NCBI GenBank assembly: GCA_000724175.1
Contig: JPGV01000007.1
Span: forward strand, 1-64,000
DNA length: 64,000 nt
Source of the DNA: [Candidatus Thermochlorobacteriaceae] bacterium GBChlB
GTDB taxonomy: Bacteria; Bacteroidota; Chlorobiia; Chlorobiales; Thermochlorobacteraceae
Direction of reading: 5' to 3'
In this document: positions 1 through 64,000 of the stretch, one piece after another
How the letters are laid out: each line of letters starts with the position of its first letter
Position numbering within the stretch: position 1 is the first letter of the stretch
Position numbers and translations under genes: made by a program
Notes under the pieces: model-generated
The model's input: the letters and a program-made list of their open reading frames with translations, nothing else
Databases searched by the model: none
What the model was told of the DNA's origin: nothing

Positions 1-2530
1 CTACGACGACGCGAAGCTCGTTTCCGAATCGCTCGGCATCGTTCTAACCAAACGCTCCAACGGCGCGGCTGCCGACGTGCCGCTCGCTGGCTTTCCACAT
101 CATTCGCTTGAAACCTACATCGCCAAACTCGTCAAGCGCGGCTTTCGCGTCGCCGTCTGCGACCAAATGGAAGACCCGAAATTCGCTCGCGGCATTGTCA
201 AGCGTGAAATCACCGACATCATCACGCCGGGCGTTAACTTCAACGACCGACTGTTAGACGAGAAAAGAAACAACTACCTCTGTGCATTGCACTTTCAAAA
301 AGAGCGCGATGGGGAGCGCGTCGGCGTCGCGTTCATTGATGTAACGACGGCCGAATTTCAACTGGCGGAATCGTCGCTGCTCAAACTCGATGAACTCCTG
401 CAAACGGTTCAGCCGTCGGAAATTCTTTACTCGAAAAAAAATAAACACCGCGCCGATTTTCTGCGCAGCATCACGTCCGCCACAATGCCCTTTACGGAAT
501 TAGATGAATGGCTCTTCAGCGCAGACTACGCCGAACAAACGCTGCTTGGGCATTTCAAAACGCATTCGCTCAAAGGCTTCGGCGTTCAAGACCTTCCGGC
601 GGCCAAAGTTGCCGCGTCGGTGATTCTGAACTATCTCGAAGAAACGCAGCGCGGCAAACTGGCCTATGTCAAAAAGCTCTCGCGCCTCGAGATGGGCGAC
701 ACAATGACGCTTGACGCGCAAACCAAACGTAACCTTGAGCTGACGTTTTCTATGAACGACGGCTCGCGCGAGAGCACGTTGCTCAGCGTGGTAGATAAAA
801 CTGGCTCTGCGTTGGGCGCGCGGTTGCTCAAGCGATGGCTCTCTCGTCCGTCCCGAAATTTGTCGCTAATTCAATCGCGCTTGAACGCAGTCGAAGAACT
901 CGTCGAGAAAAAATTCATGCGCGACGCGCTGTCGGACGTGTTCAGAACAATATGCGATGTAGAACGCGCACTTTCGCGTGTGGCGACCGCTCGTGCCAAT
1001 CCAAAAGAAGTCTTCACGCTCGGCGAGTCGCTCGCTAAACTTCCTGTAATTCAAGACACGCTCGCGACGGCGACAAGCGAACTGCTCGTTGCGCTGCGAA
1101 GCGAGATTCAAACCTGCGATGACCTCGTCGAGAAAATTCGCGCGGCGATTTCGCCAGAGTCGCCCGTCAGCCTTGCCGACGGCGGCGTCATTCGCGCCGG
1201 ATACAACGCCGAATTGGACGAGCTGCGCGCTATTGCGTCCAACGCCAAAGATAAACTGCTGCAAATCCAAGAAGAGGAGCGGCAGAAGACCGGCATCTCG
1301 TCGCTAAAAGTGCTTTACAACAAAGTGTTCGGCTACTACATTGAAATCAGCAACGCGAACAAAGCCAAAGTGCCAAGCTATTACGAGCGCAAGCAAACGA
1401 TGGTGAACGCCGAGCGCTATATGATTCCCGTGTTGAAAGATTACGAAGCGAAGATTCTTTCCGCCGAAGAAAAAATCATTGAGATAGAGGAGCGGCTGTT
1501 TAGAGAGTTGCGCCAAAGCATTGCCAATGATGCCGAGCGGATTCAACAAAACGCCGAAGCGGTCGCTGCGCTGGATTGTCTGCACGCCTTTGCGTCGTGC
1601 GCAGCGCTCTACGGCTACACCAAGCCAACGGTAACCGACGACGATGTGCTTTACATTCAGAACGGTCGGCATCCTGTTTTGGAACAACTCATGCCGCCCG
1701 GTGAAAAATATGTGCCTAATGATTGCCATTTGGATATGGAAACGCGGGTGATGATAATTACAGGACCGAATATGTCGGGCAAAAGTTCTTACCTTCGCCA
1801 AACAGGGCTGATTACGCTGCTGGCGCAAGTGGGCAGTTTCGTGCCGGCAGACGCGGCGACGATTGGACTCGTCGATAAAATTTTCACGCGCGTCGGCGCC
1901 AGCGACAATCTCTCGGCGGGCGAAAGCACATTTCTTGTCGAAATGAACGAAGCGGCGAACATTCTCAACAACGCCACGATGCGCAGTTTGATTTTGCTCG
2001 ATGAAATCGGACGCGGCACCAGCACCTACGACGGCATGTCGATTGCGTGGTCGATGACGGAGTATATTCACGACACCATTGGCGCAAAGACGCTCTTCGC
2101 CACGCACTACCATGAGCTTTCGGAATTGGAATCGAGTCTCTCGCGGGTGAAGAATTTTCACGCCACGGTCGAGGAGACGGCGGACAAGGTGATCTTTCTG
2201 CGCAAAATCGAGCGCGGCGCAGCAGCAAACAGCTTCGGCATTGAGGTTGCTAAAATGGCAGGACTGCCCGACGTCGTTGTGGCAAGAGCGCGAGAAATTT
2301 TATCCATGCTCGAGCGCGACGAAGCCGAACCGGTGGGCAAGCAGAAATCGCTCAAACCGAATGCTGCGAAAATTGCGCCGCGTAAAACACAGGAGGATTT
2401 TCAAGTCTCGCTCTTCGAGGTCGGCGATTCCAAAGTGCGCGACGCCTTGAACGCTATTGACGTCAATAAAATCACACCTGTCGAAGCGCTCTTAAAACTT
2501 GCGGAATTGAAACGATTGGCGCGCGATTGA
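1..2530 (+). CDS. mutS: DNA mismatch repair protein MutS (5' end outside window)
   Basis: MutS recognises base mismatches and small loops and starts methyl- or nick-directed repair with MutL. The reading frame is open from base 2, so the gene begins left of the window. The first visible residues (YDDAKLVSE...LTKRS, then PLAGFPHH) belong to the N-terminal mismatch-binding domain, and the F-x-E mismatch-contact motif should lie just upstream of base 1. About 842 residues are visible. The Walker A motif GPNMSGKSS is at about residue 588 (near base 1763), Walker B is LLDEIGRGTSTYDG (near base 1995), and the THYHELSELE ATPase motif follows. The GTG at 77 could pass for a start but lies inside the conserved domain. 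The gene ends in TGA, 76 bases before the next gene. Nothing is odd apart from the window cut. Confidence 0.97.
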   Translation, partial: YDDAKLVSESLGIVLTKRSNGAAADVPLAGFPHHSLETYIAKLVKRGFRVAVCDQMEDPKFARGIVKREITDIITPGVNFNDRLLDEKRNNYLCALHFQKERDGERVGVAFIDVTTAEFQLAESSLLKLDELLQTVQPSEILYSKKNKHRADFLRSITSATMPFTELDEWLFSADYAEQTLLGHFKTHSLKGFGVQDLPAAKVAASVILNYLEETQRGKLAYVKKLSRLEMGDTMTLDAQTKRNLELTFSMNDGSRESTLLSVVDKTGSALGARLLKRWLSRPSRNLSLIQSRLNAVEELVEKKFMRDALSDVFRTICDVERALSRVATARANPKEVFTLGESLAKLPVIQDTLATATSELLVALRSEIQTCDDLVEKIRAAISPESPVSLADGGVIRAGYNAELDELRAIASNAKDKLLQIQEEERQKTGISSLKVLYNKVFGYYIEISNANKAKVPSYYERKQTMVNAERYMIPVLKDYEAKILSAEEKIIEIEERLFRELRQSIANDAERIQQNAEAVAALDCLHAFASCAALYGYTKPTVTDDDVLYIQNGRHPVLEQLMPPGEKYVPNDCHLDMETRVMIITGPNMSGKSSYLRQTGLITLLAQVGSFVPADAATIGLVDKIFTRVGASDNLSAGESTFLVEMNEAANILNNATMRSLILLDEIGRGTSTYDGMSIAWSMTEYIHDTIGAKTLFATHYHELSELESSLSRVKNFHATVEETADKVIFLRKIERGAAANSFGIEVAKMAGLPDVVVARAREILSMLERDEAEPVGKQKSLKPNAAKIAPRKTQEDFQVSLFEVGDSKVRDALNAIDVNKITPVEALLKLAELKRLARD

Positions 2531-2543
2531 GACAAAACTCTAT

Positions 2544-2551
2544 TAACTTTG
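2544..2551 (+). promoter_or_regulatory. Possible Bacteroidetes-type -7 element (TAACTTTG)
   Basis: TAACTTTG in the mutS/permease gap fits the TAnnTTTG consensus. The matching TTTG at the -33 position is not present at the right distance, so this is a weak call. It would serve the permease gene starting at 2607. Confidence 0.3.
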
Positions 2552-2606
2552 CCGCCGATGCCGCGCGGCAAACAACGCACACTGAATAAAAACCGACGCT
2601 TTTTCA

Positions 2607-3485
2607 ATGGAACTTTGGCTTGGAGCAATGGTACAAGGACTGGCATACAGCTTCCTTGCCATCGGCGTATTTATCACGATGCGCATTTACAACTTTCCTG
2701 ACATTACCGCCGACGGTAGCCTTACACTTGGCGCCAGCGTTACTGCAGCCTTGATTGCCGCAGGCGCAAACCCTTACATCACAATGATTATCGCGATGGT
2801 GCTGGGATTTCTCGCCGGCGCGCTCACGGGATTCATTCACACCAAATTTAAAATCAACGGATTACTTGCAGGCATTTTGGTAACGACCGCACTCTACACC
2901 GTCAACCTGCGGATTATGGGTCGTTCCAATGTGCCGCTCCTAAACGTCGAAACGCTGCTCACGCCCTACGAAACGGCTTTTCGAGATGCGCCGCGGTGGG
3001 CGGTCGACTTCACTGTCTTTCTCGTGCTGGTGGTCATTGTGCTGGTGTTGTTGTCGTTGCTCTTCAAAACCGATTTTGGCTTGGCAATGCGGGCAACAGG
3101 CGACAATGAAACAATGATTGCTGCCCAGGGCGTCGATACTGACCTGATGAAAATTTTCGGCATCGGGCTGTCTAATGCGTTCATCGCGCTCTCTGGCTCG
3201 CTCGTCTGTCAGCATCAAGGGTTTTCCGACATCAGCATGGGCATTGGCATTATTGTATTTGGTCTTGCCAGCGTCATTATCGGCGAGACGTTTTTAAGCA
3301 TTACGAAACGCTCGTTTGGAATTGGAGTTCGATTGGTCAGCGTTGTTATCGGCACGATTGTCTTCCGAGAACTGGTTGCCGTTACGCTCTCAATTGGATT
3401 GAGTCCCAACGATTTCAAGCTCATCACGGCACTGTTCATTTTCGTTGCAGTCGCATTGCCGCAACTGCGCACCGGCTTTCGTTGA
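2607..3485 (+). CDS. ABC transporter permease (TrpX/COG4120-like uptake system)
   Basis: This is a 292-residue polytopic inner-membrane protein with about eight hydrophobic segments. It resembles the permease of the COG4120 ABC systems that work with TrpX/COG2984-type binding proteins, some of which are proposed to carry aromatic amino acids. Features of that family are the N-terminal YSFLAIGVFITMRIYNFPDIT segment region and the central GLAMRATGDNETM cytoplasmic loop, probably the site that contacts the ATPase. The start ATG has no clear Shine-Dalgarno site. No ATPase or substrate-binding gene lies beside it: the next features are minus-strand tRNAs. The system is therefore either split across the genome or missing partners, and the substrate cannot be told from this gene alone. 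Confidence 0.8.
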   Translation: MELWLGAMVQGLAYSFLAIGVFITMRIYNFPDITADGSLTLGASVTAALIAAGANPYITMIIAMVLGFLAGALTGFIHTKFKINGLLAGILVTTALYTVNLRIMGRSNVPLLNVETLLTPYETAFRDAPRWAVDFTVFLVLVVIVLVLLSLLFKTDFGLAMRATGDNETMIAAQGVDTDLMKIFGIGLSNAFIALSGSLVCQHQGFSDISMGIGIIVFGLASVIIGETFLSITKRSFGIGVRLVSVVIGTIVFRELVAVTLSIGLSPNDFKLITALFIFVAVALPQLRTGFR

Positions 3486-3606
3486 GCCGTCAAGCGTTGT
3501 ATGAAAACAATCTGAACGCGCGCAGCGAAACCGTAGGCAGAAAGGGAAGCGAACTCAAGCACAAGAGAATCACAAAAGCCGCAGAATACTCTGCGGCTTG
3601 TTGCCG

Positions 3607-3680
3607 TACACCCGAGAAGACTCGAACTTCTAACCTTCTGATTCGTAGTCAGATGCTCTATCCAATTGAGCTACGGGTGC
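3607..3680 (-). tRNA. tRNA-Arg (anticodon ACG)
   Basis: The minus strand folds as a cloverleaf. The acceptor is GCACCCG/CGGGTGT with a G-U first pair, the D-arm carries AGCTCAATTGGATAGAGC, the anticodon loop is CTACGAA giving ACG, and the T-loop is TTCGAGT. The length is 74 bases. CCA is not encoded. It is the last of three tRNA genes read in the same direction. Confidence 0.95.
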
Positions 3681-3738
3681 AGATGCGCTGCGCGTTGGCA
3701 ACGAGTTTCATAAAGAACGTTGGCGTTGCAACCTTCGG

Positions 3739-3812
3739 TACACCGGAAGGGAGTCGAACCCCTAACCCTCAGTTCCGAAGACTGATGCTCTATCCAGTTG
3801 AGCTACCGGTGC
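3739..3812 (-). tRNA. tRNA-Arg (anticodon TCG)
   Basis: The minus-strand cloverleaf has acceptor GCACCGG/CCGGTGT, anticodon stem TCAGT/ACTGA with loop CTTCGGA giving TCG, and T-loop TTCGACT. The length is 74 bases without encoded CCA. Its body closely resembles the neighbouring tRNA-Arg(ACG), so the two may be old duplicates. Confidence 0.95.
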
Positions 3813-3825
3813 GACGCGCTTCTCG

Positions 3826-3899
3826 TAGCGTGTACGGGATTCGAACCCGTGATCTCCGCCTTGAGAGGGCGGCGTCCTGGGCCGCTAGACGAACACGCC
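3826..3899 (-). tRNA. tRNA-Glu (anticodon CTC)
   Basis: The minus-strand cloverleaf has acceptor GGCGTGT/ACACGCT, the D-arm region GTCTAGCGGCCCAGGAC typical of tRNA-Glu, anticodon stem CCGCC/GGCGG with loop CTCTCAA giving CTC, and a T-arm with TTCGAAT. It is the first gene of the three-tRNA group and lies just downstream of a good promoter match. Confidence 0.95.
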
Positions 3900-3909
3900 G
3901 AAAAGGACG

Positions 3910-3940
3910 CAAATATACACTCCAACATCCTTTTGGCAAA
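3910..3940 (-). promoter_or_regulatory. Bacteroidetes-type promoter of the tRNA-Glu/Arg/Arg group
   Basis: On the minus strand TTTG (3940-3937) is followed after exactly 19 bases by TATATTTG (3917-3910), which matches the -33/-7 consensus TTTG-N19-TAnnTTTG. The tRNA-Glu 5' end is 11 bases downstream, a sensible leader. Confidence 0.7.
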
Positions 3941-3959
3941 CACTCTGCTCGAGAATTTT

Positions 3960-4589
3960 TCACAACGGGGTCAGTATTTTTTTTAGCTGTGCTGTTGCGG
4001 CTTTTGGGGTTTCCGCCGATGCGACTGCCGAAATGACAGCGACGCTCTGAACGCCGGTTTGCCAAACGCTCTCAATGTTTTTTTGATTGATGCCGCCGAT
4101 TGCCATAACCGGAATTTTAACCGCTTGAAGCACGTCGCGCAGCATAGCAACGCCTGTTGGCGGCGTAAGTTTCTCTTTGCTCGTGGTTGAAAAAATATGC
4201 CCGAAGCCGATGTAGTCCGCGCCGTCTTGTTCGGCTTTCAGCGCGTCGTCAATCGTCGATGCCGTTGCGCCGATAAGTTTATCGTTGCCCAAAATTTTTC
4301 GAGCGGCTGCAATCGGCAAATCCGTTTGTCCTAAATGCACACCGTCGGCGTTGGACGCGAGCGCAATATCTGCGCGGTCGTTGACGATAAATACTGTTCC
4401 ATATGCGAGTGAGAGCGCACGAATCCCGACTGCCGACGCGAAGAGGTCTTTCGTCGACAATGCTTTACCGCGCAGTTGAACGATGTCGGCACCGCCTTGC
4501 ATCGAGAGTTCAGCAAGTTGCACATGTGAAAAACGCTGCTGAACCGCTGTGTCGGTAATCACGCATAAGCCTGAGATGAGACGCTTCAT
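3960..4589 (-). CDS. thiE: Thiamine-phosphate synthase ThiE
   Basis: ThiE joins hydroxymethylpyrimidine diphosphate to the thiazole phosphate to make thiamine monophosphate. The 209-residue protein is a TIM barrel of normal family length. Visible family motifs are GGADIVQLRGK (diphosphate side), NDRADIALASNADGVHLGQTDLP, IGATAST, the GADYIGFGHIF..TSK phosphate loop, and the late AIGGI. The GVHLGQTDLP signature marks it as the true ThiE of the pair in this window; its upstream neighbour looks like TenI. It is last of thiG-tenI-thiE, 50 bases after tenI. No TPP riboswitch is visible before the group. Confidence 0.9.
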   Translation of the reverse strand: MKRLISGLCVITDTAVQQRFSHVQLAELSMQGGADIVQLRGKALSTKDLFASAVGIRALSLAYGTVFIVNDRADIALASNADGVHLGQTDLPIAAARKILGNDKLIGATASTIDDALKAEQDGADYIGFGHIFSTTSKEKLTPPTGVAMLRDVLQAVKIPVMAIGGINQKNIESVWQTGVQSVAVISAVASAETPKAATAQLKKILTPL

Positions 4590-4639
4590 GTTTTCGTCGA
4601 GTCAAGTTGCTTCAAAGGAGTGATTTTGGAAAGATGCGG

Positions 4640-5284
4640 TTAAGCCGTGTTGACAAAGGCGATTGCGTCCTGAAAGGCGCGAACTGTTTCAGAAATATCC
4701 GCGCTCTGCATCAACGATGAAATTGCGGCAACGCCGAAGGCGCCGTTCTGCACGCATTGACGGGCGTTTGCAGGCGTGATGCCGCCGACCGCGAAAATCG
4801 GAATGTGTATGTGTGTTGAAATATCATTCAAAAAACCTAGCCCGCGCGGTGGCTGTTTCGGCTTCGATGCGGTTTTAAAGATATGCCCGACGATGAGAAA
4901 ATCTGCGCCGCATCGTTGCGCGTCAATCGCGCCGTCAAGGTCGTGAACGCTCCTGCCGACGAGAAGCATCGGGTTGATGTGTTTAACGACTTGAACGGGA
5001 AAACTTGTTTCCGGCAGCACAACGCCGTCGGCGTTCACGGCGAGCGCCACATCGAGTCGGTCGTTGATGAAAAGACGTGCGCCGTACATGAGGGTTATCC
5101 CGCGCAGGGCGCTGGCAAGCGCATAGAGCGATTTTCCATCTAATGTTTTCTCGCGGAGTTGAACGAGTGACACGCCCGCCCGACAGGCGTCGCTAACCAC
5201 CTCGAGGAGCGGGCGATTCGACAAGGCTTGGTCGGTAATCAAAAACAAACGTGAAAACTTATGTTGATTTTCTGAGAGGCTCAT
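4640..5284 (-). CDS. tenI: Thiazole tautomerase TenI (ThiE paralogue)
   Basis: This 214-residue protein has the ThiE/TenI fold. TenI aromatises the thiazole tautomer released by ThiG. The calls against ThiE are that GVHLGQ is replaced by GVVLPETSF, and that GRSVHDLD and [23 protein letters not shown] follow; this matches the LPSRSF..SVHS..GHVF pattern of Bacillus TenI. Its start codon overlaps the thiG stop by four bases, so it is translated with thiG, its expected pathway partner. A second ThiE remains possible; the distinction is by motif only. Confidence 0.78.
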
Positions 5285-6057
5285 TGTCCGATAACGCCTT
5301 CGAGCGGGCTTGACGCGGTTGCGTAAAGTTTCTTCGGAATGCGTCCGGCTTCAAAGGCGAGCCGTCCGGCGGCAACGGCGAGTTTCATCGCGGTCGCCAT
5401 TTGAACAGGATGTTGGGCTTGTGAAATCGCTGTGTTGAGCAAGACGCCATCCATGCCGAGTTCCATCGCAATCGCCGCATCACTTGCCGTGCCGACGCCC
5501 GCATCGATGATGAGGGGAATGTCGGGCAGTTGCTCGCGAATAATTTGCAGGTTGTAGGGATTTCGAATGCCCATGCCAGAGCCAATCGGCGCGCCAAGCG
5601 GCATCACGGCAGCGCAACCGATGTCGTAAAGTTTTCGACACGTGATCGGGTCGTCGTTGCAATAGGGCAGAACAATGAATCCATCGGCGACAAGTTTTTC
5701 GGCGGCTTTGACGAGTTCAATCACATCGGGAAAGAGCGTTTCATCGTCGCCGATGACTTCGAGCTTTATCCAATTGGTCTCGAGTGCCTCGCGGGCAAGC
5801 TGCGCGGTCAGTATCGCGTCTTTGGCGGTGAAGCATCCGGCGGTATTGGGAAGCAGCCAATACTTTTTTTGGTCAAGGTAGCCTAAAATACTTTCCGACG
5901 ATTTTTCGTTCAGGTTCACGCGGCGAACAGCGACGGTAACAATTTCCGCGCCGCTGGCATCGAGCGCGCTCATCATCGTTTGCGGATTCGGGTAGCGCGA
6001 TGTGCCTACAAGCAGGCGCGAGTGAAAGACTTTGTTGGCGATGATTAGCTCAGACAT
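5281..6057 (-). CDS. thiG: Thiazole synthase ThiG
   Basis: ThiG makes the thiazole phosphate of thiamine from deoxyxylulose phosphate, thiocarboxylated ThiS and dehydroglycine. The 258 residues match the family's usual length. The substrate-binding lysine sits in WIKLEVIGD, and the C-terminal half has the [16 protein letters not shown] and [17 protein letters not shown] phosphate-binding loops. Upstream radA ends 28 bases before it; downstream tenI overlaps by four bases. ThiS, ThiF and ThiH/ThiO are not in the window and must be elsewhere. Confidence 0.95.
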
Positions 6058-6085
6058 ACGTCAAGAATTTTATTCAAACAACCGC

Positions 6086-7465
6086 TTATCCCAGAAACAC
6101 GTTCAACGCGGCGTTGAGCGTGGCGCACGGCTTTACATCGATGCCGAAATTTTTTTCAAGTTGCTTCGATTCCTTGCCGTAGCGCGGCACAACCACGCGC
6201 TCGAAGCCCAACTTTTTCGCTTCCATCACGCGCCGTTCCAAATGCGGCACGGCTCTGAGTTCGCCCGCCAGACCAATTTCGCCGATTGCCGCCGTTGAAG
6301 AGTCCGCCGGAATGTCGCGCAAACTCGATGCAATCGAGACGGCGACGGCAAGGTCGACCGCTGGTTCAGTCAAGCGCAAGCCGCCGGCAATGTTGAGAAA
6401 AACATCTTGCGACCACATCGGCAAGCCCAAGCGTTTATCCAGCACCGCAAGCAGCAACGAGAGCCGTCGTCCGTCGAAGCCACTTGACACGCGCTGCGGC
6501 GCGGCGTAGTTCGTCTTCGAGACCAACGCTTGCACCTCGACCAAAATCGGACGTGAGCCTTCGACCGATGAGGCGACACACGACCCTGACACGCCGTAGC
6601 TGCGTTCTGCCAAAAAAAGTTCCGACGGATTTGCGACTTCCGCTAAGCCTTCTTCTGCCATTTCGAAAACGCCGATTTCATTCGTCGATCCAAATCGATT
6701 TTTCAACGCGCGCAAAATTCGGTATCGATAGTTCGAATCGCCCTCGAATTGCAACACCGTATCGACAATATGTTCCAACGCTTTGGGTCCGGCGATAGAG
6801 CCTTCTTTGGTGATATGCCCAATGACGAATGCCGTGATGCCGAATTTCTTTGCGGTTTGCATAATACGCGACGTGCATTCGCGCACTTGTGTAACGCTGC
6901 CGGGTGAGCTTTCATACAGCGTAGAATAAATCGTTTGGATGGAATCAATCACAACGATGTCGGGCTTGGCGGTTGCAAACGTGTCGAGAATTGCTTCCAA
7001 CTCGGTTTCGGCAAGCAGGAGCAGGTTATCGGACGCAACGCCCATACGCTCGGCGCGATTTTTAATTTGGTGAACGGACTCTTCCGCCGAAATGTAGAGA
7101 ATGGTTTGAGCGAGCATTTTGGGCGCAATTTGCAGCATCAGGGTCGACTTTCCGACGCCCGGTTCGCCGCCGATGAGAATCACGGAGGCTTGCATCAACC
7201 CGCCACCTAAGACGCGGTCAAATTCGCCAATGCCCGTCGAGAGACGGTCTTCTTTAAGGGCATGCAAGTCTTTCAATCGTTTTGGAACAGCCAGTGCTGC
7301 GCCCGACGACGCAAACGCGGTGCGAGATTTGCCATTGCCTTTTTCTTCGACGACGACTTCTTCTACCAGCGTTCCCCAGTTGCCGCATTCAAAACATTTG
7401 CCTTGATACTTGACCGAAATCGCCCCGCAGGTGGAGCAGACATATCGCGTTTTAGTTTTCGCCAT
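6086..7465 (-). CDS. radA: DNA repair protein RadA (Sms)
   Basis: RadA is a RecA-like branch-migration ATPase acting in recombination and repair. The 459 residues show the full family layout: a C4 zinc finger (cysteines at about 10, 13, 24 and 27), Walker A GGEPGVGKST near residue 99, the RadA-specific KNRFG motif near residue 257, and a C-terminal Lon-like domain (GGLRLTEPAVDLAVAVSI region, then GEIGLAGELR). It starts three bases after the stop of the preceding Rpn-type nuclease gene, so the two are probably co-transcribed. Confidence 0.97.
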   Translation of the reverse strand: MAKTKTRYVCSTCGAISVKYQGKCFECGNWGTLVEEVVVEEKGNGKSRTAFASSGAALAVPKRLKDLHALKEDRLSTGIGEFDRVLGGGLMQASVILIGGEPGVGKSTLMLQIAPKMLAQTILYISAEESVHQIKNRAERMGVASDNLLLLAETELEAILDTFATAKPDIVVIDSIQTIYSTLYESSPGSVTQVRECTSRIMQTAKKFGITAFVIGHITKEGSIAGPKALEHIVDTVLQFEGDSNYRYRILRALKNRFGSTNEIGVFEMAEEGLAEVANPSELFLAERSYGVSGSCVASSVEGSRPILVEVQALVSKTNYAAPQRVSSGFDGRRLSLLLAVLDKRLGLPMWSQDVFLNIAGGLRLTEPAVDLAVAVSIASSLRDIPADSSTAAIGEIGLAGELRAVPHLERRVMEAKKLGFERVVVPRYGKESKQLEKNFGIDVKPCATLNAALNVFLG

Positions 7466-7468
7466 CGA

Positions 7469-8344
7469 TCATTTTCCATTGCCCATTGCGGCGGTTACAT
7501 CGTCAATCGAGAGCCCAAGCGACCTGGCGATTTCTTCAGCCGAATATCCTGCTTTTGCCAAAAGCGGCACGGCTTCCAACTTTCCGGCTTTCAATCCTTC
7601 CTTTATTCCCTCTTTCATGCCTTCTTTCATGCCCTCTTCCATTCCTTTCATAAGCGCCGCTTCTTTTACCTCTTTCTCGACCTCCTGTCTGATGTCGTTG
7701 TAAAGCACAGTTCCTCTGAATCCTTCCCGAAGCGTTTCTGATAGTCCTAACATTTCTCGAACCTCCTCTCGTGTTTTATTTGAAAATTTATACAAAATCA
7801 ACGTCTCTATCAACGCAGGAAACCCTTGTTGGTGCAAGGGATTTTGGTTGTCGGCTTTGGCTCTTTCAAGCAGTCGCCTAGCTTTTTCAACAGCGTTTTT
7901 TTCAGGCTCGACGATGAGTTTGACAAGTGCAACTCCAAGCGATAAGTTTTCCAGGTCCGGCAGTTCGTTCAAATAAATTTGCTTTACCTTGCCCATCTCC
8001 AACAAAAAACGATGCGCATTGGAAATAGGGGCTTCAAGGCTGCTTGACGGATAAATGACAACAGCAATCCAGTCGCGCTCGACGGCGTTTTGATACAAGT
8101 AGAGTCCGATTTCTGCAAAGAGCCGTGCGTAGAGTTTTTCGTCTTTTTGAGACTGAATTTCCGTAAAGTAAATCGGTTCGTTTGGCTTCGTAGAAACTAA
8201 AACACCATCGAGCCGAAACGATGACTCTTTAAGCTCAACGGAACTGAATTGGTAGTTGCGTCCGTCTCGCGTCTCTTCTACGACATCAAAGAAAATTTGC
8301 GGATAGGTTTTGAATATCTCATAAAATAAGACATCGTTTCTCAT
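7469..8344 (-). CDS. Rpn-family / DUF2887 PD-(D/E)XK nuclease-like protein
   Basis: The 291-residue protein resembles the Rpn/DUF2887 group, once called putative transposases, common in cyanobacteria and Chlorobi. The N-terminal half (about residues 1-130) carries the restriction-nuclease-like core: D in SSFRLDGVLV and the E-x-Q of YFTEIQSQKD. The middle has the helical REEVREMLGL segment. Near residues 230-255 is a run of four-residue repeats (EGMK EGMK EGIK EGLK), followed by a short HTH-like AEEIARSLGLSIDD segment. Rpn proteins of E. coli cleave DNA and promote recombination; the role of this one is unknown. It is packed between the RND pump (6-base gap) and radA (3-base gap), which is unusual. 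No inverted repeats suggest a mobile element. Confidence 0.75.
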   Translation of the reverse strand: MRNDVLFYEIFKTYPQIFFDVVEETRDGRNYQFSSVELKESSFRLDGVLVSTKPNEPIYFTEIQSQKDEKLYARLFAEIGLYLYQNAVERDWIAVVIYPSSSLEAPISNAHRFLLEMGKVKQIYLNELPDLENLSLGVALVKLIVEPEKNAVEKARRLLERAKADNQNPLHQQGFPALIETLILYKFSNKTREEVREMLGLSETLREGFRGTVLYNDIRQEVEKEVKEAALMKGMEEGMKEGMKEGIKEGLKAGKLEAVPLLAKAGYSAEEIARSLGLSIDDVTAAMGNGK

Positions 8345-8350
8345 ATCGTG

Positions 8351-11300
8351 CTAAATCGCCTGCGCGGGTTTTTGCTCTGCAAAGAGCGGCTCGCGCGCCG
8401 TTGGTGCATCAATGGATTTCTTGTCGGTCGAGAGATACGAATAAATCGACGGCACAACATAGAGCGTTAGTGCGGTCGAGAATATCATGCCGCCAACAAC
8501 TGCAATGCCCATGGAGACGCGGCTTTCCGCGCCTGCGCCGAGCGCCAACGCAATCGGCAGAAACCCAAGAATGGTGGCAAGGCTCGTCATTAAAATTGGA
8601 CGGAAGCGCGAGACAGCGGCGTCTTGAACCGCATCGATAAGTTTCAGCCCGTCGTCTTTGCGTTGATTGGCGAACTCGACGATGAGAATACCGTTTTTCG
8701 TGACAAGTCCGATAAGCATGATAATGCCAATTTGGCTGAAAATGTTGAGCGTCTGATTGAAATACCAGAGCGCGAAAAGCGCGCCCGCGAGCGCCAGTGG
8801 CACCGTGAAGAAAATCGTAAGCGGGTCGCGGAAACTCTCGAACTGCGCTGCCAAAATGAGATAGATGAGAAGTAATGCAAGACCAAACGCGAAGAGCAAA
8901 CTGGACGAACTTTCTGCAAAGTCTTTCGTTGTGCCGGCCAGCGCAGTGCTGCACGATTCGTCGAGCGTCTCTTTCGCAATCGCGTCCATCGCAGCAATCG
9001 CGTCGCCCATTGTCATGCCTTTGGCAAGTCCCGCAGAGACAGTCGCCGAGACGTAACGGTCGTAGCGAAAGAGTTGCGGCGGACTGGATTGCTCCGAGAG
9101 GCTGACCAAGTTATCGAGCTGAATCAGGTCTCCGCTTCGACTTTTGACAAAAATGGATTTCAGGTCGAGCGGCTCGTCTCTGTTCTCGCGCGCAAGTTGC
9201 CCGATGACTTGATACTGCTTGCCGTTCATAATGAAATACCCGAAGCGTTGTCCGCTAAACGCCGACTGCAACGTTTGTGCGACATCGGCAATCGAGACGC
9301 CCAAGTTCCGCGCCTTTTCGCGGTTGACCAACACTTGAATTTCCGGTTTAGTGAATTTCAGATTCACATCGACGACGCCGCCGAAGACGGGACTCTTTTG
9401 CGCTGCGTCCAAAAATTTCGGCAGAGTTTCTTTAAGTTTATCGAGGTCAGGCGCACGCACGACATATTGGACGGGCAAGCCGCTTTTGCCCACGCCGCCG
9501 CCGATGGTCTGCTCTTGCACGACAAAACTCCGAGCGACAGTTTGGTTTCTAATAAGTTGTTGAAGGTTGTCCGCAATTTGCTGCTGCGTGCGCGTGCGCT
9601 CTTCCGGGTCTTTCAGGATTATGCGCACAATGCCGCTATTGACGGCGGCAGCGCTGCGTCCCGATGCGGTTACGGTGATGACCCCATTGTTTTCTGGCAC
9701 GGCGGTTTTAACCACGTCATACATTCCCATCATGAACTGGTCCATGTATTCAAACGACGTGCCTTCGGGCGCGGTAACCGAGATGCGTAGTGAACTGCGG
9801 TCTTCAAGCGGCGCGAGTTCCGACTTCAACAGCGAGCCAACGCCGAAGATAAGGGCAACAGATGCCGCCATGACCACCAACCCAAGCCAACGGTGTTTCA
9901 TGAACGACGCGAGTGAGTCTTTGTATGCGGCGGTCAGCCATATAAAAAACGGTTCGGTCAGTTCGTAAAAACGATTGCCGTGATGTGGTTTCAACAAGCG
10001 CGTGCTAAGCATCGGCGTGAGCGTAAGCGCGACAAACGCCGAAATGAGCACCGAGCCAGCGACGACAATGCCGAACTCTCGAAACAAGCGTCCCGTAATG
10101 CCTTGCAGGAAAATCACAGGCAGAAATACTGCTGCCAACACGATAGTCGTCGAGATAACAGCGAAGAAAATTTCCTTTGAGCCTTTCAAGCCGGCTTCAA
10201 TCGGCGACATGCCGTCTTCGATTTTTGCATAGATGTTTTCCAGCACCACGATGGCGTCGTCGACCACCAAGCCAATTGCCAGCACAATGCCGAGCAAGGT
10301 CAGGACGTTGATGGAGAAGTTCATAACATACATAATGAAGAACACGCCGATAAGCGAGATGGGAATTGCAAGAACAGGAATGAGCGTCGAGCGCCAATCG
10401 CGCAGAAAGAGAAAAATAATCAATACGACGAGACCAAACGCAATAATTAAGGTCTCTTCGACTTCGCCGATAGAAGCGCGGATATATTCTGTTGCATCGA
10501 AGCTGACATCGATGGTCAAGTCTTTGGGCAAATCTTTTTTGATGATGGCGATGCGCTTATAGACTTCATCGGCAATAGCGATGTTGTTCGCGCCCGGCTG
10601 CGGCACGATGACGACGACGACCATTGGAATGCCGTCGCGCCGAAGCATTGAGCGCTCGTTTTCAGGTCCCAATTCTGCACGCCCGACATCTTTTAGCCGA
10701 ATGGTTTTGCCGTCCGTTTCTTTGATGATGAGTTCGTTGAACTCGTCCGGTTTTTCTAAACGCCCCATCGTGCGAATCGAGAGTTCTGTCGAGTTGCCTT
10801 CAATTCTGCCCGATGGCAGCTCGATATTCTCGGTGTTGAGCGCGTTGCGCACATCGAGCGGCGTCAGTCCGTAAGCGGAAAGTTTGGTGGGATCGAGCCA
10901 GAGCCGCATTGAGAAACGGCGCTCGCCCCAGATGCTGACTTCGCTGACGCCCGAGACAGTTTGCAAGCGTTCTTTGATAGTATTGCGGGCGTAGTCGCTC
11001 AGTTCCAAAAGATTGCGCGAATTGCTTTGCAGGGTAAAGCCCATAATCGGGTCGGCGTTGGCATCAGCCTTTGAAATGACCGGCGGGTCGGCGTCGGGCG
11101 GCAAGGAGCGCACAGCACGCGAGACGCGGTCGCGCACATCGTTAGCAGCGGCTTCCAAATCGACGTCCAAGTTGAACTCGACGGTAATGTTGCTTCTGCC
11201 GTCGGAACTCGACGAGGTCAGGGTGCGAATACCCGCCGCACCGTTGATGGACTCCTCGAGCGGCTCTGTGATTTGCGACTCGATAATATCGGCGTTAGCA

Positions 11301-11458
11301 CCCGTGTAGCTGGTCGAGACATTGATGACCGGCGGGTCAATCGCAGGATATTCCCGAATGCCGAGATAGGTAAATCCGATGATGCCGAAAAGAATAATCG
11401 TTAGCGACATTACAATCGCCAGCACCGGTCGCCGAATGCTAATTTCTGATAAACTCAT
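8351..11458 (-). CDS. RND multidrug efflux pump, HAE-1 family (AcrB/MexB-like)
   Basis: The 1035-residue inner-membrane pump exports hydrophobic or amphiphilic compounds using the proton gradient. It has the AcrB layout: an N-terminal transmembrane helix, a large periplasmic porter domain, six helices including the proton-relay GLVVDDAIVVLENI helix, then a second porter domain and helices. The full length and both repeats are intact. It follows the adaptor gene by 36 bases. No TolC gene adjoins it, so it probably shares an outer-membrane factor, perhaps the one at 31.5 kb. The substrate is not predictable. Confidence 0.92.
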   Translation of the reverse strand: MSLSEISIRRPVLAIVMSLTIILFGIIGFTYLGIREYPAIDPPVINVSTSYTGANADIIESQITEPLEESINGAAGIRTLTSSSSDGRSNITVEFNLDVDLEAAANDVRDRVSRAVRSLPPDADPPVISKADANADPIMGFTLQSNSRNLLELSDYARNTIKERLQTVSGVSEVSIWGERRFSMRLWLDPTKLSAYGLTPLDVRNALNTENIELPSGRIEGNSTELSIRTMGRLEKPDEFNELIIKETDGKTIRLKDVGRAELGPENERSMLRRDGIPMVVVVIVPQPGANNIAIADEVYKRIAIIKKDLPKDLTIDVSFDATEYIRASIGEVEETLIIAFGLVVLIIFLFLRDWRSTLIPVLAIPISLIGVFFIMYVMNFSINVLTLLGIVLAIGLVVDDAIVVLENIYAKIEDGMSPIEAGLKGSKEIFFAVISTTIVLAAVFLPVIFLQGITGRLFREFGIVVAGSVLISAFVALTLTPMLSTRLLKPHHGNRFYELTEPFFIWLTAAYKDSLASFMKHRWLGLVVMAASVALIFGVGSLLKSELAPLEDRSSLRISVTAPEGTSFEYMDQFMMGMYDVVKTAVPENNGVITVTASGRSAAAVNSGIVRIILKDPEERTRTQQQIADNLQQLIRNQTVARSFVVQEQTIGGGVGKSGLPVQYVVRAPDLDKLKETLPKFLDAAQKSPVFGGVVDVNLKFTKPEIQVLVNREKARNLGVSIADVAQTLQSAFSGQRFGYFIMNGKQYQVIGQLARENRDEPLDLKSIFVKSRSGDLIQLDNLVSLSEQSSPPQLFRYDRYVSATVSAGLAKGMTMGDAIAAMDAIAKETLDESCSTALAGTTKDFAESSSSLLFAFGLALLLIYLILAAQFESFRDPLTIFFTVPLALAGALFALWYFNQTLNIFSQIGIIMLIGLVTKNGILIVEFANQRKDDGLKLIDAVQDAAVSRFRPILMTSLATILGFLPIALALGAGAESRVSMGIAVVGGMIFSTALTLYVVPSIYSYLSTDKKSIDAPTAREPLFAEQKPAQAI

Positions 11459-11494
11459 GACTCGAGTAGGTTTGAATGAATAACATGTCTCTGT

Positions 11495-12559
11495 TTAATC
11501 GCTTGCCACATCGGTGAAATTAACCGACATGCCCGGACGGAGTTGCAGGATGCCGGTCGTAATGACCGTATCGCCCTCGTTCAAGCCGCTGGTGATTTGC
11601 ACGTCTTTATCGGTGCGAATGCCGACCTCGACTTTTTTCGATGCCGCTTTGCCGTTCCGCGCCACAAAGACGCTTTGCCCTTTGAGCTCCGGCACTAAGG
11701 CTTCGGTGGGAATCATAAATGCGCGGTCAATTTCTTGCAGTTGCAATTCCACTTCCGCAAATGCGCCCGGAAATACGGTGCCTTCGGTGTTCGGATAAAT
11801 CGCCCGCACAGGCAAGGTGCGTGTTGCTGGGTCGACTTTCGGCTCAATCGCATAGACGACGCCTTCGCGTTTTTTTTCTTCGCTTTGCACGCGGAACAAC
11901 ACCTTATCGCCTTTGCGCACAACACCTGCGTATTTTTCGGGAACGGAAAAATCGATTTTCACGGGACGAATGCTCTCTATCGTGGCAATTTTTGTCGTCG
12001 GCGTAATGAACGCGCCAACGCTGACATAGCGTAAGCCGATTTGTCCGTCGAAGGGCGCGCGCACTTCGGTTTTCTCAATTTGCGCTCGCGTAATTTCTAT
12101 TTCGGCTCTCAGCGTGTTGAGTTCGTTGAGCGCGTTGTCATATTCTTCCTGACTGACGGCTTTTTGTTCCAAAAGTTTTCGTTGTCGCTCTTCGCGCACT
12201 TCGGCGAGTTTGCGTCGATACTCGGTGCGTTGAAGTTGCGCTTGCAATTCGTTATCATTGATTTTTACCAAGAGATTTCCCTGTTTGACCGTGCTGCCTT
12301 CCGAAAATAAAATCCGCGTGATTCTGCCCGACGCTTCGCTGCGCAACTCGACCTCTTCGTTGGCTGTAATCGTGCCAGAGGCGATGACTTTGTTGTCGAG
12401 TTTTCTGGGGTTCAAGACATACCCTTTCACAGGTAAGGCACTGGCGCCGGCGGGTTTGGTCGCCGAACTATTTTCTTTGGACGGAGAGAGACGCAGGGCA
12501 ATTAACACGCCGACAATGGCGATGGCAAGAACGCTAATAACAACAGGCTTTTTGAGCAT
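11495..12559 (-). CDS. RND efflux periplasmic adaptor (HlyD/MFP family)
   Basis: This membrane-fusion protein bridges the RND pump and an outer-membrane channel. After the chosen ATG at 12559 comes an N-terminal hydrophobic anchor (KKPVVISVLAIAIVGVLIAL). The body has a lipoyl/barrel-sandwich half-motif (GRITRILFSEGSTVKQGNLLVKI), a coiled-coil hairpin (about residues 100-170), and the returning RAPFDGQIGLRYVSVGAFI half. A longer reading from 12616 adds 19 residues before the second Met, but that start overlaps the likely promoter region, so the inner ATG is preferred. It is first in the run adaptor-pump-nuclease-radA-thiGIE. Confidence 0.9.
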   Translation of the reverse strand: MLKKPVVISVLAIAIVGVLIALRLSPSKENSSATKPAGASALPVKGYVLNPRKLDNKVIASGTITANEEVELRSEASGRITRILFSEGSTVKQGNLLVKINDNELQAQLQRTEYRRKLAEVREERQRKLLEQKAVSQEEYDNALNELNTLRAEIEITRAQIEKTEVRAPFDGQIGLRYVSVGAFITPTTKIATIESIRPVKIDFSVPEKYAGVVRKGDKVLFRVQSEEKKREGVVYAIEPKVDPATRTLPVRAIYPNTEGTVFPGAFAEVELQLQEIDRAFMIPTEALVPELKGQSVFVARNGKAASKKVEVGIRTDKDVQITSGLNEGDTVITTGILQLRPGMSVNFTDVASD

Positions 12560-12618
12560 ACTTGAAAAAATTAAAGTGCAGCAAATCGGCGATTCAACGC
12601 TTCGTTTTTTAAGCACCT

Positions 12619-12648
12619 AAAATATAGCCGCTTTGTAGCTTACGCAAA
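12619..12648 (-). promoter_or_regulatory. Candidate promoter of the first RND operon
   Basis: On the minus strand TTTG (12648-12645) and TATATTTT (12626-12619) are 18 bases apart. This is close to the TTTG-N19-TAnnTTTG pattern but with one spacer base fewer and T for the final G. If used, transcription starts near 12612 and the adaptor must be translated from the inner ATG at 12559. Confidence 0.4.
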
Positions 12649-12678
12649 CTAAACTAACCTAACCTGTTTTTCACCGAT

Positions 12679-14037
12679 ATGGTTCGTCAGATTGTCTGTT
12701 TTTTCATTGCCGTTTTTCTCGCGCTTGGCTGTTCGGGCAAAGCGCCGTCCGCCGAAAAATCTGCGCCGCCGAGCCACGCCGTTTCAGATAACGCGCAGCA
12801 AGGCGACTTCATCGAGGACTTTGAGCGCGGCGAAAAGAAAGGCTACGCGCAAGCATTTGTCAGGCTAAAATCCGGTCAATGGATGCTCGATAACGCGCTG
12901 ATTGGGCAAGACGACAACGACCGCAAGAGCGGCTCACAAGCCGTGCGCGTCAAAGGCAATGGGAAACTGACAATGTTGTTCGATGTTCCCAACGGCGCAG
13001 GCGTCGTCTCGGTCAAGCATGGCGTCTATGGCAGAGACGCTGGCGGCAAGTGGGAACTCTGGCGCTCCGTTGATGGCGGCAGCACTTGGGCGCGATGCGG
13101 CGCGTCAGTCCAAAGCACCTCGCCGACGCTCCAAACGGCGACATTTACGCTCAACGTGCAGGGCAACGTCCGCTTGGAAATTCGGTGTTATCAAGACGAA
13201 AAATCGCGCCTCAACTTTGATGATGTCTCCATCGCTGCGTTTGGTCAGCCTGCATCGCCGACGTCGAGCGTGCCGTCGCCTTCGGCAAGTGCATCAAGTT
13301 CGGAGCCGAATCGAACCGCTGACCACCATCTGACGCTCGGCATTCCGACAGATGCCGACAACTCCGACGACTATATTCTTAAACGCCCGCAATATGTGCT
13401 GTCTTACAATCGTTATCGCAATACAGCAAATTGGGTGTCATGGAATTTAAATGCGTCGTGGTTCGGAACGACGGGGCGGACGCAAACGCGCTTTAGTCCC
13501 GACCCCGACCTGCCGGCGCTCTTCTACCGCGTTACGCACGACGACTACACGGGAAGCGGCTTCGACCGCGGACACATCGTCCGTTCCGAAGAACGCACGC
13601 GCACGATCGAAGACAATGCCGCAACGTTCTACATGACGAACGTTTTGCCGCAGAAGCCCGACCTAAATCAGGGCGTTTGGAACGACTTTGAAAAATACTG
13701 CGAAGAACTTTGCAAGCGCCATAACAAAGAGCTGTTTGTAATTGCGGGCGGAATTTTTGAAAAAAATTATCGCGTCATCGGCAAAGGCGTCGCCGTTCCA
13801 AAAAGCACATGGAAAATCGTCGTCGTCTTGGAGCGCGGACAAGGATTGAAGGACATCACGGCAAATACGCGCGTCATTGCGGTGGATATGCCCAACATCG
13901 ACGGCGTGCGTTACGACAAGTGGCAAAAGTATAAAACCACCGTGCGCACCCTTGAAAACGCAACCGGCTACAACTTTCTATCCGCGCTGCCCAAGGCGCT
14001 GCAAGACGCGCTCGAGACAAAACTCGATGCGGAATAA
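12679..14037 (+). CDS. Secreted DNA/RNA non-specific endonuclease (NUC1 family)
   Basis: The 452-residue protein has an N-terminal export signal ending in a lipobox-like LGC (Cys at about 19), so it is probably exported and perhaps lipid-anchored. Residues 40-190 form a beta-rich domain resembling a carbohydrate-binding or jelly-roll module (FEDFERG..., LRIEC-like end NFDDVSIAAFG). A Ser/Pro/Ala linker (about 190-215) leads to the nuclease domain. The catalytic motif is FDRGHIVRSEERT, with the Mg-binding Asn in TNVLPQKPDLNQGVW. The ending GYNFL is typical of NUC1 nucleases. Roles may include nucleic-acid scavenging or DNA degradation outside the cell. It stands alone between divergent and co-directional genes. 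Confidence 0.9.
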   Translation: MVRQIVCFFIAVFLALGCSGKAPSAEKSAPPSHAVSDNAQQGDFIEDFERGEKKGYAQAFVRLKSGQWMLDNALIGQDDNDRKSGSQAVRVKGNGKLTMLFDVPNGAGVVSVKHGVYGRDAGGKWELWRSVDGGSTWARCGASVQSTSPTLQTATFTLNVQGNVRLEIRCYQDEKSRLNFDDVSIAAFGQPASPTSSVPSPSASASSSEPNRTADHHLTLGIPTDADNSDDYILKRPQYVLSYNRYRNTANWVSWNLNASWFGTTGRTQTRFSPDPDLPALFYRVTHDDYTGSGFDRGHIVRSEERTRTIEDNAATFYMTNVLPQKPDLNQGVWNDFEKYCEELCKRHNKELFVIAGGIFEKNYRVIGKGVAVPKSTWKIVVVLERGQGLKDITANTRVIAVDMPNIDGVRYDKWQKYKTTVRTLENATGYNFLSALPKALQDALETKLDAE

Positions 14038-14100
14038 CGGTCGCAGAAAAATCGGTTGCTATCGTGTAAATTCCGTTTTCTGAAATTCAAACGATGCGCT

Positions 14101-16536
14101 ATGAATCCGCAGTTACGCGGCTTGACTGAATCTGAAGCAATGCGCCGCGCCGCCGCAGGCAAAAGCAACAAGCAAACCAACCCGCACGCCAAGACCGCCA
14201 GAGAAATCATTTTGGAAAACTCTCTGACGATTTTCAACCTCATCAACTTCGGCATTATTGCGCTGCTCTTCGTCATCTTTCTGGTTACAGATGATTCCCG
14301 TTTGCTGCTCGATAGCGTCGGCGTGGTCATTGTCGTCATTGTCAATACGGTGATTTCCATTGTGCAAGAATTTCGGACGCGGGAAATTTTAAGTCAAACG
14401 CGCTTGATGTTGGAGCGCGATGTTATCGTGGTGCGCGAGGGCGTCGAGCGCCAGATTCCGCAAGAACGCATCGTCGAAGGCGATGTCGTCAAAATTGGGC
14501 GCGGCGATTTTGCAGCGGTCGACGGCGAGGTGATAGCCTCAACTATGCTGGAAATGGACGAGTCGTTGCTGACCGGCGAATCGCTCACCATCGAAAAGCC
14601 TGTGGGCGCAAAGCTGTTTTCGGGAAGTTTTTGCGTTTCAGGGTCGGGATACTATGTCGCCGAGCGTGTTGGCGCGGATTCTTACGCGGCGAAAATCAGT
14701 CGCCTTGCCAAAGAGTATAAATTTGTCAGCACGCCGCTTCAAAAAAAGGTCGACCAAATTTTCATTGTCTCGTTCATCATTGCGATGGTCTTAGCAGCGA
14801 TTGAAGTTATCTCGCATGCGGCGCAAGGCACATTGCTCGATGTCGAGTTCATTCGCCGCGTGGCGACGCTCGTCATCACGCTCTTGCCCGAAGGCTTGGT
14901 GTTTTTTACGACGGTCGTGTTTGCCGCAGGCGTGTATCGAGTGATGAGAATGGGCGCGGTAGTCCAGAAACTCAACGCGATTGAGTCGTTCTCGACCGTC
15001 GAAGCCGTCTGCCTTGATAAAACAGGAACGCTGACAGAAAATCAATTGGCGGTTCAAAGCGTCTTGCCGGTCAATGGACTCTCGCGGTCTGATGTTGAGG
15101 CATTGCTTGGCGCGTTTGCCAAGGCGTCGTCCGACTCCAACGCAACGATTCTGGCGTTGCGCCAATTGCCTAACGAAACAACATCGACCGTGCTGGAAGA
15201 ACTGCCGTTCAGTTCGGCGCGAAAGTTCTCTGCAATGAGATTAAAACTTGCCGATGCAGAAGCCGCTTTCGCGCTCGGCGCAATCGAACTCTTGGAATCC
15301 AAATTGACCGACGACGCTAAAGCTGCTGCCTTGAATGCCATTCGTGAAAACGGATTGACCGGTTATCGAAATTTGCTCTTTGCCGAGTTACCGCAAAATG
15401 CGCCGCTCTCTGCGCTCTCCGCCGAAAGTGCGTTGATGCTCAAACCGCTTGCAGTCGTCTCGCTCACCGGTCCGATTCGCGCCGATGCACATATTGCACT
15501 GCAACTTTTTCGCGACAACCACGTGCGCTTGAAGATTCTTTCTGGCGACGCAATTGATTCCGTTCAAGCCACATTGCACCGCGTCGGCTGGAACGCTGGC
15601 GAAACCGATTGTATCACAGGCGCGGCGTTAGAAAAACTGCCCGACGCCGAGTTCGAGACTGCCGTCAAAGAAAAAAGCGTCTTCGCGCGCTTGAAGCCCG
15701 AACAAAAACAAAAAATCATTCGGCAACTCAATAAGTCGCAGCGCACGGCGATGATTGGCGACGGCGTCAATGATGTGCCGGCGGTCAAAGAAGCCACGCT
15801 TGGCATTGCGATGGAGGAGGGAAGCGCAATAACGAAAGAAGTGGCGGACATTGTGCTGCTCAAAAATAAATTTTCGGTGCTGCCCAAAATTTTTGAAGAA
15901 GGGCGCATCATTATGAACAGCGTCTCTGCAATCGCCAAACTTTACCTAACGAAGAATGTAATTGTGCTGCTCTTGAGCGTTGTAACCATCGCGTTGGGAA
16001 CAGTCTTTCCCTTGACGCCGCGCCGGTCGGGACTCTTGGCAATCGTCGGCGTTTCTTTGCCTGTCTATTTCATCACAGCGTTCAATAAAAAGACAACGCC
16101 AAGCAAAGCGTTTTTTACCGAACTCTTTGCCTTCATTGGCGCGTCGCTGATTGCAATGACGGGGGCAAGCTACCTAACAGAATTTCTCGTCGGCTTGATG
16201 TTCGAGCACTCGTCAGTCGAGTTGCAAATGTCGATGCTCTCCACGCTCGTGGCGCTGTGCATTGCAAATGCGTATTGGATTTCAACGCAGTCGAATCCCG
16301 AAAAGCAAAGAGTGTTCCTGAATGCGAGTGCCGTCATTATGCTGGTCTACGCATTTTTAACGCAGACCGAGTGGACGGTGTTTCCGATTAACGTGCTCAA
16401 AGCATTTTATGAAATCGAGAACTTTCGGTGGCAGCTTTGGAGCGCGATTGGATTTTCGAGCGCGTTGGGAATCGCGCTGTTGTTCGCTCTGCATCGGCTC
16501 GCGGAACGCATCGTCAAGAACGCGCTTGAGCGCTAA
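14101..16536 (+). CDS. P-type cation ATPase, CtpE-like
   Basis: This is an 811-residue P-type ATPase. The start at 14101 (ATG AAT CCG) was preferred over a longer reading from 14056 because the family begins with a short cytoplasmic tail like GLTESEAMRRAAAGKSN. Motifs present are TGES in the actuator domain, the phosphorylation site DKTGTLTEN, and the hinge GDGVNDVPAVKEA. Helix M4 carries PEGL rather than the CPx of heavy-metal pumps or the PEAL/PEGLP of animal-type calcium pumps. PEGL is typical of the mycobacterial CtpE group, where calcium uptake has been proposed. No N-terminal metal-binding domain is present. It ends three bases from the end of the opposing aroB gene. Confidence 0.85.
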   Translation: MNPQLRGLTESEAMRRAAAGKSNKQTNPHAKTAREIILENSLTIFNLINFGIIALLFVIFLVTDDSRLLLDSVGVVIVVIVNTVISIVQEFRTREILSQTRLMLERDVIVVREGVERQIPQERIVEGDVVKIGRGDFAAVDGEVIASTMLEMDESLLTGESLTIEKPVGAKLFSGSFCVSGSGYYVAERVGADSYAAKISRLAKEYKFVSTPLQKKVDQIFIVSFIIAMVLAAIEVISHAAQGTLLDVEFIRRVATLVITLLPEGLVFFTTVVFAAGVYRVMRMGAVVQKLNAIESFSTVEAVCLDKTGTLTENQLAVQSVLPVNGLSRSDVEALLGAFAKASSDSNATILALRQLPNETTSTVLEELPFSSARKFSAMRLKLADAEAAFALGAIELLESKLTDDAKAAALNAIRENGLTGYRNLLFAELPQNAPLSALSAESALMLKPLAVVSLTGPIRADAHIALQLFRDNHVRLKILSGDAIDSVQATLHRVGWNAGETDCITGAALEKLPDAEFETAVKEKSVFARLKPEQKQKIIRQLNKSQRTAMIGDGVNDVPAVKEATLGIAMEEGSAITKEVADIVLLKNKFSVLPKIFEEGRIIMNSVSAIAKLYLTKNVIVLLLSVVTIALGTVFPLTPRRSGLLAIVGVSLPVYFITAFNKKTTPSKAFFTELFAFIGASLIAMTGASYLTEFLVGLMFEHSSVELQMSMLSTLVALCIANAYWISTQSNPEKQRVFLNASAVIMLVYAFLTQTEWTVFPINVLKAFYEIENFRWQLWSAIGFSSALGIALLFALHRLAERIVKNALER

Positions 16537-16539
16537 GGG

Positions 16540-17625
16540 TTACAACGCCATCGCCTGCTGTGCTGCGCGGATAGCCGATACAATCACGGCAGCCTCAATT
16601 GCGTCGTCGGATAAATACGCCTTGCCGAGCTGACGAAGCAAAACAAAACGCAGCCGCCCACCCGACTTTTTCTTATCGCTCGACATGTTTTCCAGCATCG
16701 CTTTCGGCGGCACATCAAGAAAGTATTTTTTGGTCGTCGACGGCTTGATGGGAAAGCGTTTGGCAAGGTCAATAATGCGATGGAACGCTGCCTCGTCAAT
16801 GTTCCCGACAGCGTGCGCAAGACTTGCCGCACAACACATTCCGAACAAGACTGCTTCGCCGTGCCGCAGGTATTTGTAACGGGCGATTTTCTCAAGCGCG
16901 TGTCCGAATGTGTGTCCGAAGTTAAGCGTTGCTCGAAGTCCCATCGTCTCCTTGAAATCCAATTTCACGATGCGCTGTTTTGCCCTAACGCTTTTTTTTA
17001 TGACGGTGTCGATGTGCGGCGATTGCAAGGCGGCAATGCGTTCAAAGTGTCGCTCGATGTAGCGGAGAAAGGGTTCGTCGCTGATGAGCGCGTATTTCAG
17101 CGCTTCGGCAAGTCCGGAATAGACATCGCGCGTGGGCAAGGCATTTAGGAAGGCTTTATCAATCAGCGTCAGCATTGGCGGGTAAAAAAAACCGATGAGA
17201 TTTTTTCCCTGAGCATGATTGATGGCAACTTTTCCGCCGATGCTGCTATCGACCATCGCTAAAAGCGTTGTTGGGACATGAATGAGCGGCAAGCCACGCA
17301 AATAACTGGCGGCGATGAACCCGGCAAAATCTCCGACGACGCCGCCGCCGACGGCAAGCACAGTGTAACTGCGGTCGATGCCTGCGGCAATTAAGTTGCC
17401 GTAAACACGCTCGGCATTCCGAAAACTTTTCGCGGTTTCATTCGCAGCAACGGTAACAAGGTGATAGTTGAACTCGGCTTTTTTCAATGTGGTTTTCAAG
17501 CCATTGCCGAAAAGGCGGGCAGTGTTTGTATCGAAGAACAAAACGACGCGCTTTGGTAAATGGCGTTTATCAAATTCGTCGCCGATGTGGTCAAGGGCAG
17601 AGCTGGCTATAATCACCTCGTTCAA
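16540..17625 (-). CDS. aroB: 3-dehydroquinate synthase AroB
   Basis: AroB is the second enzyme of the shikimate pathway, turning DAHP into 3-dehydroquinate with NAD and a metal. The 361 residues show the NAD-binding GGGVVGDFAGF, the active-site PTTLLAMVDSSIGGKVAIN and GKNLIGFFYPP, and the metal ligands in NFGHTFGHALE and RHGEAV. It starts with TTG at 17625, and that TTG overlaps the aroK stop as TTGA, so translation is probably coupled. It converges with the P-type ATPase gene. Confidence 0.96.
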   Translation of the reverse strand: MNEVIIASSALDHIGDEFDKRHLPKRVVLFFDTNTARLFGNGLKTTLKKAEFNYHLVTVAANETAKSFRNAERVYGNLIAAGIDRSYTVLAVGGGVVGDFAGFIAASYLRGLPLIHVPTTLLAMVDSSIGGKVAINHAQGKNLIGFFYPPMLTLIDKAFLNALPTRDVYSGLAEALKYALISDEPFLRYIERHFERIAALQSPHIDTVIKKSVRAKQRIVKLDFKETMGLRATLNFGHTFGHALEKIARYKYLRHGEAVLFGMCCAASLAHAVGNIDEAAFHRIIDLAKRFPIKPSTTKKYFLDVPPKAMLENMSSDKKKSGGRLRFVLLRQLGKAYLSDDAIEAAVIVSAIRAAQQAMAL

Positions 17626-18236
17626 ACGATACGAAGGGTTTGAGGATTATCGGAAGCAGTGTCTTGCGGCGCGGTATGTTCTTTGAGATGTTTCTCAATC
17701 TGGCGCGTCAGATGCTCAACGGTTTTGCCAATCGGCGTTTGGTCGGTTTCCACCGAAATGATGGCGTGGCTTTTGTAGCGCTCCTCGCGCCGCAAAAACA
17801 TTTGCTCAATTCGGGCGCGAAGTTCTTGGGGCGTCAGTGGCTCGCCCGACGCGGATTTCATCATCGGGCGGTCGTCTTTGTTCGAGAGCCGGCGCGTCAG
17901 CGTATCAAGGTCAGATTTAAGGTAAATCAGCGTGCCGGAGTTTTTGATAATCTCGTATGTTTGGTCGTGTTCCAATGTTCCGCCGCCAAGCGCGACGACA
18001 AGGTTTTCTGCGTGCGACAACTGACTGATAAGCTCCAACTCGCGCTGCCGAAAATATGCTTCACCTTTCTCGCTAAAAATCTCGACCACGCTTTTTTGCT
18101 CGAGTTCTACAATTGCTCGGTCAACATCGATAAAGTCAAAGCCGAGTGAATTGGCGAGAATCGGCCCTATCGTCGATTTGCCCGCCGTGCTGAATCCTGT
18201 TAGAAAAATTAAATTTGCTTTTCGTTTCATGCTCAA
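17622..18236 (-). CDS. aroK: Shikimate kinase AroK
   Basis: AroK phosphorylates shikimate with ATP. The 204-residue protein has the P-loop GFSTAGKST (GxxxAGKS type) near residue 15, the shikimate-binding FIDVDRAIVE, the RQRELELI arginine, the LGGGTLE motif and the lid arginine (KDDRPMM). It is about 30 residues longer than many AroK proteins, mostly as a C-terminal polar tail. It is upstream of and overlapping aroB. Start ATG at 18236 and an ATG two codons later are both possible. Confidence 0.95.
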   Translation of the reverse strand: MSMKRKANLIFLTGFSTAGKSTIGPILANSLGFDFIDVDRAIVELEQKSVVEIFSEKGEAYFRQRELELISQLSHAENLVVALGGGTLEHDQTYEIIKNSGTLIYLKSDLDTLTRRLSNKDDRPMMKSASGEPLTPQELRARIEQMFLRREERYKSHAIISVETDQTPIGKTVEHLTRQIEKHLKEHTAPQDTASDNPQTLRIV

Positions 18237-18334
18237 AAACCCATCGCTATCGTTGGAGAAAACTGTTTAAAATTTATACAAAAAACTAAAACAACAACCA
18301 ATTTGCTAAATTCAAAAAAGCATTTCATTGCGAT

Positions 18335-19426
18335 ATGATGACAGGCACGCCAATGTGGCAAGGCAACGCACAGTTTTTTGACGGCGAAACGCCGTATCCG
18401 ATGTCGGTGCGACTCGCGGTGTCGCCGAACGACATTACACTGTTCCGGGCAGGCGTCGAGACGCGCTGCGCCGTCGGCGAGTTCAACATCACCGAGCAGC
18501 AAAGCGCAGACTATGTGCGAATTGAGAGCAAAAAATTCGGCAAGGGCGTTGTCATGCTCAACGATAAAAGTGGGATTGCAGCGTTGGAGTCCGTCGGATT
18601 TTACGCGCCGAGCAGGTCGTTTAAGACCTCTTTCGCGCAACGCGCCATCATTTTCTTCGGCACGACCGGGACGCTTGCCGCGCTCTTTTTTTTCTTCGGA
18701 ATTCCCGCGCTCGTCGATGCTGGCACAAGCGCTGTTCCAAAAGACGTAGAGATAACACTCGGTAAAACGGTCTTTGAAGAGGTCGCGTCAAAAAATAAAC
18801 TTGCGTCGGATTCGGCGACGATGCGCGTGCTCTCCAAATGCGCGGCGTTTATTCAAGAGATGAGCGGCAAAGACGCCTATAAAATGTCATTGGCGATTGT
18901 CGAAGACCGTAACATCAAAAACGCATTTGCGCTGCCGGGCGGTTACATCGTAATCTATCGCGGGATTTTAGAATCAATGGAAAACGAAAGCGAGTTCTTT
19001 GGGCTACTCGCGCACGAAGCTGGGCATGTCTACTTGCGTCACGGCACGCGGCGCCTCGTTAGAACGGCGGTGTTGGGAATTACTTTCTCGCTGCTCTTCG
19101 GCGATGTGGGCGGCGTCTCGGCGGTGCTGCTCGACAACAGCCAACTGCTGCTGAACCTCTCATACGACCGCGACGAAGAACTTAGCTCCGATAAATACGC
19201 GATTGAATTGCTCGACCGCGCTGGACTTGACCCAAGCGCACTTGCTGGCTTACTTCGGCGCATCAGCACGACTGGCAGCACGCTGCCGCCCGCGCTGCTT
19301 TCATCGCACCCCTCGACCGACGAGCGGTTTGAACTTGCATCAAGGCACAAACGCGCCGCTGCCAAACAGATTTTAACACTCGACGAGTGGCACGTCCTAA
19401 CCAACAAAACAACCGCGTCAAAATGA
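18335..19426 (+). CDS. M48-family membrane metallopeptidase
   Basis: The 363-residue protein has an N-terminal soluble domain (about residues 8-95, like the DUF7092 module found on some M48 proteases), one transmembrane helix (about 107-127), and a C-terminal M48 zinc protease domain. The HEAGH motif is at residue 227 (FGLLAHEAGHVYLRH). The third zinc ligand is expected in RDEELSSDKYAIEL. Family members such as BepA act in envelope protein quality control, which would fit its tight link to the next gene, an exported S9 peptidase whose ATG overlaps this stop codon as ATGA. The start may lie at the first or a later Met. Confidence 0.88.
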   Translation: MMTGTPMWQGNAQFFDGETPYPMSVRLAVSPNDITLFRAGVETRCAVGEFNITEQQSADYVRIESKKFGKGVVMLNDKSGIAALESVGFYAPSRSFKTSFAQRAIIFFGTTGTLAALFFFFGIPALVDAGTSAVPKDVEITLGKTVFEEVASKNKLASDSATMRVLSKCAAFIQEMSGKDAYKMSLAIVEDRNIKNAFALPGGYIVIYRGILESMENESEFFGLLAHEAGHVYLRHGTRRLVRTAVLGITFSLLFGDVGGVSAVLLDNSQLLLNLSYDRDEELSSDKYAIELLDRAGLDPSALAGLLRRISTTGSTLPPALLSSHPSTDERFELASRHKRAAAKQILTLDEWHVLTNKTTASK

Positions 19427-21624
19427 AAAACCATCGCTTAGTCATCTTCCTCATAGCGCTCTTCGCCTTTGTTTCCAATGGTGCAGAGGCACAGCAAAAA
19501 AAACTCACGCTTGAAGACATTTTCAAATCGCGCAAACTCTCGCCACAATTTGTGAGCGGATTTAATTGGGTAAGCGGCACAACCTACGCCGCGCTTGAAC
19601 CTGACAACGCGACTAAAACCATGAACATCACACTCACCGATGCGCTGACCGATAAAAAAGAAATGGTCGTGAACGGCGTCGATTTAACCCTTGACGGCAA
19701 GCCGCTCGATTACGCGCACTTTGAAATCGGCTCTGACGGCGATCACGTGCTTTTCACAGGCGCCTTGCAAGCCCGCCGGCTCAAAACTGGCGGCGACGTG
19801 TATCTATTTAATCGCAAAACCAAAACGCTGAAAAAAATTTCCACGACCACTGGCGAGTATGAAATCGTAAAGCTGTCGCCCAATGGAAAAAAAATTGGCT
19901 ATGTGCGCAATAAAAATTTATTCGTCTACGACATCGCGTCGGGCAAGGAAACGCCGCTGACCAAAGACGGCACAGAGAACATCCTCAATGGCGTATTTGA
20001 TTGGGTGTATGAAGAAGAATTTTCCATCATCGACGGCTGGCAGTGGTCGCCCGATTCGAAATACATCTCATTTTGGCGACTTGACCAAACGAACGTTCCT
20101 GCGTTCAAAATCGCCAAATACGATTCGCTCTATTTATCGTTTCTCGATTACCGCTATCCGAAAGCAGGCAATAGAAATTCGACGGTCAAACTCGGCATTG
20201 TTGCTGTGGATGCAAAGAAACCAAAAGCGATATTCATCGACTTGGGCAAGAACGAAGACATTTACATTCCGCGTATGGATTGGCTACCAAATTCAAAACA
20301 GGTGGCATATCAACGCTTGAACCGCGAACAAAATGTGCTTGAACTGTTTTTCTACGACGTGCAAAAGAACACATCGAGGCTGGTTCTGAAAGAGGAAAGC
20401 AAGGCATGGCTTGAAATCGAGAGCAACGGGTATCACTTTTTGAAGAACAGCGATGCCTTTATTTGGCAATCCGACCGCGACGGCTTCCAACATTTTTACC
20501 TGCACAACTACGATGGCTCTCTCAAAGCGCAACTGACCAAAGGCGACTTCGATGACGATGCGCTGCTTTTCGTCGATGAGCAAAACCAAACGATTTACTT
20601 TACGTCGTCAAAAGAAAGCCCGTTGGAGCGCCACCTTTACTCAGTGAAGTTCGACGGCTCAGAGATGAAAAAGCTCACGACCGAAAAAGGCACGCATAGC
20701 GCAGAATTTTCGCTCGACGGCAAACTTTACCTGCACACGTTTTCAAACGCATCGACGCCGCCAAAATTTTACCTTCGCAAACAAGACGGCGCGCTCGTCC
20801 GTGACCTTGAAACCAACGCCGCGCTGACAAAGACGCTCTCGGAATACGCGGTCGGCATGCATCGATTTCTGTCGTTCAAAACAAGCGAGGGGGTCGAGCT
20901 AAATGCGTGGATGCTTGCGCCCGCCGATTTCGATTCGACGAAAAAATATCCGGTGTTGATGTATGTCTATGGCGGACCCGGCTCGCAAACCGTGCGCGAT
21001 GCGTGGGGGACAATCGGCTTGTGGTATCATCATCTGGCGCAGTTGGGCTATGTGGTCTTCAGCGTCGATAATCGCGGCACCGGCGCGCGCGGCGCGGCGT
21101 TCAAAAAACAAACCTACAAGCAACTCGGCATTGCCGAAACCAAAGACCAAGTCGAGGGCGCAAAATACCTTGCGTCGTTGCCGTTCATCGACAAAACTCG
21201 AATCGGCATCTACGGCTGGAGCTACGGCGGCTATATGACCTCGATGTGCATGACCTACGGCAACTCGCTTGGCGAACAAGTCTTTAAAGCAGGCATTGCG
21301 GGCGCGCCAGTAACGCATTGGAAATTTTACGACACGATTTACACCGAGCGATTTATGGACACGCCGCAGCGCAATCCTACTGGATACGACATCTCTGCGC
21401 CGCTGACGCACGCACAAAAACTCAAAGGAAATTTTCTGCTCATTCACGGCACGCTCGACGACAATGTGCATTTTCAAAATTCCGCCGCCTTTGCTAAAAA
21501 ATTGCAAGAAGCCGGCAAGCCGTTTCAAACGATGTTCTATCCCGAACAATATCATGGCGTTAGGGGACTTGCGCGCTTTCACCTGCATCAACAAATGACG
21601 CAGTTCATCTTGGAAAAACTATAA
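19423..21624 (+). CDS. Exported S9 family peptidase (dipeptidyl peptidase IV-like)
   Basis: This is a secreted serine peptidase that removes N-terminal dipeptides from peptides, usually Xaa-Pro. Starting at 19423 the protein is 733 residues with a clear signal peptide (MKNHRLVIFLIALFAFVSNG, then AEAQ). The N-terminal DPP-IV beta-propeller spans about residues 60-450 and includes DWVYEEEF, the glutamate motif that anchors the substrate N-terminus. The alpha/beta-hydrolase domain has Ser in GWSYGG near residue 600, Asp in GTLDDNVH and His in EQYHGV. A start 12 codons upstream would place extra polar residues before the signal peptide and was not used. It overlaps the M48 gene by four bases. Confidence 0.93.
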   Translation: MKNHRLVIFLIALFAFVSNGAEAQQKKLTLEDIFKSRKLSPQFVSGFNWVSGTTYAALEPDNATKTMNITLTDALTDKKEMVVNGVDLTLDGKPLDYAHFEIGSDGDHVLFTGALQARRLKTGGDVYLFNRKTKTLKKISTTTGEYEIVKLSPNGKKIGYVRNKNLFVYDIASGKETPLTKDGTENILNGVFDWVYEEEFSIIDGWQWSPDSKYISFWRLDQTNVPAFKIAKYDSLYLSFLDYRYPKAGNRNSTVKLGIVAVDAKKPKAIFIDLGKNEDIYIPRMDWLPNSKQVAYQRLNREQNVLELFFYDVQKNTSRLVLKEESKAWLEIESNGYHFLKNSDAFIWQSDRDGFQHFYLHNYDGSLKAQLTKGDFDDDALLFVDEQNQTIYFTSSKESPLERHLYSVKFDGSEMKKLTTEKGTHSAEFSLDGKLYLHTFSNASTPPKFYLRKQDGALVRDLETNAALTKTLSEYAVGMHRFLSFKTSEGVELNAWMLAPADFDSTKKYPVLMYVYGGPGSQTVRDAWGTIGLWYHHLAQLGYVVFSVDNRGTGARGAAFKKQTYKQLGIAETKDQVEGAKYLASLPFIDKTRIGIYGWSYGGYMTSMCMTYGNSLGEQVFKAGIAGAPVTHWKFYDTIYTERFMDTPQRNPTGYDISAPLTHAQKLKGNFLLIHGTLDDNVHFQNSAAFAKKLQEAGKPFQTMFYPEQYHGVRGLARFHLHQQMTQFILEKL

Positions 21625-21763
21625 GCTGTCGATGACAGCGGCACTCAACAGCCAACGGTAGGCAAGAAGAGCAGAGAAGAAAAGCGACGGTTGAACGATT
21701 GCAGTCATTTATGTAACTTCAACGCACTCGAAAATGAACAAGCAGTAATCAAGTCCACCGACT

Positions 21764-23077
21764 ATGAACAACATTACACTCGGCTTCAACCTTGCAAGGC
21801 TGTCACTTTTCCAAATTTCCTTTGGCATCATTTACGCGATTCTGACCGACACGCTCAACCGTGTGATGACAATTGAACTTGGCATCGCCGCCGTGATTGT
21901 CGGCGGACTCATTGGCATTCGAGAGATGATGGCATTTCTCGGCGTAAAAATTTGGGCGGGAAACCTCTCCGACCGAACCCGCTTATTTGGCTATCGACGG
22001 CTACCGTTTATTTTAGGCGGCTTGCTGTTGAGCTGCGTCTCGTTCTCGCTTATCGCTCCCGCCGCTTTCGCTATGAAAGCAAATTTTTGGCTGAGCTTAA
22101 TTGAACTTATCGTCATTTTTACTGTGTTTGGCATCGGTTATCACGCCGCACTGACGACCTACTACGCGCTGATTTCTGACTATGCAGGTGAAAAAAATTT
22201 GAGCAAAGTGGCCGCCGTTAGTTGGTGCTTGATGGTGCTGACGGGAATCATCACTGCCATCGTGATGGGAAATTATCTCAAAGAGTTCACCAACGAGAAA
22301 TTGGCGACAGCAATGCAGACCGCCAGCTTGGTCGCGTTTATCATTGGCTTCCTGACGATTATCGGACTTGAACGGCGCAGCGAGACGGTGGAACTTAAAA
22401 CGGAAGAATCGCTCTCGTTTGCGCAGTCGCTTCAGCTCATCAATGACTCGCCTATTACCAAAGCATTTGCAGTTTATATCTTCATTTCCATTTTCGCTGC
22501 ATTCGGACATGAACTCATCATGGAGCCGTTTGGCGCAGATGTGCTGGGATTGTCGGTCGCAGAGACGACGAAGTTTCGACAGTATCTCGGCTCGGCGCAG
22601 CTGGTCTTTATGTTGCTCACGGGCTTTTTTATCAACCGTATGGGCATCAAAAATGCAGTCTTTATTGGCAACGCCATTTCAACGCTTGGCTTTGTGATGC
22701 TGGTCGTTTCAGGCATCACGACGAATGTATCGTTGCTGTATTCAGCGCTCATTACGCTCGGAGTCGGTCTGGGGCTCTGCACGATTGGCAATATTGTATT
22801 TATGATTTCTATGCACGCGGGCAGAACTGGGTTGTATATCGGACTGTGGGGGACAGCGCAGAGCGTCGCAATGTTTTCAGGCGACGTTGGTATGGGCGCC
22901 GTCCGAGATGTGCTGATGCACAGCGCGTCGCCGATGATTGCCTACGGCGTTCTGTTCCTCATCGTTATCGGCGCGTTTACGATTTCAACTGCAATGCTGC
23001 CGCGATTTTCCATCGAGAAATTCGAGGAAGAAAGCCGCGTCTCGCTTGAAAAAATTCTCGCCGTGGCGGGAGACTAA
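21764..23077 (+). CDS. PucC/BCD-family MFS transporter (bacteriochlorophyll delivery type)
   Basis: The 437-residue protein has 12 predicted membrane helices. It matches the BCD branch of the major facilitator superfamily (PucC, LhaA, Bch2), which helps assemble pigment-protein light-harvesting complexes. The family signature is early: LARLSLFQISFG, then the conserved LNRVMTIELG and the GIREMMAFLG..AGNLSDRT..FGYRR stretch. Later helices have SYVGLGLCTIGN-like and GLWGTAQ segments also seen in PucC. BCD proteins are largely confined to phototrophs, so this is the best pigment-related marker in the window. The following gene, 108 bases on, encodes an NmrA-like reductase and may be functionally linked. 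The exact substrate is unproven. Confidence 0.85.
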   Translation: MNNITLGFNLARLSLFQISFGIIYAILTDTLNRVMTIELGIAAVIVGGLIGIREMMAFLGVKIWAGNLSDRTRLFGYRRLPFILGGLLLSCVSFSLIAPAAFAMKANFWLSLIELIVIFTVFGIGYHAALTTYYALISDYAGEKNLSKVAAVSWCLMVLTGIITAIVMGNYLKEFTNEKLATAMQTASLVAFIIGFLTIIGLERRSETVELKTEESLSFAQSLQLINDSPITKAFAVYIFISIFAAFGHELIMEPFGADVLGLSVAETTKFRQYLGSAQLVFMLLTGFFINRMGIKNAVFIGNAISTLGFVMLVVSGITTNVSLLYSALITLGVGLGLCTIGNIVFMISMHAGRTGLYIGLWGTAQSVAMFSGDVGMGAVRDVLMHSASPMIAYGVLFLIVIGAFTISTAMLPRFSIEKFEEESRVSLEKILAVAGD

Positions 23078-23185
23078 TACAGAAATCGTATAAGCGTGAG
23101 TCGATGTCAAAACCGTATTGCTCTGACTTAATTTTTGTAAAAGTCCGTTCAAACATTTCGCTTCAAACATTCAACGCAGTAACTA

Positions 23186-24127
23186 ATGAAACGCGTGCTT
23201 ATTGTCGGCGCGACGGGCGTTTTAGGCAAGGAACTCCTCCCGCTTCTCTCCGCTAAGGGCTTTCATGTGCGCGGTTTGGTGCGCCCCGAATCCAGAGAAA
23301 AGTTGGCACAGGCGCGCCAAAGTGGATTGCCAGAGTTCGAGGTCGCCTTCGGCAACATCATGGACAAAGACAGTTTGATGGCGGCGTGCGACGGCATCGA
23401 CGTCGTTGTCAGCGCTGTGAGCGCAGGACAAGACCGCACTGCAAGTTCACGCGGCAATGCCGAACACTTCGGGCAAATGAACCTCATCAAGGCCGCCAAA
23501 GCCTCTGGCGTCAAGCAATTTATTTTTACCTCGACGCTCTTTCCGAAAAATTCGTTGGGATACAGCTTCGTATGGGCGAAACTCATGACCGAAGAAAAAC
23601 TGCGCGAGAGCGGACTATGCTACACCATTTTTCGACCGTGCGGATTTTTTTACGAACTCTACTATCGCGGCGAGCCTTTCGTGCAACTGACGAATATGTT
23701 TCCAATTTTGGGCGATGGCAACAGCACAACGCAAATGCTCGCTGAACAAGACGTGGCGAAAATGTATGCCGCGTCTATCGGTAATCAAGCCTGTTTCAAT
23801 CGCACATTGGAAATCGGCGGCGGCAGAATTATGACATTTAATCAGTTGATAGAAGAGTGGTCGAAAGTGCGCATGAAATATGAAGGCAAGCATGTAACGC
23901 CGCTGCTTATTCCGCTTACGCCCACGCGGATTATGGCGGAAATCGTCAAACCGTTTTACGAGCAAGCATGGGGCTTAGTGCACCTCTTGGAGTTCAGCTA
24001 CGACTCTATGGAATGCGATATGACCGAACCCAAACGCATTTTGGGAATTGATGACCTGATGACGCTCGAGACTTACATCACGCACGCTTACGAGAAAAAA
24101 TATGCTGGACGTACGCTGCCCGTATAA
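23186..24127 (+). CDS. NmrA-like atypical short-chain dehydrogenase
   Basis: The 313-residue protein has a Rossmann fold with GATGVLG near residue 8 and the NmrA-type pattern of fields: VRGLVRPESRE, GNIMDKDSL, DVVVSAVS, KASGVKQFIFTST, then FRPCGFF. The classical YxxxK catalytic pair is not clear, as in many atypical SDRs. Related proteins in phototrophs include 8-vinyl reductases (BciA) and photosystem assembly factors (HCF173/HCF244 type). The location after the PucC-like gene makes a pigment or photosystem role attractive but unproven. An ordinary sugar-nucleotide epimerase or redox sensor is an alternative. Confidence 0.65.
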   Translation: MKRVLIVGATGVLGKELLPLLSAKGFHVRGLVRPESREKLAQARQSGLPEFEVAFGNIMDKDSLMAACDGIDVVVSAVSAGQDRTASSRGNAEHFGQMNLIKAAKASGVKQFIFTSTLFPKNSLGYSFVWAKLMTEEKLRESGLCYTIFRPCGFFYELYYRGEPFVQLTNMFPILGDGNSTTQMLAEQDVAKMYAASIGNQACFNRTLEIGGGRIMTFNQLIEEWSKVRMKYEGKHVTPLLIPLTPTRIMAEIVKPFYEQAWGLVHLLEFSYDSMECDMTEPKRILGIDDLMTLETYITHAYEKKYAGRTLPV

Positions 24128-24154
24128 ACTGCAATAAGTCCGAAGCGCACCGAC

Positions 24155-25027
24155 TCATTGAGCAATCTCGTTTTTAAGTTCGCTGCCGAGCCGCACAATT
24201 AAGCTGTGAATCCGCGCTGGCAAAACCGTTTGAGAGACGCCGACCAAATACAGCCCATTGCCAATCGAGCGCATAGCAACAACGGCTTTTTCAAACTCCT
24301 TCGTAACAGTCAAGAGCGGCTGAAACTTTGCAGCTTCGCCTTGTTCAGTAACGGCAAAAATTTCCTCCGACATCAGCGCGGTGATTTTGTGCATCTCTTG
24401 CTTCTTTGTCGTCGCGTGTTGAAGAATGTTGCCTTGCTCGGTCATTAAAATAGCATGTTCCAGCCCTTCTTCCTCAATCATTGACCAGAGCATCTCTCTA
24501 TATTTGGCGAAGCGCTGTCGCATTTCGTCGGTGATGACTTCAGGCTTTCGCTCTCGGCGAATGACGCCTTCGTGCGGCGCGAACTGAGGACTGGCTTGAG
24601 CGGGGGGCGTTACAGACGTGTTCGCTGCACCGCCAAGCAGTTCGGGACGCTCATCGAGCAATGTTTTCAGAAGCGGACGAATGGTTTGCATGACGCCGCT
24701 GATGCGTGTAACGGCGCACGAGGGATTGATGCGCACGCACATTGAAATGGTGCAGTAGCCAAGTGGCTCCTGACAGCGGGCGCGTTGCTGATACTTCGCT
24801 GTTGGCTCGAGCAACGAGAGAATTTCGGAACGGGTGCGCTTGGTTGTGGCAGACTGCGATTCGTTGATGATGAAGTCCCAAAAGTATTCTTGCAACTGCT
24901 TCAATTGCTTGGCGTCGACCTTTCGGAGTAACTCGCCAAACACCACTTCATCGCCAGCGGCGGAGAGCAGTTGCGTGCGAATCGTATCGAGCGTATCGGT
25001 TATCGGTAGTGCAGACGGTTGGCTCAT
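24155..25027 (-). CDS. Roadblock/LC7-like protein with a four-cysteine cluster
   Basis: The 290-residue protein is of unknown function. Residues about 1-75 are helical and charged. At about 84-105 is a cluster C-x6-C-x4-C-x6-C that could bind iron-sulfur or zinc. A Pro/Ala-rich link (about 130-160) leads to a C-terminal domain (about 180-290) with the roadblock/LC7 pattern EGLEHAILMTEQGNIL, ISEE-like middle and KAVVAMRSIGNGLYLVGVS. Roadblock proteins regulate small GTPases such as MglA; none is present nearby. The start at 25027 (MSQPS) was chosen over an upstream Met eight codons earlier. It faces the reductase gene convergently. Confidence 0.6.
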   Translation of the reverse strand: MSQPSALPITDTLDTIRTQLLSAAGDEVVFGELLRKVDAKQLKQLQEYFWDFIINESQSATTKRTRSEILSLLEPTAKYQQRARCQEPLGYCTISMCVRINPSCAVTRISGVMQTIRPLLKTLLDERPELLGGAANTSVTPPAQASPQFAPHEGVIRRERKPEVITDEMRQRFAKYREMLWSMIEEEGLEHAILMTEQGNILQHATTKKQEMHKITALMSEEIFAVTEQGEAAKFQPLLTVTKEFEKAVVAMRSIGNGLYLVGVSQTVLPARIHSLIVRLGSELKNEIAQ

Positions 25028-25082
25028 GGTTGATGTATGATAGTCAAACAACGGAATGGTTTTTATGAAAACATGCCGACGG

Positions 25083-25781
25083 TTACGGCGTTGTCTGAAT
25101 TAAAACAGTTTGAAAGTAAGCAAGAAGTTCCTTTAAAGCGCGGGCGCGATGGCTGAGCGTATTCTTCTCGGCAAGCGAGAACTCAGCAAGCGTTTTACCG
25201 ATGTTCGGCAGTTCAAATATCGGGTCGTATCCAAAACCGTTCTCGCCGCGCCGCGCGGTTGCAATCTTACCCTGTAAAACACCTTCAAAACGCCGCTCAA
25301 AATAGGACGAGGGTAAGTTTTTTCCAACGTGGAGTTGCGGCGGAATTTTTCCGACCAGCGATAGCACCGTGCGAAACCGCGCTGCACGGGACGATGCGCC
25401 TGAAAGGTCGCGCAAAAGTTTTTCAACATTGTCGGCGTAAGTCGGTTTGCGTCCAAGTTCGGCAGTCGCATAGCGCGCTGAATAGACGCCCGGCGCGCCG
25501 CCCAAGGCATCGACTTCCAAGCCTGTATCGTCGGATAAGACCAACACGTCGCCCAACCCTTGCGCCGCAAGTGCCGTGTAAATGTCGCGGGCTTTTTTGT
25601 CGGCGTTGCCCTCGAGCGTCGGTTCGGTTTCTTCGACCTCATGCAGCTCATAGCCTTGCGCCGCCAAATCGTCAATAGAAAAAATCGTTAGGGCATCGGC
25701 GACGGGCGTGAGGGCAAACGACAGTTCACGAACCTTGTCGCGGTTGTGCGTGGCGAGAACGAGCGTGAGTGTTTTGGTCAC
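25083..25781 (-). CDS. rdgB: XTP/dITP pyrophosphatase RdgB (Ham1 family)
   Basis: RdgB removes deaminated purine nucleotides (ITP, dITP, XTP) from the pool before they enter DNA or RNA. The 232 residues carry the family motifs LATHNRDKVREL near the start, SDDTGLEVDALGGAPGVYSARYA in the centre, GYDPIFELP, and the end KNTLSHRARAL. It starts with GTG at 25781. It is about 30 residues longer than the usual 195-200, with an insert in the second half. It lies 11 bases after guaD, an operon that makes sense for handling deaminated purines. Confidence 0.95.
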   Translation of the reverse strand: MTKTLTLVLATHNRDKVRELSFALTPVADALTIFSIDDLAAQGYELHEVEETEPTLEGNADKKARDIYTALAAQGLGDVLVLSDDTGLEVDALGGAPGVYSARYATAELGRKPTYADNVEKLLRDLSGASSRAARFRTVLSLVGKIPPQLHVGKNLPSSYFERRFEGVLQGKIATARRGENGFGYDPIFELPNIGKTLAEFSLAEKNTLSHRARALKELLAYFQTVLIQTTP

Positions 25782-25792
25782 GGGTGATGCGG

Positions 25793-26263
25793 TTAGTATT
25801 TCACTTTATCGGGTTTTTTGTCCCATGCGTTGAACGCGGCGAGCGCTTCGCTGTGCAAGAGCTGCGTCATCGGTATTTGACGCTCGGAAATGTCGTGCGA
25901 AAGTTCGTCATAAAGAAACGAGTCGTCAAAGCCAATCGCTGCCGCATCGACGCGGGTATTGGCGAAGAAGACTTTATCGGGACGCGCCCAATAAATCGCG
26001 CCCATACACATCGGGCATGGCTCGCAGGTGGTATAAATTTCGCAGCCCGTCAGCTGAAAACTGCCCAGCGTTTCGCAGGCGGCGCGAATGGCAACGATTT
26101 CGGCATGCGCCGTTGGGTCGTTGGTCGAGGTAACTAAATTGGTGCCGCGAGCAATAATTTTCCCATCTTTAACAACAAGCGCGGCGAACGGGCCACCTTT
26201 TCCCTCGCGCACGTTTTGAATCGAGAGGCGAATCGCCTCGCGCATAAAGTCTTCTTCCTTCAT
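25793..26263 (-). CDS. guaD: Guanine deaminase-type nucleobase deaminase GuaD
   Basis: This small zinc deaminase of the cytidine-deaminase fold probably converts guanine to xanthine. The 156 residues starting at ATG 26263 match the length of Bacillus GuaD. Motifs are GGPFAALVVKDGKIIARG, the zinc-binding HAE in DPTAHAEIVAIR, and CEPCPMCMGAIYWARP, followed by GFDDSFLYDE, which is typical of GuaD rather than TadA. A reading from 26308 would add 15 residues outside the family. It is co-directional with rdgB and pdxJ. Confidence 0.87.
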   Translation of the reverse strand: MKEEDFMREAIRLSIQNVREGKGGPFAALVVKDGKIIARGTNLVTSTNDPTAHAEIVAIRAACETLGSFQLTGCEIYTTCEPCPMCMGAIYWARPDKVFFANTRVDAAAIGFDDSFLYDELSHDISERQIPMTQLLHSEALAAFNAWDKKPDKVKY

Positions 26264-26321
26264 CGGCTTTGAGCGTCTAAAAATGTTTGAGAAAAATGTT
26301 GAACCCAAGAAACAGTGGCTC

Positions 26322-27032
26322 TCAAGAAAGCAAGCGAATCATCTCGCGCGTCGCCGTTTCTATGCCGACGAGCGCAGCACGGGCAATAAGCGCATGACCG
26401 ATGCTTACTTCTTCAATGTCCGCAATGAATTTGAATTCTTCAACGTTTCGGTAATTCAACCCGTGACCAGCGACGACGCGAAGCCCAAGTTTGCGACCAA
26501 GTGCCGCTGCACGGCGCAGCCGCAGGAGTTCATTGTGAACGTCGGCGTGCGTCTTCAGCCGCGAATACTTGCCTGTGTGAAGCTCAATAAACTCCGCGCC
26601 GAGTTCGGCTGCAATGCAAATTGGCTCGTCGTCGGGCTCAATGAAGAGGCTTGTCGGAATGCCATGCTGTTTAAGGTCGGCAATATAGCTCTTGAGCGCA
26701 GGGCGAACTTTTTTGACATCGAGTCCGCCTTCGGTTGTCAGTTCCTCGCGCTTTTCGGGAACAAGCGTAACAAGGTCGGGCTTGACATCAATTGCAATGT
26801 GCTTCATTTCGTCGGTTGCTGCCATTTCCAAATCGAGTTTGGTTTTGACAACGGCGCGGAGCAGGCGTAAATCGCGGTCGTTGATGTGTCGGCGGTCTTC
26901 GCGCAAATGGCAAACAATGCCCGATGCACCTGCAAGTTCAGCAAGCACAGCCGCATGGACGGGGTCGGGGTCGGTTTCTTTACGGGCGTTGCGAAGGGTG
27001 GCGATGTGGTCGACATTGACGGCAAGTCGCAT
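26322..27032 (-). CDS. pdxJ: Pyridoxine 5'-phosphate synthase PdxJ
   Basis: PdxJ condenses deoxyxylulose phosphate with an aminoacetone phosphate to make pyridoxine phosphate. The chosen ATG at 27032 gives [17 protein letters not shown], the standard family start; a Met six codons upstream was not used. Other motifs are [44 protein letters not shown] and GHGLNYRNV. The 236-residue TIM barrel is of normal size. guaD begins 58 bases downstream. Confidence 0.96.
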
Positions 27033-27181
27033 ATAAAAAATTGAAATCACTGCGCCGAAACGGACGCGAAAATAGTTAGTAACAATTCGATAAACCGCTA
27101 AGATAGAAATTTAGTTTGGGCTGAAAAAAACAACTTGCGCAAAAAAGTAAGCCATAAGTGCCGCTAACACGTTGGCGAAAT

Positions 27182-27214
27182 AAAAAAGCCTGCAGCAGTG
27201 CGTGCTTGCAGGCT
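27182..27214 (-). terminator. Intrinsic terminator of the tetR-efflux operon
   Basis: Read on the minus strand, AGCCTGCA pairs with TGCAGGCT across a 12-base loop and is followed by TTTTTT. It lies 35 bases past the stop of the RND pump gene at 27249. Confidence 0.8.
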
Positions 27215-27248
27215 TCGAGACAAAATGATGAAACGGCGCGTCGTTTGT

Positions 27249-30200
27249 TCACACAGTCGGGCGTAGGTTTGGCACAAGGGCATCTCCCGCCGCGTCGTCA
27301 GTGTTTTCCATCTTAGGCGGAATGAGTTGATACATCACAGGCGTAACCAGTCGCGCCAAGAGCGTCGATGAAATCAAACCGCCAATGATGACAATTGCAA
27401 GCGGCGAATAAAGCGCCGAGCCTTCAACTGCAATGGGAATCAAGCCGCCGATTGCCGTCGCGCTCGTGAGCAAGACCGGCACGAATCGAATTTGTCCTGC
27501 CTTCAAAACCGCGTCGTGAATCGACAAACCTTGTGCGCGAAGCTGGTTGGTAAAGTCGACCAAAAGAATCGAAGTTTTCACCTCAATGCCGATGAGTGCG
27601 ATGAAGCCAATCACTGCCGTAAATGACAGCGAGTTTCCCGTGAGAAGCAACGCGACAAGCCCGCCAACCACGCCGAGCGGCACCACGCTAAGGACGATGA
27701 GCGTGCTGGTGAATCCGCCGAACTCCAAAACAAGCGTTGCCATGACGCCAAAGACCGCAATCAAAATTGCCGTGCCAAGTCCGCCGAAACTTTCTTGCCG
27801 ACTTTCGATTTCACCCGCAGCCACATAGCGATAGCCGCTTGGGAACGGATACGCATCGAGTTTCGCCAGAATCGCTTTTGTAACGCGGTCAGTGTTGTAG
27901 CCTGTTTTCACATACGCCGTGAGCGTTACGCTGCGCTCTTTGTTGTAGTGATTGATTTTCGTGGGCGAGGCTTTGAACTCCGTCGTTGCCAATTGGCGAA
28001 GCGGGATTGGCATGCCGGTTACAGACGACACATAAATTTTATCGAGCGCATCGAGCGAGGGTTTTCCGTCGTGCGGCAAGACAAGGTTGATGTTGTATTC
28101 ATCGCCGTCCTCTTCTCGAAATTTGCCAATCGTCAAGCCCGCGATGGCGAGCCGCACCATGCGGTTAATTTCGGCAATCGGCACGCCGAACATGCCCGCT
28201 TTCTCGCGGTCGATGTTCACTTTCAAATCCGTTTTCGTCAACCGAACCGGATTATTGATGTAAATCGTGCCGTCGGTCTCGAAGTAGAGTAGCTCGACGT
28301 CGGCGGCAATGCGTTTGAGCGTATCGAGATTTTCGCCCACGAGCCGCATGGCAATCGGCGCGTCAATCGGTGGTCCGTTTTCAAATTCTTTAAGCTCGAT
28401 TTTCGCATTCGGATAGCGTGCAAACTGCGCCCGAAGCTCATCGTAAAATTTCGGCGTGGCGTTTCCGTCGTAATGCCTGACTTGCCCGAAAATTTCCGCC
28501 AGGTTGTTCTGCTCGTTTTTTGGAATCACGTTGTAATAAATCTGCGGATTTCCCTTGCCGACGTTGGTCATGAAGTGTTCAATCTCCGAACTCTCCGCAA
28601 GAATTTTCTCGACGAACTGTGCCGCTTTGTCGGTCTCCGAGAGCGCCGAGCCTTCGGGCGTTTCAATGCTGATGAGGAACTGCGGCGTGCCTGCCTTCGG
28701 AAATAAACTGAACCCGACCACTGGCACAATCGCTAAACTCGCCGCAAACAATCCAAACGCGATAATCAACGTCGTGCGCGGATTGGCAAGCGACCAATCG
28801 AGCAATCGGCGATACGACCAATCGATAAACCGATTGAGCAGTTGCAGAAACACATTGCCGTGTTCGTCTTTTTCTTCTTTGAGCAGGCGGCTGGCAAGGA
28901 ACGGAATGATGGTCAGCGAGACGACGAGCGAGGCGAAAATCGTTACGACCACCGCAACGGGCAAACTGCGAATATATTTTCCAGAACCGCCGGGCAAAAA
29001 CAGCATCGGCAAAAATGCAAAGATGAGCGTCGCCGTTGCACCCAAGACCGCCGCGCTGATTTGCTTCGTGGCTTCAACCGCCGCCTTGACGGGCGTGTAT
29101 CCCATTCGCAGAAACCGTGAGATGTTTTCGACCACGACGATGGAGTCGTCGACGAGCAAGCCCAACGCAATCACAAAGCCGACGATGGACAGCCCGTTGA
29201 TGTTGAAGCCAAAGGAATCCATCATAAAGAGTCCCATCAGAAGCGAGAGCGGAATAGAGACCATCACGATAATCGAGGCGCGGAAACCAAGCGGCAAAAG
29301 CGTGAGCAGCACCAGCGCAATGGCGATGAGAAAATCGCGCGACAAGCCGCCGATGCGATGCTCGACATTTTTAGATTGGTCGAAGCCGCGTTCCAATTTC
29401 ACATCGGGCGGCAATGTTTTTTCAAACGCGACGAGTTCCTTCTCTAAGCCTTCGCGCACTTTGAAAATGTTCACGCCCTCTTTTTGATTGGCGGTAACGA
29501 ACACCGCCCGTTTGCCGTTGAACCTGCCGATGTAATTTTCCTCTTCGTAATTCCAATTCACGTCGGCGATGTCTTGCAGATACACGACGGAGCCTTGCGC
29601 CGCGCCGACGACCGTGCGCTTTATTTCATCGAGCGTCTTAAAATTGCCGCTCGTTTTAATGTTGAATTTTTTTGCGCCGATATCGACACTGCCGCCTGGA
29701 ATGTTCGAGTTGCCCGCCTGCACCAATTGAATCACTTGGTTCGTCGATAAGCGGAGTTGCGCCACCTTCTCGAGGTTAATCGAGAGCCGGACTTCACGTT
29801 TCGGAAAGGCATGCGTTTCGGATTCCTTGACACCGCCGACGGTTTCCAAACGGGTTTTTAACTTATCAGCAAAGTCGTCGAGCGTTTTATACGACGCGGT
29901 TTCGGAGACGAGCGCCGATTGCAAAATGTTCACGTTCGTCGTGTTGAACTTCGTTACATCGAGACTGAGCAAATCCTGCGGCAACGTTGGACGAATCGAA
30001 TTAATCTGACGCAAGACATCATCGTATTTTTTATCAGCGTCGGTATTGACGTCGAACTCAACACCCACAAGCATCAAGCCGTCGTCCGCTTCCGACTTAA
30101 TGCCTTTTACATCGTCCAATTCAGCCAATGCATCTTCAATCGGGTCGATGAGTAGCTGCTCAATATCGGCGGGACTTGCGCCCGGATAAACGGCCACGAT

Positions 30201-30338
30201 GACCGCACCCGGCGTCGAGAATTGCGGGTCTTCGGAGCGCGAGATGTTCAAGAATGAACTCACGCCTATCGCCGTCAGTGCCAGAAAGGCAATGATGGTG
30301 AATTGATAATTTTTGACCGAAAGCTCTGCGAGTTTCAT
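27249..30338 (-). CDS. RND efflux pump (second, AcrB/MdtC-like)
   Basis: The 1029-residue inner-membrane RND pump has both porter domains and the GLLVDDSIVVVENISRF proton-relay helix. It differs from the pump at 8.4 kb in its first periplasmic region (RSEDPQFSTPGAVIVAVYPGA), which places it with pumps of the MdtBC/acriflavin-resistance type rather than MexB. It is the last gene of a five-gene operon, 34 bases after the adaptor, and is followed by a terminator. The substrate is unknown. Confidence 0.92.
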   Translation of the reverse strand: MKLAELSVKNYQFTIIAFLALTAIGVSSFLNISRSEDPQFSTPGAVIVAVYPGASPADIEQLLIDPIEDALAELDDVKGIKSEADDGLMLVGVEFDVNTDADKKYDDVLRQINSIRPTLPQDLLSLDVTKFNTTNVNILQSALVSETASYKTLDDFADKLKTRLETVGGVKESETHAFPKREVRLSINLEKVAQLRLSTNQVIQLVQAGNSNIPGGSVDIGAKKFNIKTSGNFKTLDEIKRTVVGAAQGSVVYLQDIADVNWNYEEENYIGRFNGKRAVFVTANQKEGVNIFKVREGLEKELVAFEKTLPPDVKLERGFDQSKNVEHRIGGLSRDFLIAIALVLLTLLPLGFRASIIVMVSIPLSLLMGLFMMDSFGFNINGLSIVGFVIALGLLVDDSIVVVENISRFLRMGYTPVKAAVEATKQISAAVLGATATLIFAFLPMLFLPGGSGKYIRSLPVAVVVTIFASLVVSLTIIPFLASRLLKEEKDEHGNVFLQLLNRFIDWSYRRLLDWSLANPRTTLIIAFGLFAASLAIVPVVGFSLFPKAGTPQFLISIETPEGSALSETDKAAQFVEKILAESSEIEHFMTNVGKGNPQIYYNVIPKNEQNNLAEIFGQVRHYDGNATPKFYDELRAQFARYPNAKIELKEFENGPPIDAPIAMRLVGENLDTLKRIAADVELLYFETDGTIYINNPVRLTKTDLKVNIDREKAGMFGVPIAEINRMVRLAIAGLTIGKFREEDGDEYNINLVLPHDGKPSLDALDKIYVSSVTGMPIPLRQLATTEFKASPTKINHYNKERSVTLTAYVKTGYNTDRVTKAILAKLDAYPFPSGYRYVAAGEIESRQESFGGLGTAILIAVFGVMATLVLEFGGFTSTLIVLSVVPLGVVGGLVALLLTGNSLSFTAVIGFIALIGIEVKTSILLVDFTNQLRAQGLSIHDAVLKAGQIRFVPVLLTSATAIGGLIPIAVEGSALYSPLAIVIIGGLISSTLLARLVTPVMYQLIPPKMENTDDAAGDALVPNLRPTV

Positions 30339-30372
30339 AATGGTAATCGGTTTAAGCGTTTTTGAAATCGTT

Positions 30373-31446
30373 TTATTTCACCGAAAGCGTCTCGCTTTTC
30401 AGCGTCGTAACCAGCACGCCATCTTTGAGATATGCCGCACCGTCGGTAATCACACGGTCGACATTTTCAAGCCCTTTGCTCACGGCAAGTTGATTGCCCG
30501 TAATGAAGGCGACTTTAACGCTCACCTTTTGAGCCTTGTCGTTGCTCACGGTATAGACATTGCCCGAATTTTTATCGCCCTCAATGAACGACTCAATCGG
30601 CACAAGCGCGACCGTTTGTTTTTGAGACGGCTCAATCAGGACTTTCGCCGTCAAGCCGGAGAGCAACCGCGCGCCCTTCGGGTCGAGCCGCAGCTCGACA
30701 TCATAAACGCCCGTCATCGGCGAAGCGGCGCCGGCAATTGCAGATACCGTTGCGCTGAACACCATGTCGGGAAAAGCGTCCATCGTAACCTCAGCGTTGT
30801 CGCCCAAACGCACGCGCACGGCATCGCGGTCGGCGAGACCAACTTTGACGACCCAGCCTTGTCCCGCGTCAGCAAGCAGCAGAATCGGCGCGCCCGGACT
30901 TGTCAGTTCGTTTTCTTCCGCGAACCGTTTTAAAACTTTGCCGCTCGACGGCGCATAAATCGAGGCGTATTGTTGATTGAACTTGGCAATCGTGAGCGCG
31001 GATTTAGCGACCTCAAATCCCGTCGTTGCGTCCTGCAATTGCTCAAGCGTCGCAACGCTGTCGCCGTAAAGGTTCTTTGCGCGGCTCAAATCGCGCTCCG
31101 CTTTTTCAAAAGCGTTTTGCGCCTGATTAACCTGCGCGTTGATTTCGGAAAGTTTCAGCGTTGCGAGCAATTGACCTTTGCGAACCGCTTGACCTTCCTT
31201 AACGTAAATTTTCTCGATGATGCCGCCGATTTTGAACGAGAGCCGCGACTCTTCTTTGCTCGCCGCCATACCGACGGCACGAATCGGTTCGGCAAGTTCG
31301 GCGCGTTCCACCGGCACAGTGCGCACCGATACGGCGCGTTCTTGCTCCGCCATGGCGCTTTTCGTTTCTTTTGAGGAACAGCCTGTCGAGACTTGTAAAA
31401 ACAAGCCAAGTGAGGCGATAGCGATAATGTATGACGTCGTTTTCAT
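30373..31446 (-). CDS. RND periplasmic adaptor lipoprotein
   Basis: The 357-residue MFP-family adaptor begins with a signal peptide and a lipobox (STGC, Cys near 23), so it is probably anchored to the membrane by lipid. The lipoyl half-motifs are GGIIEKIYVKEGQAVRKGQLLATL and the returning YAPSSGKVLKRFAEENELTSPG. A coiled coil lies between (about residues 95-140). It sits 23 bases after tolC and 34 before the pump gene, so it is the dedicated adaptor of this system. Confidence 0.92.
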   Translation of the reverse strand: MKTTSYIIAIASLGLFLQVSTGCSSKETKSAMAEQERAVSVRTVPVERAELAEPIRAVGMAASKEESRLSFKIGGIIEKIYVKEGQAVRKGQLLATLKLSEINAQVNQAQNAFEKAERDLSRAKNLYGDSVATLEQLQDATTGFEVAKSALTIAKFNQQYASIYAPSSGKVLKRFAEENELTSPGAPILLLADAGQGWVVKVGLADRDAVRVRLGDNAEVTMDAFPDMVFSATVSAIAGAASPMTGVYDVELRLDPKGARLLSGLTAKVLIEPSQKQTVALVPIESFIEGDKNSGNVYTVSNDKAQKVSVKVAFITGNQLAVSKGLENVDRVITDGAAYLKDGVLVTTLKSETLSVK

Positions 31447-31469
31447 GGTTGGAATATCCTTATCGATGA

Positions 31470-32822
31470 TTAGTTATTGAGTTTGTAAAGCCCAGCCGCG
31501 CGTTCCATCTCTACTTGTTTGATGAAATAGTCGTAGCGCGTGATGATTTCGTTGATGCCAGCATTGGTGTAAGCGGTTCGCGCCTCGAGATACTCGACTT
31601 GCGCTGCCTTACCTTGCTCATATTTTTTAGCGATGAGCTCAAACGATTTTTGCGCGGCAAGCAATCGGTCGCTCGCGGTTTGAATTGCTTGCTTGGCAAC
31701 GCGCACGTCGTTGTGCGCTTGTCGAACTTGGAGCGCGATTAAATTTTCCGTGTCGGCGAGCTGTGTTTCCAACCGCTTGGTCTCAATGATAGCTTGCTGA
31801 CGCTTTGCGTCGTCCTGAAATCCGTTGAAGATGTTCCACTGCGCAACGAGCGACGCGGTAAAAAAATCTTGTCCCGACCGAAAATCATATCGATTGCCTT
31901 GAAAGCCGTAGTCAATGCCGAGCGAGAGCGTCGGGAAAAAATTTGCTGTGTTGATGCTCACGCTCGTTTCCGACGCCGCAATGCCCGCTTTGAGCTGCAT
32001 AAGTTCCTCGCGCAAACTCTTCGCTTTGGCTTGCGCGTCGTCGAGCGACATCGTCAGTTCCTCTGCGAGCGCATCGTCCGCAATCGCTTGTATTTCCGAG
32101 CCGAGCGGGCGTGCGAGCAGATAGTTGAAGTATTGCGCGGCGGCGTCTTGCTGGCGCTCCGCATCGGCTAATTTTTGCTTCACGTCCGAAAGCTCCGCTT
32201 TGGCGCGATAGAGTGCGTCAAGCGTCGCTTTTTGATTCGCCACCAGCCGCTCATTGACGCGCACATTTTCATCTAAAAGCGGCAGAGTTTTTTCATACAG
32301 CTCGACGACGCGCGTGGTTTTGGCATGAGTCAAATACGCTGTTTTGATTTTCGCCGCAAGGTCGCGCTCCGAAACATGCGTCGCCGCTTCGGTTGCGTTG
32401 TAGAGGCTGTTTTGAATTTGGTAATTGAACAGCACATTCGGCTGCAAGAGCGGCTGCGTAATGCTCACTTTGGTTTCCTGACGGAGCGGCAAACGGAAAT
32501 CGAGATCCGTCGGAAACGCCGATGAATTCGTCAGCTGATTGAGCGCGGCATAAGCCGGGTTGAGCGCGTCGCCCAAGTTGACGACGTTACCGCCGAGCTG
32601 CGTGTATCGAGCGTTGAGCGTTACCGACGGCATGAAAAGTCCGCTCGCTTGGCGAACCGACTGTCCGCTTTTTTCAAGCATCAACTTTTGTTGCTTCAGC
32701 GCAAGATTATTTGCCAAACCTTCTCGCACATAGTCGTCGAGCGAAAGACGCGGTTGCCCATGCGCCATTGCCGCAAGCATCAGTAGAGCAGGCATCGTCC
32801 GAAGTATCACTGCGTAGTTCAT
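31470..32822 (-). CDS. TolC-family outer-membrane efflux channel
   Basis: The 450-residue protein has a signal peptide ending near HGQP and the two OEP repeats that form the TolC barrel and helical tunnel. Typical family segments are LSLDDYVREGLANNLALKQQKL near the start, long coiled helices (AVELYEKTL..VRVNERLVANQKA), and LVAQWNIFNGFQDDAKRQQAI in the second repeat. It is the only TolC-type protein in the window and may serve both RND systems. A candidate TetR operator ends 20 bases before its start codon. Confidence 0.92.
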   Translation of the reverse strand: MNYAVILRTMPALLMLAAMAHGQPRLSLDDYVREGLANNLALKQQKLMLEKSGQSVRQASGLFMPSVTLNARYTQLGGNVVNLGDALNPAYAALNQLTNSSAFPTDLDFRLPLRQETKVSITQPLLQPNVLFNYQIQNSLYNATEAATHVSERDLAAKIKTAYLTHAKTTRVVELYEKTLPLLDENVRVNERLVANQKATLDALYRAKAELSDVKQKLADAERQQDAAAQYFNYLLARPLGSEIQAIADDALAEELTMSLDDAQAKAKSLREELMQLKAGIAASETSVSINTANFFPTLSLGIDYGFQGNRYDFRSGQDFFTASLVAQWNIFNGFQDDAKRQQAIIETKRLETQLADTENLIALQVRQAHNDVRVAKQAIQTASDRLLAAQKSFELIAKKYEQGKAAQVEYLEARTAYTNAGINEIITRYDYFIKQVEMERAAGLYKLNN

Positions 32823-32841
32823 GTTGATTTAAGTTTAAGAG

Positions 32842-32856
32842 TTGAACATTGTTTAA
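32842..32856 (-). promoter_or_regulatory. Candidate TetR operator before tolC
   Basis: The 15-base imperfect palindrome TTGAACATTGTTTAA, given as the plus strand, is repeated exactly in front of the DUF2147 gene and in variant form before tetR. The edge is 20 bases from the tolC ATG. Confidence 0.65.
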
Positions 32857-32872
32857 TAAATGGTCAAAAAAA

Positions 32873-33295
32873 TTATTTTGCTCTTGTCCATTTCTCAGTT
32901 CTGCCAAAAAGCGAGATTCCAACGTAGCCGCGCAAACTCAGTGTGTTGGCATCTTCGAGCGAAACAAACAAGTTGTATTCGTTGCCGCTATGCGGGTCGT
33001 AGATGTTGCCGTCGCCCCAGTCGTTTTCGCCTTTGAACTTCAAGCCTTTGAGAATATCCAGTCCCAAGAGTGGACGGGTCCGCAATTCAAGTTTCGGATT
33101 TTTAGAGTCGAGACTGTCCGCGCCGCCCTTGCCACCGACGATTCTGCCGTAGTAAAGCGCGCCTCGTTTGTAAATCTCGACGAGCCCGCTTTTATCGGCG
33201 GTCAGCCATTTGCCACAGATGTCGTCGGGACTCTTTTGAGCCAAGCCACTCGGCGCCGAAAGCATCAGTGCAAGAAGAAAAATTGTTGTTTTCAT
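32873..33295 (-). CDS. Exported DUF2147 protein
   Basis: The 140-residue protein has a signal peptide (MKTTIFLLALMLSAPSGLAQ) and a DUF2147 body, probably a small beta-barrel in the periplasm: ICGKWLTADKSGLVEIYKRGALYYGRIVGG, then ILKGLKFKGENDWGDGNIYDP and LRGYVGISLFGRTEKWTR. The trp-containing GKW and the final FGRTEKW are the usual family landmarks. The start at 33295 is preferred; a Met nine codons upstream lies inside the operator candidate. It sits between tetR and tolC, so it is probably part of the efflux response. The biochemical function is unknown. Confidence 0.88.
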   Translation of the reverse strand: MKTTIFLLALMLSAPSGLAQKSPDDICGKWLTADKSGLVEIYKRGALYYGRIVGGKGGADSLDSKNPKLELRTRPLLGLDILKGLKFKGENDWGDGNIYDPHSGNEYNLFVSLEDANTLSLRGYVGISLFGRTEKWTRAK

Positions 33296-33314
33296 AGCAT
33301 TTCTTGTTTTAATT

Positions 33315-33329
33315 TTGAACATTGTTTAA
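33315..33329 (-). promoter_or_regulatory. Candidate TetR operator before the DUF2147 gene
   Basis: The plus-strand sequence TTGAACATTGTTTAA is identical to the copy before tolC and again lies exactly 20 bases before a start codon. It falls between the tetR stop and the DUF2147 start. Confidence 0.65.
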
Positions 33330-33345
33330 TTAAGAAATAAAAAAA

Positions 33346-33975
33346 TTAGCGACTTTTTTTGACAGGTTTAAGCATCATAGATTCTACGACAAAACGGTGT
33401 CCGCCGTGAATGAGATGCGGCAACTGCTCCTCTGGAAACATCAGCAACCGCTTGCGGATAAGTAGGGACGCCGTGCCATGAACCATTGACCAAATCGCCA
33501 ATGAAACTGCATCGACATCGCCCTTTGCTAAGTAGCCTTTGTCCATACAATCCTTAACGCAGTAACGCAAGAGGTCAAACGACCGATACCCAACGTGCCA
33601 ACTGTCCATCTCTTGAATTTTCTTACCAGTGGCGTTGGTGATGAACATTAAGTCGTAGTATTCCTGATTTTCTGTGGCAAACTTCATATAGGCGTCGCCC
33701 AATGCAAAAAGCCGCTCGGCGGGATTAACGATGCTTAGAACAACTTTTTTCGCGTCATAAAACTTCTCGAAAGCCTCGAGATGAAGGGCGTAAAGAATCT
33801 CGTCTTTGTCTTTGAAGTAAGAATAAATTGCGCCGGGTGTGTATTCAATCGCGTCGGCGATGTTGCGAATCGTTACACTCTCGTAGCCTTGCTGCGTAAA
33901 GAGGTGCATTGACGCATCAAGAATCCGTCGACGGATCTCCTCTTTTTCGCGTTGTCGTCGTTGTAAGCTGCCCAT
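33346..33975 (-). CDS. TetR-family transcriptional regulator
   Basis: The 209-residue regulator has an N-terminal HTH: RRILDASMHLFTQQGYESVTIRNIADAIEYTPGAIYSYFKDKDEIL (about residues 14-60), the classic TetR pattern. The C-terminal ligand-binding domain (about 70-205) is helical and divergent, as usual. It heads the operon tetR-DUF2147-tolC-adaptor-RND, so it probably represses its own operon until a pump substrate binds. Operator candidates lie before tetR itself and before the next two genes. Confidence 0.93.
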   Translation of the reverse strand: MGSLQRRQREKEEIRRRILDASMHLFTQQGYESVTIRNIADAIEYTPGAIYSYFKDKDEILYALHLEAFEKFYDAKKVVLSIVNPAERLFALGDAYMKFATENQEYYDLMFITNATGKKIQEMDSWHVGYRSFDLLRYCVKDCMDKGYLAKGDVDAVSLAIWSMVHGTASLLIRKRLLMFPEEQLPHLIHGGHRFVVESMMLKPVKKSR

Positions 33976-34004
33976 TGTATAAAGCGCTGTTCGCTGTTCT
34001 AGTT

Positions 34005-34019
34005 TTGAACGCTATTTAA
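34005..34019 (-). promoter_or_regulatory. Candidate TetR operator before tetR
   Basis: The plus-strand sequence TTGAACGCTATTTAA keeps the TTGAA-N5-TTTAA outer halves of the two downstream copies with a changed centre. It ends 30 bases before the tetR start, as expected for autoregulation. Confidence 0.55.
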
Positions 34020-34210
34020 TTTTCGTATGCAATTTAGAAAAAGTTTCGATATCGTCAAACTTTTTTTACATTTTTTGACAGAAAATTTGTCGGCGAAGTT
34101 CTGTGCTGCTTGCCTTGAAACAATCGACGCAGGTCATCTCCACAATGCTGGGTCGTGTGTCAAAGTGGTGTTGACAAGGGTGTAGCTCGAAAATGGATTG
34201 CGTTGCTACG

Positions 34211-34251
34211 CTCGCAGTAAAATGCTGCGTGAGAGAGCATTGCTCTGCGAG
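34211..34251. repeat. Inverted repeat (bipartite hairpin)
   Basis: CTCGCAG (34211) pairs with CTGCGAG (ending 34251), and inside it AATGCT pairs with AGCATT. No U-run follows on either strand, so it is not a standard terminator. It lies 14 bases past the heptose kinase stop and could stabilise that mRNA's 3' end. Confidence 0.5.
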
Positions 34252-34264
34252 TCCGAGCTAACTT

Positions 34265-35263
34265 TTAGCGGCGGGCAGCGAGCGAATCATGTTCCGCGCA
34301 GAACTCGAAGAGCCTTTGTTTATCTACTGCAACCGCGCCGACCTCGCCGCAAACAATTCCTGCTGCAAAATTGGCGATTTGCGCTGCATCTAAAATGTCT
34401 AATCCCGCCGCAAGTCCCATCGTCAAGATGGCAATCACTGTATCACCTGCGCCAGAGACATCCGCGACTTCCAATGCGACCGACGGAATATGATGCGCCT
34501 TGCCGTTATAGACCGTTGCGCCGCGCTCGCTGCGCGTCAGCACCACATACTTTGACTTGATTTTTTTGTGCAAAAGCTCACACGCCCGCGTAGCATCCTC
34601 GTCGGTATTCGAAAACTTTTGTCCAAACGCATCGGAAATTTCTTTCAGGTTCGGCTTGAAGACCGTGCAGTGTTGATACTCGAAAAAATTGTCGCGCTTT
34701 GGGTCGACTGTTACAGGAACATCGTGCTTTCGCGCCAGTGCAATAACGCGCTTGATGAGCGACTTGGTTAAAACACCTTTGTTGTAATCCTCGAAAATAA
34801 TGGCGTCGAGTTCTGTGATGTGATGCCGAAGTCGGTCGAAGAGATGTCGTTCCGTTTCGGCGGAAATAGGCTTGCGCGTTTCGGAATCAATGCGCACAAT
34901 ATGGTGGTTCTGCGCAATAACGCGCGTCTTCGAGGTCGTTGGTCGCATGGAATCGGTAACTAAAAAATCGGGCGAAAAGCGCTGCGCGGTCATTTCGGCG
35001 ACAAGTTTTGCGCCGTCGTCGTCTTTGCCAATAACGCCGAAAAGCAGCGCATCGCCACCGACAGAATGGATGTTCATCGCCACATTCGCCGCGCCGCCCA
35101 GCCGCACGCCATATTCCGACACATCAATGACCGGAACAGGGGCTTCAGGCGAAATGCGCGAGACGTCGCCGAAAATATATCGGTCAAGCATGACATCGCC
35201 GATAACGGCAATGCGCTGTTTCTCAAAAGACGCAAAGAGCTTCTCAAGTTTTTTATGTTGCAT
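34265..35263 (-). CDS. rfaE1: Heptose 7-phosphate kinase (RfaE1/HldE kinase domain, PfkB family)
   Basis: This enzyme phosphorylates D-glycero-beta-D-manno-heptose 7-phosphate on the way to ADP-heptose for the lipopolysaccharide inner core. The 332-residue protein is a ribokinase-fold kinase: VIGDVMLDRYIFGDVSRISPEAPVPV is the hallmark of RfaE1, GGAANVAMNI is the PfkB N-terminal motif, EDYNKGVL is near the centre and DVSGAGDTVIA holds the catalytic Asp. The nucleotidyltransferase domain that E. coli HldE carries at its C-terminus is absent, so a separate RfaE2 is expected elsewhere. The ATG at 35263 is preferred over one ten codons upstream. Confidence 0.93.
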   Translation of the reverse strand: MQHKKLEKLFASFEKQRIAVIGDVMLDRYIFGDVSRISPEAPVPVIDVSEYGVRLGGAANVAMNIHSVGGDALLFGVIGKDDDGAKLVAEMTAQRFSPDFLVTDSMRPTTSKTRVIAQNHHIVRIDSETRKPISAETERHLFDRLRHHITELDAIIFEDYNKGVLTKSLIKRVIALARKHDVPVTVDPKRDNFFEYQHCTVFKPNLKEISDAFGQKFSNTDEDATRACELLHKKIKSKYVVLTRSERGATVYNGKAHHIPSVALEVADVSGAGDTVIAILTMGLAAGLDILDAAQIANFAAGIVCGEVGAVAVDKQRLFEFCAEHDSLAARR

Positions 35264-35354
35264 AAGTTTTTCAGCGAAGTTCAAAAGAGCCACAAATATA
35301 ACGCACTCGGTGAAGATGAACGAAGCAGGGGAATCGCCAAGGAAAGGCGGTATT

Positions 35355-35378
35355 TCAGTGAGCTTATCAGTGAGCTTA
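35355..35378. repeat. Two direct 12-base repeats
   Basis: TCAGTGAGCTTA occurs twice in a row. It lies just before a group of three hairpins in the divergent gap. No function is evident. Confidence 0.6.
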
Positions 35379-35385
35379 AAAAACG

Positions 35386-35412
35386 AAGAGGCTTCGCATT
35401 GCGAAGCCTCTT
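35386..35412 (-). terminator. Strong hairpin with U-run on the minus strand
   Basis: A perfect 12-base stem AAGAGGCTTCGC/GCGAAGCCTCTT closes a three-base loop. Read on the minus strand it is followed by CGTTTTTT. It would stop minus-strand transcription entering from the right, before the heptose kinase start, though no minus-strand gene lies there. Confidence 0.5.
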
Positions 35413-35420
35413 AGTGCAGA

Positions 35421-35467
35421 GGCAGACGTCCCCCACACCGTCTGCCACAACGGACGGGCGTCCGTTG
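35421..35467. repeat. Two further hairpins beside the terminator-like hairpin
   Basis: GGCAGACG/CGTCTGCC (35421-35446) and CAACGGACG/CGTCCGTTG (35448-35467) are consecutive perfect stems of 8 and 9 bases. The second is followed on the plus strand by CTTTTC. They may form a small structured RNA or bidirectional insulator between the divergent genes. Confidence 0.5.
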
Positions 35468-35625
35468 CTTTTCTGCATCACAATTCTACAACATCGAGAC
35501 GAGTTTTGCAAGTGTCATACAAACTTTTAGAAAAAAAATTTTGCTGTGAAAATCGCGCTTGAATACACGCCGATGAAATGCAAAGATTTTCATTACATTA
35601 CGATTCAACTCAAACAGAGTTAAAG

Positions 35626-36444
35626 ATGCCTGATTTCATAGGTGTTCACGGACGGAGCGAGCCGTATCTCAATCTGGAACATCTCATTGAGACGTCGCTC
35701 TTTTCAGCAATCCACGACGAGATTTGCTACGGGCTGGCGCAAGTGGAGACAAGCTACACCGGCGGCAGCCACAAATGGATGGGCATCGTTCCGCCCGAAT
35801 TTGCGCACGACGAATACATCGACTACGGGGAAACGATTGAGAAATTTTCCAAACAAGAATTTTTACGCTTTATTTCGCTGGCGGACGAGGAACACGACTA
35901 TGACCTCTCGAATTGGAAAAACCACACGTTTGGCGAAGATGCAGAAATCCCGCTCTCAGCCGCGCAGTTTCGCTATCTGAAATATCGATATGGCGTCTAT
36001 TTCCCTTGGAAGGTCTTTTTTGAGTTCGTCGAAGGCAACCTGAATTGGAACGACAAATGCGACGGCAACCGACCGTTCTCAAAAATCGCGCTTGAAAAAT
36101 TTCCGCTGACTGTCAAGTTCATTCGTTCGCTGCCGTTCAAAAGCATCGGTCGATGTAACCTCTTGGGCTTGGAGGCAAACGACCACGCCACAATTCATCG
36201 AGATAATTACGACAAACAAAGCGAATCGCTCGTCAACGACTTCATCTCATTTTGTCCTGCCAACAACAAACGGCTTTTTCTATGGGATGAGCGAACAAAA
36301 TCGAAAACCTACATTCAGGGACGTGTCTATACCTTCAACGATGCCAATTATCACGGCGTAGATGCCGTACCCTACTTTCGCTACTCAATTCGCGTCGACG
36401 GCGTTTTCACGGACGAATTTAGGGCGAAAATCGCTGTGATGTGA
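35626..36444 (+). CDS. Putative 2-oxoglutarate/Fe(II)-type oxygenase
   Basis: I do not recognise a named family. The protein of 272 residues (288 if started at 35578) has a C-terminal part that looks like a double-stranded beta-helix oxygenase: an HxD metal pair in ATIHRDN near residue 191, a distal His in NYHGVDA near residue 243, and a following arginine (YFRYSIRVDG) where 2-oxoglutarate would bind. The first half is rich in aromatic and acidic residues. ATG 35626 was chosen because it follows a purine-rich AAAG; the upstream ATG at 35578 is possible. The gene stands alone. A hydroxylase of a small molecule or protein is the leading guess. Confidence 0.55.
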   Translation: MPDFIGVHGRSEPYLNLEHLIETSLFSAIHDEICYGLAQVETSYTGGSHKWMGIVPPEFAHDEYIDYGETIEKFSKQEFLRFISLADEEHDYDLSNWKNHTFGEDAEIPLSAAQFRYLKYRYGVYFPWKVFFEFVEGNLNWNDKCDGNRPFSKIALEKFPLTVKFIRSLPFKSIGRCNLLGLEANDHATIHRDNYDKQSESLVNDFISFCPANNKRLFLWDERTKSKTYIQGRVYTFNDANYHGVDAVPYFRYSIRVDGVFTDEFRAKIAVM

Positions 36445-36449
36445 AACAC

Positions 36450-36478
36450 TTGACACAAAACATCGTTTGCACTATATT
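36450..36478 (+). promoter_or_regulatory. Sigma70-like promoter (TTGACA-N17-TATATT)
   Basis: TTGACA at 36450 and TATATT at 36473 are exactly 17 bases apart. This is the closest match to the E. coli consensus in the window and differs from the Bacteroidetes-type promoters elsewhere. Transcription would begin near 36485. Confidence 0.6.
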
Positions 36479-36484
36479 GTGCTG

Positions 36485-36577
36485 TCTTCAAACACAATCC
36501 ATATTGCGTATTGAGCAATATCTACCGCTATTAAAACATCGTTTGGCAGCCAAGTAAGGTACGCCGTAGTGCCTTTT
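36485..36577 (+). ncRNA. Candidate small RNA or 5' leader
   Basis: From the expected start near 36485 to the hairpin AAGGTAC/GTGCCTT (36556-36575, one G-U pair) and its short U-run is about 93 bases with no open frame of note. It could be a free small RNA or an attenuated leader of the 73-residue gene. No known RNA family was recognised. Confidence 0.3.
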
Positions 36578-36736
36578 CGTTCAGCAGATTAGATCATCAG
36601 TATTATTAACATCAAAACGGACTTACACATCGAGTCATTGCTATCGCTTTTTTCAAAAGGACGTGCGGCAAGTTCGCGCGTTGAAGTTTCTTCTTTGATA
36701 AACAACGATAACAATTAACTCTAAACGGGAGCAAAG

Positions 36737-36958
36737 ATGCGTAACCCAATCAGAAATCTCGTCTCTGACGAAGCGTTCACGGTGCTTCGCGCCAATCGCT
36801 TGATTGATGAAAAGCAACTGCGCGATTATCACATTCGCAGCATTTTCAAAAACGCGCGCGAGCAGAAACTCTCCGCTGCCGACGCGATTGAATTCGTGCA
36901 ACGCGAGTATCCGTATCTGCAATTCGACACGATTCGAAAAATCGTCTACAAGAAATAA
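36737..36958 (+). CDS. Small conserved-looking basic protein of unknown function
   Basis: The 73-residue protein is charged and predicted mostly helical. It has a clear ribosome-binding site (GGGAG, about 7 bases before the ATG), and its codon use matches its neighbours, so it is probably real. The pattern resembles a short helix-turn-helix or RNA-binding bundle (DEKQLRDYHIRSIFKNAREQK, then FDTIRKIVYKK), with no membrane segment or cysteines. No family is recognised. It may be controlled by the long leader described just upstream. Confidence 0.6.
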   Translation: MRNPIRNLVSDEAFTVLRANRLIDEKQLRDYHIRSIFKNAREQKLSAADAIEFVQREYPYLQFDTIRKIVYKK

Positions 36959-36995
36959 CGTGCGTTAATCTGGACGCACTCGACCGTAAAAAACC

Positions 36996-38129
36996 ATGCA
37001 AAGCCGTTCTGCGTCAGTTGTCCTCCTGATGCTGTTTTTCTGTGCGTCGTATGGCGCTGACCGTGCTGTGGCGCAGTCAGTTCGAGCGCGCGTCGCTGCC
37101 GTTGGCGACCTGATGTGCCACGACGACCAAATCAAACACGCACTTTACGGCAACGGGTATTCCTACGACTCGTGCTTTATGTATGTCGCCCCGCTGCTCA
37201 AGAAAGCCGACCTTGCAACGGGAAATTTGGAAACCGTTCACGCTGGTGCGGACGCCGTGTTCGCGGGCTATCCAAGTTTCAACACGCCCGACGAGTATTC
37301 CGCCGCGCTAAAACGCGCTGGGTTTGATGTCATTACGACAGCAAACAACCACGCCTACGACCGCCAAATGAAAGGCATTACGCGCACGCTCGATGTGCTT
37401 GAAAAATTAGGCTTCGCTGTTACTGGCACCAGTCGAAGCGATACGATGCGCTCAAAGCCTGTATTGCTAACTGCTAACGGCATTCGATTGGCGTTTTTAG
37501 CCTACACCTATGGCGTCAATAAAAACGCGCTGCCGAATGAACATCGCCTGACGGTCAACATCACGGACACGACTTGGATAAAAGAGGACTTGACGTATCT
37601 GCACGCACTCCCAAAAGAAAACCGACCCGATAAAATTTTACTTGCCCTGCATTGGGGCGTTGAAAATTCACAAGCGCGGACGACGGAGCAACAAGCCTTT
37701 GCAAAGCGGCTCTTTGAACTTGGCATTGATGTCATTTTGGGAAGCCACCCGCACAAGATTCAACCCGCAGAGCATCACACCGTGCTGCGAAACGGCGAAT
37801 TTGTCGAGTGCTTCGTGATTTACTCGATGGGAAACTTTCTCTCGAATATGCTCAAGCGTTATCAAGACACAGGCGTCATTGTTTGGGTGGATTTTGAAAA
37901 AGACCGTGCGACGGGAAAGACAACGCTCAAAGACACGCGCTATACGCTCACCTATTGCTACCGATTTATGGAACATGACCGCATCAAACATCGCTTGTTG
38001 CCGATTGAACAAACGCTGCAAACAAACACGGCTCCGCCCGCAGTAAAGAAAATAATGGGGGAAATGCGAAAAGAACTCGGCGATTTACTCGGTTCCGATA
38101 AACGTTTTCTGCCGCTCGCCGCGCCGTGA
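36996..38129 (+). CDS. Exported CapA-family protein (poly-gamma-glutamate synthesis type)
   Basis: The 377-residue protein has a signal peptide ending near AVAQ and a CapA/PGA_cap domain, a metallophosphatase-like fold. Landmarks are AAVGDLMCHDDQI, ATGNLET near residue 75, FDVITTANNHAYDRQMKGITRT, LALHWGVEN and ILGSHPHKIQP. CapA proteins take part in making or anchoring poly-gamma-glutamate capsules, but many relatives have other, unknown roles, and no capB/capC-like genes adjoin it. It begins 37 bases after the small-protein gene and may share its transcript. Confidence 0.88.
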   Translation: MQSRSASVVLLMLFFCASYGADRAVAQSVRARVAAVGDLMCHDDQIKHALYGNGYSYDSCFMYVAPLLKKADLATGNLETVHAGADAVFAGYPSFNTPDEYSAALKRAGFDVITTANNHAYDRQMKGITRTLDVLEKLGFAVTGTSRSDTMRSKPVLLTANGIRLAFLAYTYGVNKNALPNEHRLTVNITDTTWIKEDLTYLHALPKENRPDKILLALHWGVENSQARTTEQQAFAKRLFELGIDVILGSHPHKIQPAEHHTVLRNGEFVECFVIYSMGNFLSNMLKRYQDTGVIVWVDFEKDRATGKTTLKDTRYTLTYCYRFMEHDRIKHRLLPIEQTLQTNTAPPAVKKIMGEMRKELGDLLGSDKRFLPLAAP

Positions 38130-38203
38130 AATCGTCCAGAATGGTTACGGTTCGCAAAGTGGTGCGAGAAGTTTTCGTTCAGAGCGCAACATCGGCGAAA
38201 AAT

Positions 38204-38234
38204 TTTGCAACCTTCTCAAATTTCCTTACCTTTG
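38204..38234 (+). promoter_or_regulatory. Bacteroidetes-type promoter of the ffh operon
   Basis: TTTG (38204-38207) is followed after exactly 19 bases by TACCTTTG (38227-38234), an ideal -33/-7 match. The predicted start, near 38241, is about 80 bases before the ffh ATG. Confidence 0.75.
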
Positions 38235-38237
38235 CAG

Positions 38238-38254
38238 CCCGCAAAAAATGCGGG
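38238..38254 (+). other. Hairpin at the predicted ffh transcript start
   Basis: CCCGCA pairs with TGCGGG around a five-A loop. It overlaps the expected start of the ffh transcript, so it may serve both as a 5' stem and as a weak end for capA read-through. Confidence 0.4.
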
Positions 38255-38265
38255 TTAATCATTTT

Positions 38266-38307
38266 AAGCCATTTTTAAGAAGCCATTTTTAAGAAGCCAT
38301 TTTTAAG
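38266..38307. repeat. Three perfect 14-base direct repeats before ffh
   Basis: AAGCCATTTTTAAG occurs three times without a gap, ending 12 bases before the ffh start codon. It lies in the 5' leader downstream of the promoter. Copy number could vary by slippage. Confidence 0.85.
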
Positions 38308-38319
38308 AATTGACGAACG

Positions 38320-39669
38320 ATGTTCGAGTCGCTCAGCGATAAACTCGATGCTGCGCTAAAAAAAGTAACAGGGCAGGCGAGAATCAACGAAGTCAATATC
38401 GGCAATGCAATGCGCGACATTAAACGTGCGTTGCTCGATGCCGATGTGAACTACAACGTGGTCAAGAACTTCGTCGAGCAAGTGCGCAAAAAATCGCTTG
38501 GCGAGGAAGTCATTAAGAGCGTTTCGCCTTCGCAGATGATTGTGAAAATCGTCTACGACGAACTTGCCGCGCTGATGGGGGGAACGCAGCAAGACTTGAA
38601 TCTCAAAACGAGTCGTGTGCCAGCGGTGATTATGGTTGCAGGCTTGCAAGGCTCTGGCAAGACGACGTTTTCCGCCAAACTTGCGTTACAGCTCAAAAAG
38701 AAAGGACGGAACCCTGTGCTGGTAGCGGCAGACGTTTACCGTCCCGCTGCTGTCGAGCAACTCAAAACGCTTGGCGCGCAAATCGACGTGCCTGTGTTCT
38801 CCATCGAAGAAAAAGACGCCATTAAAGCCGCCAAAGACGGCGTCGAGTATGCCCGCAAAAATGCCCGCGACATTGCCATTATTGATACCGCCGGTCGATT
38901 GCAAATCGATGAAGACATGATGGCGGAAGCAGAGCAGCTCAAGAAACTGCTTGCCCCCGAAGAAATTTTGTTTGTCGTCGATTCCATGATTGGTCAGGAA
39001 GCCGTCAACACCGCCAAGGCGTTCAACGACCGATTGGATTTTGATGGCGTGGTGCTGACGAAGATGGACGGCGATACGCGCGGCGGCGCAGCGCTCTCCA
39101 TCAAGACTGTCGTTCAAAAGCCGATTAAGTTCATCAGTCAGGGCGAGAAGGTCGATGATTTGGATATTTTTTATCCCGACCGTATGGCGCAACGCATTCT
39201 GGGCATGGGCGACATTGTCAGTTTCGTTGAAAAAGCGCAGGAAAAACTTGACCTCAAAAAAACCGAAGAACTTCAAAAACGGCTCCTCGAAAACGAGTTT
39301 AACCTCGACGACTTCTATCAGCAGATTCAAGAAATCCGAAAAATGGGGTCGCTGCAAAACGTGGTCTCAATGATTCCGGGCATGAGCAAACTTGTTCCGC
39401 AAGACAAAATTGATGAGCGAGATTTGAAGAAAGTCGAAGCGATGATTTGCTCGATGACGCGCGAAGAAAAACAAAAGCCCGACATCATCAACGGCAGCCG
39501 ACGGCTGCGCATCGCCAAAGGAAGCGGCACAACGGTTCAAGACGTCAACGGACTCATCAAGCAATTCGGCGAAATGAAAAAAATGATGAAGTCCATCAAC
39601 AAAATGGCGAAATCGGGCAGACCGCTCACGGCGGAAAATTTGCCATTTGGACGGCTGATGCAACGATAA
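38320..39669 (+). CDS. ffh: Signal recognition particle protein Ffh
   Basis: Ffh binds SRP RNA and the signal sequences of nascent membrane proteins and delivers them to FtsY as a GTPase. The 449 residues have the N domain, the G domain with [25 protein letters not shown] and the [15 protein letters not shown] motif, and the methionine-rich M domain (about residues 300-449). SRP-RNA binding is expected in [25 protein letters not shown]. It is the first gene of the ffh-rpsP-rimM-trmD-rplS operon, an order common to many bacteria. The SRP RNA gene is not visible here. Confidence 0.97.
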
Positions 39670-39711
39670 TCCTTCAATGAAATTTTGTAACAAATAAACT
39701 GACAAACAGCC

Positions 39712-40131
39712 TTGGTTAAAATCAGACTCCGCAGAATCGGTCGCAAGAAACTTCCGATTTATCAATTAGTCGCCACCGATGCGCGTGAGCGACGCGACGG
39801 CAAATTCATCGAAGATTTGGGTCGCTACGAACCGACGAAGCGTCCGCACAGCGTCATGCTCAAAGAAGACCGCGTAGCATATTGGCTTGGCGTCGGCGCT
39901 CAACCGACATCGACAGCCCGCAGCGTCATTAGTGGCACGGGACTTTTGCTCAAGCTCTATCTCAAAAAGAAAGGCAAGAGCGAAGATGAAGTGAACGCCG
40001 AAATGGAAAAGTGGGCGAAGAAGCGTGCCGAAGGATTGAAACGCCGCATGGCGCGTAAATCAATTCGTCGCAAGGCAAAGAAAGACGCTGAAGCCAAAGC
40101 AAAGGAAGCAAAAGAAGCGCCCGCTGCGTAG
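39712..40131 (+). CDS. rpsP: 30S ribosomal protein S16
   Basis: S16 binds 16S rRNA early in assembly of the small subunit. The family start (VKIRLRRIGRKK) falls exactly on a TTG codon at 39712, so TTG is the initiator. The domain continues with LPIYQLVATDARERRDGKFIEDLG and YEPTKRP. The 139 residues include an extension beyond the usual 80-90, rich in Lys, Ala and Glu, as is common in Bacteroidota. It follows ffh by 42 bases. Confidence 0.96.
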   Translation: MVKIRLRRIGRKKLPIYQLVATDARERRDGKFIEDLGRYEPTKRPHSVMLKEDRVAYWLGVGAQPTSTARSVISGTGLLLKLYLKKKGKSEDEVNAEMEKWAKKRAEGLKRRMARKSIRRKAKKDAEAKAKEAKEAPAA

Positions 40132-40157
40132 TGATGGCGTGGCTGTAAAAGGCAACT

Positions 40158-40679
40158 GTGCCAATGGAACTTTTTTTGGTCGGTCGAGTCGTCAAAGCGC
40201 GCGGGCTGCATGGCGAGGTGAAAATTGAACCAATGACCAGTTTTCCCGAAAAGTTCAAGACACGGAAAAAACTTTACATCGGCACAACCGCAGCCGATGC
40301 TGTGCTGATAGAGGTAGTAAAGGCAACGATTGCCGCCAACGGAATTTACTTGACATTCAATGGCGTCTCAACGCCCGAAGCCGCCGACCACCTAAGAGGC
40401 AAGTGCCTCTTCGTCGATGAAAAAAATCTCGGCAAACTTGGCAAAGATGAAGCCTTCATTCACGACCTCATTGGGCTTGACGCGGTGAACGAGCAGGGCA
40501 AGGCGATTGGGAAAGTGGCGAACGTGATGAATATGCCATCGTGCGATGTGTATGAAATTGAGACCACCAAGAATTTTGGCGGCAAGCGCGTGATGGTTCC
40601 AGCAATTGCGGAGTTTATTGCGGAAGTGGATTTAGCTCAAAGGCGCGTTGTGGTGAAACGGTTTGAAGAATTTTTGTAA
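40158..40679 (+). CDS. rimM: Ribosome maturation factor RimM
   Basis: RimM assists 30S assembly by acting on the S19 region of the head. The 173 residues have the N-terminal RimM domain ([22 protein letters not shown]) and the C-terminal PRC-barrel domain ([20 protein letters not shown]). Two starts compete: GTG at 40158, six bases after AAAGG, and ATG at 40164. The first has better spacing to the purine run. It sits between rpsP and trmD as usual. Confidence 0.95.
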
Positions 40680-40687
40680 GCAATGCG

Positions 40688-41368
40688 ATGATGCGACTCG
40701 ATATTGTATCAGTAATGCCGCGCTACTTTACAAGCCCGCTTGAAAATGGCATTATTCGCATTGCGCGGGAAAAACAAGCGGCAGACGTGTTCATTCACAA
40801 CTTGCATGACTACGGACTCGGCAAATACAAACAAGTGGACGACAATCCTTTCGGTGGCGGCGCGGGCATGATTTTAATGGTCGAACCCGTCTTTGCCTGC
40901 ATCGAGAAATTAAAAGCCGAGCGCGACTACGACGATGTCATTTACTTTGCGCCCGACGGTGAGCGGCTGACGCAATCCATCGCCAACGAATATTCGCTGA
41001 AAAAAAATCTGCTCTTGCTCTGCGGGCATTACAAAGGCATCGATGAGCGCATTCGTGAGCGGCTCGTAACGCGCGAAATTTCCATCGGCGATTATGTCTT
41101 GTCGGGCGGCGAACTTGCCGCACTTGTCTTTATTGACGCGGTTGTGCGGCTAATGCCGAATGTCTTGGGCGACTCGGAGTCGGCGCTGCTCGACTCGTTT
41201 CAAGATGGCAAGTTGGACTCAGCACACTACACCAGACCAGCGGAGTTTCGGGGAATGAAAGTTCCCGACGTGCTCTTGTCGGGCAATCATAAAAAAATCG
41301 CCGAGTGGCGCGAACAAAACGCGATGGAACGCACCAAGCAGCGTCGTCCCGATTTATTAGACGGGTAA
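40688..41368 (+). CDS. trmD: tRNA (guanine37-N1)-methyltransferase TrmD
   Basis: TrmD methylates G37 of tRNAs with S-adenosylmethionine to prevent frameshifts. The 226-residue SPOUT enzyme has the knot motifs [29 protein letters not shown] and [24 protein letters not shown], the last near residue 130. The start is ATG ATG at 40688, 8 bases after rimM. It is of normal length. Confidence 0.97.
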
Positions 41369-41427
41369 AGTGCGCGAAAAATCGCAACAAAGTTTAGAAA
41401 AAATTTAAACGAAAGGACAAACAAGCA

Positions 41428-41799
41428 ATGGAAAAATTAAAATTGATTGAAGCGGGCTTTGTAAAAAACGACCTGCCCGATTTCCGCTATGGAGACACGA
41501 TTACGGTGCATACGCGCGTCGTCGAGGGCGACAAAGAGCGCATTCAGCTCTATACGGGCGTAGTGATTAGCCGCAGAGGCTCTGGCATGTCGGAGACGAT
41601 GACGGTGCGCAAAATTTCGCATGGCGTTGGTGTCGAGCGCATTTTCCCGATGCACTCGCCGTCGATTGCGAAAATCGAAGTAACCAAACAAGGCAAAGCG
41701 CGCCGCGCCAAGTTGTTCTATTTGAGAAAGCGCACAGGCAAAGCCGCAATGAAGGTGAAAGAATTGGAAGCCAAACCCGCCGCGCCCGCTGAAAACTAA
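41428..41799 (+). CDS. rplS: 50S ribosomal protein L19
   Basis: L19 lies at the 30S-50S interface. The 123-residue protein has the family core: [35 protein letters not shown], then [25 protein letters not shown] and [15 protein letters not shown]. It ends with an Ala/Pro-rich tail. A purine-rich AAAGGA lies about 12 bases before the ATG. It is the last gene of its operon, closed by a clear terminator. Confidence 0.97.
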
Positions 41800-41827
41800 C
41801 AACAAACGAGTTTATCTCGGCTCTATC

Positions 41828-41856
41828 AAGCCCGATGCAAACCGTCGGGCTTTTTT
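41828..41856 (+). terminator. Terminator of the ffh-rplS operon
   Basis: The perfect stem AAGCCCGA/TCGGGCTT has a nine-base loop and is followed by six T. It is 28 bases past the rplS stop. Confidence 0.92.
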
Positions 41857-42048
41857 GCTTTGCCATCGCCGCTGGCTGAACGGGTCATGTGTTCAGCTTG
41901 TGTTTTACTGCATCAAATTCTCTGAATCGTTATTATGAGCGAAGCGACGCAATCTATTGTTCAGCCGTGATGTCAGCGTTTGACCGCCAACACCACTGTG
42001 ATACATGACTCAATCGCTCAACTGCCAGTGTGATTCTAACAAGCTTAT

Positions 42049-42945
42049 TTAGTCACGAAAGTCAGCGCGTCGAAGAAATTGCTCGATGGCGGCATTAACA
42101 GCGTCTGCTTGTTCATGGTGCGGGCAGTGTTTGGTGTTCGGAATAATGACGAGTTCGGCTTGCGGCAGAATTTCCTGAAACTTCGGCAAGGTTTGTTTTG
42201 GCGGAAAGGCTTGGTCGAACTCTCCCCAAATGAGCAGCGCCTTACCGTTGTATCGCGACGGACGCGGAAAGTTATCGAGCATAAATCGGTCGGGGTATCG
42301 CGAGGGCGCAAGGTAAGCATGAATGGCGCCGGGGCTTCGGAGCGGCTTCACAAAGGCGGCAACAAGGTCGTCGGTTACTTGCTCAAGATTGAAATACGTC
42401 GGAATCAAACTTTGGCGCGCGCCGAACTCATTGGCAAACAACTTGAACAGTGTTTCGCCGATGAATGGGCTTCCGACGGCGCGATACATCATCTGTTCCA
42501 GCGGGTTGATGTCCTTTGGGAAAATGCCCGATGCGTCAATCAGGACAAGGGAAGAGAGGCGGTCGGGATGTTTTTCGGCGAATGTCAAGCTCGAGGCGCC
42601 GCCCATAGAGTGTCCAACTAAAACGACTTTCTCAATGCGCTTCAAGTCGAGAAATGCGCGGATTTGAGTTGCCCAAAGCTCAAGCCCGTATGGCGCGTCA
42701 GGCTTATCTGAATCGCCGAACCCGAGCAAGTCCATAGCGTAAACTTTGCGTTCCGATGCAAAGGCAGGAAGGTTGTATTCCCAATGTTCAATCATCGCGC
42801 CGTAGCCGTGAATGAACAGCATGGGTTGTTCTGCCGTGTCCTCGCCGACTTCGGCAATGCGCACGCGGGCGCGTAGGTTCTCCGCATATGTCCATTCAAA
42901 AAAATGCTCATGCTTGGTCATATTCCTCAACAAAGTTTCCGACAT
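42049..42945 (-). CDS. Alpha/beta hydrolase
   Basis: The protein is an alpha/beta hydrolase of about 298 residues. The nucleophile elbow is GHSMGG near residue 125, the Asp is in IWGEFDQAFPP and the His in NTKHCPHHE; the oxyanion HGYG lies earlier. It resembles the general MhpC/BchO-like group. A BchO-type role in pigment synthesis is possible in a phototroph but nothing nearby supports it. Starts at 43020, 42945 and 42921 are all possible; 42945 is used because the extra upstream residues look non-conserved. It follows the MCP gene at a distance of about 120 bases. Confidence 0.8.
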   Translation of the reverse strand: MSETLLRNMTKHEHFFEWTYAENLRARVRIAEVGEDTAEQPMLFIHGYGAMIEHWEYNLPAFASERKVYAMDLLGFGDSDKPDAPYGLELWATQIRAFLDLKRIEKVVLVGHSMGGASSLTFAEKHPDRLSSLVLIDASGIFPKDINPLEQMMYRAVGSPFIGETLFKLFANEFGARQSLIPTYFNLEQVTDDLVAAFVKPLRSPGAIHAYLAPSRYPDRFMLDNFPRPSRYNGKALLIWGEFDQAFPPKQTLPKFQEILPQAELVIIPNTKHCPHHEQADAVNAAIEQFLRRADFRD

Positions 42946-43067
42946 TAAAGCAAAACTGATGCATTCCCGCAGAGCAGGTGTGTCCATATCACTGCGCTCC
43001 TCTGACGGTTGTGACATCAACTCACGCTTACACTATTTCCGCATCAGACGCCGTTGGGTGCTAGTAA

Positions 43068-45023
43068 TCATCGCAGCACTTGCGACGACTCGGCGAACTT
43101 GAAGTGGCGGATAGAATTTTGTAGTTGCTCCGCTTGGTTGATAAGCTCTTGCGAGAGCTGCGAGATTTCCTGAGACGCGGTCTTGTTTTTCAACGCCGAT
43201 TCAGAAAGGGTTTCAATTGTCCGCAGGACTTTTTGTCCCGTTGCCCGTTGCATCTCGGATTGCTCAATAATCTGCGTCGTGCGAATGGTCATATCGGTCG
43301 TTTTCATCGTAACCTGTTGGCTGCTGCGCATTTGCGCATCGATAAGCCCAGAGAGCCGGCTCATAATGCCGCTTGAGCGTGAATAATACTGCGTAATTTT
43401 ATCGAGTGTTTTTTGTGCGTCTTTGACGAGCGCGGCACTGTCGAGCGCGGCTTGATTGGTTTCAATGACCGTATCGACGATTTTCATCACATTTTGGCGA
43501 ATCGACAGCACCATTTCCTGAATTTGCTGAGAAGACTGCGACGACTGTTCGGCAAGCGAACGAATTTCGCCAGCGACGACTCTGAACCCTTTTCCAGCTT
43601 CGCCTGCAATAGCGGACTCGATAGAGGCATTGACCGCAAGCAAGTTGGTCTGTTTGGCAGTTCGAGCAGCTTGGTCGGTCGTCGAGGTGATTTCGCGTGT
43701 GCTGCGCTCCAAAAGTTGAATTTGTTGGATTAAGCCTTCAAGTTTTTCCGAAATGCTCAAAATGGCTTGGCTAATTTGTTCAATGCCGAAGCGTCCGCCT
43801 TGCACTTCATTGATGACTTGGCTGAAGACTTGGTTAGCATCTTGAATGTTTCGCGCCGATTCTTGAACAGTACTGATGAGGTCTTCGATGGAGGTGCGTG
43901 TTTCGCGGACATTGATGGTCAGCCCCTGCACATCTTCGGTAACGGCGTTGATAGATGTGCTCATTTTCCCGATGGTCTGTGTCGCTTCCTTGACGGCGGT
44001 CGATTGCGATTCAGCGCTTTTTGAAATGCTGATAGCGGTGTTGCTGATGTCGAGCGCAACTTGATTAAGACGCGAAATCAAATCCATAATCTCGCGCACC
44101 GAATCCTTGACGCTATCGACGAGCATATTGAACGAATTGACAATATCGCCCAGTTCATCGGGCTGCGTGTAGCTGACGCGCTCGGCGAGATAGCCTTCGG
44201 AAATGCGTTTCGCCGAGCCTGCAATTTTTTGAATGGGCGTCGCCAAGGCGCGCTGCACCATAAAGACTACCATGCCGATAGCAAACGCTGCTGCGCCCAG
44301 AATAATGCCGATGCCTGAAAGCAGATTGAACAATTGGCTGCGTTTGATTTTTTCGGCGGGAATAATCACTGAAACGGCGCCGCGCAAATCGCCGATGCGG
44401 TAGCCGTAGCCCGTTTCATATTTGTTCTGAACATATTCCGGCGCTGACGCTCGGTCGCCATGACAGGTCAAACATTGACGCTTGATAATAATAGGCTGCG
44501 TGAGTTTGTAAAAATCTTGATTGTTGATGGTTGTCTCTTCCCAAATGGTCAGTTCCGACATCACGCCAGCTTCGTCCAGGCTACGCGAGCGGGCGTCGGC
44601 GAGTCGCGCGTCAAGGGTTTTTAAGAGTTTCTCTTCGTTCTCGTCGGGCTTGTTGAGCGGGTTACGAAAATTGAGTGTGGTTTGCCTAATGTAATAATTT
44701 TCGGGAAGTCGCGCGCTCAAGAGTTCCAACTCGCGGGGTTGTGCGTCTTTTTGTGCCATGCGCGGGTTGTAGTGAACCATCGTGAGCATTGAGCGTGTGC
44801 TGTCGGAAAGTGTAATGGGGCTGTTGACAAACGTCTCAGCGTTGTATTGCCAGAGCGTTTGCATTGTGCTTGCCAGTTGAGTTGCTCGCTCTTTGAGGTC
44901 AGCGTCAATGAGGGCGCTTTGCCGCGTCTGAAAAATAAATCCGACAGTAAGAATCAGAACGGCGAAAACGGATGAAAACGTGATGATAAGTTTGCGGGCG
45001 AGTGTGCTGTTGAGCGGCTCCAT
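43068..45023 (-). CDS. Methyl-accepting chemotaxis protein with heme c-type sensor domain (DUF3365-like)
   Basis: The 651-residue transducer has a first membrane helix (about residues 10-32), a periplasmic sensor domain, a second helix (about 235-260), a HAMP domain (about 260-315), and a long MCP signalling domain (the hairpin tip near [37 protein letters not shown]). The sensor domain resembles the DUF3365/Tll0287-like heme domain, and a CxxCH motif (CLTCHG, near residue 183) sits in [15 protein letters not shown], so it probably binds a heme and senses redox or gas. The start at 45023 is preferred over one 19 codons upstream. It is the last gene of the cassette that starts at 49.2 kb. Confidence 0.9.
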
Positions 45024-45092
45024 AATTGTGTTAGTGTGGCAGCGTCCGCCTCCGACGCCGCGTGTTGGCGGCGTCGGCACGGAACATGCGGT

Positions 45093-46901
45093 TTAGCTCT
45101 TGGTCAACGTTGGTATTTTGGTAAACTTGTAGCCTAAGGCTTTCATCGCCTTCGTCAGGCTTTCTGTATCCTGATTGACTTTGTGCTTGACTTCAGCTAT
45201 CGACTTGCTGGAAATGCCGATTTCAGTGTTGAAATAATCCAGAACAGATTTGGTGAGGTTCGCCAGCGCAGCTTCCGCATCGCCCTCGACGCTCAATCCC
45301 GTGATGCTTTTTTCATCTGGAACAACCGAGTAACGGAAACTGAAGTCAATAAAGTTCAAGATGTTCGGATTTTGTGTGCTGCGCACATCGGTCGAACGGT
45401 AGCGTTCAATATAATCGCGCACAACCACATCAGGACGGACTTTGTTGGCCTCGGCAATCAGATCTGCAAACGCCTTCGTGTATTCGGCGCGCAGAGAGGT
45501 TTGTCGGAACGGCACGTCGCCTTTCATGGAGTCCATGCGCTTTTGCCACAAGTCAATGGCTTCAAGGAACTTTCGGAAGCGCAGGTTTTCCATTTGGGCT
45601 TTTTTCATCTCGTCTTTTTCCATCACCTCTTTCTTATCGGGCTGCTCGAAGCGCGTGCGAAGTTGTTTGGTATCCGACTTGAAGCGGCGCTCCATAAACT
45701 TTTCAGCATAGCTCGCGTCTTTTTTGCGAAGGGTCAAAAGGAAGTCCAATCCGTCGTTCTCGACAAGCGGCAGCGGCACTTTGATGTATCGGCAGGCTTC
45801 ATCGAGGCGTCCGACTTCAATGTAGAAATTGGCGAGCGCGATTTGATACGGATAGTAGTTCAGGTCCGATGAGAATGTCATCAGCCAATAAAATTCCTTG
45901 CGCACCAAGTCTGTTTCTTTCATGGCGCGTTCTTTCCAGTAGAAACTTTTTTGCGCTTTGTCTTCGGGCGACGGCACTTTGATTTTCTTAAAGAGACCAG
46001 CTTTGACATAAGCAGGACCTGTAACGCCTTCTTTTTCCGTGAGCGAGTCAATCGCGGCTTTGACTTTTTGTCGCACCTCTTCCTGACCTTTGAGCGCTTG
46101 TTGGTCTAAGGCTGTGTAGAAGTGCATCACTGCACTGAGTTTGTTTTCGACTTGGTCATCGCCTTTGGACGTCTTGACGGCTTCGAGGTGATTGTATCCG
46201 ATGCGGTAGTTACAATCGAACAAAATTTCATCTTGCCGCTTGACGATGGCGTCGGAGCGTCTGCCCACGCCTTGCTTGAAACGAATGTTGAGTGCAAGCG
46301 CAACGGTAAGCGCTTTGAAGTAATCTTTGTTCCGATAGTGCTGCTCGACTTCAAACATCTTGGCTTCTTCGTCAATCGACTGCTCCAATTCCTCGTCGAT
46401 TTCGAGCACAATCTTATCGCCATCAATTCTCAGAATGCTGTCATCGGCTTCGGTAAAAGCGTCTGACATGGCTTCCGAGTCGCTGAGAATATCACCGAGA
46501 ACGCCTTCAAGGTCGAGTCCGAGCAGGCTGTCGGCGAAATCGTGTTTGGCTTCGCCGAAGACTGGAACATCGTCGTCGGCTGCTGGAGCCGCAGTCGGAG
46601 CTGGAGCGGGTGCAGCTTGTTTAGCGGGTGCGGCTTTGGCGGCAATCGGCGCAGGTGCAGGCTTTGCAGGAGCGGCCTTCAAGTTCTTCACCGTCTCGTC
46701 GATGAGCGTGAGATACTCTTGCAGTTTCGCATCGGAAATGCTGCTCGACGCCACATACAGCTGCACGTTTTTCAACTCCATGAAGAGCGTTTGCAGGAAC
46801 GGGTTTGTGTTGTTGTCGGTCAATGCCTGCTCAACATCTTTGGCATTGACCAGCAATTTTTCCACTAATTGCGCGCGAAGCGCCGCCGTGTCTTTATTCA
46901 T
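45093..46901 (-). CDS. 602-residue protein of unknown family in a chemosensory cluster
   Basis: No known family is recognised. The N-terminal 75 residues are helical. A low-complexity linker rich in Pro/Ala/Lys (about residues 77-110) and an acidic stretch (about 110-180, with repeated D/E) precede a large helical body (about 185-590) that has no membrane segment, no signal peptide and no HATPase or receiver motif. It is not an obvious CheA, although the linker placement recalls CheA P1-P2 layouts. The gene sits between cheW and the MCP gene, so it probably takes part in their signalling complex as a scaffold, adaptor or output protein. Codon use matches its neighbours. Confidence 0.75.
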   Translation of the reverse strand: MNKDTAALRAQLVEKLLVNAKDVEQALTDNNTNPFLQTLFMELKNVQLYVASSSISDAKLQEYLTLIDETVKNLKAAPAKPAPAPIAAKAAPAKQAAPAPAPTAAPAADDDVPVFGEAKHDFADSLLGLDLEGVLGDILSDSEAMSDAFTEADDSILRIDGDKIVLEIDEELEQSIDEEAKMFEVEQHYRNKDYFKALTVALALNIRFKQGVGRRSDAIVKRQDEILFDCNYRIGYNHLEAVKTSKGDDQVENKLSAVMHFYTALDQQALKGQEEVRQKVKAAIDSLTEKEGVTGPAYVKAGLFKKIKVPSPEDKAQKSFYWKERAMKETDLVRKEFYWLMTFSSDLNYYPYQIALANFYIEVGRLDEACRYIKVPLPLVENDGLDFLLTLRKKDASYAEKFMERRFKSDTKQLRTRFEQPDKKEVMEKDEMKKAQMENLRFRKFLEAIDLWQKRMDSMKGDVPFRQTSLRAEYTKAFADLIAEANKVRPDVVVRDYIERYRSTDVRSTQNPNILNFIDFSFRYSVVPDEKSITGLSVEGDAEAALANLTKSVLDYFNTEIGISSKSIAEVKHKVNQDTESLTKAMKALGYKFTKIPTLTKS

Positions 46902-46979
46902 GGTTTCCCTTTTGGGTTTTTAATTTAGATTAGAAAATCATCTCTGAACTTCTCGGAGGCGAGACGAACGACAAAAAAA

Positions 46980-47618
46980 TTATTGAAATTGACTCAGTTC
47001 TTTTGTGCCTAAAAGCCGCTCGGTGTCCATCAAAATCACATCATTGGCGCGGTTTTCTTCGCCGGGTCGGGCGTAGAGCCCACGCGAGAGCGGCGCAATG
47101 TGCGAGAGTTCGCCGTCAGCGGCGTTAATTTTAACAACCTCTCGCTCGGCTACCCGAATCACATCGAGCACAGAGTCTACCAAAAACCCGACTGAAAAAA
47201 TCTCACCGTGCACAATTACCATTTTTTCGGCGGCGCGGTCGCGCCGCGACTTCCGGCGTTGGTCTAAGCCCAAAATGGTATGCAGATTTACCACCGATGT
47301 AATTTCTCCACGCACATTGCAAATTCCCAACACATACTTTGGAACGCCCGGCACCGGGCTGACGCGCTGCACATTGAGAATCGCTTCGATATCCGTAACA
47401 CGAAACGCAATTTCACGGTCGGATACTAAAACGACGATGTATTGTTCCCGCGCTTCATCTTCGGCTTCGATGTTGGAGCGAGTTTTCTCTGCTTCCAAAT
47501 TGCCCAACCACTTGATAGCGTCGCTTGAAAGCGTGTTGACCTCGTCGAGGTTGATTTCGCCCAAGGGTTTTCGCGCAGACGGCGGCGATGATGAAGACGT
47601 ACCATTGGATAGTCCCAT
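46980..47618 (-). CDS. cheW: CheW-like coupling protein
   Basis: CheW links chemoreceptors to the CheA kinase. The 212-residue protein has a disordered N-terminal tail of about 60 residues, then the CheW domain (YIVVLVSDREIAFRVTDIEAILNVQRVSPVPGVPKYVLGICNVRGEITSVVNL), ending with VGFLVDSVLDVIRV. The conserved GxxxVRG-like NVRGEI motif is near residue 110. No CheA is present in the window to couple with. The tail is longer than in E. coli CheW. It lies 39 bases after the receiver gene. Confidence 0.93.
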   Translation of the reverse strand: MGLSNGTSSSSPPSARKPLGEINLDEVNTLSSDAIKWLGNLEAEKTRSNIEAEDEAREQYIVVLVSDREIAFRVTDIEAILNVQRVSPVPGVPKYVLGICNVRGEITSVVNLHTILGLDQRRKSRRDRAAEKMVIVHGEIFSVGFLVDSVLDVIRVAEREVVKINAADGELSHIAPLSRGLYARPGEENRANDVILMDTERLLGTKELSQFQ

Positions 47619-47657
47619 AGTTTAGCTGTCAGAATTAGAGTGCACCGCATGATGAAC

Positions 47658-48026
47658 TCAGGACGGCGTCATGGCTTTCACGACGGCTGACTTCAAATCG
47701 TCCTCATTAAACGGCTTAATAAGATACGCCAAAGCGCCTTGTTTCATTCCCCAAAACTTATCGCTGTCTTGGTCTTTCGATGTAATCATGATAATTGGAA
47801 TGTTCGCAGTTTCTGGTGCTTTTTTCAGGTTGCGACAGACTTGAAACCCGTCTTTCTTCGGCATCACGACATCGAGAACGATGATATCCGGCTTGACAGA
47901 TTTGGCTTTTTCTTCGCCCTCTTCGCCGTCGTTGGCTTCGACAATGGAGTAGCCCAGTCCCGTCATTACCTTCGCAATGATGGTGCGTTCAACGGCGCTG
48001 TCGTCTATGATGAGAACCCGTGGCAT
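47658..48026 (-). CDS. Single-domain response regulator (CheY/PilH-like)
   Basis: The 122-residue receiver domain has Asp at about 53 (DIIVLDVVMPKKDGF), acidic residues near 8-9 (IIDDSAVE), Thr/Ser in ITSKDQD, and the conserved Lys in LIKPFNEDD. It is a single-domain protein, like CheY or PilH, with no output domain. It would be phosphorylated by an unseen CheA or hybrid kinase. It follows the PATAN-REC gene by 38 bases. Confidence 0.94.
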   Translation of the reverse strand: MPRVLIIDDSAVERTIIAKVMTGLGYSIVEANDGEEGEEKAKSVKPDIIVLDVVMPKKDGFQVCRNLKKAPETANIPIIMITSKDQDSDKFWGMKQGALAYLIKPFNEDDLKSAVVKAMTPS

Positions 48027-48064
48027 ATCAAACGAAAAAATTTGGTTGCGATTTTAAATGAAAC

Positions 48065-49171
48065 TTAGTTGCTGTTTTTCAAAAACTTCTCGACCACTTG
48101 AACCAGTTCACCATCTTTGAACGGCTTGGTAACATAGTCATTTGCGCCAGCATGCAACCCTAAGTTGCGATCGATTTCCGCATCTTTCGCCGAGAGCATC
48201 ACTATCGGCGTATCTTTGAGCGCATCGAACTCGGAGCGGATGGTTTTACAAACTTTCAGCCCCGTTGTGTCGGGCAGCATCACATCGAGTAAAATTAAAT
48301 CGGGCTGCTGTTCTTTTACAAGTTCAAGCGCCGCTTTACCAGATTCGGCGGTAATGAGGCTATACCCGGTTTCGGCAAGCGCCATTTGAATTGTCTTTAA
48401 AATCACCTTGCTGTCGTCGACAGCCAAAATTTTCTTGCGCGTGTCTGCCTGCGCCTGCGGCAGTTCAACCCACTTGCCATCAAGCAAGACCACTAACGCT
48501 TTCATGACAGACACTTCTTCCATTTTGAGCTTCAGCGCCAGCGTCTTGATGTCGGTTTTGCCGTCAATGGCAAGAAAAACTTTCCACTCGACGAGCTTGA
48601 GCGAAATTTCGCCTTGCTCTTCCTTGCCGCGTTTGGTAATATGCGGAACAAGCGACGTGCTGGGAATTTTTTGTCGAACCAATTCAAGTTCGTCGACTTT
48701 AACCGACGCGCTGAGCATAATGCCTTGAATATCGACGCCATTCGCCAGTCCTTGAACTGTGAGCGCAGCGTCGGGGTCAAACGAGACCTGTGCGCTCTTC
48801 TCTTGAAGTAACGCCGTGATGACGCGGTCGATTTGAATACGAATAGCTTTAACGAGCCTCGGCGCATCGACTTTTTTCATGCCAAGCAAAATTTGCTCGA
48901 TGCGTTTGTCTTTGTGTGTTTTCTGCAGCGAGATTGCCGCGTCGAGGTCTGCACGGGTAATCATATTTTCTTCAAGCAGAATCGCGCCTAAGTCTTCGCT
49001 GCCAGTGTCGACCGCAATTACCAATCCGTTACGAAAGAAGACGCGCTTTTGAATTTCGTCACCAAATTCAGAAGGAATCTGAACCACCATTGCGCCCGTT
49101 TTTTTAAGCTGCCGAATCAGTTGCAGCATTTCGGTAATCGTCCAACCCTTGATATTGCCTGTGAATGACAT
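48065..49171 (-). CDS. PATAN (DUF4388) - receiver domain protein
   Basis: The 368-residue protein begins with a PATAN/DUF4388 domain (FTGNIKGWTITEMLQLIRQLKKTGAMVVQ, about residues 1-95), continues with a helical region and a second DUF4388-like segment (SLKLVEWKVFLAIDGKTDIKTLALKLKMEEV), and ends with a full receiver domain (about 250-365; Asp in LILLDVMLPDTTGL, Lys in VTKPFKDGE). PATAN-receiver proteins such as PatA and PixG-like regulators control motility and differentiation in cyanobacteria. The start at 49171 (MSFTGN) is preferred over one 40 codons upstream. It is the first gene of the cassette. Confidence 0.88.
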   Translation of the reverse strand: MSFTGNIKGWTITEMLQLIRQLKKTGAMVVQIPSEFGDEIQKRVFFRNGLVIAVDTGSEDLGAILLEENMITRADLDAAISLQKTHKDKRIEQILLGMKKVDAPRLVKAIRIQIDRVITALLQEKSAQVSFDPDAALTVQGLANGVDIQGIMLSASVKVDELELVRQKIPSTSLVPHITKRGKEEQGEISLKLVEWKVFLAIDGKTDIKTLALKLKMEEVSVMKALVVLLDGKWVELPQAQADTRKKILAVDDSKVILKTIQMALAETGYSLITAESGKAALELVKEQQPDLILLDVMLPDTTGLKVCKTIRSEFDALKDTPIVMLSAKDAEIDRNLGLHAGANDYVTKPFKDGELVQVVEKFLKNSN

Positions 49172-49311
49172 CCGTATCCTGTATTGTGAAATGAAGAAGT
49201 GCGTTTGAAGTCTCGTTATCGGCGGTGCATCGCCGCCCTGGTGTTGAGTGAGGTAATATAGCGACGCCTCCGAAAAATTCAAAAGAAGCAAAGCAGGAAA
49301 GAAAACAAAAT

Positions 49312-49339
49312 AAAAAAGCCCCGCTGTTTCAGCGAGGCT
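49312..49339 (-). terminator. Terminator of the fasciclin lipoprotein gene
   Basis: On the minus strand GAAGCCTCGCTG pairs with CAGCGGGGCTTT (one G-U pair) across an AAA loop, followed by TTTTTT. It is 26 bases beyond the stop at 49365. Confidence 0.85.
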
Positions 49340-49364
49340 TCAAGGACAAGCGTTGCGCTAAGGC

Positions 49365-49949
49365 TTACTTTTTGCCCGGCATCAGAACGGCGTCAATCGC
49401 GTGGATAACGCCGTTGGTGCAGGCGACATCCGCCATAACGACGTTGGCGCTATTGACCATGACTTTGCCGTCTTTGGCAACAAGCGTGATGTCTTTGCCT
49501 TCAACGGTTTTGGCTTTTGGCATTTTGGCTACATCAGCCGCCATTGCTTGCGCGGGAACCACATGGTATTTCAAGACTTCGGCGAGCTTCTTAGGGTCTT
49601 TCATGAGCGCGTCGACATCTTTTTGGATTTTAGCGAAGGCTTCGTCGGTCGGCGCAAAAACCGTGAACGGACCTTTGCCGGCAAGAACGGTATCAAGACC
49701 CGTGGCTTTCAAAGCGGCGACGAGCGTATTGAATTTGCCCGCTTTCATAGCGGTCTCAACAATGCTCTTCGGTTTCTTGGCTTCTTCCTCTTCCTGCTTC
49801 TGCTTTTCAATAGCGGCAAGCGAGTCGGCTTTGCGCGTCGAATCGGCTTTGCGAGCTGCTTCTTTTTTGGCAAGCTCTTCCTTGCTTGGACCGCAACCGA
49901 TGGCAGCCACGGTAACTGTTAAAAGAACCGCGATGAGAATTTTATTCAT
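49365..49949 (-). CDS. Fasciclin-domain lipoprotein
   Basis: The 194-residue protein has a signal peptide with a lipobox (AIGC, Cys near 19), a charged, Lys/Glu/Ala-rich linker (about 25-60), and one FAS1 domain (about 62-192): FNTLVAALKATGLDTVLAGKGPFTVFAPTDEAFAKI is the canonical start and MVNSANVVMADVACTNGVIHAIDAVLMP the end. FAS1 domains mediate adhesion. It is probably anchored in the outer or inner membrane by lipid. It has its own promoter and terminator, so it is a single-gene unit. Confidence 0.94.
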   Translation of the reverse strand: MNKILIAVLLTVTVAAIGCGPSKEELAKKEAARKADSTRKADSLAAIEKQKQEEEEAKKPKSIVETAMKAGKFNTLVAALKATGLDTVLAGKGPFTVFAPTDEAFAKIQKDVDALMKDPKKLAEVLKYHVVPAQAMAADVAKMPKAKTVEGKDITLVAKDGKVMVNSANVVMADVACTNGVIHAIDAVLMPGKK

Positions 49950-50277
49950 GTTTGGATTTTCCCTGTTGGTGTTTGTGTGAAAATAGTCGCCTGACTTTTG
50001 CAGCAGGCTTGTTTTTGTTAGTTAGCTTCAAAGATATGTAAAATTATGAAGTTTTACAAATCTTACGCTAAAACAGGGCAATATTCCCGAAAAAGCCCAG
50101 AGAGACGGGGAAATTCGGCGGAGTGCGTTTTTAAAAGTTTTTCGAAGTAAATTCCAAGTATTGCAACGCCGACTGAGTCCTGAAAGTAAATGAACGAATT
50201 TCAACGACGCCGTTTGCCTTCACTCAGCGGGCTTGAAGTAACACAGCAACATCAAACCAACCGGAGAAGTAACAACA
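49950..50277. other. Divergent gap between the fasciclin and aconitase genes
   Basis: This 328-base stretch holds the fasciclin promoter (50029-50060) and, near the right end, a purine-rich GGAGAAG before the aconitase ATG. A 34-codon frame from 50047 to 50151 is not convincing. No RNA structure was recognised. Confidence 0.6.
50029..50060 (-). promoter_or_regulatory. Bacteroidetes-type promoter of the fasciclin gene
   Basis: On the minus strand TTTG (50060-50057) and TATCTTTG (50036-50029) are 20 bases apart. It matches the pattern at the tRNA and ffh promoters. The leader to the start codon is about 75 bases. Confidence 0.65.
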
Positions 50278-52557
50278 ATGGCATTCGACATCGATATGAT
50301 TCGGGCGAAGTATGCGGAAATCGGCGCACGTGTCGCTGCTGCCCGTCGCGTTCTTAACCGTCCGCTCACGCTCACCGAGAAAATTTTATACAGCCATCTG
50401 GCTGAAGGGGAAGCGACAAAAGAATACCCGCGTGGAAAAGCGTATGTCGATTTTACGCCCGACCGCGTGGCAATGCAGGACGCAACTGCGCAAATGGCAC
50501 TGCTGCAATTCACCCAAGCCGGACGCGCCAAAGTCGCTGTGCCCAGCACCGTGCATTGCGACCACCTGATTCAAGCCAAAGTCGGCGCAGCAGTTGACCT
50601 TCAAACTGCCAACGATGAAAACAAAGAAGTCTATGACTTTCTCGCGTCTATCTCGAACAAATACGGCATCGGATTTTGGAAGGCGGGCGCGGGCATCATT
50701 CACCAAGTCATTCTGGAAAACTATGCGTTTCCGGGCGGCATGATGATTGGCACAGATTCACACACGCCAAATGCGGGCGGCTTGGGCATGGTTGCCATCG
50801 GTGTCGGCGGCGCAGACGCGGTCGATGTCATGGCAGGAATGCCGTGGGAACTGAAATTTCCGAAACTCATCGGCGTTAAACTTACCGGAAAAATGAGCGG
50901 CTGGACATCGGCGAAAGATGTCATTCTCAAAGTGGCCGGAATCCTGACGGTCAAAGGCGGCACAGGCGCAATTGTCGAATACTTCGGCGAGGGCGCGCGC
51001 GCGCTGTCCTGCACAGGCAAAGGCACGATTTGCAATATGGGCGCGGAAATTGGCGCAACGACCAGCATCTTCGGCTACGATGAAAAAATGAGAAATTATC
51101 TTATCGCTACTGGACGCGCCGACGTCGCCAGCGAAGCCGATAAAATCGCCGCGCACCTGACCGGCGACGACGAGGCTTACGCCAATCCCGACAAGTATTT
51201 CGACCAGGTCATTGAGATTGACCTATCGACGCTCGAGCCGCACATCAACGGACCATTCACGCCTGACCTTGCCACGCCGATTTCAAAATTTGCTGATGAA
51301 GTGCGCAAAAACGGCTGGCCCGAAAAATTAGACGTCGGCTTAATCGGCTCTTGCACGAACTCTTCCTACGAAGACATCTCGCGCGCGGCGTCGCTCGCCA
51401 AACAAGCTGTCGATAAAAAACTCGAAGCAAAATCGGAATTTACCATCACGCCCGGCTCTGAGCAAGTGCGCTACACGACTGAACGCGACGGATACTTGGA
51501 ACTCTTCGGAAAAATGGGCGGCGTTGTCCTTGCCAATGCGTGCGGTCCGTGCATCGGACAATGGGCGAGGCACGGCGCAGAGAAAGAGGAAAAAAATTCC
51601 ATCATCACCTCGTTCAATCGAAATTTCTCGAAGCGCAATGACGGCAACCCGAACACGCACGCCTTTGTCGCCTCGCCCGAAATTGTTACGGCGCTCGTGC
51701 TTGCTGGACGTCTGACGTTCAATCCGCTCACTGATACGCTCACCAACAAAGACGGCAAAGAGGTCACGCTCGATGAGCCGACAGGCTTCGAATTGCCGCC
51801 CAGAGGTTTTGATGTGCGCGATGCAGGCTTTCAAGCGCCCGCCGAGGATGGCGACAGAGTGCAAATTGTCGTCGACCCGAAATCCGACCGGCTGCAGCTC
51901 TTGGAGCCGTTCCCAATGTGGGAAGGCACGGATTTGCACGGCTTGAAATTGCTCTTGAAGGTGAAAGGTAAATGCACGACCGACCATATTTCAATGGCAG
52001 GACCGTGGCTGAAATATCGCGGACATTTGGACAACATTTCCAACAACACATTTATCAGCGCGATGAACTTTTTCAACGATAAAGCGAACGCGGTCAAGAA
52101 TCAACTCACGGGCCAATACGATGCAGTGCCGAAAGTGCAGCGCGCCTACAAAGCCGCAGGCATTGGCACGGTGGTCGTTGGCGATGAAAACTACGGCGAA
52201 GGCTCATCGCGCGAACACGCCGCTATGCAGCCCAGATACTTGGGCGTGCGAGCCATCTTGGTGCGTTCCTTCGCCCGCATTCACGAAACGAACCTGAAAA
52301 AACAAGGTATGCTCGCGCTTACATTTGCCGATAAAAACGACTACGATAAAGTTCAAGAAGATGACACAATCGATATTCTTGGGCTGACGTCGTTTGCGCC
52401 GAATGTGCCGCTCGACATCGTGCTGACCCACAAAGACGGCTCGAGAGACATCATCAAGGCGAACCACACCTATAACGAAGGGCAAATTGAGTGGTTCAAA
52501 GCAGGCTCGGCATTGAACTTGATTAAGCAGCAGCAGGGCAAATTGCAGGAAGCCTGA
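50278..52557 (+). CDS. acn: Aconitate hydratase
   Basis: Aconitase interconverts citrate and isocitrate in the TCA cycle, with a 4Fe-4S cluster. The 759-residue protein resembles the mitochondrial-type enzyme in length and motifs rather than the longer AcnA. Cluster cysteines are in IGSCTNSS (near residue 358) and NACGPCIG (near 421). Substrate motifs include [14 protein letters not shown], near residue 160. The swivel domain (about 560-750) contains [12 protein letters not shown]. The TCA cycle here could run oxidatively or reductively, and the enzyme does not tell. GGAGAAG lies 12 bases before the ATG. A terminator follows. Confidence 0.97.
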
Positions 52558-52579
52558 GACGCTTGATGCCGAAGAAGCA

Positions 52580-52612
52580 AAAGCCGCTTTGCTCGTCGTG
52601 AAGCGGCTTTTT
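52580..52612 (+). terminator. Terminator of aconitase
   Basis: The perfect ten-base stem AAAGCCGCTT/AAGCGGCTTT is followed by further T, ending 55 bases past the aconitase stop. Confidence 0.88.
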
Positions 52613-52640
52613 CATTTTACCCAAATGTTTTACCCAAATT

Positions 52641-53345
52641 ATGGCGGAAACATCGTCAAGAAATCCGATTGTGATTGTGGCGGGAACAGGGCTGTGGAGC
52701 GGGTTGTTCGAGGAAATGAAAGCGGCGCTTGCCAAAACGCTGCCGTCGGAGAAAATCGCCGTTGTTCCCATTTCGCCGCTCGAATGGCTCGGATTTCCGC
52801 CAAGCCCGGAACGCTCGACAAGCCGCGTGATGAAACGCCTGCATGAAACAGTGGTGCGCGTCGAGCAAACATTCCCAAACGAAGACATCTCGCTTGTTGC
52901 CCACAGCGGCGGCGGAACAGTCGCCTTGATTTATCTGATGCGACAAGCGTTTATGGGCGACGTGTATCCAAAGACCAGCGTGAAAAAACTCCTGACGTTA
53001 GGAACGCCGTTTCAAAGCGTAGAGCGTTACGGCAAACTTAAATCGGACTTCATCGCCGCGAATCTGAAAAAAGAGTTCTTTGAGCAGGTCGCTGTCGTCT
53101 CGATTGCAAGTAAAATGCGCGAGGGCAAACTCAACGGTTCGGTTGCCGAGCGCGGGGCATTTGAATTTTACAAGCAAACGCTTGGGCGCGGCGATGTGTG
53201 GGGCGACGGCGTGGTGCCGCTTGACTGTTGCCGATTGGACGGCGCGACCTATATCGAAATCAACGGCGTTGAGCATTTGCCCTCGCCCTTCGCCGAGTGG
53301 TATGGCTCGAGACGCGGCGTGGACTTATGGCGAGACTGTCTCTAA
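52641..53345 (+). CDS. Alpha/beta hydrolase (lipase/PGAP1-like)
   Basis: The 234-residue protein has the fold of small lipase-like hydrolases: the strand VIVAGTGLWSGLF near the start forms the oxyanion region, the nucleophile is in SLVAHSGGGTVAL near residue 90, Asp is in GDGVVPLD and His in NGVEHLP near the end. It lacks a signal peptide. It resembles lecithin acyltransferase/PGAP1-type esterases, but its substrate is unknown. It follows aconitase past a terminator and precedes the reductase by 85 bases. Confidence 0.75.
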   Translation: MAETSSRNPIVIVAGTGLWSGLFEEMKAALAKTLPSEKIAVVPISPLEWLGFPPSPERSTSRVMKRLHETVVRVEQTFPNEDISLVAHSGGGTVALIYLMRQAFMGDVYPKTSVKKLLTLGTPFQSVERYGKLKSDFIAANLKKEFFEQVAVVSIASKMREGKLNGSVAERGAFEFYKQTLGRGDVWGDGVVPLDCCRLDGATYIEINGVEHLPSPFAEWYGSRRGVDLWRDCL

Positions 53346-53430
53346 ACCGATTTCGTTTTGTAAATTGACCGCGCAACATTGAACCTAAGTAAACATCAAC
53401 AATGCAGAAAAATCCTCGAGTGAAAGTCCT

Positions 53431-54186
53431 GTGAAGCAATTGGAAAATAAAGTCGCGCTGATTACGGGCGCGTCGCGCGGCATCGGAAAAGCCACGGCGC
53501 TGAAATTAGCATCGATGGGCTGCAACATTGCCGTTAATTATCTCAAAAACGCCCACGAGGCGGAAAAAACCGTCGATGAAATTAAATCGTTAGGGCAAGA
53601 CGCACTGTCCGTTCAAGCTGATATGTCGAAAGCGGACGACATTAAGCGTATGTTCGCCGATGTAAAGGCGCATTTCAACCGACTGGATATTTTCGTGAGC
53701 AACGCGGCGAAAGGCGTCTTTGGACCTGTATCGCGCATCGGCGCAAACGGATTTGATTTATCAATGGCGACAGGACCGAAGGCGTTGCTCATCGGCGCGC
53801 AAGAATCCGCGAAACTTTTCGGCGAGGCTGGTGGAACAATCGTGGCATTATCGAGCATCGGAAACAGTCGGTGCTTGGACGGCTACGCAGCGGTCGGCAC
53901 AGCAAAAGCAGGAATTGAGACACTCGTGCGCTACCTTGCCGCCGAATGGGGCGCGAAAAAAATCCGCGTCAACGCCGTCTCTGGCGGACCGATTGACACC
54001 GACGCGCTCGATGATTTCAAAAATGCAGAAGAGCGTAAAGCAAAATGGCTCGAACGGACGCCACTGGGTCGGCTTGGCACAGCGGAGGATTTAGCGAACA
54101 TTGTCGCTTTTCTTTGCACCGACGACTCGCGCTGGATTCACGGACAAACCATCATCGCCGACGGCGGGTATCTTCTGCGAGAATAA
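53431..54186 (+). CDS. fabL: Enoyl-ACP reductase, FabL type
   Basis: This short-chain dehydrogenase probably reduces enoyl-ACP in fatty-acid elongation. The 251 residues show TGASRGIGKA at the start, NAAKGVFGPV, and the catalytic YAAVGTAK pattern (Tyr-x6-Lys, the spacing of FabI/FabL enoyl reductases, rather than the YxxxK of ketoacyl reductases). VNAVSGGPIDTDALDDF closely resembles Bacillus FabL. It starts with GTG. A ketoreductase is less likely. It lies 36 bases before terC. Confidence 0.83.
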   Translation: MKQLENKVALITGASRGIGKATALKLASMGCNIAVNYLKNAHEAEKTVDEIKSLGQDALSVQADMSKADDIKRMFADVKAHFNRLDIFVSNAAKGVFGPVSRIGANGFDLSMATGPKALLIGAQESAKLFGEAGGTIVALSSIGNSRCLDGYAAVGTAKAGIETLVRYLAAEWGAKKIRVNAVSGGPIDTDALDDFKNAEERKAKWLERTPLGRLGTAEDLANIVAFLCTDDSRWIHGQTIIADGGYLLRE

Positions 54187-54222
54187 AGTTTTTAATCCGT
54201 TCTCTAAATTTTACCAAATAGA

Positions 54223-55182
54223 ATGTTTGAAGAATCACCTTTGATGTGGGCAGGCTTTTTCGCCGTCGTTGGCATTGCCCTTGCGTTGGATTTAGGAGTG
54301 TTAAACCGAAGCGCGCACCGCGTTTCAACCAAAGAAGCCTTGTATTGGACGATTGCATGGATAACGATGGCGATGGGATTTGCAGGCGTTGTCTATTCGC
54401 TCTACGGCGTTACAAAAGCAACGGATTTCGTAACAGCCTACCTTATCGAAGAATCGCTGTCGGTCGATAACTTGTTCGTGTTTGTCTTGGTGTTTCGCTT
54501 TTTTAAAGTCGAAGACAAGTATCAACATCGGGTTTTGTTTTGGGGCGTGTTGGGCGCAATTGTCATGCGGGCGATTTTCATTTTCGCGGGCGTTGCACTG
54601 CTCAATCAATTCCATTGGATTACCTACATCTTTGGCGCGTTTCTGATTTACACTGGTGTCAAGCTCCTATTTGGTGGCGAAACAGAAGAAGCCGACTTCG
54701 CCGAAAATCTTGGCGTGAAATTGGTCAAACGGTTCTTTCCTGTGTCGCAGAACTACGACGGACAAAAATTCTTCACGATTGAAAATGGCAAGCGCTTTGC
54801 TACGCCGCTCTTTTTGGTGTTGGTCGTCGTGGAAATCACCGACCTGATTTTCGCCGTCGATTCAATTCCCGCCGTGCTGGCGGTGAGCAACGACGTGTTC
54901 ATCGTGTTTACCTCCAACATCTTCGCCATTATGGGCTTGCGCTCGCTTTACTTTTTGCTTGCCGATGTGGTCGAGCGGTTTGTGCATCTGAAAACGGGCT
55001 TGGCGTTTATTTTGGCATTTGTTGGCGTCAAGATGATTCTTGCAGGCATTAATGAGGCGTGGAAAATCCCGTCGCCCGTCTCGCTTGCAGTGGTCGTGGG
55101 AATTTTAACGATTTCCATCATTGCCTCGCTCGTGTTGCAACCCAAAGAGGCAACAAAGCCCGAGGGTGAAAAGGCAAACTAA
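54223..55182 (+). CDS. TerC-family membrane protein
   Basis: The 319-residue protein has about nine membrane helices. TerC-family motifs are the EESLSVDNLFVFVLVFRFF segment near residue 75 (with the conserved acidic and Asn residues) and the second-half repeat ITDLIFAVDSIPAVLAVSND near 205. Members (Alx, YkoY) export manganese or aid metalation of secreted proteins. No yybP-ykoY manganese riboswitch lies in the 36 bases upstream, and none is seen at the fabL start. The C-terminal tail is charged. Confidence 0.93.
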   Translation: MFEESPLMWAGFFAVVGIALALDLGVLNRSAHRVSTKEALYWTIAWITMAMGFAGVVYSLYGVTKATDFVTAYLIEESLSVDNLFVFVLVFRFFKVEDKYQHRVLFWGVLGAIVMRAIFIFAGVALLNQFHWITYIFGAFLIYTGVKLLFGGETEEADFAENLGVKLVKRFFPVSQNYDGQKFFTIENGKRFATPLFLVLVVVEITDLIFAVDSIPAVLAVSNDVFIVFTSNIFAIMGLRSLYFLLADVVERFVHLKTGLAFILAFVGVKMILAGINEAWKIPSPVSLAVVVGILTISIIASLVLQPKEATKPEGEKAN

Positions 55183-55212
55183 GCTGTGCGGCTGTTCGTC
55201 TTGAAATTAAAA

Positions 55213-55252
55213 TCGCCCGAAACACCCTGATTTGACAAGGATTGTCGGGCGA
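55213..55252 (-). terminator. Terminator of folE
   Basis: TCGCCCGA (55213-55220) and TCGGGCGA (55245-55252) pair over a 24-base loop. On the minus strand the stem is followed by TTTTAATTT, so it mainly serves folE. It could also help stop terC. Confidence 0.6.
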
Positions 55253-55257
55253 AAGTA

Positions 55258-55929
55258 TTATGCGACAGGGCTGCCCTTGATGAGGCGCATAAATTCGGAG
55301 CGCGTAGCGGAATTGCTCAGAAATTCGCCCGACATTGCCGAGGTTGTTGTGGTCGAGTTTTGTTTCTCGACGCCGCGCATCACCATACACAAGTGTTTGG
55401 CTTCAATGACGACTGCCACGCCGCGCGGCTCAAGCACATCTTGAATGACATCGCGGATTTGCTGCGTCAGCCGCTCTTGCACTTGAAGTCGCCGCGCATA
55501 GACATCCGCCACACGCGGAATTTTAGAGAGACCAACAATTTTGCCGTTAGGAATATACGCCACATGCGCCTTGCCGAAGAAGGGGAGCATGTGGTGTTCG
55601 CACATCGAGAAAATTTCTATGTCTTTGACCAGCACCATCTCGTCGTATTTTTCATGAAAGACTGCGCCGCGCAAAATGTCTTCGGCGTCGGCATGGTAGC
55701 CACTCGTGAGGTAGAGCAGGGCTTTGGCAACACGCTCTGGTGTTTTAAGCAACCCTTCGCGTGCAGAATCTTCGCCAAGCAACTCCAAGTTCGAGCGCAC
55801 ATTGTCGGCAAGAGCTTGCATCACGGTTTTCTCGTCGCCATTAGGCGGATGGACGTAGAAGTATTCATCGTCGTCGCGCAAATGAGCCACAAAGCGTTTC
55901 TCATTGTCGCTTTTTCCCGAACTGGTCAT
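55258..55929 (-). CDS. folE: GTP cyclohydrolase I (FolE)
   Basis: FolE opens GTP to dihydroneopterin triphosphate, the first step of folate and of biopterin-type pterins. The 223-residue protein has the family motifs [19 protein letters not shown], the zinc Cys in [28 protein letters not shown], and the second Cys in [11 protein letters not shown] near residue 175. Starting at 56010 would overlap the upstream gene by 56 bases and add a Ser/Thr-rich tail; the ATG at 55929 is preferred, 26 bases after the preceding stop. The pairing with a pyruvoyl-tetrahydropterin synthase gene suggests a shared pterin route. Confidence 0.95.
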
Positions 55930-55954
55930 TCCAAAATAGGTTGAAGTTGATGTG

Positions 55955-56482
55955 TTATTCGCCGCGGTAGACGACGAAGTTTCTTTCGGATTCGAAGACC
56001 CTGACTTCATAGAGTTCCACCCCTTCCAAGTTTAGCGTTTTTAATTTGCGGTCAATGACATCCCAAAACACTACCGCAATAACTTCGGCGGTCGGAACTG
56101 TGTCTTTGAACATCTCTACATCAAAGTTTAAGTGTTTGTGGTCGACCTTAGAGAGAATTTCTTCTTCCAACAACTTCTTCAAGATTTTCAGGTCGAACAG
56201 GTAGCCCGTGTCTTTATTGACGATGCCAGCGAGCGTTACTTCAAGGTCGTAGTTGTGTCCGTGTCCGTAGAAGTTGTTGCAGATGTCATAGACGTCGCAG
56301 TTTTGTTCATCGGTGAACGTCGGGTTGAACAAGCGATGTGCGGCATTGAAATGCACTTTGCGTGTAACATAGACCTTTCGCGGCTTTTCCAAAATTTGGT
56401 TAATGCGTCGAGCCGCATTGGGCAAGGGTTTCCAGACGGCGTCGTCGTCGGGCGCAACCGCGGAGACTTCAGATAGAGACAT
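55955..56482 (-). CDS. 6-pyruvoyl-tetrahydropterin synthase family protein (PTPS/QueD)
   Basis: The 175-residue protein belongs to the PTPS/QueD family. It has zinc His ligands in HFNAAHR and [10 protein letters not shown], and the catalytic Cys in [13 protein letters not shown]. The C-N-N-x-x-GHGHNY spacing is of the PTPS kind; QueD enzymes usually show CxxxHGH. The final ESERNFVVY fits both. It precedes folE on the same strand. Chlorobium makes limipterin, a biopterin glycoside, so a PTPS role is attractive; queC at 61.4 kb keeps queuosine synthesis open. The N-terminal 35 residues are outside the usual domain. Confidence 0.88.
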
Positions 56483-56526
56483 AGTTCAACTGGTGATTTG
56501 AATGTGTGACTGAAATAAAATTTTGT

Positions 56527-57048
56527 TTAAGTAGCGCGAGCATTGATGACGACAGGATTGTCTACGCTCGAGATGCGCATTGGATTCGCAGCGCCGGGCT
56601 CTATTCCCTTACAGGAGACAAGATAGTGCTTGCAATCTCGGCAACCAACATCGAGCCAAGTCGGATTTCCATCATAATCGTTCCACGACGAGACAAAAAC
56701 GCCGCTGTCATGTTTTGAAATGCCGAAGCAGTCAGTATAGCAGGCTTGCGTAAAGCGTTGTGGGGAGCAGTCGGCATCTGAGCCGCGAACGCAAAAGAAG
56801 TCTTCGCATATCAGGGCGTTAGGGTTTGGGTGTGCGATGGGTTTGCGGTAGCCGCGCATTTCGCGTCGGAGCGTGTTCCAAAACCGTGCGAAGAATACCG
56901 ATGTGTTTCGTAGATGCCAAAGCGGGTTATACCAACTAATGCCAAGTGTTTCAGCAAAAAGTAGCGCGGAAATCGCGCGCCGCGCCGATTGATGGTTCTG
57001 CGCCATGCGGAGCAGCGATTGAAGCACCCGAATTCTGAATTGTTTCAT
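56527..57048 (-). CDS. Cysteine-rich protein of unknown function
   Basis: I do not recognise the family. From ATG 57048 the protein is 173 residues. The first half is basic and helical (MKQFRIRVLQSLLRMAQNHQ, later FWNTLRREMRGYR). The second half (about 85-160) holds eight cysteines, including CEDFFC, CYTDCFG and GCRDCKHYLVSC, spaced as in metal- or iron-sulfur-binding proteins. There is no signal peptide. It sits between the PTPS gene and a divergent metallophosphoesterase gene. An electron-transfer or metal-binding role is a guess. Confidence 0.55.
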   Translation of the reverse strand: MKQFRIRVLQSLLRMAQNHQSARRAISALLFAETLGISWYNPLWHLRNTSVFFARFWNTLRREMRGYRKPIAHPNPNALICEDFFCVRGSDADCSPQRFTQACYTDCFGISKHDSGVFVSSWNDYDGNPTWLDVGCRDCKHYLVSCKGIEPGAANPMRISSVDNPVVINARAT

Positions 57049-57157
57049 CGTATCACCAGACTGTTTCACTGCGCTAAGGCAGTAAAGGATACTGTTTTAT
57101 GGCTAAACTTTTGAGCCACTTAGTTCGTTTAACCGCCTGAAACCTTTTTTACAATTC

Positions 57158-58444
57158 ATGCCTGCAATCTCTTTTCTCAATGTTCTGATTTTTCTGTCCG
57201 TAAGTTCACTCGTCGGCTGGTATCTCTATCGAAAACTGCTGATGGTTGTCGATGCCTTTACTCCAAAAAATCTTCCGCTTGTCAAAAAGCGTCTTGCCAG
57301 AACGGTGGTTGCATTGATGTCGCTTCCGGCGATTCCAATGTTGCTCAAAGAAATCCCGCCGCTCCGCGAAACAGGCATAACTTATACGCTGTTCTTTCTT
57401 GGCAGCGTGTGGGGCATTTGGCTCTTTTTGGCCTTGCTTGTCTTTGTTCCTGCCGACCTAACTATGCTCGTTTGGAAACAGGCACGACGTGTTTTCGCAC
57501 GCCGAAGGACAAAGTCGCTCATTGAAACTCAAACGACAAGAGCTAACGTGGCGCGCACACGCGATGACAACCCGCCGCTGATGCCTGAAAAATCAAGCGA
57601 CTACAGCCCGTCGCGTCGAGAGTTCCTAAAAAAAGCGGCGCCGTCGATGATAGGGTTCGCGTTTCCAACTGTGATTACGGGGTATAGCCTCGTTAATAAC
57701 CGAATGAATTACGTCGTCAATCAAATGACGCTGTCGTTTCCAAACTTGCCATCGGAATTGCGCGGATTGAAAATTGCACATGCGAGTGATATTCACTCCG
57801 GCGCCTTTATGTCGCAGCGGCAAATGGAAGAAATTACTGAAACGCTCAACTCTTTTCACCCTGACCTTGTGGCGCTCACAGGCGATTTCGTCGCCAACGA
57901 CAAAAATGAAATCGAACCATTTGTCAAAGGCTTTCGAAATTTGAAATCGACTTATGGCACGTTCGCCTGCGCAGGGAATCACGACGAGTGGGTCGGCATC
58001 GAGACCGTCGAGGCAGCGATGAAACAGCACGCCGAAACACTGCTCAGAAATGAACATCGCATCATCAACATCGACGGCGCGCCGTTGAATGTCATCGGTA
58101 TTGACTACACGCGGTCGAGAACCGCTTATCTTGATGCGGCAATGAAGGGCACTAATCCCGACGGGTTCAACTTGCTCTTGTGTCATCACCCCGATTTTTT
58201 TACCTATGCCAAAACCGCCAATATAGACTTGATGCTGGCTGGACACACGCACGGCGGACAAATCGCGCTTGATGTCGCGGGTGTTGAACTCTATCCGATA
58301 GATATTCTCTACAAGTATCCGCGCGGTCTGTTTGAAGAAGGAGAGCAGGGAAAACAGAAACTCTATGTGAATTTAGGTGCTGGCGTAACAGGCGCGCCCT
58401 TGCGAACAATTTCGCCCGAAATTGTGGTCATGACGCTCGTTTAA
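57158..58444 (+). CDS. Membrane metallophosphoesterase with internal Tat motif
   Basis: The 428-residue protein has three N-terminal hydrophobic segments (about 8-27, 47-63 and 76-100), a polar stretch, then SRREFLKKAAP at residue 152 followed by a hydrophobic run, an arrangement like a twin-arginine signal placed inside the protein. The calcineurin-like domain (about 200-428) has ASDIHSG, LTGDFVAND, GNHDEW, LCHHPD and GHTHGGQ, the full set of metal ligands. Relatives include YkuE and LpxG-like phosphoesterases acting on membrane lipids or cell-surface phosphates. It is divergent from the preceding gene. Confidence 0.87.
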   Translation: MPAISFLNVLIFLSVSSLVGWYLYRKLLMVVDAFTPKNLPLVKKRLARTVVALMSLPAIPMLLKEIPPLRETGITYTLFFLGSVWGIWLFLALLVFVPADLTMLVWKQARRVFARRRTKSLIETQTTRANVARTRDDNPPLMPEKSSDYSPSRREFLKKAAPSMIGFAFPTVITGYSLVNNRMNYVVNQMTLSFPNLPSELRGLKIAHASDIHSGAFMSQRQMEEITETLNSFHPDLVALTGDFVANDKNEIEPFVKGFRNLKSTYGTFACAGNHDEWVGIETVEAAMKQHAETLLRNEHRIINIDGAPLNVIGIDYTRSRTAYLDAAMKGTNPDGFNLLLCHHPDFFTYAKTANIDLMLAGHTHGGQIALDVAGVELYPIDILYKYPRGLFEEGEQGKQKLYVNLGAGVTGAPLRTISPEIVVMTLV

Positions 58445-58591
58445 CAGAAAATCGAGAAGGCAAACGTCGCGGTGCGGCAAAGCCTCGCAGACATTTTTTA
58501 AGAAATTGTAAAACTTTTTTTGGGCGATTCTCGTTTATACAAGTGCCTCGCAGTTTATGGTTTCTGCGGGGTTTCATATAGAGCATTCCTT

Positions 58592-58624
58592 AAAGGTCGT
58601 CCGTGTTGAACGGACGACCTTTTT
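58592..58624 (+). terminator. Strong terminator after the metallophosphoesterase gene
   Basis: A 12-base perfect stem AAAGGTCGTCCG/CGGACGACCTTT has a seven-base loop and is followed by TTTTTG. It is about 150 bases past the stop and close to the end of purF on the other strand. The gap before it, 58445-58591, shows no gene. Confidence 0.88.
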
Positions 58625-58651
58625 GTTTTGGGAGTGAAAGCAATGCGTTGG

Positions 58652-60142
58652 TCAGTCGTCGTTCTCGTCTTTTTCCGTCGTGGCGTCGTCGACGGCGACG
58701 GGATAATCACCGCTAAAACACGCTGTGCAGTAGCTGCCGTGCTCGTCGTCGTATTTCGGAACGCTATTGAGCAAGCCTTTGAGTGAAAGATAAGAGAGCG
58801 AATCGACGCCGAGTTCTGCGCGGATTTTTTCCACGTCGCCGCCCAATTGATGCGCGATGAGCTTGTCGCGCGTCGGAAAGTCCATGCCGTAAAAACATGG
58901 GTTCGTAATCGGCGGCGACGTGATGCGCAGATGAATTTCCTTTGGGTGTGCCTCGTGAAGCAGACTGACCAGCATCTTTGAAGTCGTGCCGCGCACAATG
59001 GAATCGTCGACAACCACAACACGGCGATTTTTAAGCACGCCGCGCACAACATTGTATTTCGAGCGGACTTTCAGTTCGCGGTCGCCTTCGCCCGGTTGAA
59101 TGAACGTTCGTCCGACATAGTGGTTACGAATCAGCCCTAATTCCAAGCGAGAAGGTAAGCCGTGTTTATTGCTTTCCGTAACGAAGCCGAGCGCGGCGGT
59201 GTTCGACGAATCTGGCACGCTAATGACCGTGACATATTTCTCGTCATCTTTGGGTTTCACGCCCGCTTCGTGCGAAAGGTTCTTGCCGAGTTTGCGTCGA
59301 ACTTTATCGACCGATTCATCGAAAATGACGCTATCGGGGCGCGAGAAATAGACATACTCGAATATGCACCGCGCTTTGCGGGCGGACTTAGGTAGAAAGA
59401 GCGACTTGGTTTCGCCCGTCTCGAGCGTCTCGTCATCAATCAAAACGATTTCGCCGGGCGCAACTTCGCGTTCATACTTGGCAGAGTTGATGTCGAAGGC
59501 GCATGTTTCACTGGCGACGATGTAACTTGGCTTGTGCTTTTTCCCGTTTTTCTCTTTGTGTTTTTTAATGCCGAGTGAAAGTGGGCGAAACCCGAGCGGG
59601 TCGCGTGCAGCAATGAGTCCCTTGTCCGTCAATATCGTCAGCGAATACGCGCCCTGCACCTGAACGAGCGCATCATAGACCTGTTCAAGAACGGTCGGCG
59701 CAGGACTACGAGCGATGAGATGCAAAATAATTTCGCTGTCCGATGTTGCTTGAAAAATCACGCCTTGCTGGGAGAGTGTTTTGCGGAGCGTGCGCACGTT
59801 GGTGAGATTGCCATTGTGTCCAAGCGCGAGATGTCCCGATTTGTAATTGACCGAAAACGGCTGAATGTTTTGCGCCGAAAGCGACGAGCCAGTTGTCGAG
59901 TAGCGTGTATGTCCGATGGCAGAAGCGCCTTTGAGCGTCTCAAAGATTTTTTTATCGTGAAAGACTTCCGAGACAAGACCGAAATCACGATGCGAGCGAA
60001 AGACCGTTTTCTTTTTTTCTTCGTCGTAATCCGATGTAACAATGCCAGCGCCTTCTTGTCCGCGATGTTGCAGCGCGTAAAGCCCGTAGAACGCGTCTAC
60101 AGCCGCGTTAGGCGAGTTGTAAATGCCGTAGATGCCACACAT
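58652..60142 (-). CDS. purF: Amidophosphoribosyltransferase PurF
   Basis: PurF catalyses the first committed step of purine synthesis from PRPP and glutamine. The 496-residue protein begins MCGIYGI with Cys2 exposed, so no propeptide is needed. The N-terminal glutaminase domain has LQHRGQEGAGI, GHTRYSTTG and HNGNLTN. The PRTase motif is VVVVDDSIVRGTTSKMLV near residue 365. Four cysteines, including the SYCTACFSGDYP pair near the end, indicate the 4Fe-4S form of the Bacillus type. A strong GGAGG lies seven bases before the start. Confidence 0.97.
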   Translation of the reverse strand: MCGIYGIYNSPNAAVDAFYGLYALQHRGQEGAGIVTSDYDEEKKKTVFRSHRDFGLVSEVFHDKKIFETLKGASAIGHTRYSTTGSSLSAQNIQPFSVNYKSGHLALGHNGNLTNVRTLRKTLSQQGVIFQATSDSEIILHLIARSPAPTVLEQVYDALVQVQGAYSLTILTDKGLIAARDPLGFRPLSLGIKKHKEKNGKKHKPSYIVASETCAFDINSAKYEREVAPGEIVLIDDETLETGETKSLFLPKSARKARCIFEYVYFSRPDSVIFDESVDKVRRKLGKNLSHEAGVKPKDDEKYVTVISVPDSSNTAALGFVTESNKHGLPSRLELGLIRNHYVGRTFIQPGEGDRELKVRSKYNVVRGVLKNRRVVVVDDSIVRGTTSKMLVSLLHEAHPKEIHLRITSPPITNPCFYGMDFPTRDKLIAHQLGGDVEKIRAELGVDSLSYLSLKGLLNSVPKYDDEHGSYCTACFSGDYPVAVDDATTEKDENDD

Positions 60143-60201
60143 ATAAAGTCCTCCCGTGAAAAGTTAGCGCATCGAGTTGAAACTTGCCAAGCGCGTTGTA
60201 A

Positions 60202-61146
60202 CTAAATGCGTTTATATCGCCCGTGTTTATAGACATTTCTGACACCAAGATAAAACATCAGCGCACAGATAAGCGCCAGTAAAAACGACTGCGCAACCAG
60301 CGCCGAAAAATTTTCTCTGAACAGGACAAACGCGCCTGCGCCGACAAGGGCTAAAACGAAAAACACGGCAGCAAGAAACTCGGAGGCGCGTCGCGCTTTG
60401 ATGTCTTGATAAGAGCGGCTGCGTCTGAAGATGCGAAACGCGGCATATCCATAAAGCCCGACCCAAAGTGTAAAGTGAGCGGAAATAGCAAGAAGCGCAG
60501 TAAAACTCAATTGTGGAATCAAGTGCTCTGTGCCGAAAGGAAAGGGCGGCGCAAGTTTGACGGTGATGGTGTTGAGCTTGCGGCTGTCGATATCGACGAA
60601 GCGAAATTCATAGAGCAATGATTTCCAGAACCATTCGTTGTAAAGCCCCGAAACAATGATGAACAGCAAGCACAAGCCCGCAAAAAAAAAGATGTCATAG
60701 CTTTGGCGGGAGCGCACAAAACTCAGCGCGAAAAGAAACCCGAAAAAGACGAACCAAAGCAGCGAAATTTGCCATCCCATCCAATAGAGCTGACCATAGT
60801 TGCCAACATAAAACACGCCAGCGAGTGAAAAAGACGCAATGATAAAAAACAGGCCTTTGCTGGCAAGCGCGAAGAGTGCAAAAGCCGCAAATTGCAGTGC
60901 CTGACCTTGAATGCGGTCGGTATGTTTGACGCGCTGGCGGCGTTGGAGAAGCAAATAGCCAAATGCAACGCCCAATACAATCAGCAAGAGCGATTCAAAA
61001 AACAGGAGCGACGCTTGACCCGATGTAACCGTGTCGAGCCAGATGGAGACCCCAGAGCGGCTCTTAAAGCGCAGTGAATCGGAAGAAATCCGAGAGGCGA
61101 GCGAATAAAGTGAATCTGCCAGAAATACCTGTCTGTCCGGCGTCAC
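60202..61146 (-). CDS. Polytopic membrane protein of unknown function
   Basis: The protein has about nine hydrophobic helices; helices 1-2 follow a short polar N-terminus and the rest run in pairs to a basic end (YKHGRYKRI). No family is recognised. The frame extends upstream to 61275, but those extra residues are a translation of the tRNA-Ala gene (GMQGVRSSNLLSS is typical of this artefact), so the start was set at GTG 61146, about 70 bases inside the tRNA end. Other starts in between are possible. It is 60 bases upstream of purF, so the two may be co-transcribed. Confidence 0.6.
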   Translation of the reverse strand: MTPDRQVFLADSLYSLASRISSDSLRFKSRSGVSIWLDTVTSGQASLLFFESLLLIVLGVAFGYLLLQRRQRVKHTDRIQGQALQFAAFALFALASKGLFFIIASFSLAGVFYVGNYGQLYWMGWQISLLWFVFFGFLFALSFVRSRQSYDIFFFAGLCLLFIIVSGLYNEWFWKSLLYEFRFVDIDSRKLNTITVKLAPPFPFGTEHLIPQLSFTALLAISAHFTLWVGLYGYAAFRIFRRSRSYQDIKARRASEFLAAVFFVLALVGAGAFVLFRENFSALVAQSFLLALICALMFYLGVRNVYKHGRYKRI

Positions 61147-61217
61147 AAGAGCGGTAAGTTTAGAAAAGTTGACGATGAGAAGCAGCCCGACTGGTAGACG
61201 ATTCGGTTCAACTTGTG

Positions 61218-61290
61218 TGGAGCTAAGGAGATTCGAACTCCTGACCCCTTGCATGCCATGCAAGTGCTCTACCAACTGAGCTATAGCCCC
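61218..61290 (-). tRNA. tRNA-Ala (anticodon GGC)
   Basis: The minus-strand cloverleaf has acceptor GGGGCTA/TAGCTCC, D-arm AGCTCAGTTGGTAGAGC, anticodon stem CTTGC/GCAAG with loop ATGGCAT giving GGC, and T-loop TTCGAAT. It is 73 bases with no encoded CCA. Confidence 0.97.
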
Positions 61291-61307
61291 ATGTTCAAAA
61301 TAGGCTG

Positions 61308-61337
61308 CAAAGATAAAATAAAAACCGATGTGTGCAA
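61308..61337 (-). promoter_or_regulatory. Bacteroidetes-type promoter of tRNA-Ala
   Basis: On the minus strand TTG (61337-61335) and TATCTTTG (61315-61308) are 19 bases apart. The tRNA begins 18 bases downstream. Confidence 0.7.
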
Positions 61338-61350
61338 GCGCTGAAAAAAT

Positions 61351-62031
61351 TTAGATGTAACTCGGGCGATTTACATACTCGATTGGGTCGCGGATGCCCG
61401 CTTGTTCAAAGGCGCGCAGGCGCAGGGCGCAGCTGTCGCACACGCCGCAGGCTTTATCGTTGGATTGATAGCACGACCATGAAAGTTCAAACGGCGCGCC
61501 AAGTTCCATGCCGCGAATCACGATTTCCCACTTTTTCATTTCAATGACCGGCGTGAGGACTTCAATATGCGTCGACGGCTTTGTTCCCAGACGAATCGTC
61601 AAATTGAACGCATCGTAAAATTCACGTCTGCAATCGGGATAGCCCGATGAATCTTCTTCGACGGCGCCGACGAAAATTTTGTTCGCGCCAATCACCTCTG
61701 CCCAACTGACCGCGATGGCTAAAATGTTCGCGTTTCGAAATGGCACGTAACTCGTCGGAATAACATCACGATTTAAATCTGCTTTGCTCACCTCAATCGT
61801 TTTATCCGTTAGCGACGACCCGCCAATGATGGACAGATGCTTGACATCGACGACCAAGCGTCGGTCGATGTGGTAATGGTCGCAGATAGAGGTAAAGGAT
61901 TTTAGTTCTCGGTGTTCGGTGCGCTGTCCGTAGTTGAGATGAAGCGCAGCAAGGTCGTAGCCGAGATCTTTGGCTATTGCGGTCGAGACAAGGCTATCCA
62001 TGCCGCCAGAAAGAAGCACAATCGCTCGCAT
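61351..62031 (-). CDS. queC: 7-cyano-7-deazaguanine synthase QueC
   Basis: QueC makes preQ0, the precursor of queuosine in tRNA, from carboxydeazaguanine and ammonia with ATP. The 226-residue protein has the PP-loop [11 protein letters not shown] near the start, [14 protein letters not shown], the [10 protein letters not shown] motif, and the zinc cysteines [15 protein letters not shown] near residue 195. Two of the other queuosine enzymes, QueE and QueF, are not seen here; a PTPS/QueD-family gene is at 56 kb. It is divergent from nothing and lies just downstream of ctaA by 11 bases, so it is probably in the same transcript. Confidence 0.96.
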
Positions 62032-62042
62032 AGTAATGACGC

Positions 62043-63038
62043 TTAGCTGGTCTCAACAACAGGGGAACGAAGCGTGCTTGAATCGGCAACGGGAGCGCGC
62101 TGCTCGCCAAACCGCAGCGCAGAGTAGAGCGCAAATGTGAGTCCAATGTATAAACTCGCCGTCCATTGATGAAAAATTTGCATGACGGCTGGAACGCCGA
62201 TGAACACGAGCGACAAGCCAATGACGACTTCGGCAAGCGAGAGTCCCATCACAGCGAAGACAGCTTTGACGACAAAGGGAGAGGCATTGTCACTTTTGCG
62301 CAAAATCGAGTATCCGATGACCCAAGTTGTCGCCGTGAGTGCAATGCCGACAGCGCCGTGCAGATGACCGATGTTGCCGATTTTTTCAACCCAGTCGGCT
62401 TCGCTCATCAAAGGGAAAGCGCGCGATATCCATTCCAACTTTTCACGCACCTGCGTTCCGAAAGCCAGTTGAAGCATACCCAAGCCCCACAACGCCGCAG
62501 CAAGCCGCGACGACTGCGAAGGATAAAGCGACGCCGACTCTGCCTTCGGATTTTCCAGAAAATACGCCTGCTGCGTAATGTAAATGAGAATGCTGACAAT
62601 GATGAGCGCGAGGACCAAATGCAGCGTAACGATAAAGGGGTTTAAATCAGTTTTAACGACCACTTTGCCCAGCCAGCCTTGAAAGGCAACTAAGACGAAT
62701 GCGGCAATCGAGGGATAGAGAACCTGCGGGTGTTTGCGGAAGTTTTTAACTGCGACCGCCAGTGTTGCGAAAATAAAAAATCCTGTTAGGACGCCGAAAA
62801 GCCGATTGATGTATTCAATCCATGTGAGGACAGGATTAAATGCCGCCGGGTCGTAAGCGGGCGGCAACTGCGAGACATCGGTCGGCGGAATCCAAAGCCC
62901 GTAGCACTTCGGCCAATCAGGACAGCCCATGCCCGCGCCTGAAACGCGAACCAATCCGCCTAAGAAAATCAGGAAGTAGGTAACGCCCGTTGTAACAAAG
63001 GCGAGGCGGCGAAAGGCGCGAGCTGCTGATGCTTCCAA
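62043..63038 (-). CDS. ctaA: Heme A synthase CtaA/COX15
   Basis: CtaA oxidises heme O to heme A, the cofactor of aa3-type cytochrome oxidases. The 331-residue protein has eight hydrophobic helices, the family loop [22 protein letters not shown] with the paired cysteines, and helix histidines in [16 protein letters not shown] and FHQWTASLY. The chosen start is TTG at 63038, with GGAG at suitable distance. It is downstream of two cytochrome oxidase subunit genes, fitting its role. It supports oxygen respiration in this organism. Confidence 0.94.
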
Positions 63039-63059
63039 TGTAAGATCTCCAACGGTGTG

Positions 63060-63470
63060 TCAGTGTTTTGGCTGCGCTGCGGCAGGCGCGGTCTCGGTCG
63101 CTGGTTTGCCGTCGTAAATTTTCGCCTTCTTGTTGATTTCTTCCATCTGGATAGTATTGATGGAGGCGCGGCTGCCGTTGTCGAGCATCGTGAAGACGAT
63201 GAACACGGTCAGCGCTATCAGTGAAATCAAGAGAATCGCGCCGAAAAATTTGTTGTCGTGCAACAGGTGCATAAAAAACAAAACGACGAGCGAGGCTTTA
63301 ATGGTGGCGACGACCATTGCGACAATCATATTCCAACTGCCGAAATCGAACCCGGCAACCCAGACCGTAACGGCGGTTAAAAACAACAGGCTTGCGCCGA
63401 CAGCTAAGTAGGTGTTGAGCGGTGTGATGTGAGACTGCGCGTGTGCGCCGGAAGTTTGTGGTATGTTCAT
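63060..63470 (-). CDS. Cytochrome c oxidase subunit IV
   Basis: The 136-residue protein has three membrane helices (about 19-38, 48-70 and 80-100) in the pattern of the small prokaryotic subunit IV: NTYLAVGASLLFLTAVTVW near the start, then IVAMVVATIKASLVVLFFMHLLHDNKFF. A polar Ala/Pro-rich tail follows. AGGAG lies about seven bases before the ATG. It follows subunit III and precedes ctaA. Confidence 0.88.
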   Translation of the reverse strand: MNIPQTSGAHAQSHITPLNTYLAVGASLLFLTAVTVWVAGFDFGSWNMIVAMVVATIKASLVVLFFMHLLHDNKFFGAILLISLIALTVFIVFTMLDNGSRASINTIQMEEINKKAKIYDGKPATETAPAAAQPKH

Positions 63471-63527
63471 AAGATACTCCTGAAAATTTTAACGATGCAA
63501 TTTTTCTCTTAACAGCGACCCGAAGTA

Positions 63528-64000
63528 TTACCCAATCAAATAAAGCAACGGGAAGAGGTAAATCCAAATTAGGTCGACCAAGTGCCAATAAAGACCAACG
63601 AGTTCAATCGGCGTATAGTAAGCGGCCGAAAACTTGCCTTTGATAGTTTGCAAAAGCACGATGGAAATAGCGATGATGCCGAAAAGCACATGCAAGCCGT
63701 GCGTGGCCGTCATTCCAAAATAAATGCTGAAAAAGATGTGCGGATTATTTCCGACAATTATGCCTTCCGAGCCGTCGTAGTGATAAAACTTTCCGGGCAG
63801 AAGTCCGAGATGAATTTTATGTTCGTATTCAAAATACTTGACGACGAGGAAGATAAATGCACAGGCGAGCGTCGCGGCGAGCAACCAGATGGTTTGGGCG
63901 CGCTTGCCGAGTTGCATGGCGCGAATGGCGAGCGCGACCGTCAGCGAACTGGTAATCAGCACAACGGTGTTGAATGCGCCCATTCCTACATTGAGCATTT
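63528..64000 (-). CDS. ctaE: Cytochrome c oxidase subunit III (5' end outside window)
   Basis: Subunit III supports the aa3-type terminal oxidase. The visible 157 residues contain four or five helices, beginning LNVGMGAFNTVVLITSSLTVALA, and end with the conserved MTATHGLHVLFGIIAI and VGLYWHLVDLIWIYLFPLLYLIG. In the family the LNVG..NT segment is about 50 residues into the protein, so the ATG at 63998 is probably internal and the gene continues beyond the window. Subunits I and II should lie next to it outside. Confidence 0.92.
   Translation of the reverse strand, partial: MLNVGMGAFNTVVLITSSLTVALAIRAMQLGKRAQTIWLLAATLACAFIFLVVKYFEYEHKIHLGLLPGKFYHYDGSEGIIVGNNPHIFFSIYFGMTATHGLHVLFGIIAISIVLLQTIKGKFSAAYYTPIELVGLYWHLVDLIWIYLFPLLYLIG

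Follow-up and report, generated by a model that had tools for sequence, protein, structure and literature searches.

Within the window, by which we mean the whole stretch of 64,000 nucleotides analysed, five chemosensory genes follow one another on the reverse strand between positions 49171 and 43068 (Table 1). They encode a PATAN-REC response regulator, a CheY, a CheW (CheW1), an orphan protein that we refer to as X602, and an MCP (MCP2). A sequence-only reading of this DNA had proposed a cassette of five co-directional genes, and we recovered all of them, with Pfam agreeing on the four identities that had been assigned. The genes are separated by gaps of 38, 39, 78 and 69 bp. In alignments, CheW1 has an N-terminal extension of about 55 residues and a canonical NVRG motif. 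MCP2 probably starts at the ATG at 45023, giving a protein of 651 residues, rather than at a GTG at 45080, because the MCPs of related genomes align from the ATG. A terminator-like hairpin sets the upstream gene apart from the operon. Upstream of the first gene there is a weak promoter-like site, although this region is richer in such sites than shuffled sequences are, so that the consensus match is not proof of a promoter.

Table 1. Features of the chemosensory operon and its upstream region, in window coordinates
Feature	Position	Strand	Remarks
PATAN(DUF4388)-REC response regulator, first gene of the operon	48065..49171	-	368 aa; Pfam DUF4388 E 1.3e-18, Response_reg E 1.4e-28
CheY-like stand-alone receiver (PilH position)	47658..48026	-	122 aa; Pfam Response_reg E 9.8e-27
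CheW1 coupling protein	46980..47618	-	212 aa; Pfam CheW E 4.1e-22
X602, orphan protein	45093..46901	-	602 residues; no significant Pfam family
MCP2: TM, Tll0287-like haem-c single-Cache, HAMP, MCP signalling domain	43068..45023	-	Pfam Tll0287-like E 4.5e-27, MCPsignal E 1.3e-27, HAMP
Terminator-like hairpin of upstream gene	49315..49341	-	12-bp stem and T-run; sets upstream gene apart from operon
Promoter-like site, weak	49255..49282	-	TTGAAT-16-TATATT, consensus match; 84 bp upstream of first ATG

We found X602 in 16 of the 395 genomes sampled in the phylum. Twelve of these are Chlorobia and make up all of the genomes of families f1, f3 and f4. In family f2, X602 was found in 0 of 86 genomes; three matches there (E 7e-5 to 8e-4) were short and fell within the low-complexity N-terminal part. 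To judge from the size of the group and its named relatives, family f2 should be the non-motile Chlorobiaceae. PMC9318685 describes the Chlorobiaceae as nonmotile and Chloroherpeton as a glider, with Thermochlorobacter also regarded as gliding. Neither a CheW domain nor CheA was found in the three f2 genomes checked, and X602 is restricted within the Chlorobia to lineages with che genes (12/12 versus 0/86). The remaining four carriers are all of the sampled genomes of one small class (family f5), with 35-36% X602 identity. Among named organisms, the nearest relatives of X602 come from Candidatus Thermochlorobacter aerophilum (67% identity), from a Chlorobiales bacterium and from a Chloroherpetonaceae bacterium, which places the window in the order Chlorobiales but outside the nonmotile Chlorobiaceae.

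The phylum sample was searched with X602, and the following counts of conservation are among X602-carrying genomes. The sequence-only reading had suggested asking whether homologues of the orphan protein are always next to cheW and an MCP. X602 directly follows the cassette cheW in all 16 carriers, and in 15 it also adjoins the MCP2 gene. The same five genes occur in the same order in those 15 genomes, at X602 identities of 35-70%, while the flanking genes differ. The maintenance of the block amid varying flanks indicates that the arrangement is not due to chance and that the block itself is the conserved unit. In the sixteenth carrier, G091, only the MCP2 gene is elsewhere, on another contig. 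The PATAN-REC gene is first and the position of the stand-alone CheY is kept in every carrier. In G096 (L036, 8722-10508), X602 is in two frames, which could represent a pseudogene or a sequencing error in the assembly.

The X602 sequence can be divided into three regions. Residues 1-75 are helical and dispensable, being missing in genus g3 and family f5. Residues 76-160 are predicted to be disordered, with a conserved LGLDLxxxLGDxLSD motif at about residues 127-140, and residues 162-602 form the conserved core, which is helical in the model. Many columns are invariant down to 35% identity, and the polar motifs RxDxxVxRQ(D/N)E, DEEAKMF and ALDQ are strictly conserved. The helix pattern of X602 gives no sign of a signal peptide or a membrane segment, and the protein is presumably cytoplasmic. 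The protein had gone unrecognised in the sequence-only reading, and our profile searches likewise matched it to no known family in Pfam, NCBIfam or the PDB. When the PDB was searched with profiles of 11 and of 15 X602 sequences, all matches were at noise level, one of them to CheA at E 0.42.

The disordered linker held a first model of full-length X602 to a mean pLDDT of 73.8. An AF2 model of the core that included four remote homologues, built from 15 sequences, was far better, with a pLDDT of 89.9, a pTM of 0.80 and nearly all residues in helix. Fold searches with the two models returned nothing significant; the best PDB matches of the core model were TPR and HAT solenoids, all of them weak (E 9e-3 or higher, TM-score 0.25 or lower). 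Four of the 15 X602 members had sub-threshold TPR matches in Pfam, the best being TPR_7 at E 0.017. Membership in a TPR family was rejected at the sequence level, no TPR being above the Pfam cut-off. The core is thus modelled with confidence as all-helical and may be a TPR-like solenoid, and no solved structure is closely related to it. Helical solenoids are also found in enzymes and chaperones.

The sequence-only reading had noted that the window contains no CheA, which is correct, and had suggested either that the kinase of a specialised array is encoded elsewhere or that the orphan protein replaces a normal part. A search of the genome (3.05 Mb in 51 contigs, rated 100% complete; absence statements for it rest on six-frame family searches) supports the former. 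The CheW family occurs in four places, one in the window (CheW1) and three on contig C40 (CheA and two more CheWs). The genome has one CheA, a multi-Hpt protein of about 2,050 aa with a C-terminal REC domain, which is broken across contigs C30 and C40. The gene runs off the end of C30 and the start of C40, leaving fragments of 1,328 and 728 aa. These match contiguous stretches of the 2,055-residue CheA of G097, one match ending at residue 1290 and the next starting at 1294, the assembly having split the gene inside a repeated Hpt region. In G097 and G087, CheA consists of two to three Hpt domains followed by H-kinase_dim, HATPase_c, CheW and REC domains, and the fragments match this organization; no P2 domain was among the matches listed. 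A make-up of Hpt, dimerization, HATPase, CheW and REC domains has been reported for the Tfp and ACF classes (PMC10782961). With its multiple Hpt domains and C-terminal REC, this CheA has a domain make-up that fits the Tfp class.

The CheA gene lies in a second operon (C40 1-5608, locus L005; C30 1-6712, locus L070) encoding MCP1, CheA, CheW2, CheW3, a REC-PATAN protein, a roadblock protein and MglA. MCP1 has Cache and HAMP domains and a canonical tip, and MglA matches solved MglA structures over the whole GTPase domain (E 1e-69). This operon is conserved in most of the relatives, with CheW2 and CheW3 not found in genera g2 and g3. In G090 (L047), MCP1 and CheA are still together, and the genes for PATAN, roadblock and MglA proteins are not beside CheA. 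Each of the 12 Chlorobia carriers has one CheA and two MCPs. In five related genomes (G090-G094), no stand-alone CheW was found apart from CheW1 of the cassette, which should therefore be the coupling protein of the remote CheA. The gene content thus supports the interpretation of the cassette as one half of a split, two-locus system rather than as a kinase-free array. The suggestion that X602 takes the place of a normal part is unsupported for CheA and CheW, which all of the Chlorobia carriers encode. Pfam shows neither an Hpt nor an HATPase nor a CheW domain in X602, and we rejected it as a replacement for either protein.

In each of the four f5 genomes the cassette is preceded by a gene for a PAS histidine kinase, and the cassette could in principle form a separate array that uses some hybrid histidine kinase in place of the remote CheA, with X602 acting as a bridge. 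We consider this very improbable, given that no kinase adjoins the cassette in the window or in most Chlorobia, and that CheW1 is canonical and is the lone stand-alone CheW found in five genomes whose CheA has a CheW-like domain.

CheR was not found in the genome from which the window comes, and adaptation by methylation is probably missing there for that reason. Three of the 12 relatives have CheR, in two cases inside frames of 1,371-1,373 residues and in the third as a partial match. The CheR domains in the long frames (G087:C1:1957940-1958521 and G088:C59:23527-24102) occur in family f3 only. They probably belong to a sensory fusion of the CheB-CheR type rather than to an adaptation enzyme of this array.

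The sensor region of MCP2 contains CLTCH at residue 184 and matches the profile of Tll0287 (PDB 5b82, E 6.9e-13). With Pfam PF11845 above its cut-off and a CxxCH motif, it qualifies as an sCache_heme sensor. It has the CxxCH, Cache position and HAMP-MCP fusion of the NO sensors of this group (DUF3365/Tll0287), such as the GSU0582-type MCPs. Signalling-type members of the Tll0287 family bind NO via covalent haem (PMC12889525). The haem motif is present in 15 of the 16 MCP2s. The exception, and a difference from other sCache_heme sensors, is the MCP2 of G088 (L033, 7229-9130), which has lost CxxCH together with the surrounding segment and kept the rest of the receptor.

The signalling tip of MCP2 is non-canonical as well, a different run of 11 residues replacing NATIEAARAGE. 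Isoleucine or leucine stands in place of the arginine of the EAARAGE tip in all 16 MCP2s, while the tips of the MCP1s are canonical in 12 of 12. In E. coli Tsr this arginine is one of the residues that make trimer contacts. MCP1 and MCP2 might also sit in separate arrays that compete for the one CheA. The consistent difference in the tips, together with the adjacency of X602 and MCP2 in 15 genomes, would also fit an X602 that serves as an additional receptor-level adaptor, somewhat like CheV, bringing the odd-tipped MCP2 into the MCP1/CheA array. We regard this role as unlikely in itself, although it is compatible with a scaffold and so not exclusive of it; X602 has no CheW domain, and its retention behind cheW in G091, where MCP2 is elsewhere, indicates a tighter link with CheW.

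A regulator of response regulator dephosphorylation is another unlikely candidate for X602. The cassette has two receivers and no CheZ, CheC or CheX, and X602 could be a helical phosphatase or regulator of phosphorylated CheY or PATAN-REC in their place, comparable to Rap acting on Spo0F. The strictly conserved polar motifs would fit such a role, and the RapH-Spo0F complex was among the weak fold matches (E 0.12). However, many other TPR matches were as weak as the one to RapH, which was not among the matches listed for the better core model. X602 also has no CheZ, CheC or CheX match in Pfam, and the C-terminal REC domain of CheA can itself serve as a phosphate sink.

The closest known counterparts of the two loci are the Tfp-class systems, such as Pil-Chp of Pseudomonas and Pix/Pil/Tax of Synechocystis. 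Shared features are two receivers, a CheW and an MCP encoded in the same order, a PATAN receiver like those of cyanobacterial PixG/PilG/TaxP2, and one giant multi-Hpt CheA with a C-terminal REC. In contrast to that class, the Chlorobia system is split over two loci, contains X602, has a haem-c receptor and has MglA and roadblock genes in its CheA operon; CheR was not found in the window's genome, and PilB/PilT-type ATPases were not found in the gliding-lineage genomes tested. The order PATAN-REC, CheY, CheW, (X), MCP mirrors pilG-H-I-J and pixG-H-I-J (in part from PMC10519157), and the cassette could on this basis be an ordinary Tfp-type pil-chp system containing a lineage-specific filler gene. 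We give this very little credence. No type IV pilus ATPase was found in the gliding-lineage Chlorobia tested, and X602 is not filler, since many of its columns stay invariant even at 35% identity and it accompanied every copy of the cassette that the X602-based search recovered.

PilB, the motor of the pilus, is a binding partner of PATAN in Synechocystis (PMC10519157). A PilB/PilT-type ATPase (T2SSE, PF00437) was found in none of the nine gliding-lineage Chlorobia tested, which include the closed genome G087, while the same search was positive in 14 of 14 control genomes. The four f5 genomes each have one T2SSE-family ATPase, and their output may differ for that reason. The T9SS translocon SprA is present in all 16 X602 carriers and in 0 of 4 f2 genomes, and a T9SS type A sorting domain (E 1.5e-13) lies at the end of a protein whose gene is on C40. 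SprA and T9SS cargo also occur in many non-gliding bacteria, and SprA alone is no proof of gliding. No gldKLMN block was recognisable among the genes around sprA, where an NCBIfam scan gave only generic TPR matches; the GldM model matched no genome, controls included, and that search was uninformative. The absence of type IV pilus ATPases and the presence of SprA in the tested gliding-lineage genomes suggest that gliding, possibly driven by the T9SS, is a more likely output than twitching. The sequence-only reading had pointed to phototaxis or twitching on the strength of PATAN-REC. That protein is real, but the pilus ATPases are missing from the gliding-lineage Chlorobia tested and the receptor is a haem-c Cache sensor rather than a photoreceptor. 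PorX-GldL is a precedent for control of the T9SS motor by a CheY-like domain (PMC10951265), and a gliding machine of the T9SS type seems to us the likeliest target. PorX-PorL/GldL resembles the proposed output in that a receiver domain acts on this motor; PorX differs in being a two-component PglZ protein outside any MCP/CheW/CheA array.

Taken together, the gene content and the likeness to characterized systems favor, at a probability of roughly 55%, an interpretation in which the cassette supplies one of the two loci of a Tfp-like (Pil/Pix/Chp-like) system, X602 is an array scaffold and gliding is the likelier output. A covalent haem would allow MCP2 to sense NO or a redox signal on the periplasmic side, and CheW1 would couple the receptor to the remote CheA. 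CheA would then phosphorylate PATAN-REC and the stand-alone CheY, which could act as output and as modulator or phosphate sink. In the least certain step, X602 would bind CheW1/MCP2 and hold a response regulator (or MglA) beside the array. This assignment of X602 as an array-specific scaffold is suggested by its modelled fold type and by gene order. A more specific version, which we put forward tentatively and consider less probable, has the MCP-CheW-CheA pathway steering a T9SS-type gliding motor, with X602, as a helical scaffold and a new type of core array protein, coupling the odd-tipped haem array to the motor or to the MglA polarity switch.

Two systems provide analogies for such a role, in neither case with homology to X602. 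FimL/FimV hold PilG at the pole in Pseudomonas, and X602 might similarly be a non-kinase keeper of a response regulator. FimL is homologous to the N-terminus of ChpA (PMC10519157); unlike FimL, X602 has no homology to the CheA of its own genomes, and a FimL-like paralogue of the CheA N-terminus was rejected at an hhalign probability below 1%. SgmX of Myxococcus, a TPR effector of MglA-GTP, resembles X602 in that the latter is predicted to be helical and TPR-type and MglA is part of the system. By analogy X602 could link the polarity GTPase to the motility machine. SgmX has 1,060 aa and eight recognised TPRs (PMC7519303), whereas X602 has no TPR above the cut-off and is encoded with cheW and an MCP.

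X602 is a real, conserved and uncharacterised orphan component of a Tfp-like system that is split over two loci and has its output in an unusual setting. The full chemosensory set (receptors, kinase, two receivers, MglA) follows the distribution of SprA rather than that of type IV pilus ATPases, and surface movement is probably steered by a machine other than type IV pili. If the proposed scheme is true, X602 would add to the array a component that had no name, can be modelled confidently and has no known relative, and sensory control of gliding would be directly testable, as the lineage includes the cultured glider Chloroherpeton.

Two minor features of the sprA genes were also seen. A TPR protein encoded near sprA (L092 15724-16464; L095 1156-2058) is common to the window's genome and G090 (E about 1e-79) and might be a T9SS accessory protein of the PorW/SprE type. 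The window's genome contains two SprA-like genes, G000:C16:17299-23976 and G000:C5:511-5235. The latter nearly fills a 5.2-kb contig, and could be either a true second copy or the result of strain variation in the assembly.
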